Position numbers and translations under genes: made by a program
NCBI RefSeq assembly: GCF_000153345.1
Contig: NZ_CH724125.1
Coordinates: 1,280,607 to 1,344,606, forward strand
From: Neptuniibacter caesariensis
GTDB lineage: Bacteria > Pseudomonadota > Gammaproteobacteria > Pseudomonadales > Balneatricaceae
Reading direction: 5' to 3'
Length of the DNA stretch: 64,000 nt
The notes under the pieces: model-generated
The model's database searches: none
Told to the model about the DNA's origin: nothing
Seen by the model: the letters and a program-made list of their open reading frames with translations, nothing else
Shown here: in pieces, positions 1-64,000 of the stretch
Layout: each line of letters begins with the position of its first letter
Numbering within the stretch: the first letter of the stretch is position 1

Positions 1-383
1 AGCTCATCGAAGACCAGCATCTCGTAACTGTTATCTTGCAGGTATTGCTCGGCCAAAGCCCAGGCTTTTTCAGCTGCGGCAATATCCTGCGATTTATCCT
101 GAGTTTCCCAGGTAAAGCCATGCCCCATGACATTCCAGTCGATCAGTTCATGATCACGGAACAGTTTAAATTCGCCCGTTTCGGTACGGCCTTTTACAAA
201 TTGAATCACCGCTGCTTTTTTTCCGTGCCCCACACAACGCGCCATTGTGCCAAAAGCTGAACTGCTCTTACCCTTACCGTTGCCTTTTAGCAGAATAAGT
301 ACACCACGCTCTTCAGTGGCCTGGGCGATTCGCTTATCGATCACCTCTTTCTTTTTCGCCATACGCTCCTGATGCGTTTTCAT
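1..383 (-). CDS. cobO: Cob(I)yrinic acid a,c-diamide adenosyltransferase (3' end outside window)
   Basis: Corrinoid adenosyltransferase of the CobO/BtuR family, which transfers the 5'-deoxyadenosyl group of ATP to the cobalt of the corrin ring in the cytoplasm. About 127 residues are visible; the gene runs off the left edge, so the C-terminus is missing here. The family's P-loop variant GNGKGKSS is present near residue 29, followed by the block CVGHGKKAAVIQFVKG of the nucleotide-binding fold. The ATG at 383 is preceded by AAGGA at good spacing and lies 8 nt after the stop of the chelatase gene. It is therefore the last visible member of the riboswitch-led cobalt operon. CobO directly follows cobalt insertion in the aerobic pathway, which fits the neighbouring chelatase subunit. 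Confidence 0.9.
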   Translation of the reverse strand, partial: MKTHQERMAKKKEVIDKRIAQATEERGVLILLKGNGKGKSSSAFGTMARCVGHGKKAAVIQFVKGRTETGEFKLFRDHELIDWNVMGHGFTWETQDKSQDIAAAEKAWALAEQYLQDNSYEMLVFDE

Positions 384-391
384 ATCGGTCC

Positions 392-2071
392 TTATACTCC
401 CGCTAAAGAGAGGTAAGTTGCATTTAGTTGATCAGCGAAACGGCGGCCCTTGCCTCGTTTCACCTGGCTTAGCTCAGTGTCGATCCAGATAGGCTCGCCC
501 TCCAGGGCTATCCCTTCCAGCGAACTACTGCTGCGACCGTCGCTTAATATATAGATGGCCACATCCAGTTCTGGCTGCTGTTTACGTAGCTGCTGCAGGT
601 ACTTACGCGCTTCAACAAACGCTTCACGCATGGGCGTACCCCCACCTGCACCTAGCTGATCTAACCAGCAGCGCAGCTCTTTTGGCGCACGCACTCTGGA
701 GAGCAGGTTTTTCACTTCAGTGTTACCAAACCCAAACAGAGCGATCTGCTCGCGATTGAGGTAAGCCTGCCCAGAGATCTGCAGTACGGCTGCTTTCGCA
801 TAAGCAAAGCTCTGCGCCTGCAAAGTGGATGCTGAAGTATCCAGCAAAACCAGGTGCAAGCGATCTGCGCTTTTACCCTGCTTTTTAAACTGTAATGCCT
901 TAGGCGGCCAGTCAGGCAAACTACTCAGCAATGTCTTAAACCAGTCGGGCCTCGTATTGAGTTCTGCAGAGAGTTTTGTCCCCTGCTTTTCATGATTCCG
1001 ATTGATCAGGTCCGGCAGCACTAACGCCGTTCTCTCAGCCGTTTTCTGTTGTTGAGGCGACATTGCACCCCACTCTCCATCGCCTTCATCAGAACGCTGG
1101 CGGTGACTATCGTCAGGACGCTTAAAGCCTTGTCGGTTTTGATCTTGAGGCGGTGTTGGCGGTTGCTGAGGCGGGCTCTGTTCGGGAGCCGCCTTACGGC
1201 GATGCGCTAAGACTAACTCTTCGACGGCATCTAAATTCTGTTTGCTGACATTCGATTGCTGATTCAGCGCCGCATGGGTTAAGGCTGCCCGATACCAGAC
1301 GATATCCGCACGCAAGCCATCTACCTGTGCCTGAGCACAACGCTCTGCAATCTCTAAACGAAGTTCGTCGGTACATTCGATTGTTGATAACTGTTCACGC
1401 GCTTCAATAATCAGTTCAACCAGCTCCGCTTGCTGATCTTCATACTCAGAAAGAAAAGCCTGTGGATCACGATCAAACTGTTCCCGGCGTTTGACGATCT
1501 CCACGCGCTCTAACGGCGCATACTGGTTACTCAGGTTTACTGAAAAGCCAAAGCGATCATGCAACTGCGGTCGGAGTTCACCTTCATCCGGGTTCATCGT
1601 ACCCACCAGCAAAAACTCTGAGCGGTGGCTATGGCTAATACCATCGCGTTCAACCCGGTTAACCCCAGATGTTGAGACATCCAATAGCAGATCCACCAGA
1701 TTATCCGGGAGCAGATTCACCTCATCCACATAGAGCACACCGCCATGCGCTTTGCTCAGCAAGCCTGGGCTGAACTGCATTTTCTTCTCATTCAGCACCT
1801 GCTCAAGATCCAGCGTTCCCAGCAGCATCTCTTCACTGGCACCAAGAGGCAGGGTGACAAATTCTGCTTGCTCCAACTGATCGCCACCTTCAGCCTGAAG
1901 ATGCTCAGGTAGCAGATCCGCCATACCACGTGCCAGTGTCGATTTAGCACTACCGCGCGGACCGCTGATCACCACCCCACCAATCGCCGGGTTGATCGCC
2001 GTCAGAATCAAGGCAAGCTTAAACTGCTCCTGCCCGCATACTGCTGTAAATGGAAAATGAGGTTTACTCAT
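392..2071 (-). CDS. Cobaltochelatase-type ChlI/ChlD fusion, AAA+ and VWA domains
   Basis: A 559-residue fusion of the AAA+ ATPase (I-type) and von Willebrand A (D-type) chelatase subunits. The N-terminal AAA+ module has Walker A GPRGSAKST at 37-45 and a Walker B region GGVLYVDEVNLL near 110. A Pro/Gln/Asp/Arg-rich linker (about residues 290-345) follows, then a VWA domain with the MIDAS motif DTSAS at 411 and GGTPM further on. In bacteria that use CobN, such an ATPase partner drives Co2+ insertion into hydrogenobyrinic acid a,c-diamide. CobN itself is not in this window. Placement between cobalt importer genes and cobO supports a cobalt role over magnesium chelation, since no chlorophyll genes are visible. 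Start ATG at 2071 has only a weak GAG upstream. Confidence 0.85.
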   Translation of the reverse strand: MSKPHFPFTAVCGQEQFKLALILTAINPAIGGVVISGPRGSAKSTLARGMADLLPEHLQAEGGDQLEQAEFVTLPLGASEEMLLGTLDLEQVLNEKKMQFSPGLLSKAHGGVLYVDEVNLLPDNLVDLLLDVSTSGVNRVERDGISHSHRSEFLLVGTMNPDEGELRPQLHDRFGFSVNLSNQYAPLERVEIVKRREQFDRDPQAFLSEYEDQQAELVELIIEAREQLSTIECTDELRLEIAERCAQAQVDGLRADIVWYRAALTHAALNQQSNVSKQNLDAVEELVLAHRRKAAPEQSPPQQPPTPPQDQNRQGFKRPDDSHRQRSDEGDGEWGAMSPQQQKTAERTALVLPDLINRNHEKQGTKLSAELNTRPDWFKTLLSSLPDWPPKALQFKKQGKSADRLHLVLLDTSASTLQAQSFAYAKAAVLQISGQAYLNREQIALFGFGNTEVKNLLSRVRAPKELRCWLDQLGAGGGTPMREAFVEARKYLQQLRKQQPELDVAIYILSDGRSSSSLEGIALEGEPIWIDTELSQVKRGKGRRFADQLNATYLSLAGV

Positions 2072-2118
2072 ATCAGTCTCAAGAATCTAGCAGCTAGTAA
2101 CTAGCTACTCGCATCTGG

Positions 2119-3498
2119 TTATTGTTTGGGCCAATGAGCGTGATGCTCATCTATAACAAATTTATGTTTATGCTTCTGCTTCGGATGGTAATGGGGATGA
2201 ACATGCGGTTCCGGCCCCTCCCATCCTTCATGTTCATGCTGATGGTGTTCATCGTGTACATGTGGATGCAGATGATCCATCTCCGGATGCTCATGCCAAA
2301 GATCATGTTGATCTTCCTTTTTCCACACTAGCATCGCCGCTCCTAATGCAGTCGCTGCCAGTACCGCCAATCCGAGAAAAGCGCCATCCATACCGAACCG
2401 GCTACCCAGCCAACCAGCTAACAGGTACCCCACCAGCCACATACCATGGGTCAGCGCAAAGTTTGCCGAGAAGTAATCATTTCTGTCACTCTCACGGCAT
2501 GAGTTACGCACGACTCGGCCGGTTGGAATCAGGATTAGGCTCGTACCAACACCAATAGCAAACCAGATTGGAAATAGCCCTAAGTAGCCCGGACCGGTCA
2601 GCCCCGCCAACAAAGCTAATACCAACAATCCGGCACCAAGAAACATAACCGGACGATCCTGAACGCTCTCTAATAGTTTAGGTAATACGAAGGCCGCAAG
2701 CATCGACCCCACGCCTGCTGAAAGCATTAATAGTGGAACCTGCTCTTCAGAAAGTCCCAGCACTGCACGTACATAAACAACGCTATTCACAATTATCATG
2801 GCACCCGCCGCTGATAACGCCAGATTAAGCAATAGCACAGCCTTTAATCGCGGAGTTTTCAGGTAGCTTTTTATGCCAAAACTTACCTTCTTCCACACCC
2901 CTCCACTACGATCACTGACGCTATTGGCAGGGACCACCGCTAACAGCAAAAACAGCGCGGCGATGACAAAGCCCAGCGCATTCAATTCAAAAAGCACGGC
3001 GTAGCCAGTAAACAGTAATAAAAACGCCGCTAACGCAGGGCTTAATAAACTCTCCATCTCCATCGCCAGACGCGATAAAGAGAGGGCTCGGGTATATTCT
3101 TTCTCATCAGGTAGCACATCAGGCAACAGCGCCTGATAAACCGGGGTGTAACCTGCCGCCATCGCATTGAGGAGAAACATCAACAGGAACAGCTGCCATG
3201 CGTCCTGACTAAATGGCATCAGTGCCACCAGCAAAGCGCGGCCAATATTAAGCCCCGCCAGCCACCGCTTGCGGGGTAACTGGCTGGCATATCCCCCAAC
3301 GACAGGTGCTACACACAGATAAGCCACCATTTTAATCGCCAGTGCGATCCCTAACACCCAGCCTGCATCACCGGGGTTAAGATCAAATGCCAGTAACGCC
3401 AGTGCAACCGTTGTCAGCCCCGTACCCACTAGCGACACCAACTGACCTAAAAACAGCCAGCGAAATGAGGGGTTGCTGAGCGGCTGCAGAATTTCCAT
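2119..3498 (-). CDS. MFS transporter with histidine-rich C-terminal tail (NreB-like)
   Basis: A 459-residue major facilitator with about 12 predicted hydrophobic segments over residues 1-395. A cytoplasmic-type tail of about 60 residues holds roughly 20 histidines interspersed with Asp and Glu. Such tails occur in NreB-type nickel/cobalt exporters and bind Ni2+/Co2+. The longest frame starts at a TTG at 3501, but the ATG at 3498 overlaps the cbiO stop as TGATG, a classic coupled start, so I use it. The gene sits inside a cobalt uptake operon, so it may be a safety-valve exporter, a second metal carrier, or a permease with a metal-buffering tail. The direction of transport cannot be read from the sequence. 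Confidence 0.75.
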   Translation of the reverse strand: MEILQPLSNPSFRWLFLGQLVSLVGTGLTTVALALLAFDLNPGDAGWVLGIALAIKMVAYLCVAPVVGGYASQLPRKRWLAGLNIGRALLVALMPFSQDAWQLFLLMFLLNAMAAGYTPVYQALLPDVLPDEKEYTRALSLSRLAMEMESLLSPALAAFLLLFTGYAVLFELNALGFVIAALFLLLAVVPANSVSDRSGGVWKKVSFGIKSYLKTPRLKAVLLLNLALSAAGAMIIVNSVVYVRAVLGLSEEQVPLLMLSAGVGSMLAAFVLPKLLESVQDRPVMFLGAGLLVLALLAGLTGPGYLGLFPIWFAIGVGTSLILIPTGRVVRNSCRESDRNDYFSANFALTHGMWLVGYLLAGWLGSRFGMDGAFLGLAVLAATALGAAMLVWKKEDQHDLWHEHPEMDHLHPHVHDEHHQHEHEGWEGPEPHVHPHYHPKQKHKHKFVIDEHHAHWPKQ

Positions 3499-4190
3499 CA
3501 AGCCGTTACCCGTTGCGGCTCTGTCAGGTTAACTGCGCGCAATTTGGCATCTTCCAGACGAACTTCACGTGTCGCTAGCTGCGCTATGAAGTCCGGATCA
3601 TGGGAGATAATAATCATCGCCTGGGGTAGACCTAACAACGTATCGATCAGCCGTTGCCTGGCATCACTGTCCAGCGCGTTGCTTGGTTCGTCCAGCAGCA
3701 GCACTTCAGGTTCCATGGCTAATACTGACGCCAGGGTTATCATACGTTTTTCACCACCAGATAGCTGATGAGTAATTCGCTCCTCAAACCCTTCCATACC
3801 TAAAGACGCCAGAGTCTCGCTGGCAATCTTGAGCGCCTCTTCGCGGCTTTTGCCCAGATTCAAAGGTCCAAACGCTACATCTTCCAACACGGTTGGGCAG
3901 AACAACTGATCATCCGGGTCCTGAAACAGAAAGCCCGCTCGAGCACGAACATCAATAAACTGTTTTTCTTCTGAGCGACTTTCACCAAAAGCCCAGATAT
4001 CGCCCGCTTTGGCCTTTTTCAAACCAACCAGAAGATGCAATAAGGTTGTTTTACCGGCACCATTTGGCCCGGTTAGCGCCACCCTCTCCCCTGCATGGAG
4101 GGCAAAATCCACGCTATCTAAGACCACGCCTCGACGCGGATAGCGATAACTTAAACCGGTTACTTTGATTATCGCGTTTTGCTCACTCAT
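3498..4190 (-). CDS. cbiO: Energy-coupling factor cobalt transporter ATP-binding protein
   Basis: Cytoplasmic ABC ATPase of the CbiMQO energy-coupling-factor importer for Co2+. The 230-residue protein has Walker A GPNGAGKTT, a Q-loop region FLFQDPDDQLF typical of ECF ATPases, the signature LSGGEKRM, and Walker B VLLLDEPS followed by the switch histidine in IISHD. The longest frame begins 27 nt earlier, but the ATG at 4190 overlaps the cbiQ stop as ATGA and gives the expected N-terminus MSEQNAII, so it is preferred. Both ends overlap neighbours, indicating tight translational coupling through cbiQ, cbiO and the MFS gene. Confidence 0.95.
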   Translation of the reverse strand: MSEQNAIIKVTGLSYRYPRRGVVLDSVDFALHAGERVALTGPNGAGKTTLLHLLVGLKKAKAGDIWAFGESRSEEKQFIDVRARAGFLFQDPDDQLFCPTVLEDVAFGPLNLGKSREEALKIASETLASLGMEGFEERITHQLSGGEKRMITLASVLAMEPEVLLLDEPSNALDSDARQRLIDTLLGLPQAMIIISHDPDFIAQLATREVRLEDAKLRAVNLTEPQRVTA

Positions 4191-4969
4191 ATAAAATTCA
4201 ATCCGGTTAAAATGCACAGAAAAGGAACAAAGATCGCTATAAAGCGATAGTCTTCACGGCCCATTCGCATATCATCAAACAGATAAAACTGTCCCTTATA
4301 ACCACGGCACTTCATGGCATCCATAATCCTTTCTGATCGCTCAAGGGAGTGCACGAGTAACATGCCGATCAGATAACCAATGGAGCGCCAGGTGTGCATA
4401 TCTGTTCGAAGCACAAAAGCTCGCGCCTGCATCGCACGACGCATGCGTTTGTACTCCTGTCCAATCACTTCAAGATAGCGCACTGTAAATAACATTAAGT
4501 GTACAAGTTTATCCGGTACCCTGAGGTGCGCCAGGGCATGACCCAGGGTTGTTGCACTGATCGTACCGACCAGTGCCAGCAACGACAGTACGACCGCATG
4601 AGCTTTAAGCAGGATCATCAGCGCATGCAGGAAACCGTCTTTACTCGCCGATAAACCAAACAGTGTAAACCAGGTTTCACCGGGGGTAGTAAAGGGTAAG
4701 AGAATGATCAGAAAGATCATAAACATATCCATGGCGATCACCCGGCGGAGGGTACGCTTCACATTCAACTGGGCCAGAATTGCCAAAAGAAAACCGGCAA
4801 TCACAGCGACGGTGAGTACGATAAAGTTATGGGATAGCACTGTCGCAAAAGCAAACAATGTAACTAGTACGACACGCAGCCGCGGATCAAGACGATCAAT
4901 CAGGGATTGGTCGTGCTTTACCTTTTGCCCTTTCCAGGAAGTGCCACTGTGCTCAAGAAACTGAGGCAT
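4187..4969 (-). CDS. cbiQ: Cobalt ECF transporter transmembrane component
   Basis: The T-component of the cobalt importer, which links the substrate-binding CbiM to the CbiO ATPase. The 260-residue protein has several hydrophobic segments: a double span near 30-75, further spans near 110-150, and a C-terminal one. The cytoplasmic coupling helices contain the two short Ala-Arg-Gly-like motifs expected for CbiQ: RRAMQARAF near residue 180 and MKCRGYKG near 220. Length matches the family. The start lies 17 nt inside the upstream cbiL-like gene and the stop overlaps cbiO, so translation is probably coupled. Regulation should come from the cobalamin riboswitch at the head of the operon. Confidence 0.93.
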   Translation of the reverse strand: MPQFLEHSGTSWKGQKVKHDQSLIDRLDPRLRVVLVTLFAFATVLSHNFIVLTVAVIAGFLLAILAQLNVKRTLRRVIAMDMFMIFLIILLPFTTPGETWFTLFGLSASKDGFLHALMILLKAHAVVLSLLALVGTISATTLGHALAHLRVPDKLVHLMLFTVRYLEVIGQEYKRMRRAMQARAFVLRTDMHTWRSIGYLIGMLLVHSLERSERIMDAMKCRGYKGQFYLFDDMRMGREDYRFIAIFVPFLCILTGLNFI

Positions 4970-5552
4970 TATCCTTTTCCCGCTGTTTCTCTTTCTGTCG
5001 CTCGCGCCACCAGATACCTACCCCACAAAGCCCGAAGATGTAACCAATGCCCCCAATGATATCCTGAAGTCCCGCTTTCTCTTTATAGGCAGCTAACTCC
5101 TGGCGCAGTGGTTTCACCTGTTTGGCAACCGCTTTTTCAATCATGGCCTGCAATGCGACTTGATCACCACTGAAGTTTGCGCTCACAGGCTTTACCTGTG
5201 CAGTACCAACAACGGCCCCACCGGGTAATGTCTCAGGAAGTTCATCGGCAGGAAGCGTCAGCTCCAGGACATGCCCTGAGCTCAGATTTGCAAAGAAGTG
5301 ATGTTCAATTCTCTGAGAGGCTTCGAAAGCAAACAAACCTTCAGCATCAGTGAACACCTTAGCTAATTCATTACCGGCTGCATCAGTCACTGTTACTTCC
5401 GTACCTTCTGCCGCCATATCTCCGTTGGAGAAACCCACTTCACCTTCAATCGTATTACCGATGGCATAGACACCACCAATCACATTGTGGGCTTGTGATA
5501 ATCCGGGTAATAACAAGCAAACAGCCAGGATAATTCGAGCGAAGTTACCCAT
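4953..5552 (-). CDS. CbiL/NikL-like accessory component of the cobalt ECF transporter
   Basis: A 199-residue exported protein: signal peptide ending ...GLSQA, periplasmic beta-rich domain of about 130 residues with a carboxypeptidase-regulatory-like (Ig-like) appearance, short amphipathic region near 145-165, C-terminal membrane span (GGIGYIFGLCGVGIWW), then a charged tail. This layout fits CbiL/NikL proteins that take the place of CbiN beside CbiM. The predicted mature protein begins with His-Asn, so a histidine would be exposed for metal contact. An upstream ATG at 5567 exists, but the ATG at 5552 has AGGAG at 7-nt spacing and starts directly before the signal peptide. It overlaps the cbiM stop by 8 nt. 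Confidence 0.75.
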   Translation of the reverse strand: MGNFARIILAVCLLLPGLSQAHNVIGGVYAIGNTIEGEVGFSNGDMAAEGTEVTVTDAAGNELAKVFTDAEGLFAFEASQRIEHHFFANLSSGHVLELTLPADELPETLPGGAVVGTAQVKPVSANFSGDQVALQAMIEKAVAKQVKPLRQELAAYKEKAGLQDIIGGIGYIFGLCGVGIWWRERQKEKQREKDNASVS

Positions 5553-6165
5553 AAGCCCGCTCCTCATCGATCCCTAAAAATTCAGGTTTCACTTTACGGA
5601 TCAATAGTACTGCCGCTGCAGTGACAAAGCCTTCGACGACCATAACAGGGATATGCGCCACAAAGGTTGCTTTGGCAGCTAACAGGAAGGCCTCTCCCGA
5701 AAGCATCAACGAGAAAGCCACCATAACGGTGGTGATCACAATCGATCCTGCACCACCAATCGCCCCCCAGGTTGCTGCCACTTTGGGCGATGGCGAACTG
5801 ATACCGTGTCGGCACAGGTAATAAACCATGACCGCAGGCAGAGCGATATTCACTGCATTGACCCCGAGCACCAGAAAACCACCAAAGCCAAAGAACACCG
5901 CCTGAAGAAACAACGCAACCAAGAGTGCTGGAAAAGCGGCCCAGCCTAGCGCCAGGCCGATTAACCCATTCAGGATCAGATGCACACTGGAGAAGCCAAT
6001 TGGCAAATGGATATAGGAGGCGATAAAGAAGGCAGCTGACAACACGCCAACCTGAGGCAGGTGATCGTAATCCATCTTCTTCAGACCTATAGCAACACCC
6101 GCTACAGTCAGCGCAGCCCCCGTCGCCAACACAGGCAAAGCGAGCGCACCATCAACAATATGCAT
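5545..6165 (-). CDS. cbiM: Cobalt ECF transporter substrate-specific component
   Basis: Membrane S-component that captures Co2+ outside and releases it to the cytoplasm. The 206-residue protein begins MHIVDGAL, matching the conserved N-terminal MHI.DG of CbiM/NikM, where the amino terminus and His2 ligate the metal. At least six hydrophobic segments follow, together with the conserved GFSSVHLILNGLIG region, whose His is also a usual ligand. It sits directly after the DUF4198 gene and overlaps the cbiL-like gene. Nickel-specific NikM is the alternative, but the B12 riboswitch and the chelatase/cobO genes make cobalt far more likely. Confidence 0.95.
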   Translation of the reverse strand: MHIVDGALALPVLATGAALTVAGVAIGLKKMDYDHLPQVGVLSAAFFIASYIHLPIGFSSVHLILNGLIGLALGWAAFPALLVALFLQAVFFGFGGFLVLGVNAVNIALPAVMVYYLCRHGISSPSPKVAATWGAIGGAGSIVITTVMVAFSLMLSGEAFLLAAKATFVAHIPVMVVEGFVTAAAVLLIRKVKPEFLGIDEERAYG

Positions 6166-6181
6166 CTTGATATCCCCTAAA

Positions 6182-6994
6182 TTATTTAACCGGGTGCGCC
6201 TGAACCCAGATCACAGCATCCTGAGAAAGCTCTTTACCTTTATGCTCTTTATCCGGACCTACACCCAGAGCAGCAAAACCCCATTGGCCTGCCGCAGGAA
6301 TACCGAACGTAAAGGTACCATTGGCATCAGCAAAGATAGTCATGGTGATAAATGCATCAGCGGGCACATTGATTTTGCCTTCTTTAGCAAAAGCGTTCTT
6401 TTGCATATCCGGCTCGTAGTTCACATATTCCACTTCGATCTCAGCAAAAGGTACCGGCTTACCTTCACTCTTAACAACGCCTGTAAAAGTACCGCCTGCA
6501 TAGATTGCATAAGGCTTAGTCAATGGAACAATCTCTGCTTTTAAACCCAGGTCTTCGTTCCAATCAGTCGGCAGACTACCGACATTCACAATAGATTTAG
6601 TGATCTGCTGAATATAGAGATCTTCAGACTTTTCGAAATAAGGGGCCATCTGATAAACAAAAACGTAATCACCTAATCCTCGAAGCTTAACGTCTGCTTC
6701 ATAGGACTCACCCGTGTTTTCGTTGCTGGTCCACTTAGCCGGTTTAACACTATCCAACAACTCAGTTCGCTTACCCTTTTTTACTACAAAAAACTGTTCT
6801 GGCTTCTCCACAGTCATCACATGACCGTTCTCAGCCGGATGGGTAAAAGGCATTTTAAGGGTGATTTGGCCGCCTCGATCACGTAACAGATCCGGCGTAT
6901 AAACCATCTGCAGGTGAGCCGAAGCCACAGAAGAATAGAGTGCAGCACCCGCTGCGACTGTATAAGCAGTTCTCTTTATAAAAGTCTTTAACAC
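6182..6994 (-). CDS. DUF4198-family periplasmic protein of the cobalt uptake operon (NikK/CbiK-like)
   Basis: A 270-residue secreted protein of the DUF4198 type, found with Ni/Co ECF transporters, where it is thought to help deliver or scavenge metal in the periplasm. It has an Arg/Lys start, a hydrophobic core, and a cleavage site after ASA. The mature N-terminus would be His-Leu-Gln-Met, so a free histidine would sit at the start as in related metal-handling proteins. The C-terminal half is a beta-sandwich-like domain with the repeat-like stretches YAGGTFTGVV and DANGTFTFGIP. The start is GTG at 6994 with GGAG seven bases upstream. It is the first gene after the cobalamin riboswitch. The biochemical role is inferred from context. 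Confidence 0.75.
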   Translation of the reverse strand: MLKTFIKRTAYTVAAGAALYSSVASAHLQMVYTPDLLRDRGGQITLKMPFTHPAENGHVMTVEKPEQFFVVKKGKRTELLDSVKPAKWTSNENTGESYEADVKLRGLGDYVFVYQMAPYFEKSEDLYIQQITKSIVNVGSLPTDWNEDLGLKAEIVPLTKPYAIYAGGTFTGVVKSEGKPVPFAEIEVEYVNYEPDMQKNAFAKEGKINVPADAFITMTIFADANGTFTFGIPAAGQWGFAALGVGPDKEHKGKELSQDAVIWVQAHPVK

Positions 6995-7096
6995 TGAATT
7001 TCTCCAACAAAAAATGTGTCGGAGTTGGGAGGAAAAGTATGTTCAGACAGCTGAACCAGTACTCGGTGAAGCCCTCCGCAACACCATGGTAATTGT

Positions 7097-7331
7097 CTTA
7101 TCAGACTGGTATCCGGACTCATTGGCGAAAGGTTCACTTTCAGGCGATTCACCTTCCCATGTCAGTGACACAGTGGTTAATGGAATCGCTTTAACCAATT
7201 TACCGTTGCGGGGGCAGTGTTGGGATTGCTTTAGATAGCTGCTCAATAGCGCACCAACTTCCCGGGCCCTTGCCACGAATTACACCTCAGCATCGCAGCA
7301 GGCCTGTACTCATGTACGGTCTGATAAGCGG
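7097..7331 (-). promoter_or_regulatory. Cobalamin (AdoCbl) riboswitch
   Basis: Read on the minus strand, this leader holds the conserved cobalamin aptamer blocks in order: AGGTG, GGGAAGTTGGTG, AATCC, GCCCCCGCAACGGTAA, the B12-box-like GTCACTG (7163-7169), GGGAAGG, and GAGTCCGGATACC. A closing stem forms between CTTATCAGAC near 7330-7320 and GTCTGATAAG at 7106-7097. It lies about 100 nt upstream of the first cobalt operon gene, so B12 should switch off cobalt import, chelation and adenosylation together. The 6995-7096 stretch is the expression platform, presumably sequestering the ribosome-binding site at 6995-7010; no strong intrinsic terminator was seen there. Confidence 0.92.
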
Positions 7332-7453
7332 ACAAAGATACCGGTAGCAAGGCCCGATTGCAATTGAGCGTTCTTCTATTAAAGATGAATGGCATACATA
7401 CGCCGCATTAGCTTTTATAATGCAGCCAACATCAATTTACAGCTGGGCTTCTC

Positions 7454-7861
7454 ATGCTTTACGTACTTCCCGAAACCACTGGCGATATCATTGTGCTTCA
7501 GGCCAACGGCACGCTCACCACACAAGACTACACCGAAACATTTTTGCCGCTCTTTGAACATGTGAAAAATACCCACCCTGAAGTACGCCTGCTAATCACT
7601 TTTGCCCCTGATTTTGAAGGCTTTGAAGCCGGCGCTATCTGGGAAGATGCTAAGTTCGGCCTGCATCATAATAAAGATTTCTATCGGGTCGCGATTGTCA
7701 GCAACGAGAAATGGATGGAGTGGATGACAAAAGTCGCCGACTTGCTGACTCAGGGAGAAATGCGCCACTACCGCATGACTCAACTCTTAGAAGCGCTTCG
7801 TTGGATTAATGATGAAGGTGAAGACGATGAAGAAAAAGAGCTATACCCGTTCAACAATTAG
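7454..7861 (+). CDS. SpoIIAA-like (STAS/SEC14-type) protein
   Basis: A 135-residue soluble protein that resembles the SpoIIAA-like family. A beta strand/turn opening (GDIIVLQANGTLTTQDY) is followed by a helix and the central strand VRLLITFAP. Then come the acidic/aromatic stretch GAIWEDAKFGLHHNKDFYRVAIVS and a C-terminal helix with an acidic tail. No catalytic residues are evident. These proteins occur widely in marine proteobacteria, and their role is unsettled. It is divergent from the cobalt operon and is followed by a strong terminator, so it is probably monocistronic. Confidence 0.6.
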   Translation: MLYVLPETTGDIIVLQANGTLTTQDYTETFLPLFEHVKNTHPEVRLLITFAPDFEGFEAGAIWEDAKFGLHHNKDFYRVAIVSNEKWMEWMTKVADLLTQGEMRHYRMTQLLEALRWINDEGEDDEEKELYPFNN

Positions 7862-7886
7862 GGCGTGGAGCTAATCGTTTTATAAC

Positions 7887-7918
7887 TAAAAAGCCGGGCA
7901 GATGCCCGGCTTTTTAGT
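7887..7918. terminator. Bidirectional intrinsic terminator
   Basis: A GCCGGGCA/TGCCCGGC hairpin flanked by A-runs on the left and T-runs on the right. It can end the SpoIIAA-like gene on the plus strand and the alanine symporter on the minus strand. Confidence 0.9.
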
Positions 7919-7970
7919 TTCGACTTTTTAACAAGGGGTCTCTTTTGAAGACCCCTGCGCTGCAAAAAGG

Positions 7971-9344
7971 TTATTTGCCTTCCAGAGAAGCAGCCACCTG
8001 ACCGTCAAAGTACTCACGAGTCAGTTTAAATACAACCGGGCTCAACAGTGCCAGGGCAATCAAGTTAGGAATTGCCATCATTGCATTCAGCGTATCCGCC
8101 AACAGCCATACGAAATCAAGGCTCACCATAGTGCCTACAGGCACTGCAACGATCCATAGAATACGGAAAGGCATGATCACTTTTACACCAAACAGGTATT
8201 CTGCACAGCGCTCACCGTAAACACTCCAACCGAGGATGGTAGTGAAAGCAAAGATCGCCAGAGAGATAGCAACGATGTAGTTACCCACACCAGGAAGCGC
8301 CTGAGCAAATGCGGCAGACGTCAACGCCGCTCCGGATTCACCAGAAGTCCAAGCACCTGAAGTGATAATAACCAGACCTGTAATAGAACAGATAATGATG
8401 GTATCCAGGAAAGTACCCAGCATCGCGATCAGACCCTGACGTACAGGATCTTTAGTTTGAGAAGCTGCATGCGCAATTGGCGCAGAACCCAAACCCGCTT
8501 CGTTTGAGAATACACCACGCGCCACACCAAAGCGGATCGCCGCCCATACAGCTGCGCCAGCAAAACCACCTTCAGCCGCATGCTCTGTAAATGCATAAGT
8601 AAAGATCAGATCCAGCGCCGCTGGAATCGCGTCAGCATTGATAGCCAGTACAACAAGACCCGCCACCAGATAACTAATCGCCATCAGCGGAACCAGAGAA
8701 CCCGCAACCGCACCAATACGTTTGATACCACCCAGCAGAACCGCTGCAGTCAGTACCATTAGCACTACACCTGTTACCCAGGTTGGCAACGCAAAATTAG
8801 ATTCCAGTACAGACGCGACAGAGTTGGACTGAACTGTGTTACCAATACCAAAACCTGCGATCGTGCCGAAGATTGCGAAAGCAGTACCCATCCATGCCCA
8901 TTTAGCACCCAGGCCATTTTTGATGTAGTACATCGGGCCACCAACATGGTTGCCGTTTTCATCTACTTCACGGTATTTAACAGCCAGAACAGCCTCAGAG
9001 AATTTGGTTGCCATACCCACCAGGGCAGTACACCACATCCAGAACAGCGCACCTGGTCCACCCAGGAAGACTGCGGTAGCAACACCTGCAATGTTACCCG
9101 TACCTACAGTAGCGGACATTGCGGTCATCAGTGCCTGAAACGGTGAGATTTCACCTTCAGATTTATCTGAGTCAGCAGCCTTACGGCCACTCCACATCAG
9201 TTTAAAGCCGGTGCCCAGCTTAAAGATTGGCATCAGACGCAGACCCAGTTGCAAGAACAGGCCAACACCCAAAATCAGAACCAGCATCATTGGACCCCAA
9301 ACGATGCTGTTAATCTGACCAATAATATCGGTCAATGCTTCCAT
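7971..9344 (-). CDS. Alanine/glycine:cation symporter (AgcS family)
   Basis: A 457-residue inner-membrane Na+/H+-coupled amino acid symporter of the AGCS family. It shows the family signature region SATVGTGNIAGVATAVFLGGP (first 20 bases of the pattern around residues 75-95), the GGPMYYIKNGLG loop, ARGVFSNEAGLGSAPIAHAA near 270-290, and about ten hydrophobic spans. It is part of an alanine-use locus: the Lrp-type regulator, D-amino-acid dehydrogenase and alanine racemase lie just beyond. It has a long, partly GC-rich leader of about 540 nt, so expression may be controlled at the RNA level. The substrate is probably L- or D-alanine, and glycine is possible. Confidence 0.9.
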   Translation of the reverse strand: MEALTDIIGQINSIVWGPMMLVLILGVGLFLQLGLRLMPIFKLGTGFKLMWSGRKAADSDKSEGEISPFQALMTAMSATVGTGNIAGVATAVFLGGPGALFWMWCTALVGMATKFSEAVLAVKYREVDENGNHVGGPMYYIKNGLGAKWAWMGTAFAIFGTIAGFGIGNTVQSNSVASVLESNFALPTWVTGVVLMVLTAAVLLGGIKRIGAVAGSLVPLMAISYLVAGLVVLAINADAIPAALDLIFTYAFTEHAAEGGFAGAAVWAAIRFGVARGVFSNEAGLGSAPIAHAASQTKDPVRQGLIAMLGTFLDTIIICSITGLVIITSGAWTSGESGAALTSAAFAQALPGVGNYIVAISLAIFAFTTILGWSVYGERCAEYLFGVKVIMPFRILWIVAVPVGTMVSLDFVWLLADTLNAMMAIPNLIALALLSPVVFKLTREYFDGQVAASLEGK

Positions 9345-9884
9345 TGTGATTCCTCGGTTTTTATATGTTATGTGAGGTTTTTTTAACTCTTGGCGAGTTT
9401 TTCTTATTTAGACATCCGATTGCTCTATTGAGCTATGCATTCCGTTCATGGCGAAGTGATGGCCGCTGAGCCCGCCAGGCAACCTGATCGAGGTATTCCT
9501 AGCAATCACAGCACGGGCCTGATCAAGGCCACCTTCTTCCTGCCAAGGGTACGGCTCAAGACACCACCACTTCCTTGCCACGAATAGAATTGGCTAAATA
9601 CCTTAGGGGAAAATCCATAGAAAATGGCTTCAAAATCGACGCCAAAACAGCAGATAAACCTACCAAAGAGAAAAAAATCAGAGAAAAAAGCTAGTTAAAC
9701 GAAAAAACAACCACTTAGGCAGCATGATCAACCACCTTTTGATTTAAAGGCAGGATTTATCACTAGCCGGAATGTTAAAAAAAAGAATCGAGCGCAGGGA
9801 GGTTTAAACCTCAAGGAAGACAGAGGAAAAATAAGCGATGGGCATAGAAGTGAACCTTCTATACCCAACTCAGGAGGTCAGCGA
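9345..9884 (-). other. Long intergenic leader of the symporter gene with a GC-rich, possibly structured block
   Basis: No convincing gene lies here. The half next to the Lrp-type gene (9600-9884) is AT-rich and holds that gene's terminator plus a 14-nt palindrome GAGGTTTAAACCTC (9799-9812). The half next to the symporter (about 9420-9595) is clearly more GC-rich. On the minus strand it contains two small hairpins with similar loops, GGCCT-TGATC-AGGCC and ACCT-CGATC-AGGT. It also has possible long-range pairs TGAGCC/GGCTCA and GATTGCT/AGCAATC. A 56-codon minus-strand frame from a GTG also spans it but lacks a ribosome-binding site. I cannot match it to a riboswitch class that I know. Confidence 0.5.
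9838..9868 (-). terminator. Terminator of the Lrp-type regulator gene
   Basis: On the minus strand, GGGTATAGAAG and CTTCTATGCCC form an 11-bp stem (one G-T pair) with a short loop. A T-rich stretch follows about 6 nt later. It is 17 nt after the regulator stop codon. Confidence 0.7.
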
Positions 9885-10379
9885 CTAACGCTGTGAACTA
9901 TAGGTAATAGGAAGCTCCAAGGTTTCCCGAACCTCTTCCATCACGATATAGCTTTTTGAGTTTTTAACCCCAGGCAGGGTTAACAACATATCCCCCAGCA
10001 GCGCTCTATATTCTGACATGTCATTGATTCGCGCTTTTAACAGGTAATCTGCATCGCCCGAAACAAGATGACATTCGAGTATATAAGGTAGCTTCTCAAC
10101 TGCCAGGTTAAAGGTATGGAATGCATCAGGTGTTTGGTAAGAGAGTGAGATCTCTACAAAAACCAACATATTGTATTCCAGGAGCTGCGGATTAAGGCGT
10201 GCATAGTAGCCTTCGATATAACCTTCTTTCTCGAGGCGCTTTACACGTTCGATACAAGGCGTCGAACTTAATCCCACCTTCTCCGCCAGATCTACATAGC
10301 TGATACGGCCATCCTTCTGCAGTGTGCGAAGAATGCTGACATCCAGTCGATCAAGCGTGCGCTTCTTTGTGTTAGCCAT
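9885..10379 (-). CDS. Lrp/AsnC-family regulator, DadR-like
   Basis: A 164-residue transcription factor of the feast/famine family. The N-terminal helix-turn-helix (LDRLDVSILRTLQKDGRISY ... LSSTPCIERVKRLEKEGYI) is followed by the RAM ligand-binding domain with the conserved GDADYLLKA motif near 105. It is divergently placed from dadA, the arrangement of dadR/dadAX in pseudomonads, where the regulator responds to alanine and activates dadA. It probably binds in the 138-nt AT-rich gap at 10380-10517. A general Lrp cannot be excluded by sequence, but its position strongly favours a local alanine regulator. Confidence 0.85.
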   Translation of the reverse strand: MANTKKRTLDRLDVSILRTLQKDGRISYVDLAEKVGLSSTPCIERVKRLEKEGYIEGYYARLNPQLLEYNMLVFVEISLSYQTPDAFHTFNLAVEKLPYILECHLVSGDADYLLKARINDMSEYRALLGDMLLTLPGVKNSKSYIVMEEVRETLELPITYSSQR

Positions 10380-10520
10380 TAATTATTATCCACTGTAAAA
10401 ACGACGTTTCGCAGTTATTTATTCTTTATATACTAAAAATTCAAAGCCTTCCAATGCCAAAAACCAAATAAACTAGCGTTTTCTCATTAACAAAATAAAT
10501 CTTATAAATGAGGTGACATG

Positions 10521-11777
10521 ATGCAGGTTTTGGTTTTAGGTGCAGGTGTGGTTGGCGTTACTAGCGCTTGGTATTTAGCCAAGGCTGGCCATGACGTAAC
10601 TATAATCGATCGCCAGGTAGATGTCGCGTTAGAAACGAGTTATGCCAACGCGGGTCAAATATCTCCGGGCTATTCAGCGCCCTGGGCCGGCCCAGGCATT
10701 CCGGTAAAAGCCGTAAAATGGCTGATGCAAGACCTAGCGCCTTTTATGATCAGTGGTAAAGAACTGGACACCCAGACACTATCCTGGATGACCAAAATGC
10801 TAACCAACTGTACCGAGAGCGCTTATCACGTCAATAAAGCCCGGATGGTCCGTCTGGCTGAATACAGCCGCGATTGTTTTGTCGATCTTCGCAACGAACT
10901 GGATATCGATTACGAGCAACGCACTAAAGGCACCCTGCAAGTATTCCGTACAGAAAAACAGGTTAAAGATTCTAAGAAAGATATCTCTGTTTTGGAAGAA
11001 TCTGGCGTAGATTTTCAGGTTCTGGATGTGGATGGCTGCGTTGAATACGAGCCAGCCCTAGCCAATGTAAAAGATAAGATTGTCGGCGGCCTTCGTCTTC
11101 CGGGTGATGAGACGGGTGATTGCTTTAAGTTCACCAACTCCCTGGCTGATGAATGCAAGAAGATGGGCGTTAAGTTCATCATGAAAACCGACATCCTGAA
11201 TATCAATACTCAGGGCGACCAGATTGAAAGCGTTACTACATCCCGCGGTAAAATGACTGCAGATGCTTACCTCGTGGCACTGGGTAGCTATTCAACACCT
11301 GTGCTATCGAAGATCGATCTGAAAGTACCTGTATACCCAATCAAGGGCTACTCATTAACTCTACCGATCGTTGACGCAAGCAAAGCGCCAACCTCGACGG
11401 TCATGGATGAAACCTACAAAGTCGCCGTAACACGATTTGACGATCGAATCCGTGTTGGCGGAACAGCTGAGATTGCATCCTACAACAAAGAGCTTGAAGA
11501 GAAGCGCAAAGCCAATGTTGAGTTTGTGGTTAGCGACCTGTTCCCTGGCGGTGGCGATATCGAACAGGCCGAATTCTGGACAGGCCTGCGCCCAATGACT
11601 CCTGACGGAACACCAATTCTGGGCGAAACAAAATATTCCAACCTGTTCCTGAACACAGGCCACGGCACGCTGGGCTGGACTATGTCACTGGGCTCGGGTA
11701 AATACGTCGCCGACATCATCAGCCAGAGACAGCCTGATATTGATAAAGAAGGCCTTTCCGTAGCGCGTTACGGTTAA
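10521..11777 (+). CDS. dadA: D-amino acid dehydrogenase small subunit
   Basis: An FAD-dependent, membrane-associated dehydrogenase that oxidises D-alanine and other D-amino acids to the 2-imino acid (then 2-keto acid), passing electrons to the respiratory chain. The 418-residue protein has the dinucleotide motif VLGAGVVGVTSAWYLAKAG at the N-terminus, the DadA block ETSYANAGQISPGYSAPWAGPG near 35-55, and the C-terminal WTGLRPMTPDGTPILG and GHGTLGWTMS motifs. Two in-frame ATGs occur at 10518 and 10521. The second has GAGG at 7-nt spacing and matches known DadA starts, so I use it. It heads a plus-strand operon with ridA, alr and a second ridA. Confidence 0.95.
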   Translation: MQVLVLGAGVVGVTSAWYLAKAGHDVTIIDRQVDVALETSYANAGQISPGYSAPWAGPGIPVKAVKWLMQDLAPFMISGKELDTQTLSWMTKMLTNCTESAYHVNKARMVRLAEYSRDCFVDLRNELDIDYEQRTKGTLQVFRTEKQVKDSKKDISVLEESGVDFQVLDVDGCVEYEPALANVKDKIVGGLRLPGDETGDCFKFTNSLADECKKMGVKFIMKTDILNINTQGDQIESVTTSRGKMTADAYLVALGSYSTPVLSKIDLKVPVYPIKGYSLTLPIVDASKAPTSTVMDETYKVAVTRFDDRIRVGGTAEIASYNKELEEKRKANVEFVVSDLFPGGGDIEQAEFWTGLRPMTPDGTPILGETKYSNLFLNTGHGTLGWTMSLGSGKYVADIISQRQPDIDKEGLSVARYG

Positions 11778-11809
11778 ACCCAAGATTACACAACCAAACA
11801 ACAAGAAAA

Positions 11810-11831
11810 CGCAGCTACTTAGGTAGCTGCG
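11810..11831 (+). other. Intercistronic stem-loop between dadA and ridA
   Basis: CGCAGCTAC and GTAGCTGCG form a perfect 9-bp stem around a 4-nt loop, with no T-run after it. It is followed closely by the ridA ribosome-binding site, so it is more likely an mRNA-stabilising or partial-attenuation element than a full terminator. Confidence 0.6.
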
Positions 11832-11852
11832 ATGCAAATTCGAGGTTATATC

Positions 11853-12236
11853 ATGAGCAACAAATCCATTATCTCTACAGATAAAGCTCCAGCCGCTATC
11901 GGTACCTATTCACAGGCTGTTAAAGTAGGTAACACTGTATACCTGTCAGGTCAGATTCCGCTGAACCCTGAAACCATGGAGATGGTGACTGAATCTTTTG
12001 AAGCTCAGGCAATTCAGGTTTTTGAAAACCTGAAAGCTGTTGCTGAAGCAGCAGGTGGTAGCCTGAATGATTTTGTTAAAATCACAGTTCTGCTATCTGA
12101 TCTGGAGTACTTTGCCCAGGTAAACGAGCAGATGGAAAAATATTTTGCAGCACCTTACCCTGCGCGTGCAGCTTACGCTGTTAAAGCACTGCCGAAAGGC
12201 GCTGATATCGAAATTGAAGCGGTGATGGCTGTTTAA
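11853..12236 (+). CDS. ridA: RidA family reactive enamine/imine deaminase (first copy)
   Basis: A 127-residue YjgF/YER057c/UK114 protein that hydrolyses enamine/imine intermediates to keto acids and ammonia. The family pattern is complete: [21 protein letters not shown] near 18-40, [14 protein letters not shown] near 55-70, and the substrate-binding arginine in [22 protein letters not shown] near 105. The longest frame begins 21 nt earlier, but the ATG at 11853 has GAGG at 7-nt spacing and yields the usual start MSNKSIIST. Its place right after dadA makes biochemical sense, since DadA yields 2-iminopropanoate, a RidA-type substrate. Confidence 0.93.
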
Positions 12237-12263
12237 GCCTTCACCCTATACTGGGAGTTAACT

Positions 12264-13340
12264 ATGGCTCGAGCCGCTACCGCTACCATTAGCCTGGAAG
12301 CTATCCGCCATAACTATTCACTGGCTAAATCTGTTGCCCCTGATCAGGGTGCACTCGCCATTATTAAAGCCAATGCTTACGGACACGGTGCTGTAGAAGT
12401 AGCTAAGGCACTGAGTGATATTGCGGACGGATTTGGTGTTGCCTGCATCGAGGAAGCCATTGAACTTCGCGAAGCGGGTATCAAGTTACCGATTCTGTTG
12501 CTGGAAGGTTTTTTCAGCGCGGATGAATTGGACTACATCAGCCGTGAAAATCTCTGGTGCGCCGTTCACAGTCTTGCTCAGATCGATATTATCGCGGCAG
12601 CTAAAATAGACACCCCGATTAAAATCTGGCTGAAAATGGACAGCGGCATGCACCGCCTGGGCGTTGCACCAGATGATTATCAGGAAGCCTATCAGCGCCT
12701 GAACGACCTGACACAGGTTAAAGAGGTGGTGCTAATGACCCACTTCTCATCAGCAGATGAACCAGACCTGGCCGTTACAGCAGAACAGATAGCACTGTTT
12801 GATAAGGTAACGCAGGGCATTGAAGCTGATGTCAGCCTAGCAAACTCAGCAGGTACTATGGCCTATCCCGAAGCTCGTCGCAGCTGGCAACGCCCTGGCA
12901 TTATGCTTTATGGCGCTACGCCATTCGCTATGCCTCAGGAGGTTGCAGATAAGTTAAAACCCGCTATGACGCTAAGCTCTGAAGTCATAGCTGTTCGCGA
13001 TCTGGAACCCGGTGAAGCCGTAGGTTATAGCTGCACATGGGTATGCGATAAGCCTACCCGTGTCGGTACAGTCGCGATGGGCTATGCCGATGGATACCCT
13101 CGCTATGCGAAAAGCGGTACTCCTGTTCTGGTAAATGGCCAAAAAAGTCAGATTATCGGGCGCGTATCAATGGATATGCTTGCGGTTGATCTAACGGATA
13201 TTCCGGACGCAGAAGTCGGCAGTTATGTAGAGTTCTGGGGCGATAATCTGGCTGCCAGTGAGATCGCGACTTACTGCGATACTATCCCTTACACCCTGTT
13301 TACCGGCATTACCCGCCGTGTACATAAGAAATATATTTGA
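12264..13340 (+). CDS. alr: Alanine racemase, PLP-dependent (catabolic DadX type)
   Basis: Interconverts L- and D-alanine, feeding D-alanine to DadA. The 358-residue protein has the PLP-lysine motif [11 protein letters not shown] (Lys35), the conserved MDSGMHRLG block, and the second catalytic base in VGYSCTW near 255. The C-terminal beta domain contains [13 protein letters not shown]. Length is normal for Alr/DadX. The operon position after dadA and ridA points to a catabolic DadX role rather than cell-wall supply, but a single-copy Alr serving both cannot be excluded from one window. The start has GGGAG upstream, and the stop lies just before the next ridA. Confidence 0.95.
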
Positions 13341-13348
13341 GGACCTCA

Positions 13349-13699
13349 ATGAGTATTGAACGCATTGAATCAACCCAGCGCATGAGCCGCATCGTCAAAC
13401 ATAACGGCACAGTATACCTATGCGGGCAAACTGCCGGCGAAGCCCAGTGGGACATAAAAGAGCAAACTCAACGCTGCCTGGACAAGGTCGACGACCTGCT
13501 AGCCAAAGCAGGAAGCAGCCGCAACGAGATTCTTTCTGTGACCATCTATATCCGCGACATGAAAGATTTTGCGGCTATGAATGAAGTTTGGGATGCATGG
13601 GTAGCTGATTGTGAAAAGCCTGCTCGCGCATGCGTAGAAGCCCGTATGGCTCGCCCGGAAATTCTGGTCGAACTGTCCGTGACGGCTGCTTACGCCTAA
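13349..13699 (+). CDS. RidA family protein (second copy)
   Basis: A 116-residue YjgF/RidA-family protein, clearly divergent from the first copy (start [16 protein letters not shown]). It has the VYLCGQTAG motif near 25, the [10 protein letters not shown] helix, and an arginine in [20 protein letters not shown] near 90. This subfamily (short, with RMAR near the end) is distinct from archetypal RidA, and its substrate is unclear. The longest frame starts from a TTG at 13337 inside the alr end; the ATG at 13349 has GAGGA at ideal spacing and is preferred. It is the last gene of the dad operon, followed by a terminator. Confidence 0.88.
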
Positions 13700-13717
13700 C
13701 CATCTTGGTTAAAAGAA

Positions 13718-13742
13718 AAAGGGATCGAAAGATCCCTTTATC
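13718..13742 (+). terminator. Terminator of the dad operon
   Basis: AAAGGGATC-GAAA-GATCCCTTT is a perfect 9-bp hairpin with a GAAA tetraloop, 19 nt after the second ridA stop. The tail is only weakly T-rich. Confidence 0.85.
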
Positions 13743-13906
13743 CCGGCATCACGAACAGATTACAGCTAAGGGCATGCTCGCTCTACCTTAACGAAGTACC
13801 CTGATAGTACCCCGCCCATCTCTACTCTGACCTCTCATGGGCCTGATTATTATTGTTTGATCACTATAAGCATCGTTGCCACGCCTGAGTTGTTTATAAA
13901 CAATAC

Positions 13907-15286
13907 TTACAGACCGCCCTGAGTTAACTTAGCCGGATCTAACAGCTTCTTTAGCTCATCCACTGAAAGATCAGTATTCTCTGCAGCAACGTCGATAACC
14001 GGACGCCCCTCCTTGTAGGCCTGTTTAGCAATTTCCGCAGCTTTCATATAACCGATGATTGGGTTCAGCGCAGTCACCAGAATAGGGTTGCGTGATAAAG
14101 CTTCATTGAGCTTCGCCTCATTAACTTTAAAACTTGCGACCGCTTTATCGGCTAGCAGACGGCTCACATTCGCCAGCAAGCTGATACTGTTGAGTAAGTT
14201 GCTCGCAATCATCGGCAACATGACATTCAATTCGAAGTTACCTGATTGGCCACCGACCGTGATCGCTGCATCATTGCCAATAACCTGCGCTGATACCATG
14301 GCTGCTGCTTCAGGAATAACCGGGTTAACCTTGCCTGGCATAATTGAAGAGCCCGGCTGCAAAGCTTCCAGTTCAATTTCGCCCAATCCTGCCAAAGGAC
14401 CCGAATTCATCCAGCGCAAGTCATTAGCAATTTTTAAAATTGAGACCGCGGTTGCTTTTAATTGCCCCGACAGAGATACCGCTACATCCTGTGAGCCAAT
14501 ATGGGCAAAAAAGTTATCTGCTGGTTTAAAAGTCAGCCCCGTAATCTGACTTAGTTCCTGGTTAAACTTCTCAGCAAAATCCGGGTGCGCGTTGATACCT
14601 GTGCCCACCGCTGTACCGCCTTGGGCCAAACTCTGAAGCTGTGGCTGTATGGCCTTCAACTGCTGAATGTTCTGCTCAATCTGGGTAGCCCAGCTTTCCA
14701 ACCCCTGGCTCATCCGAATCGGCATCGCATCCATCAGATGAGTGCGGCCGGTTTTAACGTACTTATCAACAGCTTGAGCTTTATCCCGGGTCACCTGAAC
14801 CAGATGTTCCAGAGCCGGTAGTAATGATTCAGCCAGTTCAACAGCTGCACTGATATGAATGGTGGAAGGGATAATATCGTTACTACTTTGACCGTAGTTG
14901 ATATGGTCATTGGCTCCAACGGGCTGACCATAGATATCTGACGCCAGTGTCGCCAGTACTTCATTGGCGTTCATATTGGAACTGGTACCTGATCCAGTCT
15001 GGAAGATATCCACTGGAAAATGCTGCATCAGGTTTTCATCATTCAATAAACCCTGAACAGCTTGGTTGATCGCCTGCCCCATATCAGCAGGAATCTGTTC
15101 CAGAGAAACATTAGCCAAGGCTGCCGCTGCTTTAGCCTGCAGTAACGCCCGAATAAATGCTTCTGGCATTGGCTGACCACTGACCGGGAAGTTATTCACT
15201 GCACGCTGGGTCTGCGCTGCGTATAACGCATCAACGGGTACTTCCAATTCTCCCATGCTGTCTTTAGCGATTCGTGTTTCAGTCAT
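13907..15286 (-). CDS. fumC: Class II fumarate hydratase
   Basis: Iron-independent fumarase that interconverts fumarate and L-malate in the TCA cycle. The 459-residue protein carries the superfamily signature GSSIMPGKVNP (near 315), the substrate-site regions SSNMNANEV and TGRTHLMDAMP, and the helical C-terminal domain. Its length matches FumC. It follows a small Cys-rich gene that is preceded by a Fur box. FumC under Fur control is a known iron-sparing arrangement (fagA-fumC in pseudomonads), replacing Fe-S fumarases during iron limitation. A palindrome TTGTTTATAAACAA (13890-13903) lies directly after the stop and may help end transcription. Confidence 0.95.
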   Translation of the reverse strand: MTETRIAKDSMGELEVPVDALYAAQTQRAVNNFPVSGQPMPEAFIRALLQAKAAAALANVSLEQIPADMGQAINQAVQGLLNDENLMQHFPVDIFQTGSGTSSNMNANEVLATLASDIYGQPVGANDHINYGQSSNDIIPSTIHISAAVELAESLLPALEHLVQVTRDKAQAVDKYVKTGRTHLMDAMPIRMSQGLESWATQIEQNIQQLKAIQPQLQSLAQGGTAVGTGINAHPDFAEKFNQELSQITGLTFKPADNFFAHIGSQDVAVSLSGQLKATAVSILKIANDLRWMNSGPLAGLGEIELEALQPGSSIMPGKVNPVIPEAAAMVSAQVIGNDAAITVGGQSGNFELNVMLPMIASNLLNSISLLANVSRLLADKAVASFKVNEAKLNEALSRNPILVTALNPIIGYMKAAEIAKQAYKEGRPVIDVAAENTDLSVDELKKLLDPAKLTQGGL

Positions 15287-15316
15287 TATCAGGGTTCCTG
15301 TGTAATATGGTTGTAC

Positions 15317-15688
15317 TTAACAAGCTAGTCCATGCAAAACATAGTTGCAGGTCATGTTCAGCTCGTACTTTAAATGGCGTATATAAGTTTGGTGATCTTG
15401 TGAGTCAGACAACCGATCAAGCGACATGAGCGGTTTGTTAATATGATCGAGACAAATGCAGCGCCAATAACCAGGTAGCAATTCATCTGCAACGGTGTCT
15501 AACAGCAGTCGAAACTGTTTTTCATAGTGCTCCTTACTCTGCTTTAAGCATTTCGAGCGGCAGCAATCCAGGTCCAGATAATGAGATATTAACCCTGGAC
15601 TATCCGGCTCTTGCGCATACCGAATCTTCCTCTGCAGTAAACAGATATAAGGAGAAGCGGTTGTAATTGGCGAGTATGATTTTGACAT
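15317..15688 (-). CDS. FagA-like (Fur-associated) small cysteine-rich protein
   Basis: A 123-residue cytoplasmic protein with eight cysteines (CLL, CCRSKC, CICLDH, CNYV, a terminal C). Size, position upstream of fumC and the Fur box in front suggest the FagA family, iron-regulated proteins of unknown function encoded before fumC in pseudomonads. The block EPDSPGLISHYLDLDCCRSKCL is the most distinctive part. No enzyme motif is visible. The cysteines could bind iron, zinc or heme, but that is inference. The start codon has only a weak GAG upstream. The gap to fumC is 30 nt, so the two are probably co-transcribed. Confidence 0.6.
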   Translation of the reverse strand: MSKSYSPITTASPYICLLQRKIRYAQEPDSPGLISHYLDLDCCRSKCLKQSKEHYEKQFRLLLDTVADELLPGYWRCICLDHINKPLMSLDRLSDSQDHQTYIRHLKYELNMTCNYVLHGLAC

Positions 15689-15708
15689 ACTCAGAAAATA
15701 ATCTAACA

Positions 15709-15724
15709 GATAATCATTATCAAC
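15709..15724 (-). promoter_or_regulatory. Fur box upstream of the fagA-like/fumC pair
   Basis: GATAATCATTATCAAC matches the Fur consensus core (GATAATGATAATCATTATC) in two overlapping hexamer-type repeats. It lies 21 nt before the start codon in an AT-rich region, where it would overlap the promoter. This predicts induction under iron starvation. Confidence 0.75.
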
Positions 15725-15873
15725 TACATTTACAATTAAAATTAACTACCTCTAAGCTAGCGCACAGGACAAAGATCAAAGGTTCTTATGATTTTCGATA
15801 GGTAAATTTCTATTTAATACGTGCTTTACTACACTGAAAAGATTAGCTTTTTTATCTGCCTGGGGATCTTTTC

Positions 15874-16770
15874 TTGATAGTTCGTACCCTGTTTCTACTT
15901 TTGCTTCTGACCAATACCGCTTTTGCTATGCGGGATACTCCCAGTGTGCAATATCAGTATCAAAATCAAAGCGTTACTTACATCGGTTCAACAACAGGGA
16001 ACGGCTATGAATTCAACCCGGAAGGAAAAAAGAAAATCACGATGGTCACTTTAGACTGGCCTCCCTACATAGGTACTGACGTTTGTCATAAAGGTTGGGC
16101 ATTCCAACTAGCAATTGCAGTGTTAACCAGCCAGAACTATGCCGTCACAGTGCGTTTTTTACCTTGGTCGCGAGCGGTATTAGAAGCTGAGCAAGGAAAA
16201 GCAGATATTCTTTTTCCTGAGTATTTTATCGAAGACACCGCGCCGTCAGATTTCATGACTGATGTTCCAAGGAAAGAGTTGCTTGGCCTTTCTCGGCCTT
16301 TCCCCGGCGGGAATATCTCTTTTATGAAACGGCGCGGCGAGGCTGTGGCATTTAACGGCAATCTGGACAGTATCAAAGGGATGAAAATTGGTGTTGTTCG
16401 TGGTTATCAGAACTTTCCGGAGTTTGACGCCATGATGGATGCAGGCGCATTCAAAAAATTCGAAGCCATTGATGATCTACAGTTGATGAAACTGCTCATA
16501 GGCAAACGGGTTGATATGGTCATCGGCGATCCCAAAGTACTGCGCCATACAGTCGCCCACTCTAAAATGCCGCAGATTACCAAGAATAAAATTTTGCACA
16601 ACGTTGAGGAGGTCCAGCCTAGCCTCAAATATAACCCGCTTTATTTTGCCGTGAGTAAAAATAAACCTGGATGGCACCTATTACTAAGTGATATTAACAT
16701 TGCGCTGCACCAATTCACCCGAAGTGGTGAACTGCATCGGATTATCAAGGAAAACAGTCGCTGCGACTGA
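15874..16770 (+). CDS. Periplasmic solute-binding protein, family 3-like
   Basis: A 298-residue exported protein of the SBP_bac_3 / amino-acid-binding fold: signal peptide ending TAFA, then KKITMVTLDWPPYIG opening the first lobe, VRFLPWSRAVLEAEQGKADILFP near 90-110, and the hinge-region MKIGVVRGYQNFP near 170. No permease genes are adjacent, so like many marine stand-alone copies it may act in sensing or be a transporter orphan. The start is TTG at 15874 with TGGGGAT about 7 nt upstream; no ATG gives a complete signal peptide. It ends 5 nt before the converging large sensor gene. Confidence 0.75.
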   Translation: MIVRTLFLLLLLTNTAFAMRDTPSVQYQYQNQSVTYIGSTTGNGYEFNPEGKKKITMVTLDWPPYIGTDVCHKGWAFQLAIAVLTSQNYAVTVRFLPWSRAVLEAEQGKADILFPEYFIEDTAPSDFMTDVPRKELLGLSRPFPGGNISFMKRRGEAVAFNGNLDSIKGMKIGVVRGYQNFPEFDAMMDAGAFKKFEAIDDLQLMKLLIGKRVDMVIGDPKVLRHTVAHSKMPQITKNKILHNVEEVQPSLKYNPLYFAVSKNKPGWHLLLSDINIALHQFTRSGELHRIIKENSRCD

Positions 16771-16775
16771 GCGAC

Positions 16776-19700
16776 TTAATCCAGGCAAACCACCATATTT
16801 CTGCCCCGCCCTTTCGCTTCATATAAAGCAAGGTCAGCTTGGTGTGTAACCTGTTTAAACTCGGCATCGGAAGACCATGCAGCAAACCCGATACTCACAG
16901 TAACTTTAAGATCAACACTGTCAAAAGGCACTGTCATCATGGCGATCTTTTCCCGGATACGCTGTAAGATAAGTTCGGCCTGCTCCTCACTACCAACAGA
17001 GAGCATCACTAAAAACTCTTCCCCACCCATACGAGCAAAAACATCGCCATCACGCAGCAGCCCAGATACTTCACTAGCAAAAGCCTTCAACACTTGATCT
17101 CCGGCGCTATGGCTATAAGTATCATTGAGACGCTTAAAGTAGTCGAGATCCAGCATCGCCACAAAGACAGACTCATCTTCCGCAGCTTTTTTGTATTGGC
17201 TTGATAGATCCAGCACAGCGCGTCGATTCAGAATACCTGTCAGTGGGTCCGTATGTGCTTGCTTATGTAACATCCCCTCAAGCGCTTTTCGCGCCGAGAT
17301 ATCACTCATCGCGGCGAATACTGCTTGCTCGCCCTGAACCTCAATCAAAGTAGCTGAAAATAGCGCCCAAAAAGGCTCACCGTGGTGGTTTTTCAGTTCA
17401 CAGTCAAAGTCAGTGACATGCCCTTTGTGCATCAGAGAGAGAACCATTCGATCCCGGTCATCCGGGTTGATATAGAACTCCGCAGTGTTAACCTTTTTGG
17501 CTGCCTCGCCATCCAGCATAAAGAGCTGGTACCAAAGTTTATTGGCACTAATCACTCTTCCTTTAAGACTACTCACTACATAAGGGATAGGGAGGGATTC
17601 CAGTATAGCTTCCAGATGTTTGGTCCGTTTATTCAGACTCGCAGTACGCTGGACCACCATCTGTTCCAGATCCTGATTCTGATTTTCCAACGACTGATAC
17701 ATCTCTGCATTACTGAGACTAATCACAAGCTGAGAAGCCAGTACCGTCAAAATCTGCTGCCGGTTAGCGCTAAATAGGTTAGAGGTTTCCGAATGCTCGC
17801 AAAGGATCACCGCCACAATCTGATCTCTATAAATTAATGGCAGCGCTAGTAAAGAACGTATTCTGAAATGCTGAATATAAGGATCGAGGATGAAATCCCC
17901 GTCAAATAGCGCATCCTTTAAGCTAAGAATCTCTTTACTGTTGTTACAGTAGTTAAGCACACTTTCAGGCAATAATCCGGGCTGTTCAGAGGGCTCAGAG
18001 AAATGATCCTTGTCTAACAGACCCTCTAATCGCCAAGCGCCATCTGAACAGCTGAAGTAGCTCACCTTCTCCGCTCCAGAAACCCGGGCGACTCGTTCCA
18101 GCGCCACCCGGAGTAGATTATCCAGATTAACCTCTTGAGATATTTCCTGACTGGCTGCTAACACCGCATGCCAGTCAAACTCTGTCCCCCGCGGCAGACT
18201 TTGCGGTGACTGCAAGTTACCCAGATACTGTTCAAGTTCACCTGCTTTAGCAGTCGCTCCCCAGTCGCTATAGAGACGAATCGCTTCTTCTATATAAGCT
18301 CTGCCCAATGATTCCTGCTGTAAGCTGATGCGGAAACAACCCATTCGCTCATTTGCCAGAGCCTCTAGCAACAAAGAACTCCCTTGGGCACTGTGTATTG
18401 CTTTCTCATACGAACACATAGCCTCAACCCGTTGAGCCGCTAGCCTTGCTTCCTCAGCTTCAACTAAATAGTGCATTGGGGAAAAGGTATCCGGATTGAT
18501 ACTATTCCATAGCAACAGCCTTTCTTTAGCCTGGGCATACCAGTCCAACCAACGAGAAGGAATATCTGAGGCCGATTCATGCTGAATGGCGAGAATGCAC
18601 AGCATATTTAGAAATACATACGCAGCCTCATGAAAAATCCCTTCGTCCAAATCAGCATTCGTCAGGCTTTCATCTAAGGTAATTTCCAGCGCTGTACGAT
18701 AGCTACCGAACAGGTAGCCCTGAAGCAACCTCCCCAGTAGGCGATCGTATTTACCGCACATATATCCCGTATCCTGGTAATGTTGCAGCGCTTTCGCTTC
18801 ATAACCTGGCTCATGATCCAGATTGACCAGATTATCCAGCTTGCCACTCAGAATACTTAGTAAATTGCTCTGTAACTGGCTTAAAAAGACCTGAGCGGGC
18901 TGTTTAATCTTGGTACAGGTCGATATCACTTGCTGGGTTCGTTCCAGCAAAGGAGAGATAGAGTTCGACGCAAACAGATCAGCATAGAAACCAAACAGGT
19001 AAGCGTGCACCCCCCAGTAGTAATCGCCTTGTTCAAGGCAAGCGTGATAAGCATCATCACGTAAACTGGAACTGTTGATCAGCGGTTGTTGCCAGGGCTG
19101 CACAAAGTTAGCCCGCATCATCCTTAAGCGACCATCGACAAGCGCTGGGGCGGGGAAACGCTCTCCAACCAGACGGGAGCATCGGTCGGCTTCAAATGCC
19201 GTGCTGTAGTCTTTTAAAACCTTGGTGCACATTAACGCGTACATCATAAAGACGTAGCTCGAGTGCTGGGTGTTACCATGCTGCATGGTTAGCTTGAGAA
19301 GATGTAAAATGGTTAACGGAAACAGAAGAGAACCCGAGTTATAACAGCATGGCTGCATCGCAATCAGGATCTCCATCACCCTGCTGATCGTTGCATCGGT
19401 CAGTTGCGGTTTATCCAGCAGTTCAGCAAATGGGCAATTCTCGAGTTCAACCTGAATCATGCCAATTGCCTCACCCACTGCTTCCATATCCGGTGCTTCA
19501 GGTAACTCATAGCCTAAACCCGCTAACCCGCTGAGCCCCTGCCGTATCGCCAGATCCAGGTGCCCGTAACGTGTGTACTGGGTGATAAGAACAATATTCA
19601 GTTCAAGGCTCTGTTGTTCATTAAACTTTTGCTGCTTTATCTCGCTCAGGAAGTTCTCTGCTTCAGCAAATTTTCCTGCAAGGTACAGACACTCAAGTTT

Positions 19701-22034
19701 TGCCAGTTTCGCGGTATTCAGCTTATCGGTGTCTTCAAGGGCTGATTGATCGAGTAAATTAAACATATGATCCAGGTGCCCAAGCGCCGTTTCATACGCC
19801 GTAGCCGTTATGGCTCTGCGCGCTGACAGCCAGTTTAATTCGATCAAGTCAGAACGCTGATCTAATGAGAGCCTTGGGATCGCTTTATTCAGGTGCAGCG
19901 CTAAGATAAAGCAGTTTTCCTCCCAGTCACCAAGTGCTGTTTCTGACAGTAAAATAGCCCCAATATTGTGATGCAATTGCTCCTTCTGCTGCGCATTTAA
20001 GAAGCTATACGCAGCTTGCTGCACTCGGTCGTGAAGAAAACGCAGTTGGCTATATTCCGGGCCTGCCTTTCCCTGAATACGTACAGGTAATAACAAGCCC
20101 ATATCCAAAGCTGGCTGAAGTAATGACTCCAGAGGTTTGTCACCTTGATAAAGCATCTGGATAAGATGCTTATCAAATCGGGAACCGACGCATGCCGCCT
20201 GCTGAAGGATAAGCTGAGTTTCTTTGGGCAACCGACTGATCTTTTGAATCATCAGCTCAACAACATTGTCCGTAATGCTCTGCTTACGAATTTCAGCCAT
20301 TGACCATTGCCAGCAGCGCTTGGTCACAGAAAATGTTAATGACCCGGATTGATAGAGTTCATGCAGGAACTGCCTGAAGAAAAAGGGGTTACCTGCGGTT
20401 TTCTCATATACAAGTTCGCTCAACGCTTCAATTTTAGGCCTCGGCAATTGCAACGCGTCAGAAATGATATTTTGTAAGTCAGGCTGCCCTAGAGGCTGAA
20501 GCTCGATATGGGTAATTCTCTGAGCATCCTGTTCAAGATCAGCCAGCATCTTTATAAAGGGGTGGCGTTCATCCACTTCATTATCCCGATAAGCACCCAG
20601 TACCAGGCAATGCTGGCTATCACTATCACTCAGGATAAGGCGCAACAGGTTGATGCTGGCGAGGTCCGCCCATTGGAGATCATCTATGAAGACAACCAAG
20701 GGCTTATGCTGAATACAAATCGCGTGGATAAAGTTAAGAAATACCCGATTAAAACGGTTTTGCTGCTCATCGGCCCCTAGTGGTGAAAGAGCAGGCTGAT
20801 CCGGTAACAGCACCCCCAGTTCGGGTATAAGGTCGATAATAACCTGAGCATTAGGATAGAGCGCATCCTCCAAACGCCTTTTCCAAAGCGTCATCTCTTC
20901 AACGGGCAGCGCCAATATATTACGAACAAAATGGCCAAAAGCCTGACCAATCGCACTGTAGGGTGAACTGTTCTGGTACTGATCAAACTTGCCAAAGACA
21001 AACAACCCATTGGAGTGAAGAATCGGCTTTTGCACTTCATAAACCAGCGCCGATTTACCCACACCTGAATAGCCAGCCACCAACACAGCTTCAGAAGGGC
21101 CCGAGGATACACGTTGAAACGTATCCAGCAGAATGCCAACTTCCTTCTCCCGACCGTACAGTTTTTGCGGTATTACCAAACGATCCGACAGATCATGGCT
21201 GGCAACTTTAAACCCGGAAAGCTTAGCTTCACTGCTCTGACTAACCGTCTTCAGATCCCACAGTAACCCACTGGCACTCTGATAGCGTTCATCCGGGTCT
21301 TTCATCAATAACTTATCGATAATCTGGATAAGTGCTTGCAACTTAGGTTCAGTTTTAGAAACAACACAGTCAGAAAAATCGAGAGACTTAGCAATATGCG
21401 CATAGGCAATATCATCATCCGATTGCTGTTCAGAAAATGGAGGCTCTCCAGTCAATAACCAATAGAAGATACAGCCTAAGGCATACAGATCCGTACGCTG
21501 ATCCAGATAGTGCTTAAACTGATAACTCTGCTCTGGCGCTAGATAATGCGCGTCCCCCTGAAGAGGGCGGAAACTGTTGATACCACTGTTTTCAGGCCCA
21601 AAACGAGCAGCACTTGAGTAATTAATCAAAACGGCTTGCTTCTTGGCGTGTTCAATAAGAAAAGAAGCAGGGGTTAAGGATAGGGCTACGAAGTTCTGTG
21701 CATGGAGCTCCGCAAGGCAACTCGCTAATATTTCAAATAGCTGTAACTTGTCTGCAAACGTTAGCGCCGCTATATCAAACTCTTCTAAAAGCTCACCGGC
21801 CGGAAAGCTAATGTGGAGTTTTCCTTCAAGTGGATCCCTGTCCATTGTTAATGGCTGAAGAGGAGGGGTTAATTGTGAATAAACCTCAAACTCCTGCTCC
21901 AGCAGACGGGACCGTTCATGATCAGTCAGGTCAGATGGATAGATTCTGGTAATTTGAACAGCCATATTTTCGGCCAGCTTTAAACCGTTGCGGGAATGAC
22001 TACGATTGTGGGCATTATTATATCGGTCACTCAT
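16776..22034 (-). CDS. Giant signalling protein: pseudokinase, AAA/TPR-like, GAF, PAS, GGDEF
   Basis: A 1752-residue cytoplasmic protein. Residues 1-265 form a Ser/Thr-kinase-like domain that retains APEQ and the DLYALG region. It has lost the ATP lysine (Q27 in AVQI), the HRD aspartate (ALS at 117-119) and the DFG aspartate (N138), so it should be a pseudokinase. An AAA/ATPase follows (Walker A GYSGVGKSAL at 321-330, Walker B LVVFIDDLQWAD), then a long helical region, a GAF domain (about 1230-1390), a coiled coil, a PAS domain and a C-terminal diguanylate cyclase. The cyclase has GGEEF near 1668 and an I-site RxxD five residues before it. The ATG at 22034 has AGGG upstream; the 14-residue TTG extension lacks a site. 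It probably makes c-di-GMP in response to unknown cues. Confidence 0.85.
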   Translation of the reverse strand: MSDRYNNAHNRSHSRNGLKLAENMAVQITRIYPSDLTDHERSRLLEQEFEVYSQLTPPLQPLTMDRDPLEGKLHISFPAGELLEEFDIAALTFADKLQLFEILASCLAELHAQNFVALSLTPASFLIEHAKKQAVLINYSSAARFGPENSGINSFRPLQGDAHYLAPEQSYQFKHYLDQRTDLYALGCIFYWLLTGEPPFSEQQSDDDIAYAHIAKSLDFSDCVVSKTEPKLQALIQIIDKLLMKDPDERYQSASGLLWDLKTVSQSSEAKLSGFKVASHDLSDRLVIPQKLYGREKEVGILLDTFQRVSSGPSEAVLVAGYSGVGKSALVYEVQKPILHSNGLFVFGKFDQYQNSSPYSAIGQAFGHFVRNILALPVEEMTLWKRRLEDALYPNAQVIIDLIPELGVLLPDQPALSPLGADEQQNRFNRVFLNFIHAICIQHKPLVVFIDDLQWADLASINLLRLILSDSDSQHCLVLGAYRDNEVDERHPFIKMLADLEQDAQRITHIELQPLGQPDLQNIISDALQLPRPKIEALSELVYEKTAGNPFFFRQFLHELYQSGSLTFSVTKRCWQWSMAEIRKQSITDNVVELMIQKISRLPKETQLILQQAACVGSRFDKHLIQMLYQGDKPLESLLQPALDMGLLLPVRIQGKAGPEYSQLRFLHDRVQQAAYSFLNAQQKEQLHHNIGAILLSETALGDWEENCFILALHLNKAIPRLSLDQRSDLIELNWLSARRAITATAYETALGHLDHMFNLLDQSALEDTDKLNTAKLAKLECLYLAGKFAEAENFLSEIKQQKFNEQQSLELNIVLITQYTRYGHLDLAIRQGLSGLAGLGYELPEAPDMEAVGEAIGMIQVELENCPFAELLDKPQLTDATISRVMEILIAMQPCCYNSGSLLFPLTILHLLKLTMQHGNTQHSSYVFMMYALMCTKVLKDYSTAFEADRCSRLVGERFPAPALVDGRLRMMRANFVQPWQQPLINSSSLRDDAYHACLEQGDYYWGVHAYLFGFYADLFASNSISPLLERTQQVISTCTKIKQPAQVFLSQLQSNLLSILSGKLDNLVNLDHEPGYEAKALQHYQDTGYMCGKYDRLLGRLLQGYLFGSYRTALEITLDESLTNADLDEGIFHEAAYVFLNMLCILAIQHESASDIPSRWLDWYAQAKERLLLWNSINPDTFSPMHYLVEAEEARLAAQRVEAMCSYEKAIHSAQGSSLLLEALANERMGCFRISLQQESLGRAYIEEAIRLYSDWGATAKAGELEQYLGNLQSPQSLPRGTEFDWHAVLAASQEISQEVNLDNLLRVALERVARVSGAEKVSYFSCSDGAWRLEGLLDKDHFSEPSEQPGLLPESVLNYCNNSKEILSLKDALFDGDFILDPYIQHFRIRSLLALPLIYRDQIVAVILCEHSETSNLFSANRQQILTVLASQLVISLSNAEMYQSLENQNQDLEQMVVQRTASLNKRTKHLEAILESLPIPYVVSSLKGRVISANKLWYQLFMLDGEAAKKVNTAEFYINPDDRDRMVLSLMHKGHVTDFDCELKNHHGEPFWALFSATLIEVQGEQAVFAAMSDISARKALEGMLHKQAHTDPLTGILNRRAVLDLSSQYKKAAEDESVFVAMLDLDYFKRLNDTYSHSAGDQVLKAFASEVSGLLRDGDVFARMGGEEFLVMLSVGSEEQAELILQRIREKIAMMTVPFDSVDLKVTVSIGFAAWSSDAEFKQVTHQADLALYEAKGRGRNMVVCLD

Positions 22035-22216
22035 ACTAAGACCCTGATAAACGCTCAGCGCCTCTTCCCTGGGCAATACTTATAACAGTTCAGACTTCCT
22101 GAAGAACCAACGATTGAAGACTACTTGTTATCTCTAACAGGTTATAAGAGCAACTTTTTTTAGTGCTTAAACCTATAATTGAGACCAATGGATAACCCAG
22201 ATCAACATAATCAACC

Positions 22217-24805
22217 CTATTGATCCAGATAGGCTAAAAACTGCTCTTCTGGTAGCGGCTTACTATAAAAATAGCCCTGCCCTTCAAAACATTCGAGTTT
22301 CAGCAGCAGATCAATCTGCTCTTGTGTTTCAATTCCTTCCGCAATCACATTGAGATTCATACTTTGCCCCATCGCGACTATGGCTCGCGTGATGGCTAAG
22401 TCGTTTTCATCATCTTGCAGATCACTGACAAAAGAGCGATCTACCTTTAATTTATTGATAGGTAGCTGCTTGAGGTAACTGAGAGAGGAGTAGCCCGTAC
22501 CAAAATCATCAATAGCGATACCCACTCCGAGCGCTTTTAAAGAGCTCAGTTCATGGGCCATTTGTTCCGGGTTTTCCATCAAGCAGCTTTCGGTAATCTC
22601 AAGTTCCAAACAGGCCGGGTCGCATTTTGAAGAGGCTAACAGCTCGGTAATCTGTTCAACCAACTCACGGTTCATCTGCTGATTAGAAATATTAACTGCT
22701 ATCTTCGGCGCTACGATCCCCCGCTCTTTCCAACCAGCCACTTTCGCACACACCTGCTCCAGCACCCATGCGCCAATTTTAATCATCTGCCCACTGGATT
22801 CTGCAATAGGAATGAATCTATCAGGAGGAATCATGCCTCGCTGCGGATGATTCCAGCGTAATAATGCCTCAGCCCCCAAAATTGATCCGGTTCGAATATC
22901 GACCTGAGGCTGAAAATAGAGCTCCAGTTCCTCTCGGCTTATCGCCTCACGTAGCTCCTCTGTTAATGCAAAACGCTCAGAGATCTCCTCTGTCATGGCG
23001 GAAGTATAGAGACGATAGCCATTTCGCCCATTGCGTTTCGCTTCATACATTGCGGAGTCAGCGTTGCGCAGTAAGATTTCGGAGTTATCCCCATCTTCAG
23101 GAAAAAAGCTCACCCCAATGCTCGCGGTAACAGAGAGCTCATTACCATCAATCAGATAAGGCCTGATTAATTCATTGAGTAACTTCTGAGCGATAGATTC
23201 AGCATCACTGCGGGTCTCAAGAACACCGGTAATAACGGTAAACTCATCTCCTCCCAGCCTAGCGACAATGTCTTCTTCCCGAACTGATCGGCGTAATCGT
23301 TGTGAGACCTTTCGTAGCAACTCATCCCCGGTAGAGTGTCCGAGGGTGTCATTAATCTCTTTAAAGTGATCGAGATCGATAAACAGCAGTGCAGCAGTAG
23401 CCTGATGTTTAATGGTATGACTGATCATCAGATCCAGTTGTGTAGAACTGTGCATCCGATTGGGAAGTGAGGTTAAGTGATCATGAAATGCCCTGTGCCT
23501 AAGCTCTTCAGCCTGCATATTTAAGCCATCGATCATGCTGTTAACGCTGCTGGCCAGGTGTTTAAACTCCTTGAAATGCAAATGCCGCGTGTCTAGCTTT
23601 GTCCAGCTATCAACCGATTCTTCCAGGTTACGCTGAAACAGGAGTAGGTTTTGCGACAACCTTAGCCCTATGACGTATAAGACAAAGACAATGATTAACA
23701 GAGCAAGCAGCATGATGATAATGGTACTGATAGCGCGTTGTTTCATCAGCTCCAGATACTGATTTTCCCTCTCCTGTATCACACCCTCGATAGTATCCAG
23801 ATAAGCCCCTGCACCGATAAATATCTGCCATTCATCCATGCCGATAATAAACGATATTTTTTCGGCCTCTACACCCTCTTTCTTCCAGGTATAAGTTGAG
23901 AAAGCACCTTCGGGATAGTCTTGAGCAAGGCGCGCATTTTCCTGAACAACCTTGACCCCTTTTGCATCAGTCACATCCCAGATGTTCTTTTTGCCAGCAA
24001 AGTACTTACCATTAGTAACGTAAAGATCGCCTGAATAGGAATTGATAAAGAAATACCCTTCCCCCTTAAGGCCAAAAGTTACCTGTGCAATGTCTCTAAA
24101 GATTCTGTCTTTAATCAGCGCTTCAAAATTTTCCAGATAATCACCGGTCCCTATGATCAGTCCATAGGGCTCAAAGAGTTTGACGAAACTGTATTTCCTC
24201 AACAGCTCTTTCTCACCCGGCCGATACCAGTTATATCTGACAAATCCCTCGCCTGCTGCATTGACCACATCCACCATTTCATACTGTAACTGCTGAATTT
24301 TTGGCGGGAAGATTTCAGTGATAGGCCTGCCTTCAAAAGAAGGGTTAGGTGGATAAAGGTATTCGATACCTTCCAGAGAGGTCATAAAGAAGTAACCACG
24401 ACCTTCATTAAAGCGCATCTCTCGGAGCGCATTAGCGATCATCTTCTTTACTTCAAGATCCGGGATTTCACCGTGATAACGAGCATGGATAGCCTGCGCC
24501 ACAGCATACGCATCGTAAACACGACTCTTTAGCGTCGCCTCCAGATCTTTTTCGGCCTGTTTCTTTTGGCGTAACAGGTAATGTTTGATCCTGACGACTT
24601 CAGAACGGAGCAGATCTTTCTGGGCCAGAACAAAATCATCAGCATACCGCTGTTTATCTTCCTGCATATGCTTGTATTCGCTATCGGTCCAGATATACCC
24701 AATAAGCACAAGCGCAAGAAGAATAACAACACCCACCGGTAGTAGAGAACTAAGCACACTACTGCCAAACGGAACTGCAAAAAACCGGCGAAAACCTGTT
24801 AACAA
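22217..24805 (-). CDS. Membrane sensor with tandem Cache domains, GGDEF and EAL
   Basis: An 862-residue inner-membrane c-di-GMP enzyme. One N-terminal span (residues 18-40) is followed by a large periplasmic region with two Cache_2-type units, each with the GEGYFF/GRGYFF turn and the GTGDYLENFE / GAGAYLDTIE ending. A second span lies near 355-378, then a HAMP-like linker, a GGDEF domain with intact GGDEF and I-site REED, and an EAL domain with EALLRW, DDFGTGYSSLSYL and KVDRSF. Both synthase and phosphodiesterase sites look competent, so the net activity cannot be read. Cache domains of this type often bind small organic acids. It is apparently monocistronic. Confidence 0.92.
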   Translation of the reverse strand: MLTGFRRFFAVPFGSSVLSSLLPVGVVILLALVLIGYIWTDSEYKHMQEDKQRYADDFVLAQKDLLRSEVVRIKHYLLRQKKQAEKDLEATLKSRVYDAYAVAQAIHARYHGEIPDLEVKKMIANALREMRFNEGRGYFFMTSLEGIEYLYPPNPSFEGRPITEIFPPKIQQLQYEMVDVVNAAGEGFVRYNWYRPGEKELLRKYSFVKLFEPYGLIIGTGDYLENFEALIKDRIFRDIAQVTFGLKGEGYFFINSYSGDLYVTNGKYFAGKKNIWDVTDAKGVKVVQENARLAQDYPEGAFSTYTWKKEGVEAEKISFIIGMDEWQIFIGAGAYLDTIEGVIQERENQYLELMKQRAISTIIIMLLALLIIVFVLYVIGLRLSQNLLLFQRNLEESVDSWTKLDTRHLHFKEFKHLASSVNSMIDGLNMQAEELRHRAFHDHLTSLPNRMHSSTQLDLMISHTIKHQATAALLFIDLDHFKEINDTLGHSTGDELLRKVSQRLRRSVREEDIVARLGGDEFTVITGVLETRSDAESIAQKLLNELIRPYLIDGNELSVTASIGVSFFPEDGDNSEILLRNADSAMYEAKRNGRNGYRLYTSAMTEEISERFALTEELREAISREELELYFQPQVDIRTGSILGAEALLRWNHPQRGMIPPDRFIPIAESSGQMIKIGAWVLEQVCAKVAGWKERGIVAPKIAVNISNQQMNRELVEQITELLASSKCDPACLELEITESCLMENPEQMAHELSSLKALGVGIAIDDFGTGYSSLSYLKQLPINKLKVDRSFVSDLQDDENDLAITRAIVAMGQSMNLNVIAEGIETQEQIDLLLKLECFEGQGYFYSKPLPEEQFLAYLDQ

Positions 24806-24989
24806 GCTACAACTCCAAAAACCGGATAAACCTCGAGTTTATTGTATAACCGTTAAAGAATACAAAAATATGACCTGAATAAAATTAATGAAACGATTTT
24901 TTATTTCTTTAATCAAGAGATTCCTAATAAAAACAGCAAGTTGCATGAAATTAAAAGCAAACCTCCCGCCATGCTTTAATGCTCAAACA

Positions 24990-25017
24990 AAAAAAGGGGC
25001 CCGAAGGCCCCTTTTTT
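24990..25017. terminator. Bidirectional terminator next to the OprD-family porin gene
   Basis: GGGGCC-CGAA-GGCCCC hairpin with A7 on the left and T6 on the right; on the minus strand it lies 17 nt after the porin stop codon. Confidence 0.92.
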
Positions 25018-25033
25018 AAAAGCAGGTAAATGC

Positions 25034-26239
25034 TTAAAGAAGATTAACTGGGTAATCCAGAATCAGGCGGATATCGCTGATACGAGGAATGATCGCCGCA
25101 TCGCCATCTACATGAGCAACACGCAGATGCAGGCTCAAATCCTTCGCTTTACCGCTCTGTACAGTGTACTTAGCATCAAGGTTAGTTTCGTGACGCTTAC
25201 CGTCAGTGATACTGCCAGAATCGATATCCCATGCCTGAGTATGACGAGCCATCAGATGTAGGCCTGGTACAGACGGCACATCGTAATCAACACGGAACTG
25301 CAATGACTGCTCATCATCCGCATTGAAATCCAGCAACTGGATCGCACCATAAGTGAAGTACTGAGTATCATCCTGGCCACCCCACTGCAGGTTATAAGCG
25401 TCATCGCCACCTACAGTCTGGTAGTTAACGGTGTAAGCCCAGTTACCTTTAGCAAACTTAGCTGTCAGGCTGGTAAGGTTACTATCGTAATCGCTACCGT
25501 AAAGCGCACCATCGTCTTCACCACGCATGTGGATCGCATCGAATGTTACATCGTAATCAGCCAGCTTGGTTGGGTAAGTCACATTGAAAAAAGACTGTTT
25601 CAGGTAGTCGTCTGCAACTGCATACTGAACCTGTGCATTAACACCATTGGCAAACTTGTAGCTACCACCCAGGGATGCGATACCGTAGTCTTCGCCACTT
25701 GCTGTGTAGTTAGAGAAATCCTGACTGTTGTTTTTTGATGCTTCATCAGAGTAGAAAGCATAAAGATTCAGGTTATCCAGCGCTACATCACCGTAGATCG
25801 CCTGAGTGCTTGGCGCAGACAAACGTGACTGAAGGTCATTCAACAACGGCGTCATCATAACCATACGGCCTGCGCGTAGGTTTACATTATCCAGAGGCTT
25901 CAATTTTACGTATAGGTTTTCAACTGCTGTATAGCCATCACCATCCGCAGTTAGAACGTCAGATGAACGGATTGTTTTGTCATCCAGTAGTTCAACCACT
26001 TCAGTCACAGTGGCATCAAAACCAACCAGACCACCGAAGTACGGAGATGCAACATTCAGCTTGAAAGCCTGACCCGCAGCATGAGTATCGTTTGCGCCCT
26101 GATCAAAGTCGCGGTTCATGTAGAACGTGCGCAGACCTAAATCAACCTTAAAACCATCCTGAGCTTCTGCAGCAATGCTGGAGCTGCTAGCTACTGCACC
26201 AAGTGCCAGCGCTACAACGCTAAGTTTTTTCTGGAACAT
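25034..26239 (-). CDS. OprD-family outer membrane porin
   Basis: A 401-residue outer-membrane protein with a signal peptide (cleavage after SIAA), the OprD-like opening FKVDLGLRTFYMNRDFDQG, many amphipathic beta strands, and the C-terminal IRLILDYPVNLL ending typical of OprD/OpdK porins. These form 18-strand channels for carboxylates or basic amino acids. The substrate here is unknown. It stands alone with a strong terminator and an AT-rich 200-nt upstream region; a solute-binding protein gene lies upstream on the same strand. Confidence 0.82.
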   Translation of the reverse strand: MFQKKLSVVALALGAVASSSSIAAEAQDGFKVDLGLRTFYMNRDFDQGANDTHAAGQAFKLNVASPYFGGLVGFDATVTEVVELLDDKTIRSSDVLTADGDGYTAVENLYVKLKPLDNVNLRAGRMVMMTPLLNDLQSRLSAPSTQAIYGDVALDNLNLYAFYSDEASKNNSQDFSNYTASGEDYGIASLGGSYKFANGVNAQVQYAVADDYLKQSFFNVTYPTKLADYDVTFDAIHMRGEDDGALYGSDYDSNLTSLTAKFAKGNWAYTVNYQTVGGDDAYNLQWGGQDDTQYFTYGAIQLLDFNADDEQSLQFRVDYDVPSVPGLHLMARHTQAWDIDSGSITDGKRHETNLDAKYTVQSGKAKDLSLHLRVAHVDGDAAIIPRISDIRLILDYPVNLL

Positions 26240-26443
26240 AATCTTGTCACAAACCTGAGTTATTATTTTCGAAGGCGGGATTATATTTAATCAAACTCAG
26301 CGTTTTTCCCTGTATTTACAGGAAGATCAGGCCTTATAACCAGAAAGAAGCATAATTACAGAATATTGATTCAAAAATGACATTTTCAGTCAGATCTATG
26401 TCATTAATGCATTTAGATCGGAGTACTCGTAAAGAGGTTTTGC

Positions 26444-27214
26444 TCACTTCTCAGTAATGCGCCAATCCTTCAGACCATACTTTGCCAGTATTTCATCTAG
26501 CTCACCTGACGCGCGCATAGATGCAATACCCTCACTAAGAATACGTGCGTAATCTTCGGATTGGGGAAGACTGGGCGAGAAAGCGATGTAGGATTTCATC
26601 GGCTCACTAGCACGCCCTGCAACTTTGAACTGATCCGCTTTACCCAGAAGGCTTGCGTTGTACCAGAACACCGGATCAGCCTCAACCAATGCATCTACTC
26701 TTCGTAGTGATAACATACGTATCCCACGGCGTAACGGATACTGATCGCCGCCCAGAAGGGTCACACTGGTAGAGCCACTTTCCTGGATATACCCTCTGAG
26801 CTCATCACCATAGTCATAACCATTGATCGCAGCCAACTGGATCATTTTCAAGGAATCCAGCCCCTGATATGTCCAATCGTTTTCTTTGTGAACGAAGAAA
26901 GTATTTCCCAGAACGGCAAGTTCCTGATCAGGAAATACAAAGTCCGGAGCGTCGCCAGGAAAAGCGCCAATAATAGCGGTCAGATTCCCCTTTCGCGCCT
27001 CCTGAATCGCTCTTGACCAGTTAACCTCCAGGTAGACCACTTCATGGCCCTGAGCGCTGAATGCGCGTTTAGCTACCTCGACCATAAAACCCGGTAGTTC
27101 AGCGCCAGGCTGACAATTAAAAGGGCACCAACTATCAGCCGCAATAGTTATCTTGTCTGCCTTAACAGAGGTACAGAATAATACGGCAAGCAGGCTAACC
27201 ATCAGCCAACGCAT
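26444..27214 (-). CDS. Periplasmic substrate-binding protein, amino-acid/SBP_bac_3 type
   Basis: A 256-residue exported binding protein: signal peptide MRWLMVSLLAVLFCTSVKA, then DKITIAADSWCPFNCQPGAELPGFMVEV, the classical first-lobe motif VEVAKRAF...GHEVVYLEVNWSRAIQEARKGNL, and the second-lobe stretch SLKMIQLAAINGYDYGD. The longest frame starts 51 nt earlier without a site; the ATG at 27214 has AGGGGAG at proper spacing and gives the signal peptide. No permease or ATPase genes are adjacent. It resembles the solute-binding protein at 15874 in size and architecture, but the two are clearly diverged. Confidence 0.8.
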   Translation of the reverse strand: MRWLMVSLLAVLFCTSVKADKITIAADSWCPFNCQPGAELPGFMVEVAKRAFSAQGHEVVYLEVNWSRAIQEARKGNLTAIIGAFPGDAPDFVFPDQELAVLGNTFFVHKENDWTYQGLDSLKMIQLAAINGYDYGDELRGYIQESGSTSVTLLGGDQYPLRRGIRMLSLRRVDALVEADPVFWYNASLLGKADQFKVAGRASEPMKSYIAFSPSLPQSEDYARILSEGIASMRASGELDEILAKYGLKDWRITEK

Positions 27215-27394
27215 CACACTCCCCTTTTCCATAAGCCACGTATCTCGATCCAGGATAGAAACCATAAAACTATAGATAACATAAGTTATAACTTAATTAC
27301 CTAATTTTCATAGGTTTTTAACACTTTCATTGTTTGATATAAATAAACCGACCAGTAAGTCTGTAATAAATTGTAGCCACTAACAGGGAACGTT

Positions 27395-27838
27395 ATGCGA
27401 AATAAAGTCGACCTATTCAGCCAGCAGCTCCGATCGCTTGTGACCGATCAGAATATTGAACAATGGGCAAAAGCCACAGACAAACAACAATTTTGCCAGT
27501 CATTGCTTCCCGAAAACCGCTTTAATGACTTAGAAAAGAGCGTTTTGTGCGCGACCCTATCAAGCCTGCTTGAGAAAAAAGCTGAGGACCGTTTTACCGT
27601 ATACAATGTTGGGGATCAGGTCCTGATCCGCAAAAACGGCATCAAACACCCAGCCAAAGTTGTCGAAAAGCTTTGTGACAATAGCCTGGTTGTTTTACCT
27701 CATAACGAAGAATGTCATTCACAAGCGCTCACCTTCCGCCGGTCTAAAGATCCTTTTTTCTCACGCATGGAAGGCAAAGAGTTCAGCAGAATCTGCCCAA
27801 CCCCCTTACTGCGTAACAAAGCCCTTTTGATAAAATAG
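27395..27838 (+). CDS. Hypothetical protein with possible SH3/KOW-like barrel
   Basis: A 147-residue soluble protein that I do not recognise. The N-terminal half (residues 1-65) is predicted helical. A central stretch (VYNVGDQVLIRKNGIKHP, about 68-100) has the alternating beta pattern and GD turn of SH3/Tudor/KOW-like barrels, and the C-terminus is basic with a conserved-looking RICPTPLLRNKALL end. There are four cysteines. The ATG has AGGGA about 6 nt upstream. It stands alone on the plus strand, followed by a long-looped stem TTTCGCAA...TTGCGAAA (27855-27895). The function is unknown. Confidence 0.6.
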   Translation: MRNKVDLFSQQLRSLVTDQNIEQWAKATDKQQFCQSLLPENRFNDLEKSVLCATLSSLLEKKAEDRFTVYNVGDQVLIRKNGIKHPAKVVEKLCDNSLVVLPHNEECHSQALTFRRSKDPFFSRMEGKEFSRICPTPLLRNKALLIK

Positions 27839-27922
27839 GGAATGAAGAAGGTACTTTCGCAACATAGTAGGTAATATTTACGTTCAATTGCGAAACGAAA
27901 CTGAAAAGCTGAGGAACCCTTA

Positions 27923-28588
27923 ATGGGCAAACATCTCGTTATCACCGGCGCAAATCGAGGAATTGGCCTCGCTTTCGTAAAACATTACTGTACCTTGGGT
28001 TATCAGGTAACGGTTATATGCCGCCAATCTTCACCTGAACTGGAAGAACTACCCTGCCGGATTATTTCTGACATAGATGTTAGTAATGCTTCTTCAGTTG
28101 AACGGCTATCTTCCGAACTAGATAACACGCAAATCGATATTCTGATCAACAATGCTGGCATTTTAACTTCCGAGTCACTGGAGCAGATGAGCTTTGACGA
28201 TATCATGACTCAGTTTGAGGTTAACGCTGTTGCCCCACTTAGAGTAACGCATGCTCTGTTAGGTAATCTAAAAAAGGGCAGTAAAGTGATCAATATCACC
28301 AGCAGAATGGGTTCGATGGCTGATAATGGTTCGGGAGGATATTATGGTTATCGCGCATCCAAGGCCGCTCTTAATGCTTTCGGTAAGTCTTTGGCGATGG
28401 ATCTGAAAGCCCAGGGCATCATGGTTGCCCAACTACATCCAGGATTGGTATCTACCCGAATGATCGGTTTCAACGGAGATGTAACCCCTGACCAGGCAGT
28501 TGCAGGGCTGACCCAAAGAATTGAAGGGCTAACACTTCAAAATACAGGTAGTTTCTGGCACGCCAACGGGGAAGAGCTCCCCTGGTAA
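27923..28588 (+). CDS. Short-chain dehydrogenase/reductase
   Basis: A 221-residue SDR oxidoreductase of the classical type. The cofactor motif GANRGIGLAF follows the first strand, NNAG is present near residue 77, and catalytic Tyr/Lys lie in YYGYRASKAALNAFGKS (Y143-ish, K147-ish) with the catalytic Ser in NITSRMG. It lacks an obvious acidic residue after strand 2, which would favour NADP(H) use; the substrate is unknown. It resembles the C-factor/YciK-like small SDRs of gammaproteobacteria. It sits 84 nt after an unknown gene and converges on a STAS-like gene. Confidence 0.88.
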   Translation: MGKHLVITGANRGIGLAFVKHYCTLGYQVTVICRQSSPELEELPCRIISDIDVSNASSVERLSSELDNTQIDILINNAGILTSESLEQMSFDDIMTQFEVNAVAPLRVTHALLGNLKKGSKVINITSRMGSMADNGSGGYYGYRASKAALNAFGKSLAMDLKAQGIMVAQLHPGLVSTRMIGFNGDVTPDQAVAGLTQRIEGLTLQNTGSFWHANGEELPW

Positions 28589-28614
28589 TCAATTGATGGC
28601 TAACAATAAAGGGC

Positions 28615-29034
28615 CTAATGACCAGCAGATAACTCGTGATCTGTAGGAAAGCCTTCAGTTGTTAGCCATATTGCCGCATCCTCTGAATTATCAAATACGG
28701 CCCGCTTAAATTCACCTTCTTCACTGACAATCATTTTATTCAGTACGGCATTTTTAACTTTTGAAGGTTCATATACATTCGCAGCTCTCTTCAAACCATT
28801 TTGAATACACCATTCTACTAAACGCTCGATAATGGCCGAAATTTCCGGGGTACATAATTCCCAGTGATCAAGATAAACAATATGCCCCCACGCTTGCGGC
28901 AAATGATTAGCCAGCGCCATAAAATCCTTTTCAAACTCCATTGCCGCTTCGGTATTCCATGCGCCACGAAGTTCGGCATACAAGGTGTCACCCTTAATCC
29001 ATAGGTTATAGTTACCATGTGGATCGAAGCCCAT
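28615..29034 (-). CDS. STAS/SpoIIAA-like hypothetical protein
   Basis: A 139-residue soluble protein. An opening beta hairpin (GNYNLWIKGDTLYAELRGAWNTEAA) is followed by a helix, the central strand WGHIVYLDHWELC and a helical C-terminus. This is the order expected of STAS/SpoIIAA-like folds, as in the protein at 7454. It lacks the usual STAS serine in a recognisable motif. There is no operon partner. The start is ATG at 29034 with AGGAG about 6 nt upstream. Role unknown. Confidence 0.6.
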   Translation of the reverse strand: MGFDPHGNYNLWIKGDTLYAELRGAWNTEAAMEFEKDFMALANHLPQAWGHIVYLDHWELCTPEISAIIERLVEWCIQNGLKRAANVYEPSKVKNAVLNKMIVSEEGEFKRAVFDNSEDAAIWLTTEGFPTDHELSAGH

Positions 29035-29233
29035 CAGTTACTCCTCATGATCTATAGCAACCTTATAGGGGAAGTATAGGCCAGAGCAGTTTTATCCGGC
29101 CCAATTTCTACCTACAAATAGAACTACGTCTATTCTTAATTTAGTGATCACTAAATAAAATCATAGTCTCGCTGAAAGCGGGGATATAGTAGGATGAAGT
29201 TGACTTGTTCGGTTGAACAAGGAGGTCTTAGCG

Positions 29234-29620
29234 TTGAAATCCTTTGCTTTTCTATCCGCAGTTTTTATAGCTGTACATGTCCAGGCGGATAGCTTTAACT
29301 TTAAGCCCGCTCACGATCTGCAGCGCAAGGCTGCTGTTGCCTACCTGAGAACCAATGCCTGCCTGAATGAGCTTGAACGCACTTATTCACCCGGATCATG
29401 CGACCAATGGAAAGATGCAAAAAATCGCATGATCATCTCGATGATCCACGTACAAGCGACGGCCAAAGCTCAGGAAATGCCGGTTTACCCTGAATACCTG
29501 ATTGAAGCATTAGGTATGTCAGAGGCAAAACAGACCATTGGAAAATTTAACTTCGTGATCGATCATCAGGAAGAGATTCATTTCAAGCTGCTTAAAAAGA
29601 AACAGGACAAACAGTTTTAA
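29234..29620 (+). CDS. Small secreted hypothetical protein
   Basis: A 128-residue protein with a clear signal peptide (MKSFAFLSAVFIAVHVQA, cleaved before DSFNF) and a mainly helical mature part. Two cysteines (NACLNELE and GSCDQW) could form a disulfide. I do not recognise the family. The longest frame starts 21 nt earlier, but the TTG at 29234 has a strong GGAGG eight bases upstream and produces the signal peptide. It is alone on the plus strand, upstream of the sulfide locus but separated by about 400 nt, so there is no functional link on present evidence. Confidence 0.6.
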   Translation: MKSFAFLSAVFIAVHVQADSFNFKPAHDLQRKAAVAYLRTNACLNELERTYSPGSCDQWKDAKNRMIISMIHVQATAKAQEMPVYPEYLIEALGMSEAKQTIGKFNFVIDHQEEIHFKLLKKKQDKQF

Positions 29621-29724
29621 GCTCTACAAACGTTACTTATCCCCTGTTTTACCTTCAGCTCAACAGATTACTGAAGACACTAAAATCCTCTTACCGAGCA
29701 ATATAGCTCTGACCGTCCGCCAGT

Positions 29725-29752
29725 TATGTCTGACAGCTGACATATTTGTCAC
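29725..29752 (+). promoter_or_regulatory. Candidate enhancer-type binding site for the sqr sigma-54 promoter
   Basis: Contains the inverted repeat TATGTC-N8-GACATA (29725-29744) and the element CTGACATATTTGTCAC (29737-29752). On the opposite strand this reads GTGACAAATATGTCAG, 13 of 16 bases identical to the site before cydA. It lies about 98 nt upstream of the -24 GG, a usual distance for a sigma-54 activator such as the FisR encoded at 34947. Confidence 0.5.
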
Positions 29753-29847
29753 ACACAAAATAACAAGCATCGCAAAGCACCACCCTATCAGTAAGCATAA
29801 CCAACTGAAATATAAGACAATAAATAAATATTAGGAGAATCTAATGT

Positions 29848-29863
29848 TTGGCATATTTTATGC
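29848..29863 (+). promoter_or_regulatory. Sigma-54 promoter of sqr
   Basis: TTGGCATATTTTATGCT has the -24 GG (29850-29851) and -12 GC (29862-29863) separated by exactly 10 nt, close to the consensus TGGCACNNNNNTTGCW. Transcription would begin near 29875, giving a leader of about 150 nt before sqr. The remaining 29621-30024 gap holds no gene that I can support. Confidence 0.7.
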
Positions 29864-30024
29864 TTTCCTCATAGATGGACATATCTGAATTCAAGAGTCA
29901 CAAGATTGGCAAGCCATTCAGATTATCCCTATTGCAGCTTTCCAGTGAACAGACCATAGCTCTGCCTCTGGCTGATTGCGGTAGTAGCGATAACACAAAA
30001 AACAATGAGTAAGGGTAATCAAAT

Positions 30025-31338
30025 ATGGGTGATTTAAGCAGGCGAAGTTTCCTCAAGCTTACTGCTGCAACCGGCGCAACCGCTGCAGCACCATTAACGT
30101 TAAACGCGACAGCGGCTGAGAAAGTAAAAACGAAAGCGCATATCGTTATTGCTGGCGCGGGAGCAGCCGGTCTTGGGGTTGCAAACCGTCTTGCTAACCA
30201 GCTTGATGGCGCAAAGATTACCATTATCGATGGCAAAAAAAAGCACTTCTATCAACCCGGCTACACTCTGGTAGCAACCGGTATTAAAGGCTCCTCATAC
30301 CCAACATCAGGCACGTCCAGATATATGCCGGAGGGTGTAGATTGGATACAAGAAGCTGTGGCTGAATTTGATCCTGTAGGCAATAAGATCGTCACCGCAA
30401 GCGGTAAGGCCGTAAATTATGATTTTCTGGTTGTTACGACCGGTATGAAGCTTGACTATGCCGCAATTGAAGGCATGGATGTCAATCGTATCGGGCAAAA
30501 CGGACTGGGTAGTCATTACCACAGCCCAGATGCAGCCGCCAAAACATGGTCGGCTATGTCACGCTTCTCTGAGGAAGGTGGTCAGGGAATTTTCCTACGC
30601 CCTGCGACTGAGATGAAATGCGCTGGAGCACCACTTAAATTCACATTCCTAACCGAGCATAACCTGCGTCGTAACGGCACCCGCAGTAAAGCGAATTTGC
30701 TTTATGCGGCTCACAGCCAAAGCCTGTTCAGTGTCCCGATTGTCCATGAAAAGGTCAGAATGCTCTACGAAGATCGTGGCATCGACACTGTCTACAGCCA
30801 CGTACTGCGTAAAATTGATCTCGATCGCAAGATAGCAACCTTTGACACCCCAACGGGTGGTTCAGAGATTGATTACGACTTCATCAATGTCATTCCACCG
30901 ATGCGCGCCCCGGATGCAGTTCGAAATAGCCCTCTGGCTTGGAGAACAGGCCCCTTTGCAGCAGATGGCTGGACCGAAGTGGATAAATACAACCTGCAAC
31001 ATAAAGTGTTTCCAAACGTCTGGTGTGTTGGCGACATTGCCGGTGTTCCAAAAGGTAAAACCGCTGCCAGTGTTAAATGGCAAGTGCCTGTTGCAATCGA
31101 TCACTTGATTGCCGCGATTCAGGATCGAACGGCCACCAGCCAGTATAACGGCTACACATCCTGCCCACTGCTCACTCAGTATGGTCGGGCAATGCTGGTT
31201 GAATTCGATTATAAGAATAATCTTGTTCCTTCCTTCCCGGGGGTTATCGCTCCTCTGGAAGAGCTTTGGGTGACATGGGTAATGAAAACCATGGCTTTGA
31301 AACCAACTTACATTTCAATGGTTCGCGGCCTGGCTTAA
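30025..31338 (+). CDS. sqr: Tat-exported sulfide:quinone oxidoreductase-like flavoprotein
   Basis: A 437-residue FAD protein. A twin-arginine signal (RRSFLKLTAATGA) is followed by the FAD-binding GAGAAG at 44-49, an active-site cysteine C199 in EMKCAGAPLK, C334 in the VGDIAG motif, and C380 in GYTSCPLLTQYG. The cysteine placement fits sulfide:quinone oxidoreductase, which oxidises sulfide to sulfane sulfur and reduces quinone at the membrane. The C-terminus is amphipathic rather than a full span. FccB-type flavocytochrome subunits also carry Tat signals, but no cytochrome subunit is adjacent. It is followed closely by a DUF5368 membrane protein and preceded by a sigma-54 promoter, consistent with FisR control. 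Confidence 0.85.
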   Translation: MGDLSRRSFLKLTAATGATAAAPLTLNATAAEKVKTKAHIVIAGAGAAGLGVANRLANQLDGAKITIIDGKKKHFYQPGYTLVATGIKGSSYPTSGTSRYMPEGVDWIQEAVAEFDPVGNKIVTASGKAVNYDFLVVTTGMKLDYAAIEGMDVNRIGQNGLGSHYHSPDAAAKTWSAMSRFSEEGGQGIFLRPATEMKCAGAPLKFTFLTEHNLRRNGTRSKANLLYAAHSQSLFSVPIVHEKVRMLYEDRGIDTVYSHVLRKIDLDRKIATFDTPTGGSEIDYDFINVIPPMRAPDAVRNSPLAWRTGPFAADGWTEVDKYNLQHKVFPNVWCVGDIAGVPKGKTAASVKWQVPVAIDHLIAAIQDRTATSQYNGYTSCPLLTQYGRAMLVEFDYKNNLVPSFPGVIAPLEELWVTWVMKTMALKPTYISMVRGLA

Positions 31339-31354
31339 TTGGGAGGAACAGATA

Positions 31355-31720
31355 ATGAACGAACTCGATTTCTATACGCTGTACGTGGTTTTTTACGAAA
31401 TGATGGGCATGCTATTTTGGATTCTGATAGCGCTGGTCATCTTTGGTATCGGCGGTTTTATCCTTGCACTTACCCGAGAAGGGGGCTTGCAGAGCCGCCG
31501 CCTGATTCTCTCAGAGATTCTTGGCTTACTGGGTGGCTTTATGGCCCTGTTTATCATGGCCAAGGTCACCATTTCCGGATTTTCTGATGCCGGCGGCCCT
31601 GTAGATTGGCTTCTTGTCGGGTTGATTTGGGGTGGCGGACTGGTCGGAGTAACGATCCTGTCATATGCCATTATGGGGATGCTCAACATCCTTAACGATT
31701 CCCAAAGACAAAAAGCTTAG
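31355..31720 (+). CDS. DUF5368-type membrane protein, sqr partner
   Basis: A 121-residue integral membrane protein with about three hydrophobic segments (residues 15-42, 55-75, 85-112) and an arginine-containing loop (TREGGLQSRRLILSE). It follows sqr by 16 nt with GGAGG before its ATG, so it is co-translated. This small membrane family is found next to Tat-type SQR genes, and I infer that it anchors the flavoprotein or helps quinone access. An alternative frame starting at 31339 is a shadow. The gene ends before a strong hairpin (31736-31765). Confidence 0.75.
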   Translation: MNELDFYTLYVVFYEMMGMLFWILIALVIFGIGGFILALTREGGLQSRRLILSEILGLLGGFMALFIMAKVTISGFSDAGGPVDWLLVGLIWGGGLVGVTILSYAIMGMLNILNDSQRQKA

Positions 31721-31735
31721 GCTCAAAAGCCTGAT

Positions 31736-31765
31736 CCAGAGCAGTCCTGAAAGCGGCTGCTCTGG
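31736..31765 (+). terminator. Terminator-like hairpin after sqr-DUF5368
   Basis: CCAGAGCAG and CTGCTCTGG form a perfect 9-bp stem 15 nt after the DUF5368 stop; the tail AATTTCTG is only moderately T-rich. Confidence 0.7.
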
Positions 31766-31833
31766 AATTTCTGACCACCCTCCCCATCAATTCGAACCAA
31801 GCACAATCCTCCTACTCCAACCATATTAAACAG

Positions 31834-31864
31834 CTTATGACATATGCAGTGACAATTATGACAC
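31834..31864 (+). promoter_or_regulatory. Candidate enhancer-type binding site for the cydA sigma-54 promoter
   Basis: Contains three TGACA-type motifs, including GTGACAATTATGACAC at 31849-31864. This matches the reverse complement of the sqr upstream element at 13 of 16 bases. It lies 86 nt upstream of the -24 GG. It is proposed as a FisR-type activator site. Confidence 0.5.
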
Positions 31865-31947
31865 TCCATCTCCAGCAGATTAAATAAGAAAATTCTTATA
31901 AATACAAATAACCAATATTATCAATAGGTTAACTAGATAGATAATTA

Positions 31948-31964
31948 TTGGCACGGGTTCTGCT
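31948..31964 (+). promoter_or_regulatory. Sigma-54 promoter of cydABX
   Basis: TTGGCACGGGTTCTGCT matches the sigma-54 consensus very well, with -24 GG at 31950-31951 and -12 GC at 31962-31963 separated by 10 nt. The leader would be about 60 nt. The 31721-32036 gap otherwise holds only a terminator and the upstream site. Confidence 0.8.
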
Positions 31965-32036
31965 GTATCTAAAATGATGTTCAATTATTTGTATTCAGTC
32001 AAAAACCCATTTGACTATTATTAGGGGTGCTAAATC

Positions 32037-33620
32037 ATGGTATCTGAAACCGTAGTGGAGCTTTCGCGTTGGCAGTTCGCCCTGACTGCGATGTACCACT
32101 TCCTCTTTGTCCCATTAACTTTGGGACTCTCATTTCTGCTTGCGATCATGGAGTCTGTGTATGTCATGACCAACAAGCAGGTATACAAAGATATGACTCG
32201 TTTCTGGGGCAAGCTCTTTGGTATCAACTTTGCCCTTGGCGTGACGACTGGCCTGACAATGGAATTTCAGTTCGGGACCAACTGGGCTTACTACTCTCAT
32301 TATGTCGGGGATGTGTTCGGTGCACCACTGGCGATAGAGGGGCTGGTTGCCTTCTTCCTTGAATCCACCTTTGTTGGTCTGTTTTTCTTCGGCTGGGATC
32401 GTCTGAGCAAAGTGCAACATCTGACCACAACTTGGCTTGTTGCCATAGGGTCCAACTTCTCTGCTTTGTGGATTCTGATCGCCAACGGCTGGATGCAAAA
32501 CCCTGTCGGTTCTTATTTTAACTTTGAAACTATGCGCATGGAGATGGATAGCTTTGCAGAGGTTATTTTTAACCCCGTTGCTCAAGTTAAATTTGTCCAT
32601 ACCGTCTCTGCAGGTTATGTCACGGGTGCGATCTTCGTATTGGCAATCAGTGCTTATTACCTTCTTAAGAACAAAGATACCGATTTTGCCAGGCGCTCAT
32701 TTGCAATCGCTTCTGCTTTTGGTCTGGCATCGGTAATCTCCGTAATCATTCTGGGAGACGAGAGTGGCTACGAAGTCGGTGAAGTCCAGAAAGTTAAACT
32801 CGCAGCGATGGAAGCCGAGTGGGATACCCATGAAGCCCCAGCTCCCTTTACATTGGTAGGGCTACCTAATCAGGAAACACAGGAAACAGAGTACGCCGTT
32901 AAAATCCCATACGTCCTCGGGCTGATTGCAACCCGCTCATTAGATGAGGAAGTACTTGGGATTAAAGATCTTGTTGAACGCGCTGAAGCCCGGATGCGCA
33001 ATGGTATTGTCGCCTATGAGCTGCTGTTGAAGCTCCGCAATGGCGAAGATACACCCGAAAACCGTAGTGCATTTATGGCTGTGCAAAATGACCTTGGCTA
33101 TGGACTGCTGCTGAAACGTTTTACTCCGGATGTCGTCGATGCAACCGAAGAGCAGATCAAAGCAGCGGCGATGGATACAATTCCGGGCGTAGCACCAATG
33201 TTCTGGACTTTCCGGGTGATGGTCGCCTGTGGCTTTACCATGCTACTTCTTTTCACTCTGGCATTTTATTTTACGGCGAAACGGAAAGAGCATAAAACAC
33301 GCTGGCTACAGAAGTTTGCCCTGCTCTGCCTACCGCTGCCATGGATTGCCAGTGAAACCGGATGGTTTGTAGCCGAGTTTGGCCGCCAACCATGGGCGAT
33401 TGGCGAGATTCTGCCCACCTATGTTGCCACTTCACATCTGTCGGAAAGCGACCTTTGGTTAAGCATCTTTGGTTTTGTCGGTTTGTACACCGCCTTTATG
33501 GTGATCGAAATCTATCTGATGCTGAAATATGTCCGCAAAGGCCCAAGTGCTTTGGGTACAGGGCGTTATGACAATGAAGTAGCGAAAGAGAAAACCGAGG
33601 AGGTGGTTCAGTATGTTTGA
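32037..33620 (+). CDS. cydA: Cytochrome bd ubiquinol oxidase subunit I
   Basis: Heme-bearing catalytic subunit that oxidises quinol and reduces O2 to water. The 527-residue length and long middle insert place it in the long-Q-loop class. Heme ligands are seen as His21 in [10 protein letters not shown] and the His in [10 protein letters not shown] near 187; the GRQPWAIGE motif near 448 is intact. About nine spans are predicted. Bd oxidases resist sulfide, cyanide and NO, which fits its place after sqr and before a sulfur-sensing activator gene. It overlaps cydB by 8 nt and is preceded by a sigma-54 promoter, unlike the usual ArcA/FNR-type control. Confidence 0.97.
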
Positions 33621-34749
33621 TTATGAATCTCTACGCCTGATCTGGTGGCTTCTGGTAGGCATACTTTTGATCGGCTTTGCAGTCACCGATGGCTTCGATA
33701 TCGGTGCTGCTATACTTCTGCCATTTCTGGGAAAAACTGATACCGAGCGCCGGGTTATTATCAATACCGTCGGTCCCCACTGGGATGGTAATCAGGTCTG
33801 GTTCATCACTGCCGGGGGCGCTCTTTTTGCAGCCTGGCCGCGGGTGTATGCGACCGCATTTTCCGGCTTTTACTGGGCCATGTTGTTAGTGCTCTTTGCC
33901 CTATTCTTCCGCCCTATAGGTTTCGAGTACCGCAGCAAGTCTGACAGTGCCCGTTGGCGCAACAACTGGGATTGGGGCTTGTGCCTGGGCTCTTTTGTCC
34001 CGGCGCTGGTATTTGGTATCGCCTTTGGCAATCTCTTCCTGGGGGTTCCCTTTTACTTCGATGAACTGACCCGACCAATCTATACCGGTTCTTTTTTCGC
34101 GCTGCTCAATCCGTTTGCGCTGATCTGTGGTCTGGCCAGCGTCGCCATGCTCGCCCTGCATGGTGCGATCTGGTTACAGATGCGAGCTGGCGGTGATGTT
34201 GAAGCGCGTGCGCAGCATTATGCCAACCGCATCGGCCCTGCCCTGTCTACTCTGATGTTACTTGCAGGTATCGTGATGCTGACGGTTGTTGAAGGTTACA
34301 GCATCACGTCTGAAGTCGTCGGTGATGCCAGTTCAAACCCACTGAACAAACAGGTGGCCCGGGTTGAGAATTGGTTTGCCAATTACGAACAGTACCCTCT
34401 GCTTTGGGCATTGGCGGCAGCCAGCCTGATCCTGCCATTAGGGGTGAGTCTTCTGGCAAAAGCCAATCGTCCAGGCTGGGGGTTTGTGGTCAGCTCACTC
34501 AATATTAGTGTCATCATTCTACTGGCAGGCAGCACGCTATTCCCATTTGTGATGCCATCATCCAGTGATCTCGCCAGCAGTTTAACCCTATGGGATGCCA
34601 CCTCAAGCAAACTGACACTGGAGATTATGTTTTGGGTAGCGATGGTCTTTGTACCGATTATTCTCTGCTACACCGCATGGGGATACTACAAAATGTGGCG
34701 CCGGATTGAGCCGGAGTTCATTGAACAGAATAGCGTTTCTAACTACTAG
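33613..34749 (+). CDS. cydB: Cytochrome bd ubiquinol oxidase subunit II
   Basis: A 378-residue membrane subunit with about eight spans, starting [12 protein letters not shown] and including [18 protein letters not shown] and the conserved [13 protein letters not shown] with the W..N motif. It supports the hemes of CydA and contributes the membrane scaffold. The start has GAGGTGG upstream inside the cydA end, giving an 8-nt overlap and coupled translation. cydX follows after 9 nt. Confidence 0.97.
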
Positions 34750-34758
34750 GAGAATGAT

Positions 34759-34857
34759 ATGTGGTATTTCGCCTGGATTCTCGGTGTGCTGCTCGCCTGC
34801 AGTTTCGGCATCATCAATGCCATGTGGTTAGAAAACCACTTTGATGCTGAGGAGTAA
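34759..34857 (+). CDS. cydX: Cytochrome bd small subunit CydX
   Basis: A 32-residue single-span protein (MWYFAWILGVLLACSFGI...), the CydX/YbgT family. It stabilises heme b595/d of the bd oxidase. The ATG at 34759 has AGGAGA at good spacing. It is too short for most gene finders, but the MWYFAWILG start is diagnostic. It completes the cydABX unit. Confidence 0.95.
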   Translation: MWYFAWILGVLLACSFGIINAMWLENHFDAEE

Positions 34858-34884
34858 CACGCCACCCTGCGTACCTTCGGGGGA

Positions 34885-34917
34885 TCTGACCCAGCAACTT
34901 ATCTGAAAAGGGTCAGA
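34885..34917 (+). terminator. Hairpin after cydX
   Basis: TCTGACCC and GGGTCAGA form an 8-bp stem with a 17-nt loop, between cydX and the converging fisR; no strong T-run follows, so termination is probable but not certain. Confidence 0.5.
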
Positions 34918-34946
34918 CTGATAAATATTCGTCAGGCTTATTTATC

Positions 34947-36272
34947 TTAATCCCCCATTTTTAACTTTCGATACAGAGTGCGCAGGCTGCAGCCTGCAAT
35001 CTCTGCTATCAACGCTTTATCACTGTAACTGGCGAGTAATTGTTGAATATATTCCCGCTCTACCTCTTCCAGGCTATAGCGTTTACGGGCCAGAAGCTTA
35101 AGCGCATCACGGCCTTCGCCACCTTTAACAACGAAGCTGGGGCTGAGTGCCAGTGCCCGGTGCATGACCTCTTCGCTTATCTCGGTGTTGTCACGCAGCA
35201 CCACAGCCCTTTCAAGCACATTCTTAAGCTCACGAATGTTACCTTTAAACGGCTGCTGGGCCAGCAGCAACATCGCCTCTTTGCTGACGCGCAGCGGCAG
35301 AGTGTCATCAATACGCAGCAGGATACTTTCTACCAGCAGCGGCAGGTCTTCAATCCGCTCTGCCAACGAGGGCAAACTGATCGGAAAAGTGCTGATACGA
35401 TGATAAAGGTCCTCACGAAACTCATTGGCCTCAACCATGGCGGGCAAGTTTTTATGGGTTGCACAGATCAACCGAAAATCCGCTTCATAAGGTTCACTCT
35501 CACCCACTGGACGATAAGTACGTGTCTCAATCAAACGCAGCAACTTCACCTGAAGATGCAGCGGAATATCGCCAACCTCATCCAGAAACAAAGTGCCACC
35601 GCGTGCAGACTCCACCAAACCTTTACGGTTACTGGTCGCCCCGGTGAATGCACCTTTGACATGCCCAAACAACTCACTCTCGAACAGGGAATCCGTCAGA
35701 CCAGAACATTCCACTGTAACAAAGGGTTTGCGGGTACGCGGACTAACCGCATGCAGGGCCTGAGCCGCCAACTCTTTTCCGCAGCCGGAAGGCCCGGTCA
35801 AAAGAACACTCGTATCAGTTTTGCCAACCCGATGGATCAGATCGACCAGTTGGTTGAAAGCCGGACTGCGACCGATCATTTTATCGGCAATCGGCTCGGC
35901 ACTGACCTCTCGGATCGGTTTCATCACCTCAATGAAATATTGCCGTTGCAACTCGTCCACCACCGGCGTTGTCTCAATACCCATATGCTCTTTACCCTGA
36001 GCAGTGTTATGAATATGCAAAACACTAGAGGTAACACCACTTTCGTTGGCCGCCTGCATAGGGCAGGTCTCTCCTTCCAGATCACAAGGGCGTTTGTAAC
36101 CATGGGAGATTTCAAAGCACTTACGATGATCTTTATCGCCGCGCTCACCAAAACGGAAATCATACTGCTCATTGGTGGCAACAACATTGTAGTTTTCATC
36201 AACCAGAACGGCAGGGTCAGAATAGCTTTCCAACACATTTCTCATCGACTTCAGCCAGCTTTCATTCGTCAC
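34947..36272 (-). CDS. fisR: Sigma-54 activator FisR-like, sulfane-sulfur-sensing type
   Basis: A sigma-54-dependent activator: an N-terminal PAS-like sensor with three cysteines spaced C-X10-C-X6-C (C52, C63, C70), a central AAA+ domain with Walker A GPSGCGKE and GAFTGA, and a C-terminal Fis-type helix-turn-helix ([18 protein letters not shown]). The Cys spacing is the signature known for FisR, where polysulfide or sulfane sulfur modifies the cysteines and switches on sqr-type genes. The longest frame begins at a TTG at 36314 inside a palindrome. The GTG at 36272 has GGGAG about 8 nt upstream and places the cysteines at the positions expected for FisR, so I use it (441 residues). It converges on cydABX and diverges from cydDC. 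Confidence 0.82.
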
Positions 36273-36296
36273 AAGCCAATCTCCCAAATGCCACAC

Positions 36297-36316
36297 TTTT
36301 GTCAATTTTGACAAAA
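36297..36316. promoter_or_regulatory. Perfect palindrome between fisR and cydD overlapping the cydDC promoter
   Basis: TTTTGTCAA-TT-TTGACAAAA (two 9-nt arms) lies between the divergent genes. Its right arm contains TTGACA (36308-36313), a sigma-70 -35 hexamer for cydDC, with TATATT-like -10 sequence 17-19 nt downstream (36331-36338). The TGACA core resembles the upstream sites of sqr and cydA, so FisR may bind here to autoregulate. A repressor site is the alternative. Confidence 0.55.
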
Positions 36317-36365
36317 CTGATTAGAATGGATTTATATTAGATCTATCTAATTTAAAAAACAAGCC

Positions 36366-38069
36366 ATGAAAACCAATCCAAGACCCGAAAACTTTAAAAG
36401 CAAAGCCGACCTTTTGAAATGGTTTGGCAAAGTCGCCTCCCGACATAATCAGCTGCTGACTTTATTGGGATTTTTCCAGGTAGCAGTCACCATCAGCTTT
36501 GCATGGCTAGTCGCAACGCTTTTAGATGCGGCGATCTTTGCCGAGCAGACAAGTCTCCCCTCCATGGCTGATTGGCTGGTATTAACAGCACTTTTAGTTA
36601 TACGTCCTATCTTGAGTTATCTGCAAAGCTGGGCTGGTAATCAGGCTAGTATCAAAGTTCGGGCAGAAATCAGACGTTTTACACTTAAACAGTGCTTTTC
36701 TCTGAATATCAGACTTTTTCCCAGCTTTAACGTCGCTGAACTCAGCAACTTACTGACTACCGAAATCAATAGCTTGCGTGAATATTATTCGGAATTTATC
36801 GCACAAAAGCGCTTAGCCGTGATCATGCCTATCGCCATAATCATTGCAGCATCAACAGTTAACTGGTTGGTACCCCTGATCTTGGCACTCACAGCCCCCT
36901 TGATACCTCTGTTTATGATTCTCGTCGGTAGAAAGGCAGCCGCTGCCAGCCAGGGAAATCTGCAACAACTCAATCGCCTGGGCAACTTACTGGCAGACCG
37001 GCTCAAAAACCTTCAGCCAATACAACAGGCAGGTACAGTTGAACAGGAGGCAAGCCAGCTCTACCAACAATCGGATCAATTCCGCTGCTCTACCATACGA
37101 GTACTTCGGCTGGCCTTTCTGTCCGGCACACTGCTGGAGTTCTTCAGTGCTATCAGTGTAGCGCTGGTCGCAGTTTATCTGGGCCTGTTTTTCCTAGATA
37201 AATATCAACTTGGTAGCTGGAGTACTGATCTCTCACTAGCGGAAGGGGTCTTTCTGTTGATGCTAGCCCCTGAGTTTTATCTTCCGCTACGCCGGATGGG
37301 TGCGCTGTACCATGCCAAAATGGATGCGGAGAGTGTCGCAGAGCACCTGATGCAACTGAATAATCTGGTTGCTGAAAATAGGCATAGCAATCACAAAGAA
37401 ACGGTAGAAAAACTGCAAAAAATTGAGCTGATCGATGCGCAATCAGGGGATAAAGGGCACCTGATTCATCGCCCCATATCGTTTAGCTTGCGCCCCGGGG
37501 AGAAGCTCCTGCTAAATGGCCCATCTGGCTCTGGAAAAACCACCTTGCTGGATACACTGGCAGGTCTGCATTCTCTGCCAAAGGGTGAAATAGTCATCAA
37601 TAATCAAACGCAGCGGCTTCACCAGCAAGCAGCGTGGTGGTCGCAAATCGGTTATATGCCGCAAAAACCAGAGTTGTTCTTTAGCACTATTCGCGACAAT
37701 CTCTGCCTGGGTCGGACGTTCTCCGATGCAGAGCTGTACTCTGCCCTGACTGATGCCCGCGCAGACAAGATGGTCCGTGATCTGCCGGGCGAACTTGATT
37801 ACCAGATCAGCGACAGCGGCGGTTACTTATCGGGCGGCCAGGCTCAGAGAATCGCTTTAGCAAGAGTCTTTCTGCATCAGCCAAGATTACTGCTCCTGGA
37901 TGAGCCCACAGCCAACCTGGATGCCGATACCGCACAAGCATTTTTACAACAGTTACAGCTCTTTTGTAACCGAGGGGGCATGGTCATTATGGCGAGCCAC
38001 AGGCCAGCCGATAAGCGCTTCTTCACCAAGGAAGTGGCCATGCAAGCGATGAGGAATCGCCATGATTAA
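36366..38069 (+). CDS. cydD: Thiol (glutathione/cysteine) ABC exporter subunit CydD
   Basis: A 567-residue fused ABC exporter half: six-span membrane domain (about residues 30-330) and ATPase domain with Walker A GPSGSGKTT, signature LSGGQAQRIALAR and Walker B LLLLDEPTANLD. CydDC exports reduced thiols to the periplasm and is needed for assembly of bd-type oxidase heme. It partners with cydC, which overlaps it by 8 nt. Its place next to fisR and the cydABX unit is unusual in that it joins assembly factor, oxidase and sulfide sensor in one neighbourhood. Confidence 0.93.
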   Translation: MKTNPRPENFKSKADLLKWFGKVASRHNQLLTLLGFFQVAVTISFAWLVATLLDAAIFAEQTSLPSMADWLVLTALLVIRPILSYLQSWAGNQASIKVRAEIRRFTLKQCFSLNIRLFPSFNVAELSNLLTTEINSLREYYSEFIAQKRLAVIMPIAIIIAASTVNWLVPLILALTAPLIPLFMILVGRKAAAASQGNLQQLNRLGNLLADRLKNLQPIQQAGTVEQEASQLYQQSDQFRCSTIRVLRLAFLSGTLLEFFSAISVALVAVYLGLFFLDKYQLGSWSTDLSLAEGVFLLMLAPEFYLPLRRMGALYHAKMDAESVAEHLMQLNNLVAENRHSNHKETVEKLQKIELIDAQSGDKGHLIHRPISFSLRPGEKLLLNGPSGSGKTTLLDTLAGLHSLPKGEIVINNQTQRLHQQAAWWSQIGYMPQKPELFFSTIRDNLCLGRTFSDAELYSALTDARADKMVRDLPGELDYQISDSGGYLSGGQAQRIALARVFLHQPRLLLLDEPTANLDADTAQAFLQQLQLFCNRGGMVIMASHRPADKRFFTKEVAMQAMRNRHD

Positions 38070-39684
38070 TCTAAAACAACACTATCTGACCCTACTTGTT
38101 CGCGAACGCCGCTATGCACTTCTGGGAACATTTCTCGCGATTGTCACCACCTTCTCGGGTATCGCACTACTCGCCGTATCTGGCTGGTTTATAAGTGCTG
38201 CTGCCGCTGCAGGTCTCAGTACGATAACCGCTCATACATTTAATTTTTTTACCCCGGGCGCTATGGTCCGTGGTTTATCGATCAGCCGCACAGCGGGGCG
38301 CTATGGTGAAAGAATTACCAGCCACGAAGCGACCTTTCGCATTATTGCGCAGTTACGCGCGGATCTGTTCAAGTTCGTTGCCGCGCAAAAATGGAATGAG
38401 CAACAACTTAACCGCCATCAAGTCTCAAGCCGGCTGCTCCAAGATATACACAATATTGAGTCGATCTATCAATTTGCAGTGATACCTGCCCTCACTGCAT
38501 TGGCTGTCTCTATCGGCTATCTGATTACTCTGATTCTGGTGCTGCCTCAGCTATCACTGATGGTTGCTCCGATACTATTCGCTGTATGCATTCTGATTCC
38601 CTGGCTTTACAGCCAGAGGGTTCTTGAGCCTGAAAACACACAGCAAGAGCAACAAAGCCTAATGTGGATGGAATCCAGCACACTGTTCAACGGCATACGT
38701 ACCCTGACACTTTTTCGCCAAATCGAACCCCGTGGAGCAACATTGCAGAAACAGTCCGAAGCGATGGACCGATGGGAAGCAAAAACACTTAATCGCCAAC
38801 AGCAGGTTCTTCTGCTATCGCAAATATCTCTGGCTGCCATGGCAATCATCAGTTTCTGGCAAGGCTTTATCGCTTTTAATGCTGGCCAGTTGGAAGGGGC
38901 GTATATCTTTATGCTGCTGCTTCTCACTTTAGGCTCCGCCGAAGTATTAGCCGGTACATGCCCTGCTCTGGCCAGCCTGGTATTAGGCCTGCGCGCCCTA
39001 TCCCGTTTGGAAGCACACAGTTCAAGCGCTCGCCAAATCGAAGACCAGCGTTTATTTCAAAACCCTAACAAGCAAGAGATGGCTGTTCATGTTAAGCAGT
39101 TAACTTATGTGTATCCACAAGCAGATAAAACGGTCCTGCGGAAACTCAATTTTAAGCAGCAAGGGCCTGAATGGATTTGGTTGAAAGGACCGAGCGGATG
39201 CGGAAAAAGCACATTGTTACAGCTTTTGAATGGCGACCTTAATCCGACTCAGGGCCGCATCGAATTTGACGGATTCCAGCCACATAAGGTTCAGTTTATG
39301 CCTCAGAGGATCGATATTCTCAGAGCCTCTCTGCGTGACAATCTCTGCTTGCACCACCCTCATTCAGATGAGCAACTCTGGACTGCATTGGAGCAAGTTG
39401 AACTGGCCAGTTGGGCGAAACACCTCCCTCATGGTCTAGATACCTGGCTTGGTGAGAATGAGTGGCAACCTTCGGGAGGTGAGAGTAAACGCATCGGACT
39501 TGCACGCATTCTGCTACAGGATCCCAACCTCATTCTGCTGGATGAACCCACCGCCGGGCTCGATACAGATCTGTCAGTGACACTTCTGCAAAGGTTAGCT
39601 GATCAGTGGAAAGATAAGTTGGTTATCTGCAGCAGCCATGAATGCTTCCGGAAGATGAATCAAAACCGGAGTATTCAGTTATAG
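38062..39684 (+). CDS. cydC: Thiol ABC exporter subunit CydC
   Basis: A 540-residue partner half-transporter with the CydC-type start LVRERRYALLGTFLA and TTFSGIALLAVSGWFISAAAAAGL. Membrane spans lie over residues 15-310; ATPase: Walker A GPSGCGKST, signature PSGGESKRIGLAR (QPSGGE rather than LSGGQ), Walker B LILLDEPTAGLD. The altered signature motif is seen in many CydC proteins and suggests one weak ATP site. It overlaps cydD and ends 18 nt before the tRNA-associated repeats. Confidence 0.93.
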   Translation: MINLKQHYLTLLVRERRYALLGTFLAIVTTFSGIALLAVSGWFISAAAAAGLSTITAHTFNFFTPGAMVRGLSISRTAGRYGERITSHEATFRIIAQLRADLFKFVAAQKWNEQQLNRHQVSSRLLQDIHNIESIYQFAVIPALTALAVSIGYLITLILVLPQLSLMVAPILFAVCILIPWLYSQRVLEPENTQQEQQSLMWMESSTLFNGIRTLTLFRQIEPRGATLQKQSEAMDRWEAKTLNRQQQVLLLSQISLAAMAIISFWQGFIAFNAGQLEGAYIFMLLLLTLGSAEVLAGTCPALASLVLGLRALSRLEAHSSSARQIEDQRLFQNPNKQEMAVHVKQLTYVYPQADKTVLRKLNFKQQGPEWIWLKGPSGCGKSTLLQLLNGDLNPTQGRIEFDGFQPHKVQFMPQRIDILRASLRDNLCLHHPHSDEQLWTALEQVELASWAKHLPHGLDTWLGENEWQPSGGESKRIGLARILLQDPNLILLDEPTAGLDTDLSVTLLQRLADQWKDKLVICSSHECFRKMNQNRSIQL

Positions 39685-39701
39685 GTAAGTTGAAAGCCCC
39701 C

Positions 39702-39748
39702 ATGTGGTCTCGCTGCGCGAGGCTCGAACGCCTTCGGCAGTTATCATC
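39702..39748. repeat. 47-nt repeat, copy A, downstream of the tRNA-Val duplication
   Basis: Nearly identical to 39867-39913 (differences confined to a GCTGCGCGAG/GCTTCGCTCG stretch). The pair is spaced with two terminators and a tRNA-Val 3' fragment, so the block looks like a partial tandem duplication. No coding function is likely. Confidence 0.75.
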
Positions 39749-39766
39749 GGCCGTCCTCCAGGCACA

Positions 39767-39795
39767 AAAAAACCACCCAGCGGTGGTTTCTTTTA
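39767..39795 (-). terminator. Terminator hairpin after the tRNA-Val 3' fragment
   Basis: AAACCACC-GCTG-GGTGGTTT with a T-run on both strands; on the minus strand it follows the truncated tRNA copy as the other terminator follows the intact tRNA. It could also end the cydDC transcript. Confidence 0.85.
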
Positions 39796-39797
39796 TA

Positions 39798-39818
39798 TCT
39801 GGTAGGACTAGGCAGATT
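39798..39818 (-). repeat. Duplicated 3' end of tRNA-Val (possible att-like remnant)
   Basis: 21 nt identical to the 3' end of the intact tRNA-Val plus two flanking bases (39977-39997). The rest of the tRNA is replaced by unrelated sequence (39819-39866). A direct repeat of a tRNA 3' end is what site-specific integration or unequal recombination leaves behind. Confidence 0.7.
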
Positions 39819-39866
39819 ATACGGCGCTTCGCACCTTCCCCTTCGGGGCTATCGTCGCAAGCTCCG

Positions 39867-39913
39867 ATGTGGTCTCGCTTCGCTCGGCTCGAACGCCTTC
39901 GGCAGTTATCATC
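39867..39913. repeat. 47-nt repeat, copy B
   Basis: Partner of 39702-39748. Its end contains GGCAG...CTGCC, similar in look to a tRNA T-arm pair, but I see no tRNA there. Confidence 0.75.
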
Positions 39914-39942
39914 TGCCAGTTAATTCCTACACTGCAGAATAC

Positions 39943-39971
39943 AAAAAGCCCGCAACAAGTGCGGGCTTCTT
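39943..39971 (-). terminator. Terminator of tRNA-Val
   Basis: AAGCCCGCA-CTTG-TTGCGGGCTTTTTG hairpin on the minus strand, starting 8 nt after the tRNA CCA end. Confidence 0.92.
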
Positions 39972-39978
39972 AGAATTC

Positions 39979-40055
<77 letters not shown>

Positions 40056-40131
40056 ATTTCGCTGTTATCGTGCAGCGGGAGGTATCTTACCGTTTTGAAA
40101 TACAAACGCAAGGTTTCTGGCGAAGAAGTTG

Positions 40132-40299
40132 TTACTGAAAAGCAAGATAGAGCATAGGGGTTAGAAAGGTGCCCATAACGCAGGCATTTATGCTGGCGGT
40201 TTGGTAGGCAATAGCGGGAAGAAGCGCTTTCTGAAGAAGATATACTACACCACTGCCAAGCAGGAACAGTGTAATAAAAATCAGCTCAACTACAGACAT
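40132..40299 (-). CDS. Small two-span membrane protein, unknown
   Basis: A 55-residue protein starting MSVVELIFITLFLLGSGVVY, with two hydrophobic segments (about 3-22 and 28-52). I do not recognise it. The longest frame begins 21 nt earlier, but the ATG at 40299 has GGGAGG five bases upstream and is preferred. It stands alone beside tRNA-Val. Small, but the ribosome-binding site and membrane profile make it believable. Confidence 0.5.
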   Translation of the reverse strand: MSVVELIFITLFLLGSGVVYLLQKALLPAIAYQTASINACVMGTFLTPMLYLAFQ

Positions 40300-40471
40300 A
40301 CTAACCTCCCTATTCTTCACTTCAGATTAGTACTGTTGAGCCTGATGTCGCTCAAATAACCCTACTATTTACTACAGTTTTCAGAAAATTAGGAATTTTT
40401 CTTATATCGACACCCTCTTATATACAGCTATATAAATATTAAACAACTGTACACTCATAAGGAGAGGAGCG

Positions 40472-40660
40472 ATGGAGATGAAGGAAAGGTGCTCGTGTAG
40501 CGGCTGTCTTGAACAGATTATGCAAATCGAACCGTCAAAGCACAGCAAAGCGTGGGAAAAGCTTGGCCGACAGCTACCTCAGTGCGACCTGTGTAAAGCG
40601 GCGCTGAAAGATAAGATGTATGGCAACAGCAGGTCCATCCCCAAAGTAGACCTAAATTAA
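40472..40660 (+). CDS. Small cysteine-rich (zinc-ribbon-like) protein
   Basis: A 62-residue protein with CSCSGC at residues 7-12 and CDLC near 38-41, giving two metal-knuckle-like pairs, plus a Lys/Arg-rich tail. No known family is recognised. AGGAGAGGAG lies directly before the ATG. It ends shortly before the converging response-regulator gene. It may bind zinc, but this is not proven by sequence. Confidence 0.5.
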   Translation: MEMKERCSCSGCLEQIMQIEPSKHSKAWEKLGRQLPQCDLCKAALKDKMYGNSRSIPKVDLN

Positions 40661-40686
40661 ACCGCTTGCTTCCCACGGCTATCTGC

Positions 40687-41340
40687 CTAATCAACCAGAT
40701 TATTATCAATGGCATAGCGGGTTAATCCGGCTGCCGTATGTATATCGAGTTTGTTTTTAATATTCTGGCGATGGGTTTCAACGGTTCTCACTGATATATC
40801 AAGCGTCCGTGCGATCTCTTTATTGCTATTCCCTTCAGCCACCAGCTTAAGCACATCTTTCTCACGCCCCGTTAGCGCTTCTTGCTCTGCTTTCTCGTTT
40901 ACTGCCTGTTCCTGTTCAAACTGACTAAATAACGCCTGAGAAGCACCTGAGCTGAAGTAGGAACCACCACTAAATACCGTTTCAATTGCTGTAATAAGTT
41001 CTGATGAAGAGACATCTTTGAGCACGTAGCCAGCAGCGCCGCACTTAATCAGCTTGACGATATACTCTCTGTCATCGTGCATACTCAAAATCAGCACTTT
41101 GATATTCGGTTGCTCGTCCCGGAATTTTTCGGCTGCCTCAAAGCCATTCATCACGGGCATAGACACATCCATAAGCACAACATCCGGGGTTAGCTCAGCC
41201 GCTACCTGCAGCGCCTGCTGGCCATCATTGGCCATACCCACCACATCAATCGTAGGCTCCCCTTCTAACCGCGCACTTATTCCATCCAGAACCAGAGGGT
41301 GGTCATCCACTAATACAACCCGGATCTTTTTATCGCTCAT
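40687..41340 (-). CDS. NarL/FixJ-type response regulator
   Basis: A 217-residue response regulator: receiver domain with the phosphorylation Asp58 (DVVLMDVSMP) and acidic pocket VDDH at 11-14, and a C-terminal LuxR-type helix-turn-helix (LTGREKDVLKLVAEGNSNKEIARTLDISVRTVETHRQNI). It follows the sensor kinase gene with a 20-nt gap and should be phosphorylated by it. The nearby TRAP transporter is a plausible target because its leader has repeated TACGTA sites, but that is inference. Confidence 0.94.
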   Translation of the reverse strand: MSDKKIRVVLVDDHPLVLDGISARLEGEPTIDVVGMANDGQQALQVAAELTPDVVLMDVSMPVMNGFEAAEKFRDEQPNIKVLILSMHDDREYIVKLIKCGAAGYVLKDVSSSELITAIETVFSGGSYFSSGASQALFSQFEQEQAVNEKAEQEALTGREKDVLKLVAEGNSNKEIARTLDISVRTVETHRQNIKNKLDIHTAAGLTRYAIDNNLVD

Positions 41341-41360
41341 CTTTTCTTATTCTCTCCAGA

Positions 41361-42716
41361 TCAAAGTATGGTAAAACCCGCTCGCAGCTTAGTTCCTGAA
41401 CCTGGTCGCGACTTAAGGCTGAAATGGCCACTTAACAGCTCAGTACGCTCGCGCATATTCAATAAGCCAATCCCTGCTTCAGCTTTATCTTCAACGAAGC
41501 CTTTGCCATCGTCAGCAACCTCTACCCAGATATAGCCCTCTTTCGGCCAGATCCGAATACCTACATTGTTAGCTTCTGCGTGCTTCTCTATGTTAGTCAA
41601 AGACTCCTGCACAATTCTATACAGGGTGATCTCGATATCATCCGGCAATCTTTGCTCCGGTAGCTCGATACGCACATTCGTCAGCATACGTGTGCGTTCA
41701 GAGAAATCACTGGTCATACTATAGATGGCAGATTCCAGGCCCAGGTCATCCAATTGAATGGGGCGTAGATCATGGGAGATACGCCGTACTTCCTGAATAG
41801 CCATGTTGAGTACATCACAACCTTTATCCAGATCATTTACTGCGGAATCATCTTGTTTGAGAAGCTTGTCCCGGGCCAGCTCTAAGCGGAACTTAACAGA
41901 TACCATTAGCTGGTTTATCCCGTCATGTAGCTCACGGGCAAAGTTACGTCGCTGGCTCACCTGAAACTGGACATGATTATGAGCTAACTGGCGCAATCGC
42001 TCATCTGCCAGCTGTGATGCATGCATATTGATCGCAACACCCACTAAAGCAATGATAATGACAGTGCCGGCCAGAATAACCACTACAGTAAAGAAGGTAT
42101 TTCGAATATTACGGGTCACTTTAAGACGGATTGCAGCCACTTCATTACTGATATCATCGATATACAGGCCAGTTCCAACCATCCAGTTAAATTTTGGGAT
42201 CTCAACCACATAACTGAGCTTATCTTCCAGATCCCCCTTAGAAGGTTTACCCCAAACATATTGGTAAAAACCACCCCCGCTTTCAGCTATCCGTAACAGA
42301 TCCTGAATAACATACTTGCCATTTGCGTCCTGAAGGTCCATCAGATTCTGACCAACCAGTTCATGCTGAATAGGATGGACAAGGTTCATACCTTTACGGT
42401 CATAAACAAAGAAGTAACCATCGTCACCATAAGTTAAACCATGAAGAATCTCTTTTATGCTTTCCTCAGCCTGTTTATCACCGGGGTCTGCCTTAGCAAT
42501 AATGTGCTCAATTGAGTTCATCGCCAGGGCGACATAGTGCTGAAGTTCCTGACGCTTAGAACGCAGTAAGTTTTCTTCAAAGATGCTGATCTCTTGCTCA
42601 GATAAAATGCGTGCCTGAGTCAGGCTGATCATGGTGATAGCAACGGTTACAAGAACCAAGGGCAGGATGGAAAGCAGCAGTACTTTCGTTTTCAGAGAGG
42701 CGGTAACCCGTTTCAT
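41361..42716 (-). CDS. Cache-domain histidine kinase (HPK7/NarX-like)
   Basis: A 451-residue sensor: N-terminal span, periplasmic single Cache_2 domain (GDDGYFFVYDRKGMNLVHP and MVGTGLYIDDI), second span near 200-228, HisKA_3 dimerisation domain with phospho-accepting His in ARELHDGINQ near 260, and a HATPase domain with DDGKGFVED and GIGLLNMRER. Cache_2 sensors next to TRAP systems often detect organic acids. It pairs with the NarL-type regulator downstream. Confidence 0.92.
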   Translation of the reverse strand: MKRVTASLKTKVLLLSILPLVLVTVAITMISLTQARILSEQEISIFEENLLRSKRQELQHYVALAMNSIEHIIAKADPGDKQAEESIKEILHGLTYGDDGYFFVYDRKGMNLVHPIQHELVGQNLMDLQDANGKYVIQDLLRIAESGGGFYQYVWGKPSKGDLEDKLSYVVEIPKFNWMVGTGLYIDDISNEVAAIRLKVTRNIRNTFFTVVVILAGTVIIIALVGVAINMHASQLADERLRQLAHNHVQFQVSQRRNFARELHDGINQLMVSVKFRLELARDKLLKQDDSAVNDLDKGCDVLNMAIQEVRRISHDLRPIQLDDLGLESAIYSMTSDFSERTRMLTNVRIELPEQRLPDDIEITLYRIVQESLTNIEKHAEANNVGIRIWPKEGYIWVEVADDGKGFVEDKAEAGIGLLNMRERTELLSGHFSLKSRPGSGTKLRAGFTIL

Positions 42717-42798
42717 CTTCGCTGGCGTTCCTGATAAATTTTGCGGATAGTTATTATTATCTTCCTAAATTATAAAGGATCTGGAGGTATAAGGCTTC

Positions 42799-43665
42799 AT
42801 GGATTCATCACTCTGGTCTCGCGCTGAAGCGATAGCCGATTCAGCGAAAAAACTGGGCTCACTGCAAAGCTTAGAAACCCTTTCTGAAAACTTACAGGAA
42901 GGTAATCTCTGCTTCACCTTAAGGCAGATCTCCAGCCTGCGAAGAAAAAAGAACAACAGTGAAAGAAGCGATAAACCGAGGAATCCATTTTTTCCTTATG
43001 AAGCGCCCCTCTTTGTTGATAATGCGGGGCCTGCTCACAATATTCTGCTGAACAAATTCAACGTGCTCGAGCAGCACCTGCTAATCACTACAAAGGTCTT
43101 TGAGCCCCAGACCAGTGAACTGTCATTAGCCGACTTCCACGCCCTGTATGAATGCATGAAACAGGACAAAGCCCTCGCCTTCTACAACAGCGGCCCTGAG
43201 GCGGGTGCCAGTCAACAACATAAACACCTGCAACTGGTCAAAACTGCCCCTGCGGCGCAGGATATTCCGTTTGCAGCAATCTTTGAGCAACTCAGAGATG
43301 AAGTCCCCAGAAAGCTTGCCGACCTTCCTTTTGAACATGTGGCGCTTGGTCTTAACAATAATCTGTTTGATTCGGAATGGTTTACCCCGGCAGATGCGGC
43401 TGCGCAGCTTAAAAATCTCTATGACCGCCTTCGGGCTTCGCTATCGATTGAATCAACAGCCGGGCATATCGAACAGCCCTATAACTGGCTATTAACCCAG
43501 GAATGGATGCTGCTGGTCCCACGCAGAAAGGAAAGTTATCAGGGGGTATCGCTGAATGCGCTCGCCTTTATTGGCTCGATTCTTGTGCCGGATAAAAAAC
43601 AAGCCCGACAGATAAAATCTGCCGGGCTTGCCAGAGCACTTACTGAAGTGAGCGGTCTTATTTAG
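42799..43665 (+). CDS. Ap4A phosphorylase / ATP adenylyltransferase family protein
   Basis: A 288-residue protein of the HIT-superfamily Ap4A phosphorylase type. The catalytic histidine motif is GASQQHKHLQLV (H-x-H-x-Q), preceded by the N-terminal domain with PFFPYE and HNILLNKF. These enzymes cleave diadenosine tetraphosphate phosphorolytically. It overlaps the TRAP binding-protein gene tail-to-tail by 8 nt. The 3' end contains, on the opposite strand, that gene's terminator (43594-43630), so the last codons also carry a structural RNA signal. Confidence 0.82.
   Translation: MDSSLWSRAEAIADSAKKLGSLQSLETLSENLQEGNLCFTLRQISSLRRKKNNSERSDKPRNPFFPYEAPLFVDNAGPAHNILLNKFNVLEQHLLITTKVFEPQTSELSLADFHALYECMKQDKALAFYNSGPEAGASQQHKHLQLVKTAPAAQDIPFAAIFEQLRDEVPRKLADLPFEHVALGLNNNLFDSEWFTPADAAAQLKNLYDRLRASLSIESTAGHIEQPYNWLLTQEWMLLVPRRKESYQGVSLNALAFIGSILVPDKKQARQIKSAGLARALTEVSGLI
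43594..43630 (-). terminator. Intrinsic terminator of dctP copy 1, nested in the Ap4A gene
   Basis: On the minus strand CAAGCCCGGCAGAT-TTT-ATCTGTCGGGCTTG forms a long hairpin followed by TTTTTT. It lies inside the coding end of the converging gene and about 28 nt after the dctP copy 1 stop. Confidence 0.88.
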
Positions 43666-44737
43666 ACAAGCTATTCAGGTAAGCTTTATCAGAGATATCA
43701 GTCCAGGCACGAGCTTTCGCCATGTACGCTGCCTGAGATTCCTGAATACGCTTAGTCAGTGGATCTTTTGCAGCCGCTTCTTTCAGCAACGCATCATTCG
43801 CTTCACGCATTGCTGAAATTACTTCTGCAGGGAAAGATTTAACTTTGATGTTAGGGAACTCTTTCTTCATTGTGTCCCAGTTTACACCTGACTCATGATA
43901 AGACTGGATATACATATCATAAGCGGCAGTACGCATTGCCGTTGTCAGAATAGTCTGTAGGTCTTCAGGAAGCTTTTCGAATTTCTTCTTGTTAACCATG
44001 AACTGAAGCTCACTAGCTGGCTCATGCCAACCGGTGTAGTAGTAAGGAGCGATTTTGTGGAAACCAAGGCGGATATCCAGTGATGGACCAACCCACTCTA
44101 CGGCATCAACCGTTTTACGTTCCAAAGAGGTATACAGGTCACCCGGAGCAATATTCACGGGTTTTGCACCCAGTTTTGCCCAGATCTCGCCAGCAAAACC
44201 CGGGATACGAATCTTCAGACCTTTAACATCTTCCAGGCTGTTAATCTCTTTCTGGAACCAACCACCCATCTGTACGCCGGTGTTACCACCAGGGAATGAA
44301 AGCATACCGAACTTACCGTATACCTCATTCATTAACGCCTGACCTTCGCCATAGTAGAACCAGCCATACTGCTCAGGAGCTGTCATACCGAATGGCATCG
44401 TCGTGAAATACAGTGTGTTAGGAACCTTACCCTTCCAATAATATGAAGCTGAGTGACCAATATCATACTGGCCAGCACGTACCATATCGAAAACGCCAAA
44501 AGGCGCTTTGTGCTTGTTCGCAGAATCGATGGTTATTTTCAGACGACCGTTGGACATTGTATCTGCCAAAGCAGCCATCTTTTTAGTAGTTTCGCCAAGG
44601 ATTGGAGTATTAGGTCCCCATGTTTCTGCCAGCTTCAGTTTGTAAACTTTATCGGCGGCCATTGCGGATGATGCTGCAAACATAGAGCAGCATAGCGCAG
44701 CGCCTGTCAGTACTTTTTTATAGTTATAAATGGACAT
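43658..44737 (-). CDS. TRAP transporter substrate-binding protein DctP (copy 1)
   Basis: A 359-residue periplasmic binding protein of the TRAP DctP family, in the mannitol/2-keto-acid (TakP-like) branch: signal peptide ending AMAA, GLKIRIPGFAGE with the carboxylate-binding arginine, DAVEWVGPSLDIRLGFHKIAPYYYTGWHEP, and a long C-terminal helix. It is about 80% similar by eye to the copy at 46900, so it is a recent-looking paralogue. It has its own leader downstream of a terminator and sits last in the dctP-dctQ-dctM-dctP order. The ligand is probably a monocarboxylate or 2-oxoacid, unproven. Confidence 0.93.
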   Translation of the reverse strand: MSIYNYKKVLTGAALCCSMFAASSAMAADKVYKLKLAETWGPNTPILGETTKKMAALADTMSNGRLKITIDSANKHKAPFGVFDMVRAGQYDIGHSASYYWKGKVPNTLYFTTMPFGMTAPEQYGWFYYGEGQALMNEVYGKFGMLSFPGGNTGVQMGGWFQKEINSLEDVKGLKIRIPGFAGEIWAKLGAKPVNIAPGDLYTSLERKTVDAVEWVGPSLDIRLGFHKIAPYYYTGWHEPASELQFMVNKKKFEKLPEDLQTILTTAMRTAAYDMYIQSYHESGVNWDTMKKEFPNIKVKSFPAEVISAMREANDALLKEAAAKDPLTKRIQESQAAYMAKARAWTDISDKAYLNSLSK

Positions 44738-44828
44738 TAGTAATCCCTGTTAATCTGTTATTAGATTTTTGTTATCGGGGAAAATACTAATACAAGTTTG
44801 GGGGGACAGAAAGTAGTTAACTTCTTTA

Positions 44829-44860
44829 TTATCAAAAAAAATACCCCGCAAAGCGGGGCC
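44829..44860 (-). terminator. Terminator after dctM
   Basis: GCCCCGC-TTT-GCGGGG hairpin on the minus strand followed by TATTTTTTTT. It separates dctP-dctQ-dctM from the second dctP, which then needs its own promoter in 44738-44828. Confidence 0.9.
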
Positions 44861-44978
44861 GTCCGAGCACACGCGGACCACGGGAATGAACCGTTAAATG
44901 GAGGAATGAAAAGCGTCCAAAAACGCTTTTTGAAACCAGATTGAGTGGCTCGCCAGAACCACTCAATCTAAGGCATTT

Positions 44979-46268
44979 TTACGCCAGTCCGTAGAACCCT
45001 GGGAAGAACAGAATCGAAATTACCACAGCGATCTGCATCAGGATAAACGGCATAACACCACGATAGATATCCATCGTCTGAACACTTGGCGGAGCCACCC
45101 CTTTCAAATAGAAGAGACTGAAGCCAAATGGTGGTGTCAGGAAGCTGGTCTGCAGGTTCATCGCGATCAAAATCGCAAACCATACAGGCGCTATACCTAA
45201 GGCATCAGCTACCGGTGCCAGAATTGGCACGATGATAAAGCTGATCTCAACAAAGTCGATAAAGAAGCCCAGAATCAGGATCGCTATCATCGACAGAATC
45301 AGGAAGCCCTGCGCACCACCAGGAAGGTCAGATAACGCTTCCTCAACGATGTAATCACCACCGGTGTAGGTAAATGCCATGGAGAAGGCCGTAGCACCCA
45401 ACAAGATAGCGAATACCATCGCAGTGACTTTCACTGTTTCAGAAGCGGAATCGATTACCATTTTCCAACTGAACTGGCGGTACATAACAGCCAATACCAG
45501 AGCGCCTACACCACCCAGTGCAGAAGATTCGGTTGGCGTTGCGATACCAGCAAAGATAGAACCCAGTACAACCAGGATCAGCGCCAGTGGAGGAATAATC
45601 GCTTTCAGGGCTTTAATGTACTGCTCACGCTTGGATTCGACATCGTCATCCAACGGTAGAGCAGGCGCAGACTCGGGTTTCATGTAGCTGTACACCAGGA
45701 TGTAAACTACATAAACACCGATCAGGATAAGGCCTGGGCCGACTGCAGCTTTAAACAAGTCACCTACCGGAATACCCAGTACGTCACCCAAAATAATCAA
45801 GATGATAGATGGTGGGATAATCTGACCCAGCGTACCTGAGGCACAAATCGTTCCGCAAGCCAGGGACTTGTCGTATTTATACTTCAACATAACTGGCAGG
45901 GAGATAAGGCCCATCGCCACCACTGACGCACCTACTACACCGGTAGATGCCGCCAACAACGCACCTACCAGAACGGTAGAAATTGCCAGACCACCACGGA
46001 CACCACCAAACAGTTTACCCATCGACTCTAGCAACTGCTCAGCCAGTTGAGTTTTCTGCAGGACGATCCCCATGAAGATAAATAGGGGCACAGCCATCAA
46101 TACCGTATTTTCCATAATGCTTTGAATACGGAACGGCATGAAAGCAAACATTTCAGCACCTTCGGCAAACACACCGAAGATCAACGCTACACCACCAAAG
46201 GTAAAAGCAACCGGGAAGCCAACTAGCAACATCACCAGCGCCACACCGAACATAATAATACCGATCAT
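44979..46268 (-). CDS. dctM: TRAP transporter large permease subunit DctM
   Basis: A 429-residue membrane permease with 11-12 spans and the DctM-type motifs GVFAEGAEMFAFMPFRI, FIFMGIVLQKTQLAEQLLESMGKLFG and ASGTLGQIIPPSIILIILGD. It makes the Na+-driven substrate pathway with DctQ. It follows dctQ by 12 nt and is followed by a terminator. It is shared by both DctP copies unless another permease exists elsewhere. Confidence 0.96.
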   Translation of the reverse strand: MIGIIMFGVALVMLLVGFPVAFTFGGVALIFGVFAEGAEMFAFMPFRIQSIMENTVLMAVPLFIFMGIVLQKTQLAEQLLESMGKLFGGVRGGLAISTVLVGALLAASTGVVGASVVAMGLISLPVMLKYKYDKSLACGTICASGTLGQIIPPSIILIILGDVLGIPVGDLFKAAVGPGLILIGVYVVYILVYSYMKPESAPALPLDDDVESKREQYIKALKAIIPPLALILVVLGSIFAGIATPTESSALGGVGALVLAVMYRQFSWKMVIDSASETVKVTAMVFAILLGATAFSMAFTYTGGDYIVEEALSDLPGGAQGFLILSMIAILILGFFIDFVEISFIIVPILAPVADALGIAPVWFAILIAMNLQTSFLTPPFGFSLFYLKGVAPPSVQTMDIYRGVMPFILMQIAVVISILFFPGFYGLA

Positions 46269-46280
46269 TCGAAGAGCCCC

Positions 46281-46817
46281 TTAGTGCTGTGGAGGTTGAT
46301 AATGATCTTCCTTGGTATTACCCAGGAAGATGTTAAGAGATTTAAGGAACAAGCCGATGCCACTGATCAACATGGCAAAAAATGCAAACGGAATAACCGA
46401 CTTGATAATCCAGCGATAAGGTAAGCCACCCGGGTCACCCGAAGTCTCACCTAATTCAAATGACTCACGCGCGAAGTCGATGCCGTACCAGCCAACCAAT
46501 GCACAGAACGGGAATAGAAACACCAAACAACCCAGCATATCGATCAATGCTTTGGTTTTACCGCTAAGGCGCTCATAAACCAGGTCAACCCTAACGTGAC
46601 CACCCACTCTGAGGGCATAAGGCACACCCAGAAGAAAGACCGATGCATACAAGTGCCATTCCAGCTCCTGCATACCAATCGAAACGTCATTAAAGACATA
46701 GCGCATCACAACGTCGATAAAAACGTTGAATAGCATAATTACAAAAAGAACAGCTGCGATTTTACCGATCAGATCAGAAAAGCTATTAATCGCCTGCTCA
46801 AGCCTCACTAGAAACAT
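46281..46817 (-). CDS. dctQ: TRAP transporter small permease subunit DctQ
   Basis: A 178-residue four-span protein (spans near 15-40, 50-70, 90-110, 135-160) with the conserved FNDVSIGMQELEWHLYASVFLLG loop. It associates with DctM. The gene is separated from dctP copy 2 by a 12-bp stem-loop (46843-46879) that may reduce transcription into dctQM relative to dctP. Confidence 0.95.
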   Translation of the reverse strand: MFLVRLEQAINSFSDLIGKIAAVLFVIMLFNVFIDVVMRYVFNDVSIGMQELEWHLYASVFLLGVPYALRVGGHVRVDLVYERLSGKTKALIDMLGCLVFLFPFCALVGWYGIDFARESFELGETSGDPGGLPYRWIIKSVIPFAFFAMLISGIGLFLKSLNIFLGNTKEDHYQPPQH

Positions 46818-46842
46818 GCTCTCTCCTGGCTTTTATTATGTG

Positions 46843-46879
46843 TTGGTATTCCGGCGCGCGTCATTGTCCGGAATACCAA
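46843..46879 (-). other. Intercistronic hairpin between dctP copy 2 and dctQ
   Basis: TTGGTATTCCGG and CCGGAATACCAA form a perfect 12-bp stem with a 13-nt loop and no T-run. Such hairpins commonly stabilise the upstream dctP mRNA and lower permease expression. Confidence 0.75.
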
Positions 46880-46899
46880 CGGTAGGTCAAGTGACCGTA

Positions 46900-47979
46900 T
46901 TACTTAGAAAGGCTGTTCAGGTATGCACGATCAGAGATATCTGTCCACGCACGAGCCTTCTTCAGGTACTCAGCCTGAGAGTCCAGGATCTTCTTAGCCA
47001 ATGGATCAGCTGCTGCTTTCTCTGCAAGAAGTTCGTCGTTAGCTTTACGCATTGCATCGATAACTTCGTTAGGGAAAGACTTAACCTGGATGTCTGGGAA
47101 TTCAGTCTTCATGCTCGCCCAGTTTTCAGCTGAAGCATGGTAAGACTGAATGTACATGTCGTACGCTGCAGTACGCATAGCCGTTTTCAGGATCTGCTGA
47201 AGATCAGCTGGCAGACGCTCAAACTTCTTCTTGTTGATCAGGAACTGCAGCTCAGTTGCTGGCTCATGCCAACCTGTGTAGTAGTAAGGTGCGATTTTGT
47301 GGAAACCCATACGCAGGTCAAGAGATGGACCTACCCACTCCAGTGCATCGATCGTACGACGCTCAAGCGCTGTGTATAGTTCGCCCGCAGGAATGTTTGT
47401 TGGTTTAGCACCCAGCTTAGCCAGTACCTCACCCGCGAAACCAGGGATACGCATTTTCAGGCCTTTCAGGTCATCCAGAGAGTTAATCTCTTTCTGGAAC
47501 CAACCGCCCATCTGGTTACCTGTGTTACCACCAGGGAAGGACATCAGGTTGAACTTACCGTACACCTCATCCATCAGCTCCTGACCGCCACCGTAGTAGA
47601 ACCAGCCGTACTGTTCAGGTGCAGTCATACCGAATGGCATCGTCGTGAAGTAAAGAGTATTTGGTACTTTACCCTTCCAGTAGTAAGACGCAGAGTGTCC
47701 CATGTCGTACTGACCAGAACGTACCATGTCAAAGACACCTAGTGGCGCTTTGTGCTTGTTCTTGGAGTCGATAGTGATTTTCAGGCGACCGTTAGACATC
47801 TTCTCAGCCAACGCTGCCATGTTTTTAGTCGCATCACCAAATACAGGGAAGTTTGTCGGCCAGGTTTCAGCCAGTTTCAGCTTATAGACTTTGTCATCTG
47901 CAGCCATTGCTGGAGTTGCCAGCACAGCTGTTGTCGCAGCAGCCATGATAAGCTTCTTGGAAAAGTTCATTTTAAACAT
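46900..47979 (-). CDS. TRAP transporter substrate-binding protein DctP (copy 2)
   Basis: A 359-residue paralogue of the copy at 43658 with the same motifs: RIPGFAGEVLAKLGAKP, WVGPSLDLRMGFHKIAPYYYTGWHEP, GGNTGNQMGGWFQKEI. The signal peptide ends PAMAA. It heads the dctP-dctQ-dctM transcript. Near-duplicate binding proteins around one permease pair suggest ligand diversification or dosage. Two in-frame ATGs (47979 and 47970) are possible; neither can be excluded. Confidence 0.95.
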   Translation of the reverse strand: MFKMNFSKKLIMAAATTAVLATPAMAADDKVYKLKLAETWPTNFPVFGDATKNMAALAEKMSNGRLKITIDSKNKHKAPLGVFDMVRSGQYDMGHSASYYWKGKVPNTLYFTTMPFGMTAPEQYGWFYYGGGQELMDEVYGKFNLMSFPGGNTGNQMGGWFQKEINSLDDLKGLKMRIPGFAGEVLAKLGAKPTNIPAGELYTALERRTIDALEWVGPSLDLRMGFHKIAPYYYTGWHEPATELQFLINKKKFERLPADLQQILKTAMRTAAYDMYIQSYHASAENWASMKTEFPDIQVKSFPNEVIDAMRKANDELLAEKAAADPLAKKILDSQAEYLKKARAWTDISDRAYLNSLSK

Positions 47980-48350
47980 TGTTATTATCGTCCTCTATCT
48001 GTATTCCCGAGCTCGGGGAACCTTCAAAAAAGGTTGGCCGGTTCTGGATCGCCTGTCCTTCACATCGACCACAAGTAACATCCACTGATCTTTGTCAGCC
48101 TGATTAGTCTGGCACAGGATTAAAAGCATACGTATTCGGATTACTGCGCAAAGCGGCTCGAGATACTACGTACGCCATCTACGTAGTTTTACTTAGACCG
48201 CCTTTTTTCTTTTTTGCTGTATTGAAACTAGAAAAGAGCAAAACAATCCAAGCAATTGGGTCATTCACAGACCATTCATCCTATGTGTAGCAATCTGCAA
48301 ACATAGCCTGCTTAACTCGATTCCTCTCTATATGACTTAGGAGACAGATA
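47980..48350 (-). promoter_or_regulatory. Upstream region of dctP copy 2 with repeated TACGTA motifs
   Basis: No gene is seen in this 371-nt gap. It holds the palindrome TTCCCGAGCTCGGG (48003-48019 region) close to dctP, and three TACGTA copies: one inside ATACGTAT at 48128-48135 and two as the inverted repeat ACTACGTA-N7-TACGTAGT at 48165-48187. They lie about 150-210 nt before the dctP start. These are candidate binding sites for a NarL-type regulator such as the one at 40687. The plus-strand promoter of the gene at 48351 must lie here too. Confidence 0.5.
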
Positions 48351-48641
48351 GTGAAATATTTAACATTTGGTTTGCTCCTTATGGCATCCGCAGCTCAAGC
48401 TACTTTTCTTTATGCACCTGATGGGTCTCGGATTTCTGAAGGGGACAGCATTGCAAAAGTCGTCGAAAAGATGGGGCAACCTCTAACAAAATCTCAGCAA
48501 CAAACCTGCATTAAGTTTAAAGCCGAATACTGCACCCAGTGGGTTCAATTCGAACTATGGCAGTATGTTGCGAAGGGGTACTACTGGCGACTGGATATCA
48601 GAGAGGGAAAAGTACATTCCCTTGAGTGGAGTCTGAATTAA
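48351..48641 (+). CDS. Small secreted DUF2845-like protein
   Basis: A 96-residue protein: signal peptide ending AAQA, then TFLYAPDGSRISEGDSIAKVVEKMGQPLTKSQQQ and a C-terminal WVQFELWQYVAKGYYWRLDIREGKV. The DSIAKVVEKMGQP motif is the hallmark of small periplasmic DUF2845/SmpA-like proteins. Two cysteines (CIKF and EYCTQW) may form a disulfide. ATG or GTG at 48351 follows GGAGAC. The function is unknown. Confidence 0.65.
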   Translation: MKYLTFGLLLMASAAQATFLYAPDGSRISEGDSIAKVVEKMGQPLTKSQQQTCIKFKAEYCTQWVQFELWQYVAKGYYWRLDIREGKVHSLEWSLN

Positions 48642-48658
48642 CCCTGGCCGAAGATAGG

Positions 48659-48924
48659 GGAACCTGCGAACAAGTCCTATGCGCCTCAGGCTTACAGAGC
48701 AAGCGAAGCGCGAGGCAATAATTACAGTCATGCTGGTTGCCTCAGGACGCAAATTATTAACAAAGCGATTCGTTTGCTCTGCAAGCCCCGTAGGGTGGGC
48801 TTTATAACGGCCATCTGCTTTGTCAGTCAGTTTGAAAAGGTCCAGACATTTCGCTGCACTGCCTTTCGCGCATATGCCCGTTCTACAGCCCACTGAGAAA
48901 GCATTAGACTTATTCGCAGGTTCC
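48659..48924. mobile_element. MITE-like element with 18-bp terminal inverted repeats
   Basis: About 266 nt bounded by GGAACCTGCGAACAAGTC (48659-48676) and its near-perfect inverse GACTTATTCGCAGGTTCC (48907-48924; one mismatch). No transposase gene fits inside. The flanks TAG and TAAG suggest a possible short target duplication, unresolved. The interior carries the reading-frame-like stretch in the opposite direction, which I treat as fortuitous. Confidence 0.7.
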
Positions 48925-48954
48925 TAAGCGCAATACCGGCCTGGGACCTCATAT

Positions 48955-49233
48955 CTACTGAAAGAAACTATCACCCTGCTGGTCGATCATCTGCTTTGCC
49001 TTACGGACCATTTCATCAGCACATGCCTGCTGGCTCGGCAACACATCTGCACGAATAAACGTGTGTCGTTTCTCCCCTTTTACAATCGTACCGTTGACCC
49101 TGAAGCCCATCTCCTCTGAGACCGGTGCAGGCGTAATGGTGAAACCCTCATATTCAACGGACTCCATAGTTTCAGGTTCATTGTTTTTCGGTTCTGATTT
49201 GAAAATAGAGCCTAAGGATTTAAGAAAGGACAT
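48955..49233 (-). CDS. HlyU-family small transcription-related protein
   Basis: A 92-residue protein: basic start MSFLKSLGSIFKSEP, then YEGFTITPAPVSEEMGFRVNGTIVKGE and the ending DEMVRKAKQMIDQQGDSFFQ, typical of HlyU (PF10115). HlyU-family members are small activators or nucleoid-type proteins. A TTG two codons earlier opens the frame but the ATG at 49233 is the likely start. It stands alone next to the MITE. Confidence 0.75.
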   Translation of the reverse strand: MSFLKSLGSIFKSEPKNNEPETMESVEYEGFTITPAPVSEEMGFRVNGTIVKGEKRHTFIRADVLPSQQACADEMVRKAKQMIDQQGDSFFQ

Positions 49234-49498
49234 GATCAACCTTTAACGTAACTTAAATTTCGATTTGCTCAGGGTACAACTAATCAACTCATTTGACACG
49301 GTCAAACTACGGCTCGGACAGTCAAAAGTTATTTTTCAATTCTGTCTCAGCAGACATGGGGGTCCGCTGAACGATTTCGCCACTATTTTCAAAGCCATTT
49401 TTCGCGTAAATTAGGGAAAACACTAATATCGAATCAGGCCTGCTATTTCTGACATCAATGGCCACGATAAGTCACCGAACAATGAACAGGAGCAGACA

Positions 49499-50344
49499 AT
49501 GCAGTTTAAAGGTACCGATAATTATGTAGCGACGGATGATCTGAGAATGGCCGTCAATGCGGCAATTACCTTGGAAAGACCGTTGCTGATTAAAGGTGAA
49601 CCGGGTACCGGTAAGACCATGCTGGCTGAAGAAGTCGCTGCTGGCCTTGGGAAAAAACTGTTGTGCTGGCATATCAAGTCAACGACCAAAGCTCAGCAGG
49701 GCTTGTATGAATACGATGCGGTTTCCCGCCTGCGTGATTCGCAACTGGGTGAAGAAAAAGTTCACGATATTGCTAACTACATTAAGAAGGGCATGCTTTG
49801 GCAGGCCTTTGAAGCAGATGAACAGGTTGTACTGCTAATCGATGAGATCGATAAAGCAGATATTGAATTCCCCAATGACCTGTTAGTTGAACTGGATAAA
49901 ATGGAGTTCAGTGTTTATGAGACTGGCGAGCAGGTAAAAGCTAAGCATCGTCCGATTATTATCATCACCTCAAATAACGAGAAAGAGCTACCGGACGCTT
50001 TCCTGCGTCGCTGTTTCTTCCACTACATCCAGTTCCCGGATCGCGAAACGATGGAAGAGATCGTTAAGGTCCACTACCCGGATCTTCAACAGGAGCTGGT
50101 AAAAGAAGCCCTGGAAATTTTCTTTGAAGTACGAACGGTTAATGGTTTGAAGAAAAAGCCATCGACTTCGGAACTAATCGATTGGCTTAAGCTACTGATG
50201 GCTGACAACATTCCGGCAGAAGTGCTTCGAGATAGCGAGAGTAACAACGCGGTACCGCTGCTACATGGCGCTCTGCTAAAGAACGAGCAGGATGTACATA
50301 TGCTTGAACGCCTGGCTTTTATGACACGACGCGCACAGCGCTAA
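49499..50344 (+). CDS. MoxR-family AAA+ ATPase
   Basis: A 281-residue AAA+ ATPase of the MoxR/CoxD-like group: Walker A GEPGTGKTM near 41, Walker B VVLLIDEIDKAD near 113, sensor 1 IIITSNNEKELPDAFLRRC. These act as chaperone-like ATPases that insert cofactors or remodel VWA-domain partners. It precedes the VWA/CoxE-like gene by 13 nt. The start has AGGAG in the preceding AACAGGAGCAGACA, and its position suggests a two-gene operon. Confidence 0.93.
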   Translation: MQFKGTDNYVATDDLRMAVNAAITLERPLLIKGEPGTGKTMLAEEVAAGLGKKLLCWHIKSTTKAQQGLYEYDAVSRLRDSQLGEEKVHDIANYIKKGMLWQAFEADEQVVLLIDEIDKADIEFPNDLLVELDKMEFSVYETGEQVKAKHRPIIIITSNNEKELPDAFLRRCFFHYIQFPDRETMEEIVKVHYPDLQQELVKEALEIFFEVRTVNGLKKKPSTSELIDWLKLLMADNIPAEVLRDSESNNAVPLLHGALLKNEQDVHMLERLAFMTRRAQR

Positions 50345-50357
50345 CGGCTGAAAGCTC

Positions 50358-51533
50358 ATGCTGATCGATTTTTTTAATACATTACGAAAAGCTCAGGTCC
50401 CGGTGACCATTAAAGAGTTGCTAACCCTTTTGGAAGCCCTTCAGAAGCGGATCGCTTTTGCCAACCTGGATGACTTCTATCTGCTGGCGCGTTTATGTCT
50501 GGTCAAAGACGAAAAGTTCTTTGACCGGTTCGACCGTGCCTTTGGCCACTATTTTAAAGGCCTTGAGGACATCAAGCTCTTTCCCGATGACCAGATACCT
50601 GAAGACTGGCTAAGGTCGGAGTTTCTAAAGAACCTTAGCGAAGAGGAAAAAGCTCAGATCGAGGCATTGGGGGGGCTGGATAAATTACTGGAAACGCTCA
50701 ACGATCGTCTTAAAGAGCAGCACGACCGCCATGCTGGGGGTAATAAATGGATAGGAACCGGAGGCACCTCTCCTTTTGGCCATAGTGGCTACAACCCGGA
50801 AGGGATACGCATCGGGGGTGAGAGCAAACACAAACGTGCGGTCAAAGTCTGGGAGAAACGCCAGTTTAAGAACCTTGATGATCAGGTAGAACTCGGCACC
50901 CGCAATATGAAAGTGGCCTTGCGTAAGTTACGTAAGTTCGCCCGAACAGGCGCAGCCGAAGAGTTAGATCTAAACGATACGATTCGTTCCACCGCCGATA
51001 ATGCGGGGCTACTGGATATTAAAATGGTGCCTGAACGACATAATGCAGCCAAGGTACTTCTCTTTCTTGATATTGGCGGTTCTATGGACCCCTATATCCA
51101 CATGTGTGAGCAACTTTTTTCAGCGGCAAAAACCGAGTTTAAACACCTGGAATACTACTACTTCCATAACTGCATTTACGAAAAGCTCTGGAAGGATAAC
51201 CGTCGCCGTTGGGACGAAACAGTTTCCACGCTAGACGTTTTACATACTTATGGTAGTGATTACCGGGTGATTTTTGTCGGTGATGCCGCCATGTCGCCTT
51301 ATGAGTTGTTTAGCCGTTATGGCAGCGTCGAACATATGAATGAGGAAACCGGTCAGGTCTGGCTGCAAAGGGTTCTGGACACTTGGGACAAGGCAATTTG
51401 GCTTAACCCAAGCCATGAGCGTTCCTGGAAATATACCCAGACCACCGAAGCGATCAAAGAACAGCTCGACGGTCACATGTACCCCCTAACACTGGAGGGT
51501 ATGGAATCCGCGATTAAGTATCTGTCTAAGTAA
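50358..51533 (+). CDS. VWA-domain protein, CoxE-like, MoxR partner
   Basis: A 391-residue protein with a helical N-terminus, a Gly/His-rich middle (GTGGTSPFGHSGYNPEGIRIGGE) and a C-terminal VWA domain. Its MIDAS motif reads DIGGS where canonical domains have DxSxS, so the first serine is glycine, as in many CoxE-like proteins. Its partner MoxR ATPase lies 13 nt upstream. In carbon-monoxide dehydrogenase operons CoxD/CoxE help metal centre assembly, but no such enzyme is visible here. The target is unknown. Confidence 0.85.
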   Translation: MLIDFFNTLRKAQVPVTIKELLTLLEALQKRIAFANLDDFYLLARLCLVKDEKFFDRFDRAFGHYFKGLEDIKLFPDDQIPEDWLRSEFLKNLSEEEKAQIEALGGLDKLLETLNDRLKEQHDRHAGGNKWIGTGGTSPFGHSGYNPEGIRIGGESKHKRAVKVWEKRQFKNLDDQVELGTRNMKVALRKLRKFARTGAAEELDLNDTIRSTADNAGLLDIKMVPERHNAAKVLLFLDIGGSMDPYIHMCEQLFSAAKTEFKHLEYYYFHNCIYEKLWKDNRRRWDETVSTLDVLHTYGSDYRVIFVGDAAMSPYELFSRYGSVEHMNEETGQVWLQRVLDTWDKAIWLNPSHERSWKYTQTTEAIKEQLDGHMYPLTLEGMESAIKYLSK

Positions 51534-51551
51534 AAAAGAAATCCCTCGATC

Positions 51552-51579
51552 CGAACCCGACGACCCAATGGTCGGGTTC
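51552..51579 (+). terminator. Hairpin after the MoxR/VWA pair
   Basis: GAACCCGAC and GTCGGGTTC form a 9-bp stem about 18 nt after the stop; the tail is not strongly T-rich. Confidence 0.6.
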
Positions 51580-51687
51580 AGATCAATTCTCTTAAAAATT
51601 CCCCTGTATTTCTGTATCCAATCCTTGACACCAAGCCCCTTGAAAGCCACATTTAACCTATATTGGAACCACTCATTCAGGAAGCTT

Positions 51688-53277
51688 ATGCGTCACCTCG
51701 ATACTCAGGAAGTAGTTAAGCAATTAGCCGACCTTACCGGCGCTTTAACCTCTGAGAAAGACCACACCAAACTGTTAGACAGAATCATACTGGGTTGTAT
51801 GTTCCTGACTAATGCGGATGGGGGAACGTTGTATACCCTGAATGAAGACAATGAGAACGAGCTAAAATTTACCATTTTGCATAACCGCTCGCTGGGCATT
51901 CATCGTAAACCCCGTGATCTGCCCGCTGTTGAAATCTATAACGCGCAGCAACAAGCTTCAAAGCTTGTCGTGGTACAAACCTTTGTACAACGCGAAACAA
52001 TCAATATTCCCGATGTTTATGAGTGTAATGATTTCGATTTCTCAGGTACGCGCAATTTTGATAAGCAACTAAGCTATCGTTCTAAGTCTTTCCTTTGTGT
52101 GCCTTTGCAGGATCATGAGGGAGAAATTATTGGTGTTCTTCAGCTCATCAATGCGATTGGCGATGATGGTGAGATCACTCCCTTCCCGCCAACCCAACAG
52201 CATCTGGTTGAATCCCTGGCGTCTTTAGCGGCGGCTGTTTTGACCAAACGTCGTTTAATTGATGCTCAGAAGCAGTTATTCGAGTCATTTATTAAGCTTA
52301 TCGGCCGCGCAATTGACCATAAGTCACCGGTCACTGGTAAACACTGTGAGCAGGTACCTGAAATTGCGATGATGCTGGCGGCCGCAGTGAATAATGCCAA
52401 AACCGGACACTTTGCAGATCTAGGCTTTAATGACAATGAAATGTATGAACTGCGAATTGCTGCCTGGCTCCATGATTGTGGCAAGATCACCACACCGGAA
52501 TATATCATCGATAAAGCGACCAAACTGCATACAATGTTTGATCGAATCGAGCTAGTCGAATGCCGTTTCCGTGAATACAAGCAGCACCTGCAAATTGAAC
52601 TGCTTCAGCAAAGAGAGATGCCGCAAGACGCATTTAATCAAGCACAGATTAAACTTCAGGAAAAACTTCAGCAGCTTGATCACGATCTTGAATTTATTCG
52701 TAAATCAAATACAGGCTCAGAATTTATGGCAGACGAAGACAAAGCCAAAATTCTGAGCATTGGCGAGATCAGCTGGATCGATGCAGAAGGCGAAAGTCAC
52801 CACCTGCTAAGTAAGGATGAAATCGATAACCTTTGCATCAGTAAAGGTACGCTAACCGACAATGAACGTCAGATTATGCGAGACCATATTAAGGTTTCCA
52901 CAGATATGCTGGAATCCCTTAATTATCCTAAACAGCTTCAGGAAGTACCGGAAATAGCCTGCAATCATCACGAACATATGGATGGCAGCGGCTACCCGCG
53001 TGGCATAACGGGTGAAAAGCTTTCTACCCGGGCAAGAATCATGTGTATTGCTGATATTTTTGAGGCTTTAACGTCCCCTGACCGTCCGTATAAAAAAGGT
53101 ATGCTTCTCTCTCAGGCCATGACGATTCTGGGAAGAATGGTTAACGATAACCATCTGGATAAAGACTTGTTTAGACTCTTTGTCGAAAGCGGCACTTATC
53201 TGGAGTATGCCCAGACACATATGGCGCCAAGGCAGATCGACGATATAGACATCTCTTCACTTCCCGGCCTTAACTAA
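51688..53277 (+). CDS. GAF and HD-GYP cyclic-di-GMP phosphodiesterase
   Basis: A 529-residue cytoplasmic protein: GAF domain over about residues 20-185 and HD-GYP domain with HDCGKITTPEYIIDKATKL and the GYP motif NHHEHMDGSGYPRGITGEKLS. Between HD and HD-GYP parts is a charged helical insert. HD-GYP proteins hydrolyse c-di-GMP to GMP. Conserved metal ligands are present, so activity is expected. The longest frame begins 120 nt earlier in a region that is not convincingly coding; the ATG at 51688 has AGGA upstream and starts MRHLDTQEVVKQL. It converges with the cyclase gene (stop next to 53278). Confidence 0.92.
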   Translation: MRHLDTQEVVKQLADLTGALTSEKDHTKLLDRIILGCMFLTNADGGTLYTLNEDNENELKFTILHNRSLGIHRKPRDLPAVEIYNAQQQASKLVVVQTFVQRETINIPDVYECNDFDFSGTRNFDKQLSYRSKSFLCVPLQDHEGEIIGVLQLINAIGDDGEITPFPPTQQHLVESLASLAAAVLTKRRLIDAQKQLFESFIKLIGRAIDHKSPVTGKHCEQVPEIAMMLAAAVNNAKTGHFADLGFNDNEMYELRIAAWLHDCGKITTPEYIIDKATKLHTMFDRIELVECRFREYKQHLQIELLQQREMPQDAFNQAQIKLQEKLQQLDHDLEFIRKSNTGSEFMADEDKAKILSIGEISWIDAEGESHHLLSKDEIDNLCISKGTLTDNERQIMRDHIKVSTDMLESLNYPKQLQEVPEIACNHHEHMDGSGYPRGITGEKLSTRARIMCIADIFEALTSPDRPYKKGMLLSQAMTILGRMVNDNHLDKDLFRLFVESGTYLEYAQTHMAPRQIDDIDISSLPGLN

Positions 53278-55470
53278 TTACTTACTGGTGTGGCTGTAGA
53301 CGCCGCACCAGCCTTCGCCTGGCGCCTCTCTCTCAAATTCTGTAATCCTGTCGATATAAATCTTGCTCATCTCATCAGAGGGGTAATGCTTCAGATACTC
53401 GGCAAAGCACTCCTTAGCCTTTTGCCATTGCTGACTTTGATAGTGATCTCGAGCTTCTGAGAATAGCTCTACTCCATCCAACAGGAACTTCTCTGCTTTT
53501 TCTAACAAACAGATGGGCTCCAGAATATCAACCGGCTCTGTTCGCCCTTTCACTTGAACCCGATCTAATTTCCGATACAAGTACTCAGGCACCTGACTGG
53601 CTAACTCACCGCTGACCAATAAAGGAACCCCATAATACTTAGTCAGCCCCTCAAGCCTTGAAGCCAGGTTGACCGAATCCCCCATAACGGTATACGCCAT
53701 TCGGAAGTTAGACCCCATGTTACCTACGTTCATCGGCCCACTATTAATTCCCATACCGACACTAACCATAGGAAGGTCTTCCCTGGCGAGTTCCTGGTTT
53801 AATTGCGGAAGCACCTCGATCATTTTTAAAGCCGATTGCAACGCATGACGCGCATGGTTCTCGTCTTTAAGTGGAGCCCCCCAGAACGCCATTACTGCAT
53901 CACCTATATACTTATCCACAGTGCCTTTCTGCTCATGGATGATTTTGGTCATGCCACTCAGGTAGATATTCATCAAGCGGGTCAGCTGTTGCGGGTTCAA
54001 CTGTTCAGAAAGATGCGTAAAACCTCGAACATCAGAGAAAAATACAGTCATTTCCCGGTTTTCACCGGTCAGCTGAACAGACTGGTCCTGCTGGCTTAGC
54101 TCTTCAACCACTTCTGGAGGAATATACTGACCAAACTGATTAGCGAGCTGGGCTTTATTTCTCGCTTCAAAGAAATACCCCGTTGTCTGCTGAAACAGGT
54201 AAAGCACCGATATCATGATCAAGGTATAACCTAGCGGAATCACCCAAAGCATCTCACTCCAGGCATACAGGTTTGCTGCAACGATGGCACCGACCCAGGC
54301 AAAGGTGATCAATGTAGAGATAAGTACCGATGTCCGAGGAATAATTAACGATAAAAGGATGCCACTCACCAAGAGCTGAACCAGCTCAACGCCTAAAGTG
54401 TAATCTGGCTGATGCTGAATCCGCTCATCAAGCATCCCTGAGAGGATATTGGCGTGTACTTCCACACCCGAATATCGGTTACTCATTGGTGTAACACGTA
54501 GATCCAACAAGCCTGCCGCACTTGTCCCCACCAATACAATTGCACCTTCGAGCTGAGAAGGATCAGCCGTTCCACGGATCACATCCGTTGCAGAAATATA
54601 GGGAAAGCTTCCTTGCGGGCCGCGATACGGCACCAGTACTGCTCCATGCTGATCTACAGGGATATGCATCCCAGCAGCATCCACGGCGACAAGTGCATTT
54701 CGCTCTCCGGTTGCATCAGTCTCAACAATAGGAGCTACGGATTCTTCAGCAAATAAAGCAAGCAGCATGGCCAGCGCAAGCGAAGGGTAATACTCATCCT
54801 GATAACGCTGCAGTACCGGAACACGCCGATACACGCCATCTGAATCAACCATAGGGTTATCAAAAAAACCGTTCCACACAGCGACATTTTGCAACCGGTT
54901 CAGGCTTGAGATCACACCATTAGCTTCCGGTATAGGTAATCGATCGAGTGTCGGATCATGACTAATAACAGCACTACCCGGATGGCCTATTTGTAATTTT
55001 TTTGGACTGCGATCAAAAAGATAGCCCAATACAACTGGGCGATCCTGTACTGCCTGCGTGAAATGCTGGTCTGAATCAAGCGCGGCAAGCGCATCATCAA
55101 TATTTTGGCTACCGCTTAACGCTAGATACTGTTTAAGTTCTCCCAGATCGACACTTTGATCTGCTTCGGAGAACACCATATCAAAACCAACAATAGCCAC
55201 ACCATACTGATCAAAGAGCTGATCAAGCATCAACGCGAGTTTAGTTCGATTCCATGGCCAGCGGCCTTCAGTCGCAAGGCTCTTTTCATCTACATCCACG
55301 ATAACGATGCGCGGGTCTTTATCATCCGCCAGAAATTGCTTCAAACGAATATCGTAAAGGTCATACTCAAACCGCTCTAACAACTCAGGCCTATCACCCT
55401 GGATCACCGGAATCAGCATTATCAGGGTCAGTAACAGGCCAAGTACTGTTCGTATCCAACGTTGTTTCAT
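53278..55470 (-). CDS. CHASE2-domain class III adenylate/guanylate cyclase
   Basis: A 730-residue inner-membrane cyclase: N-terminal span, periplasmic CHASE2 domain (about 30-340) with VDVDEKSLATEGRWPW, three spans near 350-430, and a class III cyclase with metal aspartates D480 (FSDVRGFTHL) and D524 (YIGDAVMAFW), a Lys520-type purine contact and GDSVNLASRLE near 598. It makes cAMP most likely. The C-terminal TPR-like helical tail is Glu-rich. It lies 3 nt after the GspE-like gene, so the two share a transcript. The adjacent PDE-like gene supports a local cAMP circuit. Confidence 0.93.
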   Translation of the reverse strand: MKQRWIRTVLGLLLTLIMLIPVIQGDRPELLERFEYDLYDIRLKQFLADDKDPRIVIVDVDEKSLATEGRWPWNRTKLALMLDQLFDQYGVAIVGFDMVFSEADQSVDLGELKQYLALSGSQNIDDALAALDSDQHFTQAVQDRPVVLGYLFDRSPKKLQIGHPGSAVISHDPTLDRLPIPEANGVISSLNRLQNVAVWNGFFDNPMVDSDGVYRRVPVLQRYQDEYYPSLALAMLLALFAEESVAPIVETDATGERNALVAVDAAGMHIPVDQHGAVLVPYRGPQGSFPYISATDVIRGTADPSQLEGAIVLVGTSAAGLLDLRVTPMSNRYSGVEVHANILSGMLDERIQHQPDYTLGVELVQLLVSGILLSLIIPRTSVLISTLITFAWVGAIVAANLYAWSEMLWVIPLGYTLIMISVLYLFQQTTGYFFEARNKAQLANQFGQYIPPEVVEELSQQDQSVQLTGENREMTVFFSDVRGFTHLSEQLNPQQLTRLMNIYLSGMTKIIHEQKGTVDKYIGDAVMAFWGAPLKDENHARHALQSALKMIEVLPQLNQELAREDLPMVSVGMGINSGPMNVGNMGSNFRMAYTVMGDSVNLASRLEGLTKYYGVPLLVSGELASQVPEYLYRKLDRVQVKGRTEPVDILEPICLLEKAEKFLLDGVELFSEARDHYQSQQWQKAKECFAEYLKHYPSDEMSKIYIDRITEFEREAPGEGWCGVYSHTSK

Positions 55471-55473
55471 AAT

Positions 55474-57732
55474 CTATTCCGCAGTTACTCTGCGCAGCTG
55501 TTCAAAGTCGATATCACCTTTAAGCACTTTAAGAATCCCGTCTTGCAACAGGCTTCGCATACCGTCTGATTCAGCTTGTTCCCTGATCTCAGAAACCGTA
55601 GCGCCCTGATATATTTTTTCTCGCATCTGTGGAGTAGAAACCAGCAGTTCGTGAATACCCGTTCTTCCCCTGTAGCCCGTTTGATTACACTCTACGCAGC
55701 CTTCTGCTTTATATAATTTAACCTTTTCACCAAGCTTAAGCTCTTTATATAAAGCCCCATAACGACGCTTCAAAAAAGCGATCTCTTCGGTAGATGCCTT
55801 ATAAGGCTTACGACAACTCGGACATAAAGTTCTCACCAAGCGTTGAGCGAGAACCCCCAGCAAGGCATCCGAAAAGCTCACGGGATCTATCCCTAAATCT
55901 AGCAAACGAGTAATAGTTTCTGGCGCCGAGTTAGTGTGCAGGGTCGATAGAACCAGATGCCCGGTTAGAGAAGCCTCAACGGCTGCATGCGCAGTCTCCT
56001 GATCACGCATCTCCCCGATTAGAATGATATCCGGATCAGCTCGCAGGAAAGAACGAAGTGCAGCCGCAAAAGTAAAACCGGTCTTGGGTTGTATCTGGAC
56101 CTGTTGTAAGCCTGGCTGGGTAATCTCTACCGGATCCTCAGCTGTCCAGATCTTACGCTCAGGAGTATTCAGCGTTGCTAAAAGCGCATGCAGTGTCGTT
56201 GTCTTACCAGACCCCGTAGGCCCGACCACTAGTAAGATGCCATGTGGGTGCTGTAACAACTCCTTAACACCGGTTTGGTTGGTTGCTGAGAAGTTTAGTT
56301 GGTCAAATGCTACCGGCTCACCACTTTGCAGCAAGCGCATCACAACCCCTTCACCATTAACCGTAGGAATCGTAGCAACACGCACTTCCAGAGCCTGGCC
56401 TTGAAGGCGAACAGCAAACTTGCCATCTTGAGGCAAACGTTTCTCCGCGATATCCAATCGAGACATAATTTTTATACGCGAAACCGTCGCCTTGGCATGG
56501 GTTGCAGGTATCTGGATAATCTCCTGGCATACACCATCTATACGCATTCGCACACTGGTTGGTGTTCTCCCTTTGCCAGGCTCGATGTGTATATCTGATG
56601 CGCGTAAACGCTTGGCATCGAGCAAGACCCGATTCACCAGACGTACCACTGTCGAATCTTCCTCAGAAACCTCTTCGGTTTCCGAAGCCGCCTCTTCAAT
56701 ATCTAACTGGTTACCGTCATCAAGCTCATCCAAAATGGTGCTTAAATTTGCTCCATCCTGCTGGGCCTGGCTCGCTGTAAAACCGAGGTATTGATGAATG
56801 TCGTCAATAAGGCCTATACAGATTTGCGAGTCATGGCTGCCAACAACATTCTTAATCTCCATAAGGCGCTTGGTATCATTAGGATCATCAATAAGAATGA
56901 TCGCATGTTCGCTGCCCTGCTCTGCTAATAACGCTATGTTGCTGTTTTTCAGATAAGCCTTGTTTACCTGATCACAAAGTGGATGAAGGTAGTAGCGTTC
57001 AGGGTTATAAGCGACAAAGGGTACCTGATAAAAGCATTCCAGGGACTGGCCAATTTGCGCACTGGTGAGGCGGGCATGATCTCTAAGTAAACGCGTTATA
57101 GGATTACGCTCATCCGCTTTTTCCTGCAGCTGTTTAAAGGCTTTCTCGTCGATCAGCTTCTGCTCAAGAAGGTAATCATATGGCCCTTCTGTACAGCCAA
57201 AATCATAGCGAAATTTCTGCCCCAGCAGTTCAGCAAATTGGCGCCCTCTTTTCAGGTCGATTGCTGAGAAATACTTCCCATCCCTGCGATTTATTATCTG
57301 TATAACACCGAGTAAAACATCCTGATAAAGAATCGGTAACACCAGCATAGATCGACTCTTAAATTCGATATCTTTCTCAAACGAGTCATTAAATTGCAGC
57401 GCGGGGTTTATCTTCTGGAGCTCTTCCGTATTGCGAACGTCTTTTACTACCAACGCTTTTTTACTTAGCGCAACAAAACCTGCAATCGAAGAAGCAGTAA
57501 TCGGTACTCTGATCTCGGTGAGATCCTTTCCGGTTTTAAAGCGGGACACAATATCCTTGCTCGAGCGATTACGTTGATATACCGTGATACGCTGAGCATT
57601 AAACAAAGCTAAAAGCGTCTTTTCGACGAGGGGATAGGCTTCTTCAAAACTCTTAGCCTGATGGATTTTGCTAAGAACTTTGGTCAGACGTGAGTAAAAT
57701 TGCTGTGTATCCTTCTCAATCGCTTTTGTCAT
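55474..57732 (-). CDS. GspE/PilB-type ATPase with N-terminal GAF domain
   Basis: A 752-residue protein: GAF domain (about 15-185), an MshEN-like N-terminal region, then a secretion/pilus ATPase with Walker A GPTGSGKTTT at 504-513, Asp box DPDIILIGEMRD, Walker B/His box LTGHLVLSTLHTN, and a zinc-binding Cys pair set C637-C640 and C679-C682. The acidic linker near 330-375 is unusual. No pilus or secretin genes are adjacent, and it is followed by the CHASE2 cyclase gene. The GAF fusion suggests signal-controlled ATPase activity; MSHA or type IV pilus paralogues with GAF domains exist, but the partner machine is not in the window. Confidence 0.88.
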   Translation of the reverse strand: MTKAIEKDTQQFYSRLTKVLSKIHQAKSFEEAYPLVEKTLLALFNAQRITVYQRNRSSKDIVSRFKTGKDLTEIRVPITASSIAGFVALSKKALVVKDVRNTEELQKINPALQFNDSFEKDIEFKSRSMLVLPILYQDVLLGVIQIINRRDGKYFSAIDLKRGRQFAELLGQKFRYDFGCTEGPYDYLLEQKLIDEKAFKQLQEKADERNPITRLLRDHARLTSAQIGQSLECFYQVPFVAYNPERYYLHPLCDQVNKAYLKNSNIALLAEQGSEHAIILIDDPNDTKRLMEIKNVVGSHDSQICIGLIDDIHQYLGFTASQAQQDGANLSTILDELDDGNQLDIEEAASETEEVSEEDSTVVRLVNRVLLDAKRLRASDIHIEPGKGRTPTSVRMRIDGVCQEIIQIPATHAKATVSRIKIMSRLDIAEKRLPQDGKFAVRLQGQALEVRVATIPTVNGEGVVMRLLQSGEPVAFDQLNFSATNQTGVKELLQHPHGILLVVGPTGSGKTTTLHALLATLNTPERKIWTAEDPVEITQPGLQQVQIQPKTGFTFAAALRSFLRADPDIILIGEMRDQETAHAAVEASLTGHLVLSTLHTNSAPETITRLLDLGIDPVSFSDALLGVLAQRLVRTLCPSCRKPYKASTEEIAFLKRRYGALYKELKLGEKVKLYKAEGCVECNQTGYRGRTGIHELLVSTPQMREKIYQGATVSEIREQAESDGMRSLLQDGILKVLKGDIDFEQLRRVTAE

Positions 57733-57792
57733 GCTTAACTACCATAATAAAAAGTACTGTAGTTTCCCTGTTAGCCACACCAGAGGTGGGAT

Positions 57793-58551
57793 GTGAAGAT
57801 AGAAATTTTAGGTTGTAGTGGAGGCATTGGCCATGGCCTTAAGACTACTACATTCTTAGTGGATGATTCCCTGTTAGTCGATGCAGGTACAGGCATCGAA
57901 CTGCTGAATATGGAGCAGATGCTGGCGATCCGTGATGTAGTGATCACGCACGCACATATTGACCATATCATTGGATTACCACTTATGCTGGCAACCATCT
58001 ACGACCAGCATAAAGAACCTATAAATTTATACGCACTTCCCGAAGTTATAGAGGCCTTGGAACAGCACATCTTTAACTGGACGATCTGGCCTGATTACAC
58101 TTGCTTACCTGAAGAACGCCCAATTATCTCTCTGCATAAAATTAACGTTGGGGATACCTTGGAACTTCAGGGTAAAAAAATTGAAGCCCTCCCAGCTAAT
58201 CACCCAACACCCACTGTTGGATATTTAGTCAGTGATGAAAACACTTCCTTTGCTTTCAGCGGAGATAGCGGCATAAACGATGTGTTATGGCCTATTCTCA
58301 ATGACCGCAAACCCGATCTTTTAATAATTGATGTTTCTTTCACAGACGAGGTAGATGAACTAGCCCGACTAAGTGGGCATTTAACACCCAGCCATCTTGC
58401 CGACCAGCTGCAACAACTGGAACATCACGCCCGAATTATGATTACCCACCTAAAACCGGGCTTTGAAGACACAATCATGCAACAGTGCCGAAAAGTTTTA
58501 CCTGATTGGCAGATCGACCGCCTTCATCATGGCGATCTAATCACTGTTTGA
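57793..58551 (+). CDS. MBL-fold protein, class II cAMP phosphodiesterase-like
   Basis: A 252-residue metallo-beta-lactamase-fold hydrolase with zinc motif THAHIDHIIG, metal Asp in FSGDSGIND, and the ending THLKPGFEDT. The overall pattern (LGCSGGIG, HLTPSHLADQL) is that of class II cyclic-nucleotide phosphodiesterases (CpdP/PDE II). It therefore may hydrolyse cAMP made by the neighbouring CHASE2 cyclase. The start is GTG at 57793 with GAGGTGG upstream; ATG at 57791 is followed at once by TGA in its frame. It is divergent from the GspE-like gene. Confidence 0.75.
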   Translation: MKIEILGCSGGIGHGLKTTTFLVDDSLLVDAGTGIELLNMEQMLAIRDVVITHAHIDHIIGLPLMLATIYDQHKEPINLYALPEVIEALEQHIFNWTIWPDYTCLPEERPIISLHKINVGDTLELQGKKIEALPANHPTPTVGYLVSDENTSFAFSGDSGINDVLWPILNDRKPDLLIIDVSFTDEVDELARLSGHLTPSHLADQLQQLEHHARIMITHLKPGFEDTIMQQCRKVLPDWQIDRLHHGDLITV

Positions 58552-58570
58552 TGTTTGCTTCACTCCCGGA

Positions 58571-60406
58571 TTAAGGGACAACTGCACCACCGTCTTCTAG
58601 AAGCGCCGTACCTGTGAAAGTCACCTGATCACTAGAAGAGGTTGTGCCGTGCGCGCCATAGGAAGTTAACGCAGCACCTGCAGAATCCCCCACCAGGTTC
58701 ATGGTCATACGTCCACTCAAGTCTGTACTGGTAGCGCAGGTTCCCCCAGAGCAGGTGCCTGTCAATTTCAAGTCCCCGCCTTTTAACAGAGAATCCAGCG
58801 ACGTCTGAACCGATGTCCCTGTAGACGCATTCGTTTCCTCTGTCAGGGTAAAGTTACGCTGCTCACCACCCGTGCCGGTTAGACCTTTAATGCTAACCTT
58901 GTCGACGGTCTGAGAATCCCAGTTAACAATCAGATAGGTGCCCTGATAGGTCGAAGAGCTGCTCCCGGTGAATCCGGTTAAAGAACCTGTCGCACCATTT
59001 TCACTTTCCGGTTTAGTGTATTTTTGCGAACCGCCGGAAAAGGTGTAGAGGTACTGTCCTGATTTTGCAGCAGCAACGGCTGCCAGCTGCGATGAGCTTG
59101 TTTGACTATCGCTGTACATAAAGTGGAAACTACCAACGGACTGTTGTTCGGTGCCGTTTTCAACAACAGAGTACGACCCTGCATTCCAACGCCCCCAAGT
59201 AATAGACGCGCCAGAAATCGATCCCGTATTGCTACTATCAACAATCTGCGCTGTCGTATCAGCACCGGTAAAGGAGCATGGTGCACAGGGGTTATCCGAA
59301 GAGGTATTCGTATTGGTATCCACATAAAGAATACCGGTCAGCAGATCACCATTACCTGCACTATTATCAACCGTGATAGCAGAAACATTATTAGCAATCA
59401 CCACACCCGAACCACCCCGGTTCCCTTTAGTCGGGTCATTCTCAGAAAAAGCAATGGCCACTACGGCACCTTCAGGTGCTGCGGAACCATTACCTGTAGG
59501 GTTGGGGGATGCAATAACTACAGATGCTCCGTCCGATGAAGGATTAGAGGCAGGAATTGAACCTGTAGTGCCTGAACTATCACTACTGGTCGTGGTTGTT
59601 GTATTAAGACTTAAATTAGACTCAGTCGTACTTTCAGAAGATGCTTGCTGCTCAGATTGAGTCGTTGAAGCCTGATCGTCTGAACCCGTTTGCTGGGTTG
59701 CCGAATCATCAGAATCTGACGAACCCTCAGATGAGCTAGTATCCGACTCCTCTTCGGTGCCTGAATCCTCGCTGCTTTCTTCAGATTCTTCATCACCCGA
59801 TTGAGACTCCTCCTCAGAACTACCTGATTGAGCCGGTGTTTTAAATTCATTGATAGTGCCTGCAGCACCGGTAAGCGCAAAAGAACGTCCAGCGGCTATA
59901 TCACGATCACTTCCCTGCTTCGCGGATACATTAATTCTACCGTTATTAACGGAACCACTGATTTTATCGCCAGCTTTATCAACACTGAAGTCAGTTCCGC
60001 GAATACCAATAGTAGCTACCACTGCATCGAGCTTGTAATCTTCTCGGTCAACTTTACCTATCTGCCCGGAAATCGTTCGCATACCACCCTTAAGCAACTT
60101 ATAAATCGCTTTACCATCTTCAGGTGTTGCGTCATCGAATTGGTACTGCTCTATCTTGAATTCAGTATTAGGTTTTAGCGATAACCGGGATCCATCAGTA
60201 AAACGAACTTGTAATCGGCCTTTACCGCCAGTCTTTAGAAGATCATCAGCGTAGATATCGCTCTGACGTTTTAACAAGCGTTCATTGCCTTCAGAAGTTA
60301 CGGCAACATTCTGACCAAAGCTAAGGATAACCTTGCCTACACTGGCAGCAGCGTGACCCCAAGAGCTAATTAGCAGGAGCAGAGAGGCTATAATTAATCG
60401 GTTCAT
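58571..60406 (-). CDS. FecR-domain secreted protein with low-complexity Ser/Glu linker
   Basis: A 611-residue exported protein: signal peptide (MNRLIIASLLLLISSWGHAAA), a FecR domain over about 25-180 (DLLKTGGKGRLQVRFTDGSRLSLKPNTEF), a very acidic/Ser-rich linker (about 190-280), and a large C-terminal domain with Cys pairs (PCAPCSFTG; CSGGTCATS). FecR-type sensors usually act in envelope signalling, here without an adjacent ECF sigma gene. The ATG at 60406 is preferred to the GTG at 60421, which overlaps the upstream stop. It follows a TPR/barrel gene by 11 nt. Confidence 0.8.
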   Translation of the reverse strand: MNRLIIASLLLLISSWGHAAASVGKVILSFGQNVAVTSEGNERLLKRQSDIYADDLLKTGGKGRLQVRFTDGSRLSLKPNTEFKIEQYQFDDATPEDGKAIYKLLKGGMRTISGQIGKVDREDYKLDAVVATIGIRGTDFSVDKAGDKISGSVNNGRINVSAKQGSDRDIAAGRSFALTGAAGTINEFKTPAQSGSSEEESQSGDEESEESSEDSGTEEESDTSSSEGSSDSDDSATQQTGSDDQASTTQSEQQASSESTTESNLSLNTTTTTSSDSSGTTGSIPASNPSSDGASVVIASPNPTGNGSAAPEGAVVAIAFSENDPTKGNRGGSGVVIANNVSAITVDNSAGNGDLLTGILYVDTNTNTSSDNPCAPCSFTGADTTAQIVDSSNTGSISGASITWGRWNAGSYSVVENGTEQQSVGSFHFMYSDSQTSSSQLAAVAAAKSGQYLYTFSGGSQKYTKPESENGATGSLTGFTGSSSSTYQGTYLIVNWDSQTVDKVSIKGLTGTGGEQRNFTLTEETNASTGTSVQTSLDSLLKGGDLKLTGTCSGGTCATSTDLSGRMTMNLVGDSAGAALTSYGAHGTTSSSDQVTFTGTALLEDGGAVVP

Positions 60407-60417
60407 ACTAGCTGACC

Positions 60418-61716
60418 TCACTGAAAGTTATAGCGCAGACCAAACATAATCTGCTGCCTGTCATATTCGTAAATTTCGATATTCGAATTTACGTCAGTAA
60501 AACTATAGTTTGCCAATAACGACCAGGATGGATGCATGACCCATTCAAGGTTTAGATTCAGCATGTAAAAATCATCTTGGCGCTTGATATTGTAGATCCA
60601 GTCATTACCTTCAAAACGACTGCCCTGATAAGTCACAGAGGGTGTAAAGGTAACATCCTGATATGGTGTTAGTTGAACACCCGCATTTGCACCAAAAAAC
60701 AGTCGGTCTACCTGGCCGGCAGCTAAAACACCATCAACTTTCGGCGATTCATCTCCCAAAAAACCTCCAACAAAAAAAAGCGGCTGCCATTTACCACTTC
60801 CGGCGTAGAGATAATTTGTACCTAAATTGATCTGAGTAGCGTCCTTCCATGTGAGGCTGGCATAATTCAGGGAGTTAACCCCCGCAAATGACTTGAGAAC
60901 CGAGTTTGAGGTTAGCTGCTTACTCCATACCCCATTCATACCAATCAGAGTGCGATAATTCTCTCGATCAATTTGATAATTTTGCGTCGTAAAACCAAGT
61001 TGGTATTGCTCGCTATCTCTTTTCCAAAGGTGAGAACCATTCACTGTAAAGCTTTTGTAGTTCTGCTCAGGCTCAGTGTGATAATAGCGAAAGTCTGCGT
61101 TGGCACTGAAAAGTAAAGACTCTTGGGGAGAGTAAGCATGTTCAACACTGCCGTTTAAACGTATTTGGTTGAACTGATCTCCCCTACCTAGAGCACTATC
61201 GCTCAGCGTAACAACCTGAGTCTGCCCACCAGGGCCTGAGTTGATATTGTCGTCGTAGCCCGCCCATAACTCAGCAAAACCACTAAATTTTGTCGGAGGA
61301 ATTGTGGTTTTATTAGTAATCTGTTCCAGAAACTGATTTATCCTTGCCATAACCACCGGAGGAGGATTAGCAGCCTTGACCTGATTGAACAGAGTACGGG
61401 ACTTATCCAACTGTTTTAGCAAAAAGTACGCACGTGCTAATTCCAATTTGGCCAGAGCATTATTGGGTTCAAGAAAGACCACCCGCTCCAGAGCAAAGAT
61501 ACCTTCGCTAATATGGCCGCTATCGATCGCAGCAACACCATATTGCAAATCAAACTTTGGATCACCCTCAAAGCTATCTAGCTGATTCTGAGCAAGCTTG
61601 TATGCTTCAGCAAATTTACCCTGATCATTTAGGGACTTAATATTCTCAGTGATCCCGGCAGAAACCCATGCTGAAAAAAACAGGCCCGCTAAAAGCCCAA
61701 TTGATACCCTTTTCAA
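60418..61716 (-). CDS. TPR plus outer-membrane beta-barrel protein (DUF560/Slam-like)
   Basis: A 432-residue exported protein: signal peptide ending VSAG, tetratricopeptide-like repeats over about 25-140 (GKFAEAYKLAQNQL, EGIFALERVVFLEPNNALAKLELARAYFLLKQ), then about 14 amphipathic beta strands with aromatic ends (YSFTDVNSNIEIYEYDRQQIMFGLRYNFQ). The architecture is that of surface lipoprotein assembly modifier-like proteins. The overlap with the FecR gene indicates a functional unit: a surface barrel, a FecR sensor and a second FecR protein upstream. Confidence 0.75.
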   Translation of the reverse strand: MKRVSIGLLAGLFFSAWVSAGITENIKSLNDQGKFAEAYKLAQNQLDSFEGDPKFDLQYGVAAIDSGHISEGIFALERVVFLEPNNALAKLELARAYFLLKQLDKSRTLFNQVKAANPPPVVMARINQFLEQITNKTTIPPTKFSGFAELWAGYDDNINSGPGGQTQVVTLSDSALGRGDQFNQIRLNGSVEHAYSPQESLLFSANADFRYYHTEPEQNYKSFTVNGSHLWKRDSEQYQLGFTTQNYQIDRENYRTLIGMNGVWSKQLTSNSVLKSFAGVNSLNYASLTWKDATQINLGTNYLYAGSGKWQPLFFVGGFLGDESPKVDGVLAAGQVDRLFFGANAGVQLTPYQDVTFTPSVTYQGSRFEGNDWIYNIKRQDDFYMLNLNLEWVMHPSWSLLANYSFTDVNSNIEIYEYDRQQIMFGLRYNFQ

Positions 61717-61843
61717 ACTCCAGCCTCTATCTTAAGTTAAGTTTCTTGGAGAGTAATCATTCAAAATTCAAACACTATCAGCCTTTATAACTGACTTCTA
61801 TGACAAACCCTTATTTTTTATACCAATATCGTAGAAACATTGA

Positions 61844-62587
61844 TCAAGGATAATTAGTTGGCCCGCCCTGGCCGCGAGGAATATCCAAAACTGGCGAACG
61901 AATTTCATTCAAAGCAGGAATGTCGGGACTATTCGTATTGCCCATTAGATCTACCCCTTCATCGCCAATGAGTTCAAACAATTCAAAAGGCTTCTTACTA
62001 ATTTGCAAACTAGATCCATTCCCTCCAAGGAAGAAGAAATGCCCCGCCTGAATCGGAGCTCCTACAGAATCAGTACCTACGACAATAGCCCCCTCCAGAA
62101 CGTAACCGTATAGGCCTACTTTAGCCCGGGTTGTCTCATTACATGTTCTATCGCAATAGAACAATGAGTAGTGAGTTCCCCTGACCCCAATAGTCGCTAT
62201 TGGAGTCTGAACTGAATAGTTTGTCGTATCGGCATCACTAATCGCCCCGGTAATGGTCCTTAGTCCACCTTTTAGCAGCTTATAAACAGACCGGCCCTTT
62301 TCAGGCTTATCCCTATCAAACCGGTATTCGGCAACTTCGAAGAGGCTTTCCTCACGAAGAGACAGGCGCGAGCCATCAGTAAATCTGAGCTGAAGGACGC
62401 TCTTAGCCCCGGTACTAATTGTATCGGTAGTGTAAACAGACGACTGTCTTTTAAGTTTTCGAACCTCTGCACCTTCCATTTGCGCAGTGTTTGTTCCCAC
62501 ACTTAAAACAACAGAACCCGCTTTTTCTGCGGCGTTAGCAATAGTAAAGCAACCCACTGAAAATAATAAAAAAATCAATCTATACAT
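61844..62587 (-). CDS. FecR-domain secreted protein (short copy)
   Basis: A 247-residue exported protein: signal peptide ending NAA, then a FecR domain closely related to the 58571 copy (STVYTTDTISTGAKSVLQLRFTDGSRLSLREESLF; TITGAISDADTTNYSVQTPIATIGVRGTHYSLF), a Cys pair (FYCDRTCNE) and a short C-terminus. It heads the FecR/TPR-barrel cluster, which appears to be transcribed leftwards. It may compete with or complement the long FecR protein; the ligand is unknown. Confidence 0.82.
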   Translation of the reverse strand: MYRLIFLLFSVGCFTIANAAEKAGSVVLSVGTNTAQMEGAEVRKLKRQSSVYTTDTISTGAKSVLQLRFTDGSRLSLREESLFEVAEYRFDRDKPEKGRSVYKLLKGGLRTITGAISDADTTNYSVQTPIATIGVRGTHYSLFYCDRTCNETTRAKVGLYGYVLEGAIVVGTDSVGAPIQAGHFFFLGGNGSSLQISKKPFELFELIGDEGVDLMGNTNSPDIPALNEIRSPVLDIPRGQGGPTNYP

Positions 62588-62658
62588 CAGTCCACCTCCC
62601 TGCTGTCTGAAGTTTAGACAATATCACAGAATATGAGTAAGCCTGCCTCAAAGCATTT

Positions 62659-64000
62659 TTATTCTATAAACGAATGCTGTTTCAGGGTCTGCAGCTCATC
62701 TCGGTATTTAGCGGCTAACTCAAATTCCAGATTTTTAGCCGCTTCATACATTTTGTCTTCCAGCTTAGTCATCGCTTTAGACAGTTCTTTAGCCGACATC
62801 TGAGCTGGATCAACCTGATAATCGCCCGCCTTCTCAGCCACTTTCTTAGCCGTTCTTGAAGCTTTACGGCCAGGAACAGTGCTCGCCCCCTCCATAATAT
62901 CGGCAACTGACTTCTTGATACCTTTAGGCACAATGCCGTGCTCTTCGTTAAAGGCTATCTGTTTTTGGCGACGACGGTCCGTCTCGTCCATTGCGCGTTG
63001 CATTGAACCCGTTATCCGATCAGCATAAAGAATGGCTTTACCATTCACATTCCTTGCCGCTCGCCCAATTGTCTGGATCAGGGAAGTATCGGAGCGCAGG
63101 AACCCCTCTTTATCTGCATCCAGAATAGTCACCAGCGATACTTCAGGCATATCGATCCCCTCACGCAGCAGGTTAATTCCCACTAGCACATCGAATTCAC
63201 CTATACGCAGATCACGAATAATTTCGACTCGCTCAACGGTATCTATATCGGAGTGCAGATAGCGAACTCGCACACCGTGTTCATCGAGAAACTCCGTCAG
63301 GTCTTCTGCCATACGCTTGGTTAACACCGTGACAACCACACGCTCCTGCTTTGCAACGATTTTCTGAATCTCTGACAGCAAGTCATCAACCTGAGTGGAT
63401 GCAGGCCGCACTTCGACAATTGGATCGATCAATCCGGTCGGTCGAACCACCTGTTCAACCACTTGCTGCTGGTTGGCCGCTTCATACTTGCTAGGCGTTG
63501 CAGAAACAAAAATCATCTGTGGTGATTCACGCTCCCACTCTTCAAACTTCATCGGGCGGTTATCAAGCGCTGAAGGCAAACGGAAGCCAAACTCAACCAG
63601 CGTTTCTTTTCGAGATCGGTCGCCGCGATACATAGCTCCAATCTGAGGAACTGTCACATGGGATTCATCAATGACTAACAATGAATTATCTGGCAAATAA
63701 TCAAACAGTGTAGGGGGCGCCTGCCCCGAATCACGACCAGAAAGGTAGCGCGAGTAATTCTCGATGCCTGAGCAGTATCCAAGCTCCATGATCATCTCCA
63801 TATCATAGAGGGTTCGCTGTTCCAGGCGCTGAGCTTCAACCAGCTTATTGTTCTCGCGAAGCTGCTCAAGGCGACCACGTAACTCGTCCTTAATCTTATC
63901 CACAGCCGCCAACAAGGTTTCCCGGGGAGTCACATAGTGACTTTTAGGATAGATAGTCGCCCTTGGGACTCTGCGTAGAACTTCACCAGTCAGAGGGTCA
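62659..64000 (-). CDS. uvrB: UvrB excinuclease subunit (N-terminus outside window)
   Basis: The C-terminal ~447 residues of nucleotide excision repair protein UvrB. The frame is open through the right window edge ([27 protein letters not shown]), so the start lies outside. Visible parts: helicase motifs [74 protein letters not shown] and TIGRAARN, then the C-terminal UVR domain binding UvrC ([24 protein letters not shown]). It loads onto damaged DNA with UvrA. Chromosomal housekeeping; no odd features. Confidence 0.98.

Follow-up and report, generated by a model that had tools for sequence, protein, structure and literature searches.

The cydABX genes of Neptuniibacter caesariensis, which encode a cytochrome bd oxidase, are preceded by a predicted sigma-54 promoter and adjoined by a gene for a putative FisR-type activator. 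We consider it likely that this activator responds to persulfide, and that it drives both a sulfide:quinone oxidoreductase (SQR) and the bd oxidase via sigma-54. In the mechanism that we propose, sulfide would be oxidized to persulfide or polysulfide, for instance by the SQR whose gene lies immediately upstream, and this would react with a triad of cysteines (C52, C63 and C70) in the PAS domain of the activator, thereby releasing its AAA+ ATPase. From TGWCA-N4-TGWCA enhancers located ~90–180 nt upstream, the bound activator would then open the sigma-54 promoters of SQR and cydABX, with RNA polymerase carrying sigma-54 (RpoN) using positions 31948–31964 as the −24/−12 promoter of the latter. 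The outcome would be that electrons from sulfide enter the quinone pool through SQR and pass to oxygen through bd, an oxidase that is not poisoned by sulfide. If true, this is a direct genetic route from sulfide to the induction of sulfide-resistant respiration. The features concerned are listed below by their positions in the window, i.e. the whole stretch of 64,000 nucleotides that was analysed.

29738–29751, no strand: TGACATATTTGTCA, an enhancer-like inverted repeat that precedes SQR and is one of the three TGWCA-N4-TGWCA sequences of the window
29848–29864, plus strand: TTGGCATATTTTATGCT, a further sigma-54-like site, preceding SQR (GG-N10-GC, three mismatches to YTGGCACGN4TTGCW)
30025–31338, plus strand: SQR (Pfam and NCBIfam; TAT signal; both active-site cysteine motifs)
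31355–31720, plus strand: DUF5368 membrane protein (PF17336, E = 3e-35), between SQR and cydA
31850–31863, no strand: enhancer-like inverted repeat TGACAATTATGACA, beginning 98 nt before the sigma-54 site
31948–31964, plus strand: TTGGCACGGGTTCTGCT, predicted sigma-54 (−24/−12) promoter of cydABX (motif, shuffles and genome scan)
32037–33620, plus strand: cydA, cytochrome bd subunit I (PF01654, E = 1.6e-176)
33613–34749, plus strand: cydB, cytochrome bd subunit II (TIGR00203, 507.8 bits, cut-off 117.3)
34759–34857, plus strand: cydX (TIGR02106)
34947–36272, minus strand: putative FisR-type sigma-54 enhancer-binding activator, convergent with cydABX (domains, C52/C63/C70, PAS model)
36300–36313, no strand: perfect TGTCA-N4-TGACA before the activator gene, in the activator–cydD interval; candidate autoregulatory site
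36366–38069, plus strand: cydD (TIGR02857, 470.3 bits, cut-off 435), divergent from the activator gene
38062–39684, plus strand: cydC-like ABC transporter subunit (from position and sequence, no profile scan), divergent from the activator gene

The sigma-54 consensus has GG and GC separated by 10 nt within TGGCAC...TTGCW. In TTGGCACGGGTTCTGCT the GG lies at 31950–31951 and the GC at 31962–31963, confirming the spacing of exactly 10 nt given in a preliminary description of this DNA. The distance to cydA, put there at about 75 nt, is 72 nt from the end of the site to the ATG. The site has one mismatch to YTGGCACGN4TTGCW, and nowhere else in the window is TGGCACG-N5-TGCW matched perfectly. Of 500 dinucleotide shuffles of the 160 nt preceding cydA, none produced an equally good site. 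When two mismatches to TGGCACG-N5-TGCW are allowed there are 23 matches in the window, fewer than the shuffle mean of 33, and loose matches therefore carry no meaning. In the whole genome YTGGCACGN4TTGCW with up to one mismatch is found 11 times, compared with six times for the pattern read backward, so that the quality of the motif by itself is modest, suggestive evidence and no proof. Its recurrence before the cydA genes of relatives, described below, is the stronger argument against chance, and we have rejected a chance match on that basis despite the modest genome-wide specificity. The genome contains an RpoN gene, the one match to Sigma54_DBD (E = 3.1e-70). Between the promoter and cydA there is also an inverted repeat AGTCAAA-N6-TTTGACT, at 31997–32016.

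The SQR matches human SQOR (6mp5) with E = 7e-73 and conserves the KCAGAP and YTSCPL motifs, while its match to the NCBIfam SQR model falls below the cut-off of that model. From their spacing, the SQR and DUF5368 genes probably form one operon. No PDO was found among the nine neighbouring proteins scanned with Pfam and NCBIfam. SQR precedes cydA at eight loci including the window, and in six of these there is a sigma-54-like site with two or three mismatches in the 420 nt before SQR. Over the same distance L034 has no such site and L037 has one with five mismatches.

The preliminary description held that a sigma-54 promoter implies an enhancer-binding activator, and a gene for such a protein indeed adjoins cydABX on the opposite strand. 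We propose the GTG at 36272 as its start; the mechanical open reading frame starts at a TTG at 36314, and in several relatives an ATG occupies the homologous position. The protein has a Sigma54_activat (AAA+) domain (E = 1.2e-64) containing GAFTGA, a Fis-type helix-turn-helix (HTH_8) and a PAS_4 match below cut-off. The model of the sensor domain has a PAS fold with a mean pLDDT of 83.4, and its best Foldseek match has E = 2.3e-6 and a TM-score of 0.57. None of the best 25 of 28 NCBIfam families reached its cut-off, and assignment to NorR or another named family of enhancer-binding proteins was rejected.

Counted from the GTG, C52, C63 and C70 are the first three cysteines of the activator (C-x10-C-x6-C). 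In 26 aligned activators, that of the window included, all three are invariant, together with S56, H57, Y59, P62, G67 and E68. Some more distant activators keep the cysteines while Y59 or P62 varies. The third cysteine of FisR is presumably Cys71. A homologue from Cupriavidus metallidurans (NC_007974.2) has its first cysteines at exactly 53, 64 and 71, with the same spacing as those of the window. Its gene is transcribed divergently from a PDO-like gene that has an SQR-like gene next to it; the top NCBIfam match of the PDO-like product is Blh (390 bits, under the cut-off of 625). In our scans the interval between activator and PDO-like gene there contained no good sigma-54 site, which tells slightly against our reading; the best has five mismatches, or four inside the activator gene. 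In C. pinatubonensis FisR a tetrasulfide forms between Cys53 and Cys64 according to passages of PMC9495516; the agreement with the window is one of published residue numbers.

We built a tree of 87 activators, without named FisR proteins. The clade containing the window's activator comprises 18 rows, 13 of them beside cydA. Its sister group consists of 13 PDO-linked activators (node 100/98), and at least four changes of the cyd-linked label are required over the whole tree. No cydA adjoins the remaining five of the 18 in the DNA seen; activators of this clade without cydA in view are those of L007/L098, L008/L070/L097, L039, L041 and L048. A sequence search found no cydA in two of the genomes (G006 and G025), and such members of the clade must therefore serve other targets.

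From its domains, cysteines and position, the activator at 34947–36272 is likely to exert FisR-type control of cydABX. There is another way to read its sensor domain. With the promoter and the adjacent activator as proposed, the PAS domain might sense oxygen or redox state via a cofactor, or NO, or a metal bound by cysteine and histidine. PAS domains that carry flavin (LOV, NifL) or heme account for many of the best matches among solved structures, at a moderate TM-score of ~0.57, bd oxidases also serve in low-oxygen and NO stress, and invariant histidines accompany the cysteines of the activator. However, the spacing and the numbering of the cysteines agree with FisR, and the relatives of the activator adjoin PDO, SQR or sox genes, just as there is an SQR gene in this module. 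We therefore think a different ligand unlikely, and persulfide the probable signal of the activator.

Enhancers were sought de novo by scoring all 5-nt inverted repeats with spacings of 0–12 in a stretch of at most 220 nt preceding the sigma-54 site, in 24 regions. The largest excess was for TGTCA-N4-TGACA, present with up to one mismatch in 15 of the regions. In 200 shuffles the mean was 0.21, and no shuffle had more than three. The repeats start 88–177 nt before the sigma-54 site. At two loci (L033 and L034) the repeat is missing before cydA. The window contains three copies of TGWCA-N4-TGWCA where 0.22 are expected, before SQR, cydA and the activator and hence all in this module, the pattern having been picked after the relatives and these three sites had been seen. 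Over the whole genome the excess is slight, with 19 copies compared with 14 for the control. The region upstream of the activator gene itself was left out of the discovery, and the repeat is present there in several relatives too. A scan of the long loci for the repeat combined with a sigma-54 site (up to three mismatches) returned 27 hits, and no hit when the same DNA was reversed. Ten of the hits lie before cydA or its operon, two before SQR and five before PDO-like genes, 17 in all; of the other ten, four come from two sites of a single locus present twice (L070 and L097).

We examined the 20–220 nt beyond the 16 other TGWCA-N4-TGWCA sequences of the genome. There is one good sigma-54-like site, TTGGCACCCTTAATGCT, with two mismatches. 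L131 has a site with three mismatches, where the repeat lies inside a long frame, L134 and L135 have sites with four, and the other twelve have none with up to four. TTGGCACCCTTAATGCT and its repeat (TGACA-N4-TGTCA) precede an open reading frame for a small hydrophobic protein of 40 amino acids (L147 6643–6765, minus strand, contig C4 of the same genome), a possible further target of the activator.

The genome also encodes a second FisR-type activator, beside genes identified by NCBIfam as soxC, soxY, soxA and soxB (L095 1719–10077, contig C5). At that locus there is no sigma-54 site with up to four mismatches on its own strand of the scanned stretch, and one with four on the other strand. There may be separate activators for sox and for cyd within one genome. 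This raises the alternative that the sigma-54 promoter is real and yet is activated by another enhancer-binding protein, for example this sox-linked paralogue or one of the further activators in the genome, while the neighbour of cydABX regulates something else, as the members of its clade without cydA near by might suggest. Against this, of the 18 members of the neighbour's clade in view, 13 adjoin cyd, and the same repeat precedes SQR, cydA and the neighbour itself, and we consider activation from elsewhere very improbable.

The recurrence of the promoter was followed in 31 cydA loci that have a FisR-type gene near (linked loci). These comprise 24 loci after copies had been dropped, six from a class-wide sample, and one on a Pseudoalteromonas plasmid; L085 was counted as linked, with the activator ~7.5 kb from cydA. 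The class-wide sample covered 369 genomes, of which 28 (the window's own included) have a match at E 1e-95; scoring was limited to the best four candidates in each genome, with 1.5 kb of flanking DNA in view on both sides. A sigma-54-like site is found upstream of the cyd operon in 29 of the 31 linked loci, and in 28 of them it has three mismatches or fewer. Of the set of 24 loci, 21 have GG-N10-GC with up to four mismatches in the 160 nt preceding cydA, and in the other three (L065, L068 and L069) a site with one mismatch precedes the first gene of the cyd operon. Five of the six class-wide loci have a site, with 0, 1, 1, 2 and 3 mismatches, the last of which (L125) is doubtful because the interval of 1.2 kb holds two such sites; the sixth (L126) has no GG-N10-GC site. 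The Pseudoalteromonas locus (L101) lacks a strict GG-N10-GC site and has a variant with GT for GC. The invariance of GG and GC in all the others is by construction, since the scan requires both.

In contrast, only one of ten unlinked cydA genes of relatives has a site (L093, four mismatches), with none better within either 160 or 400 nt; the class-wide linked loci and L065, L068 and L069 were searched over up to 1.2 kb. Two of the ten unlinked genomes (G018 and G032) do encode a FisR-type protein, on a different contig. The contrast of 29/31 with 1/10 is limited by the kinship of these bacteria: the CydA tree of 27 linked and 10 unlinked rows offers four independent contrasts, of which two agree and none oppose, while in the remaining two linked and unlinked rows do not differ (sign test p = 0.5).

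Under another reading, cydABX would be transcribed from an ordinary sigma-70 promoter, TTGGCA-N16-TAAAAT at 31948–31975, with the GG-N10-GC coincidental or secondary. This would account for the hexamers matching 10 of 12 positions at the same place in the window and for six sigma-70-like sites on the two strands of the region (shuffle mean 1.2), but it is very improbable, given that the same position matches at only 5–8 of 12 in the other 20 loci tested while the −24/−12 form persists, and that the presence of the site tracks the linked activator. We regard a sigma-54 promoter as very likely, and as the best-supported reading of 31948–31964. The proposal of such a promoter for cydABX in the preliminary description is thus supported by the RpoN gene, the adjacent activator, the upstream repeat and the recurrence in relatives. 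The promoter motif, the domains and cysteines of the activator, the enhancer-like repeats and the SQR gene are all seen in the sequence, as is their joint recurrence. From these we infer the use of sigma-54, binding of the activator at the repeats, the persulfide signal and the physiological role.

Some linked loci differ in gene content. At L114, L128, L065, L068 and L069 the cyd operon seems to start with a PDO-like or unrecognised gene located between the activator and cydA, and in some of these a CydP-like small gene, judged by eye, comes next. Three of the leader-gene products were scanned with Pfam; that of L128 gave a weak Lactamase_B match, and those of L114 and L065 (the latter a fragment) gave none. 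In Pseudoalteromonas xiamenensis (L101 2949–5660) CydA and CydB seem to be fused, with a single annotated gene of 903 codons spanning the two.

Two relatives (G013 and G028) have CydA 84–85% identical to that of the window, no FisR-type gene at E 1e-60 and no sigma-54 site. Both have an FNR-like box, TAGATATATATCAA, before cydA, with one mismatch to the consensus TTGAT-N4-ATCAA. The best match in the 250 nt before cydA of the window has three mismatches, and the linked loci L044 and L045 have two. Control of the window's cydA by an FNR box was rejected for want of a good match upstream, in agreement with the earlier view that control here departs from the usual FNR/ArcA type. Activator and cyd can be convergent or divergent in Gammaproteobacteria, and SQR or a PDO-like leader gene is present in some cases and lacking in others. 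We lean towards the view that persulfide-sensing FisR-type activators have become linked to bd oxidase more than once in this class. Sigma-54 and reactive sulfur would then govern cyd in these bacteria, while relatives with a very similar oxidase have an FNR-like box instead.

The same oxidase is found in E. coli, where cydAB is under FNR/ArcA control. The relatives without both activator and promoter provide natural controls for our proposal, which also predicts the sequence of the enhancer. The passages available of PMC9495516 and PMC12170894 describe FisR of Cupriavidus pinatubonensis as a sigma-54 activator with the same spacing of the cysteine pair, which is activated by sulfane sulfur and controls sulfide-oxidation genes. 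The window departs from that system in its linked genes: SQR is present with no PDO seen, and most notably the activator is flanked by cydABX and, behind it, by cydDC. In the available text of PMC7315123, FisR of Acinetobacter baumannii is needed for sulfide induction of the PDO1/SQR/TauE operon; sulfide also induces cydAB, and bd resists sulfide. That text does not tie cydAB to FisR. By locus tag cydAB of A. baumannii (A1S_1433–1434) lies away from fisR (A1S_1707), whereas the activator of the window adjoins cydABX. Sulfide induces bd oxidase in several bacteria, and the same passages of PMC7315123 name no direct sulfur-sensing regulator of cyd. A FisR-type activator beside cydABX and SQR would be a simple and testable answer to how sulfide induces bd. 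A search of titles, opening lines of abstracts and selected passages of the open literature returned no report of a cyd promoter controlled by FisR or sigma-54, although subscription papers may hold more. The family of the regulator is known from these systems, and the wiring to cyd that we propose for it would be new.
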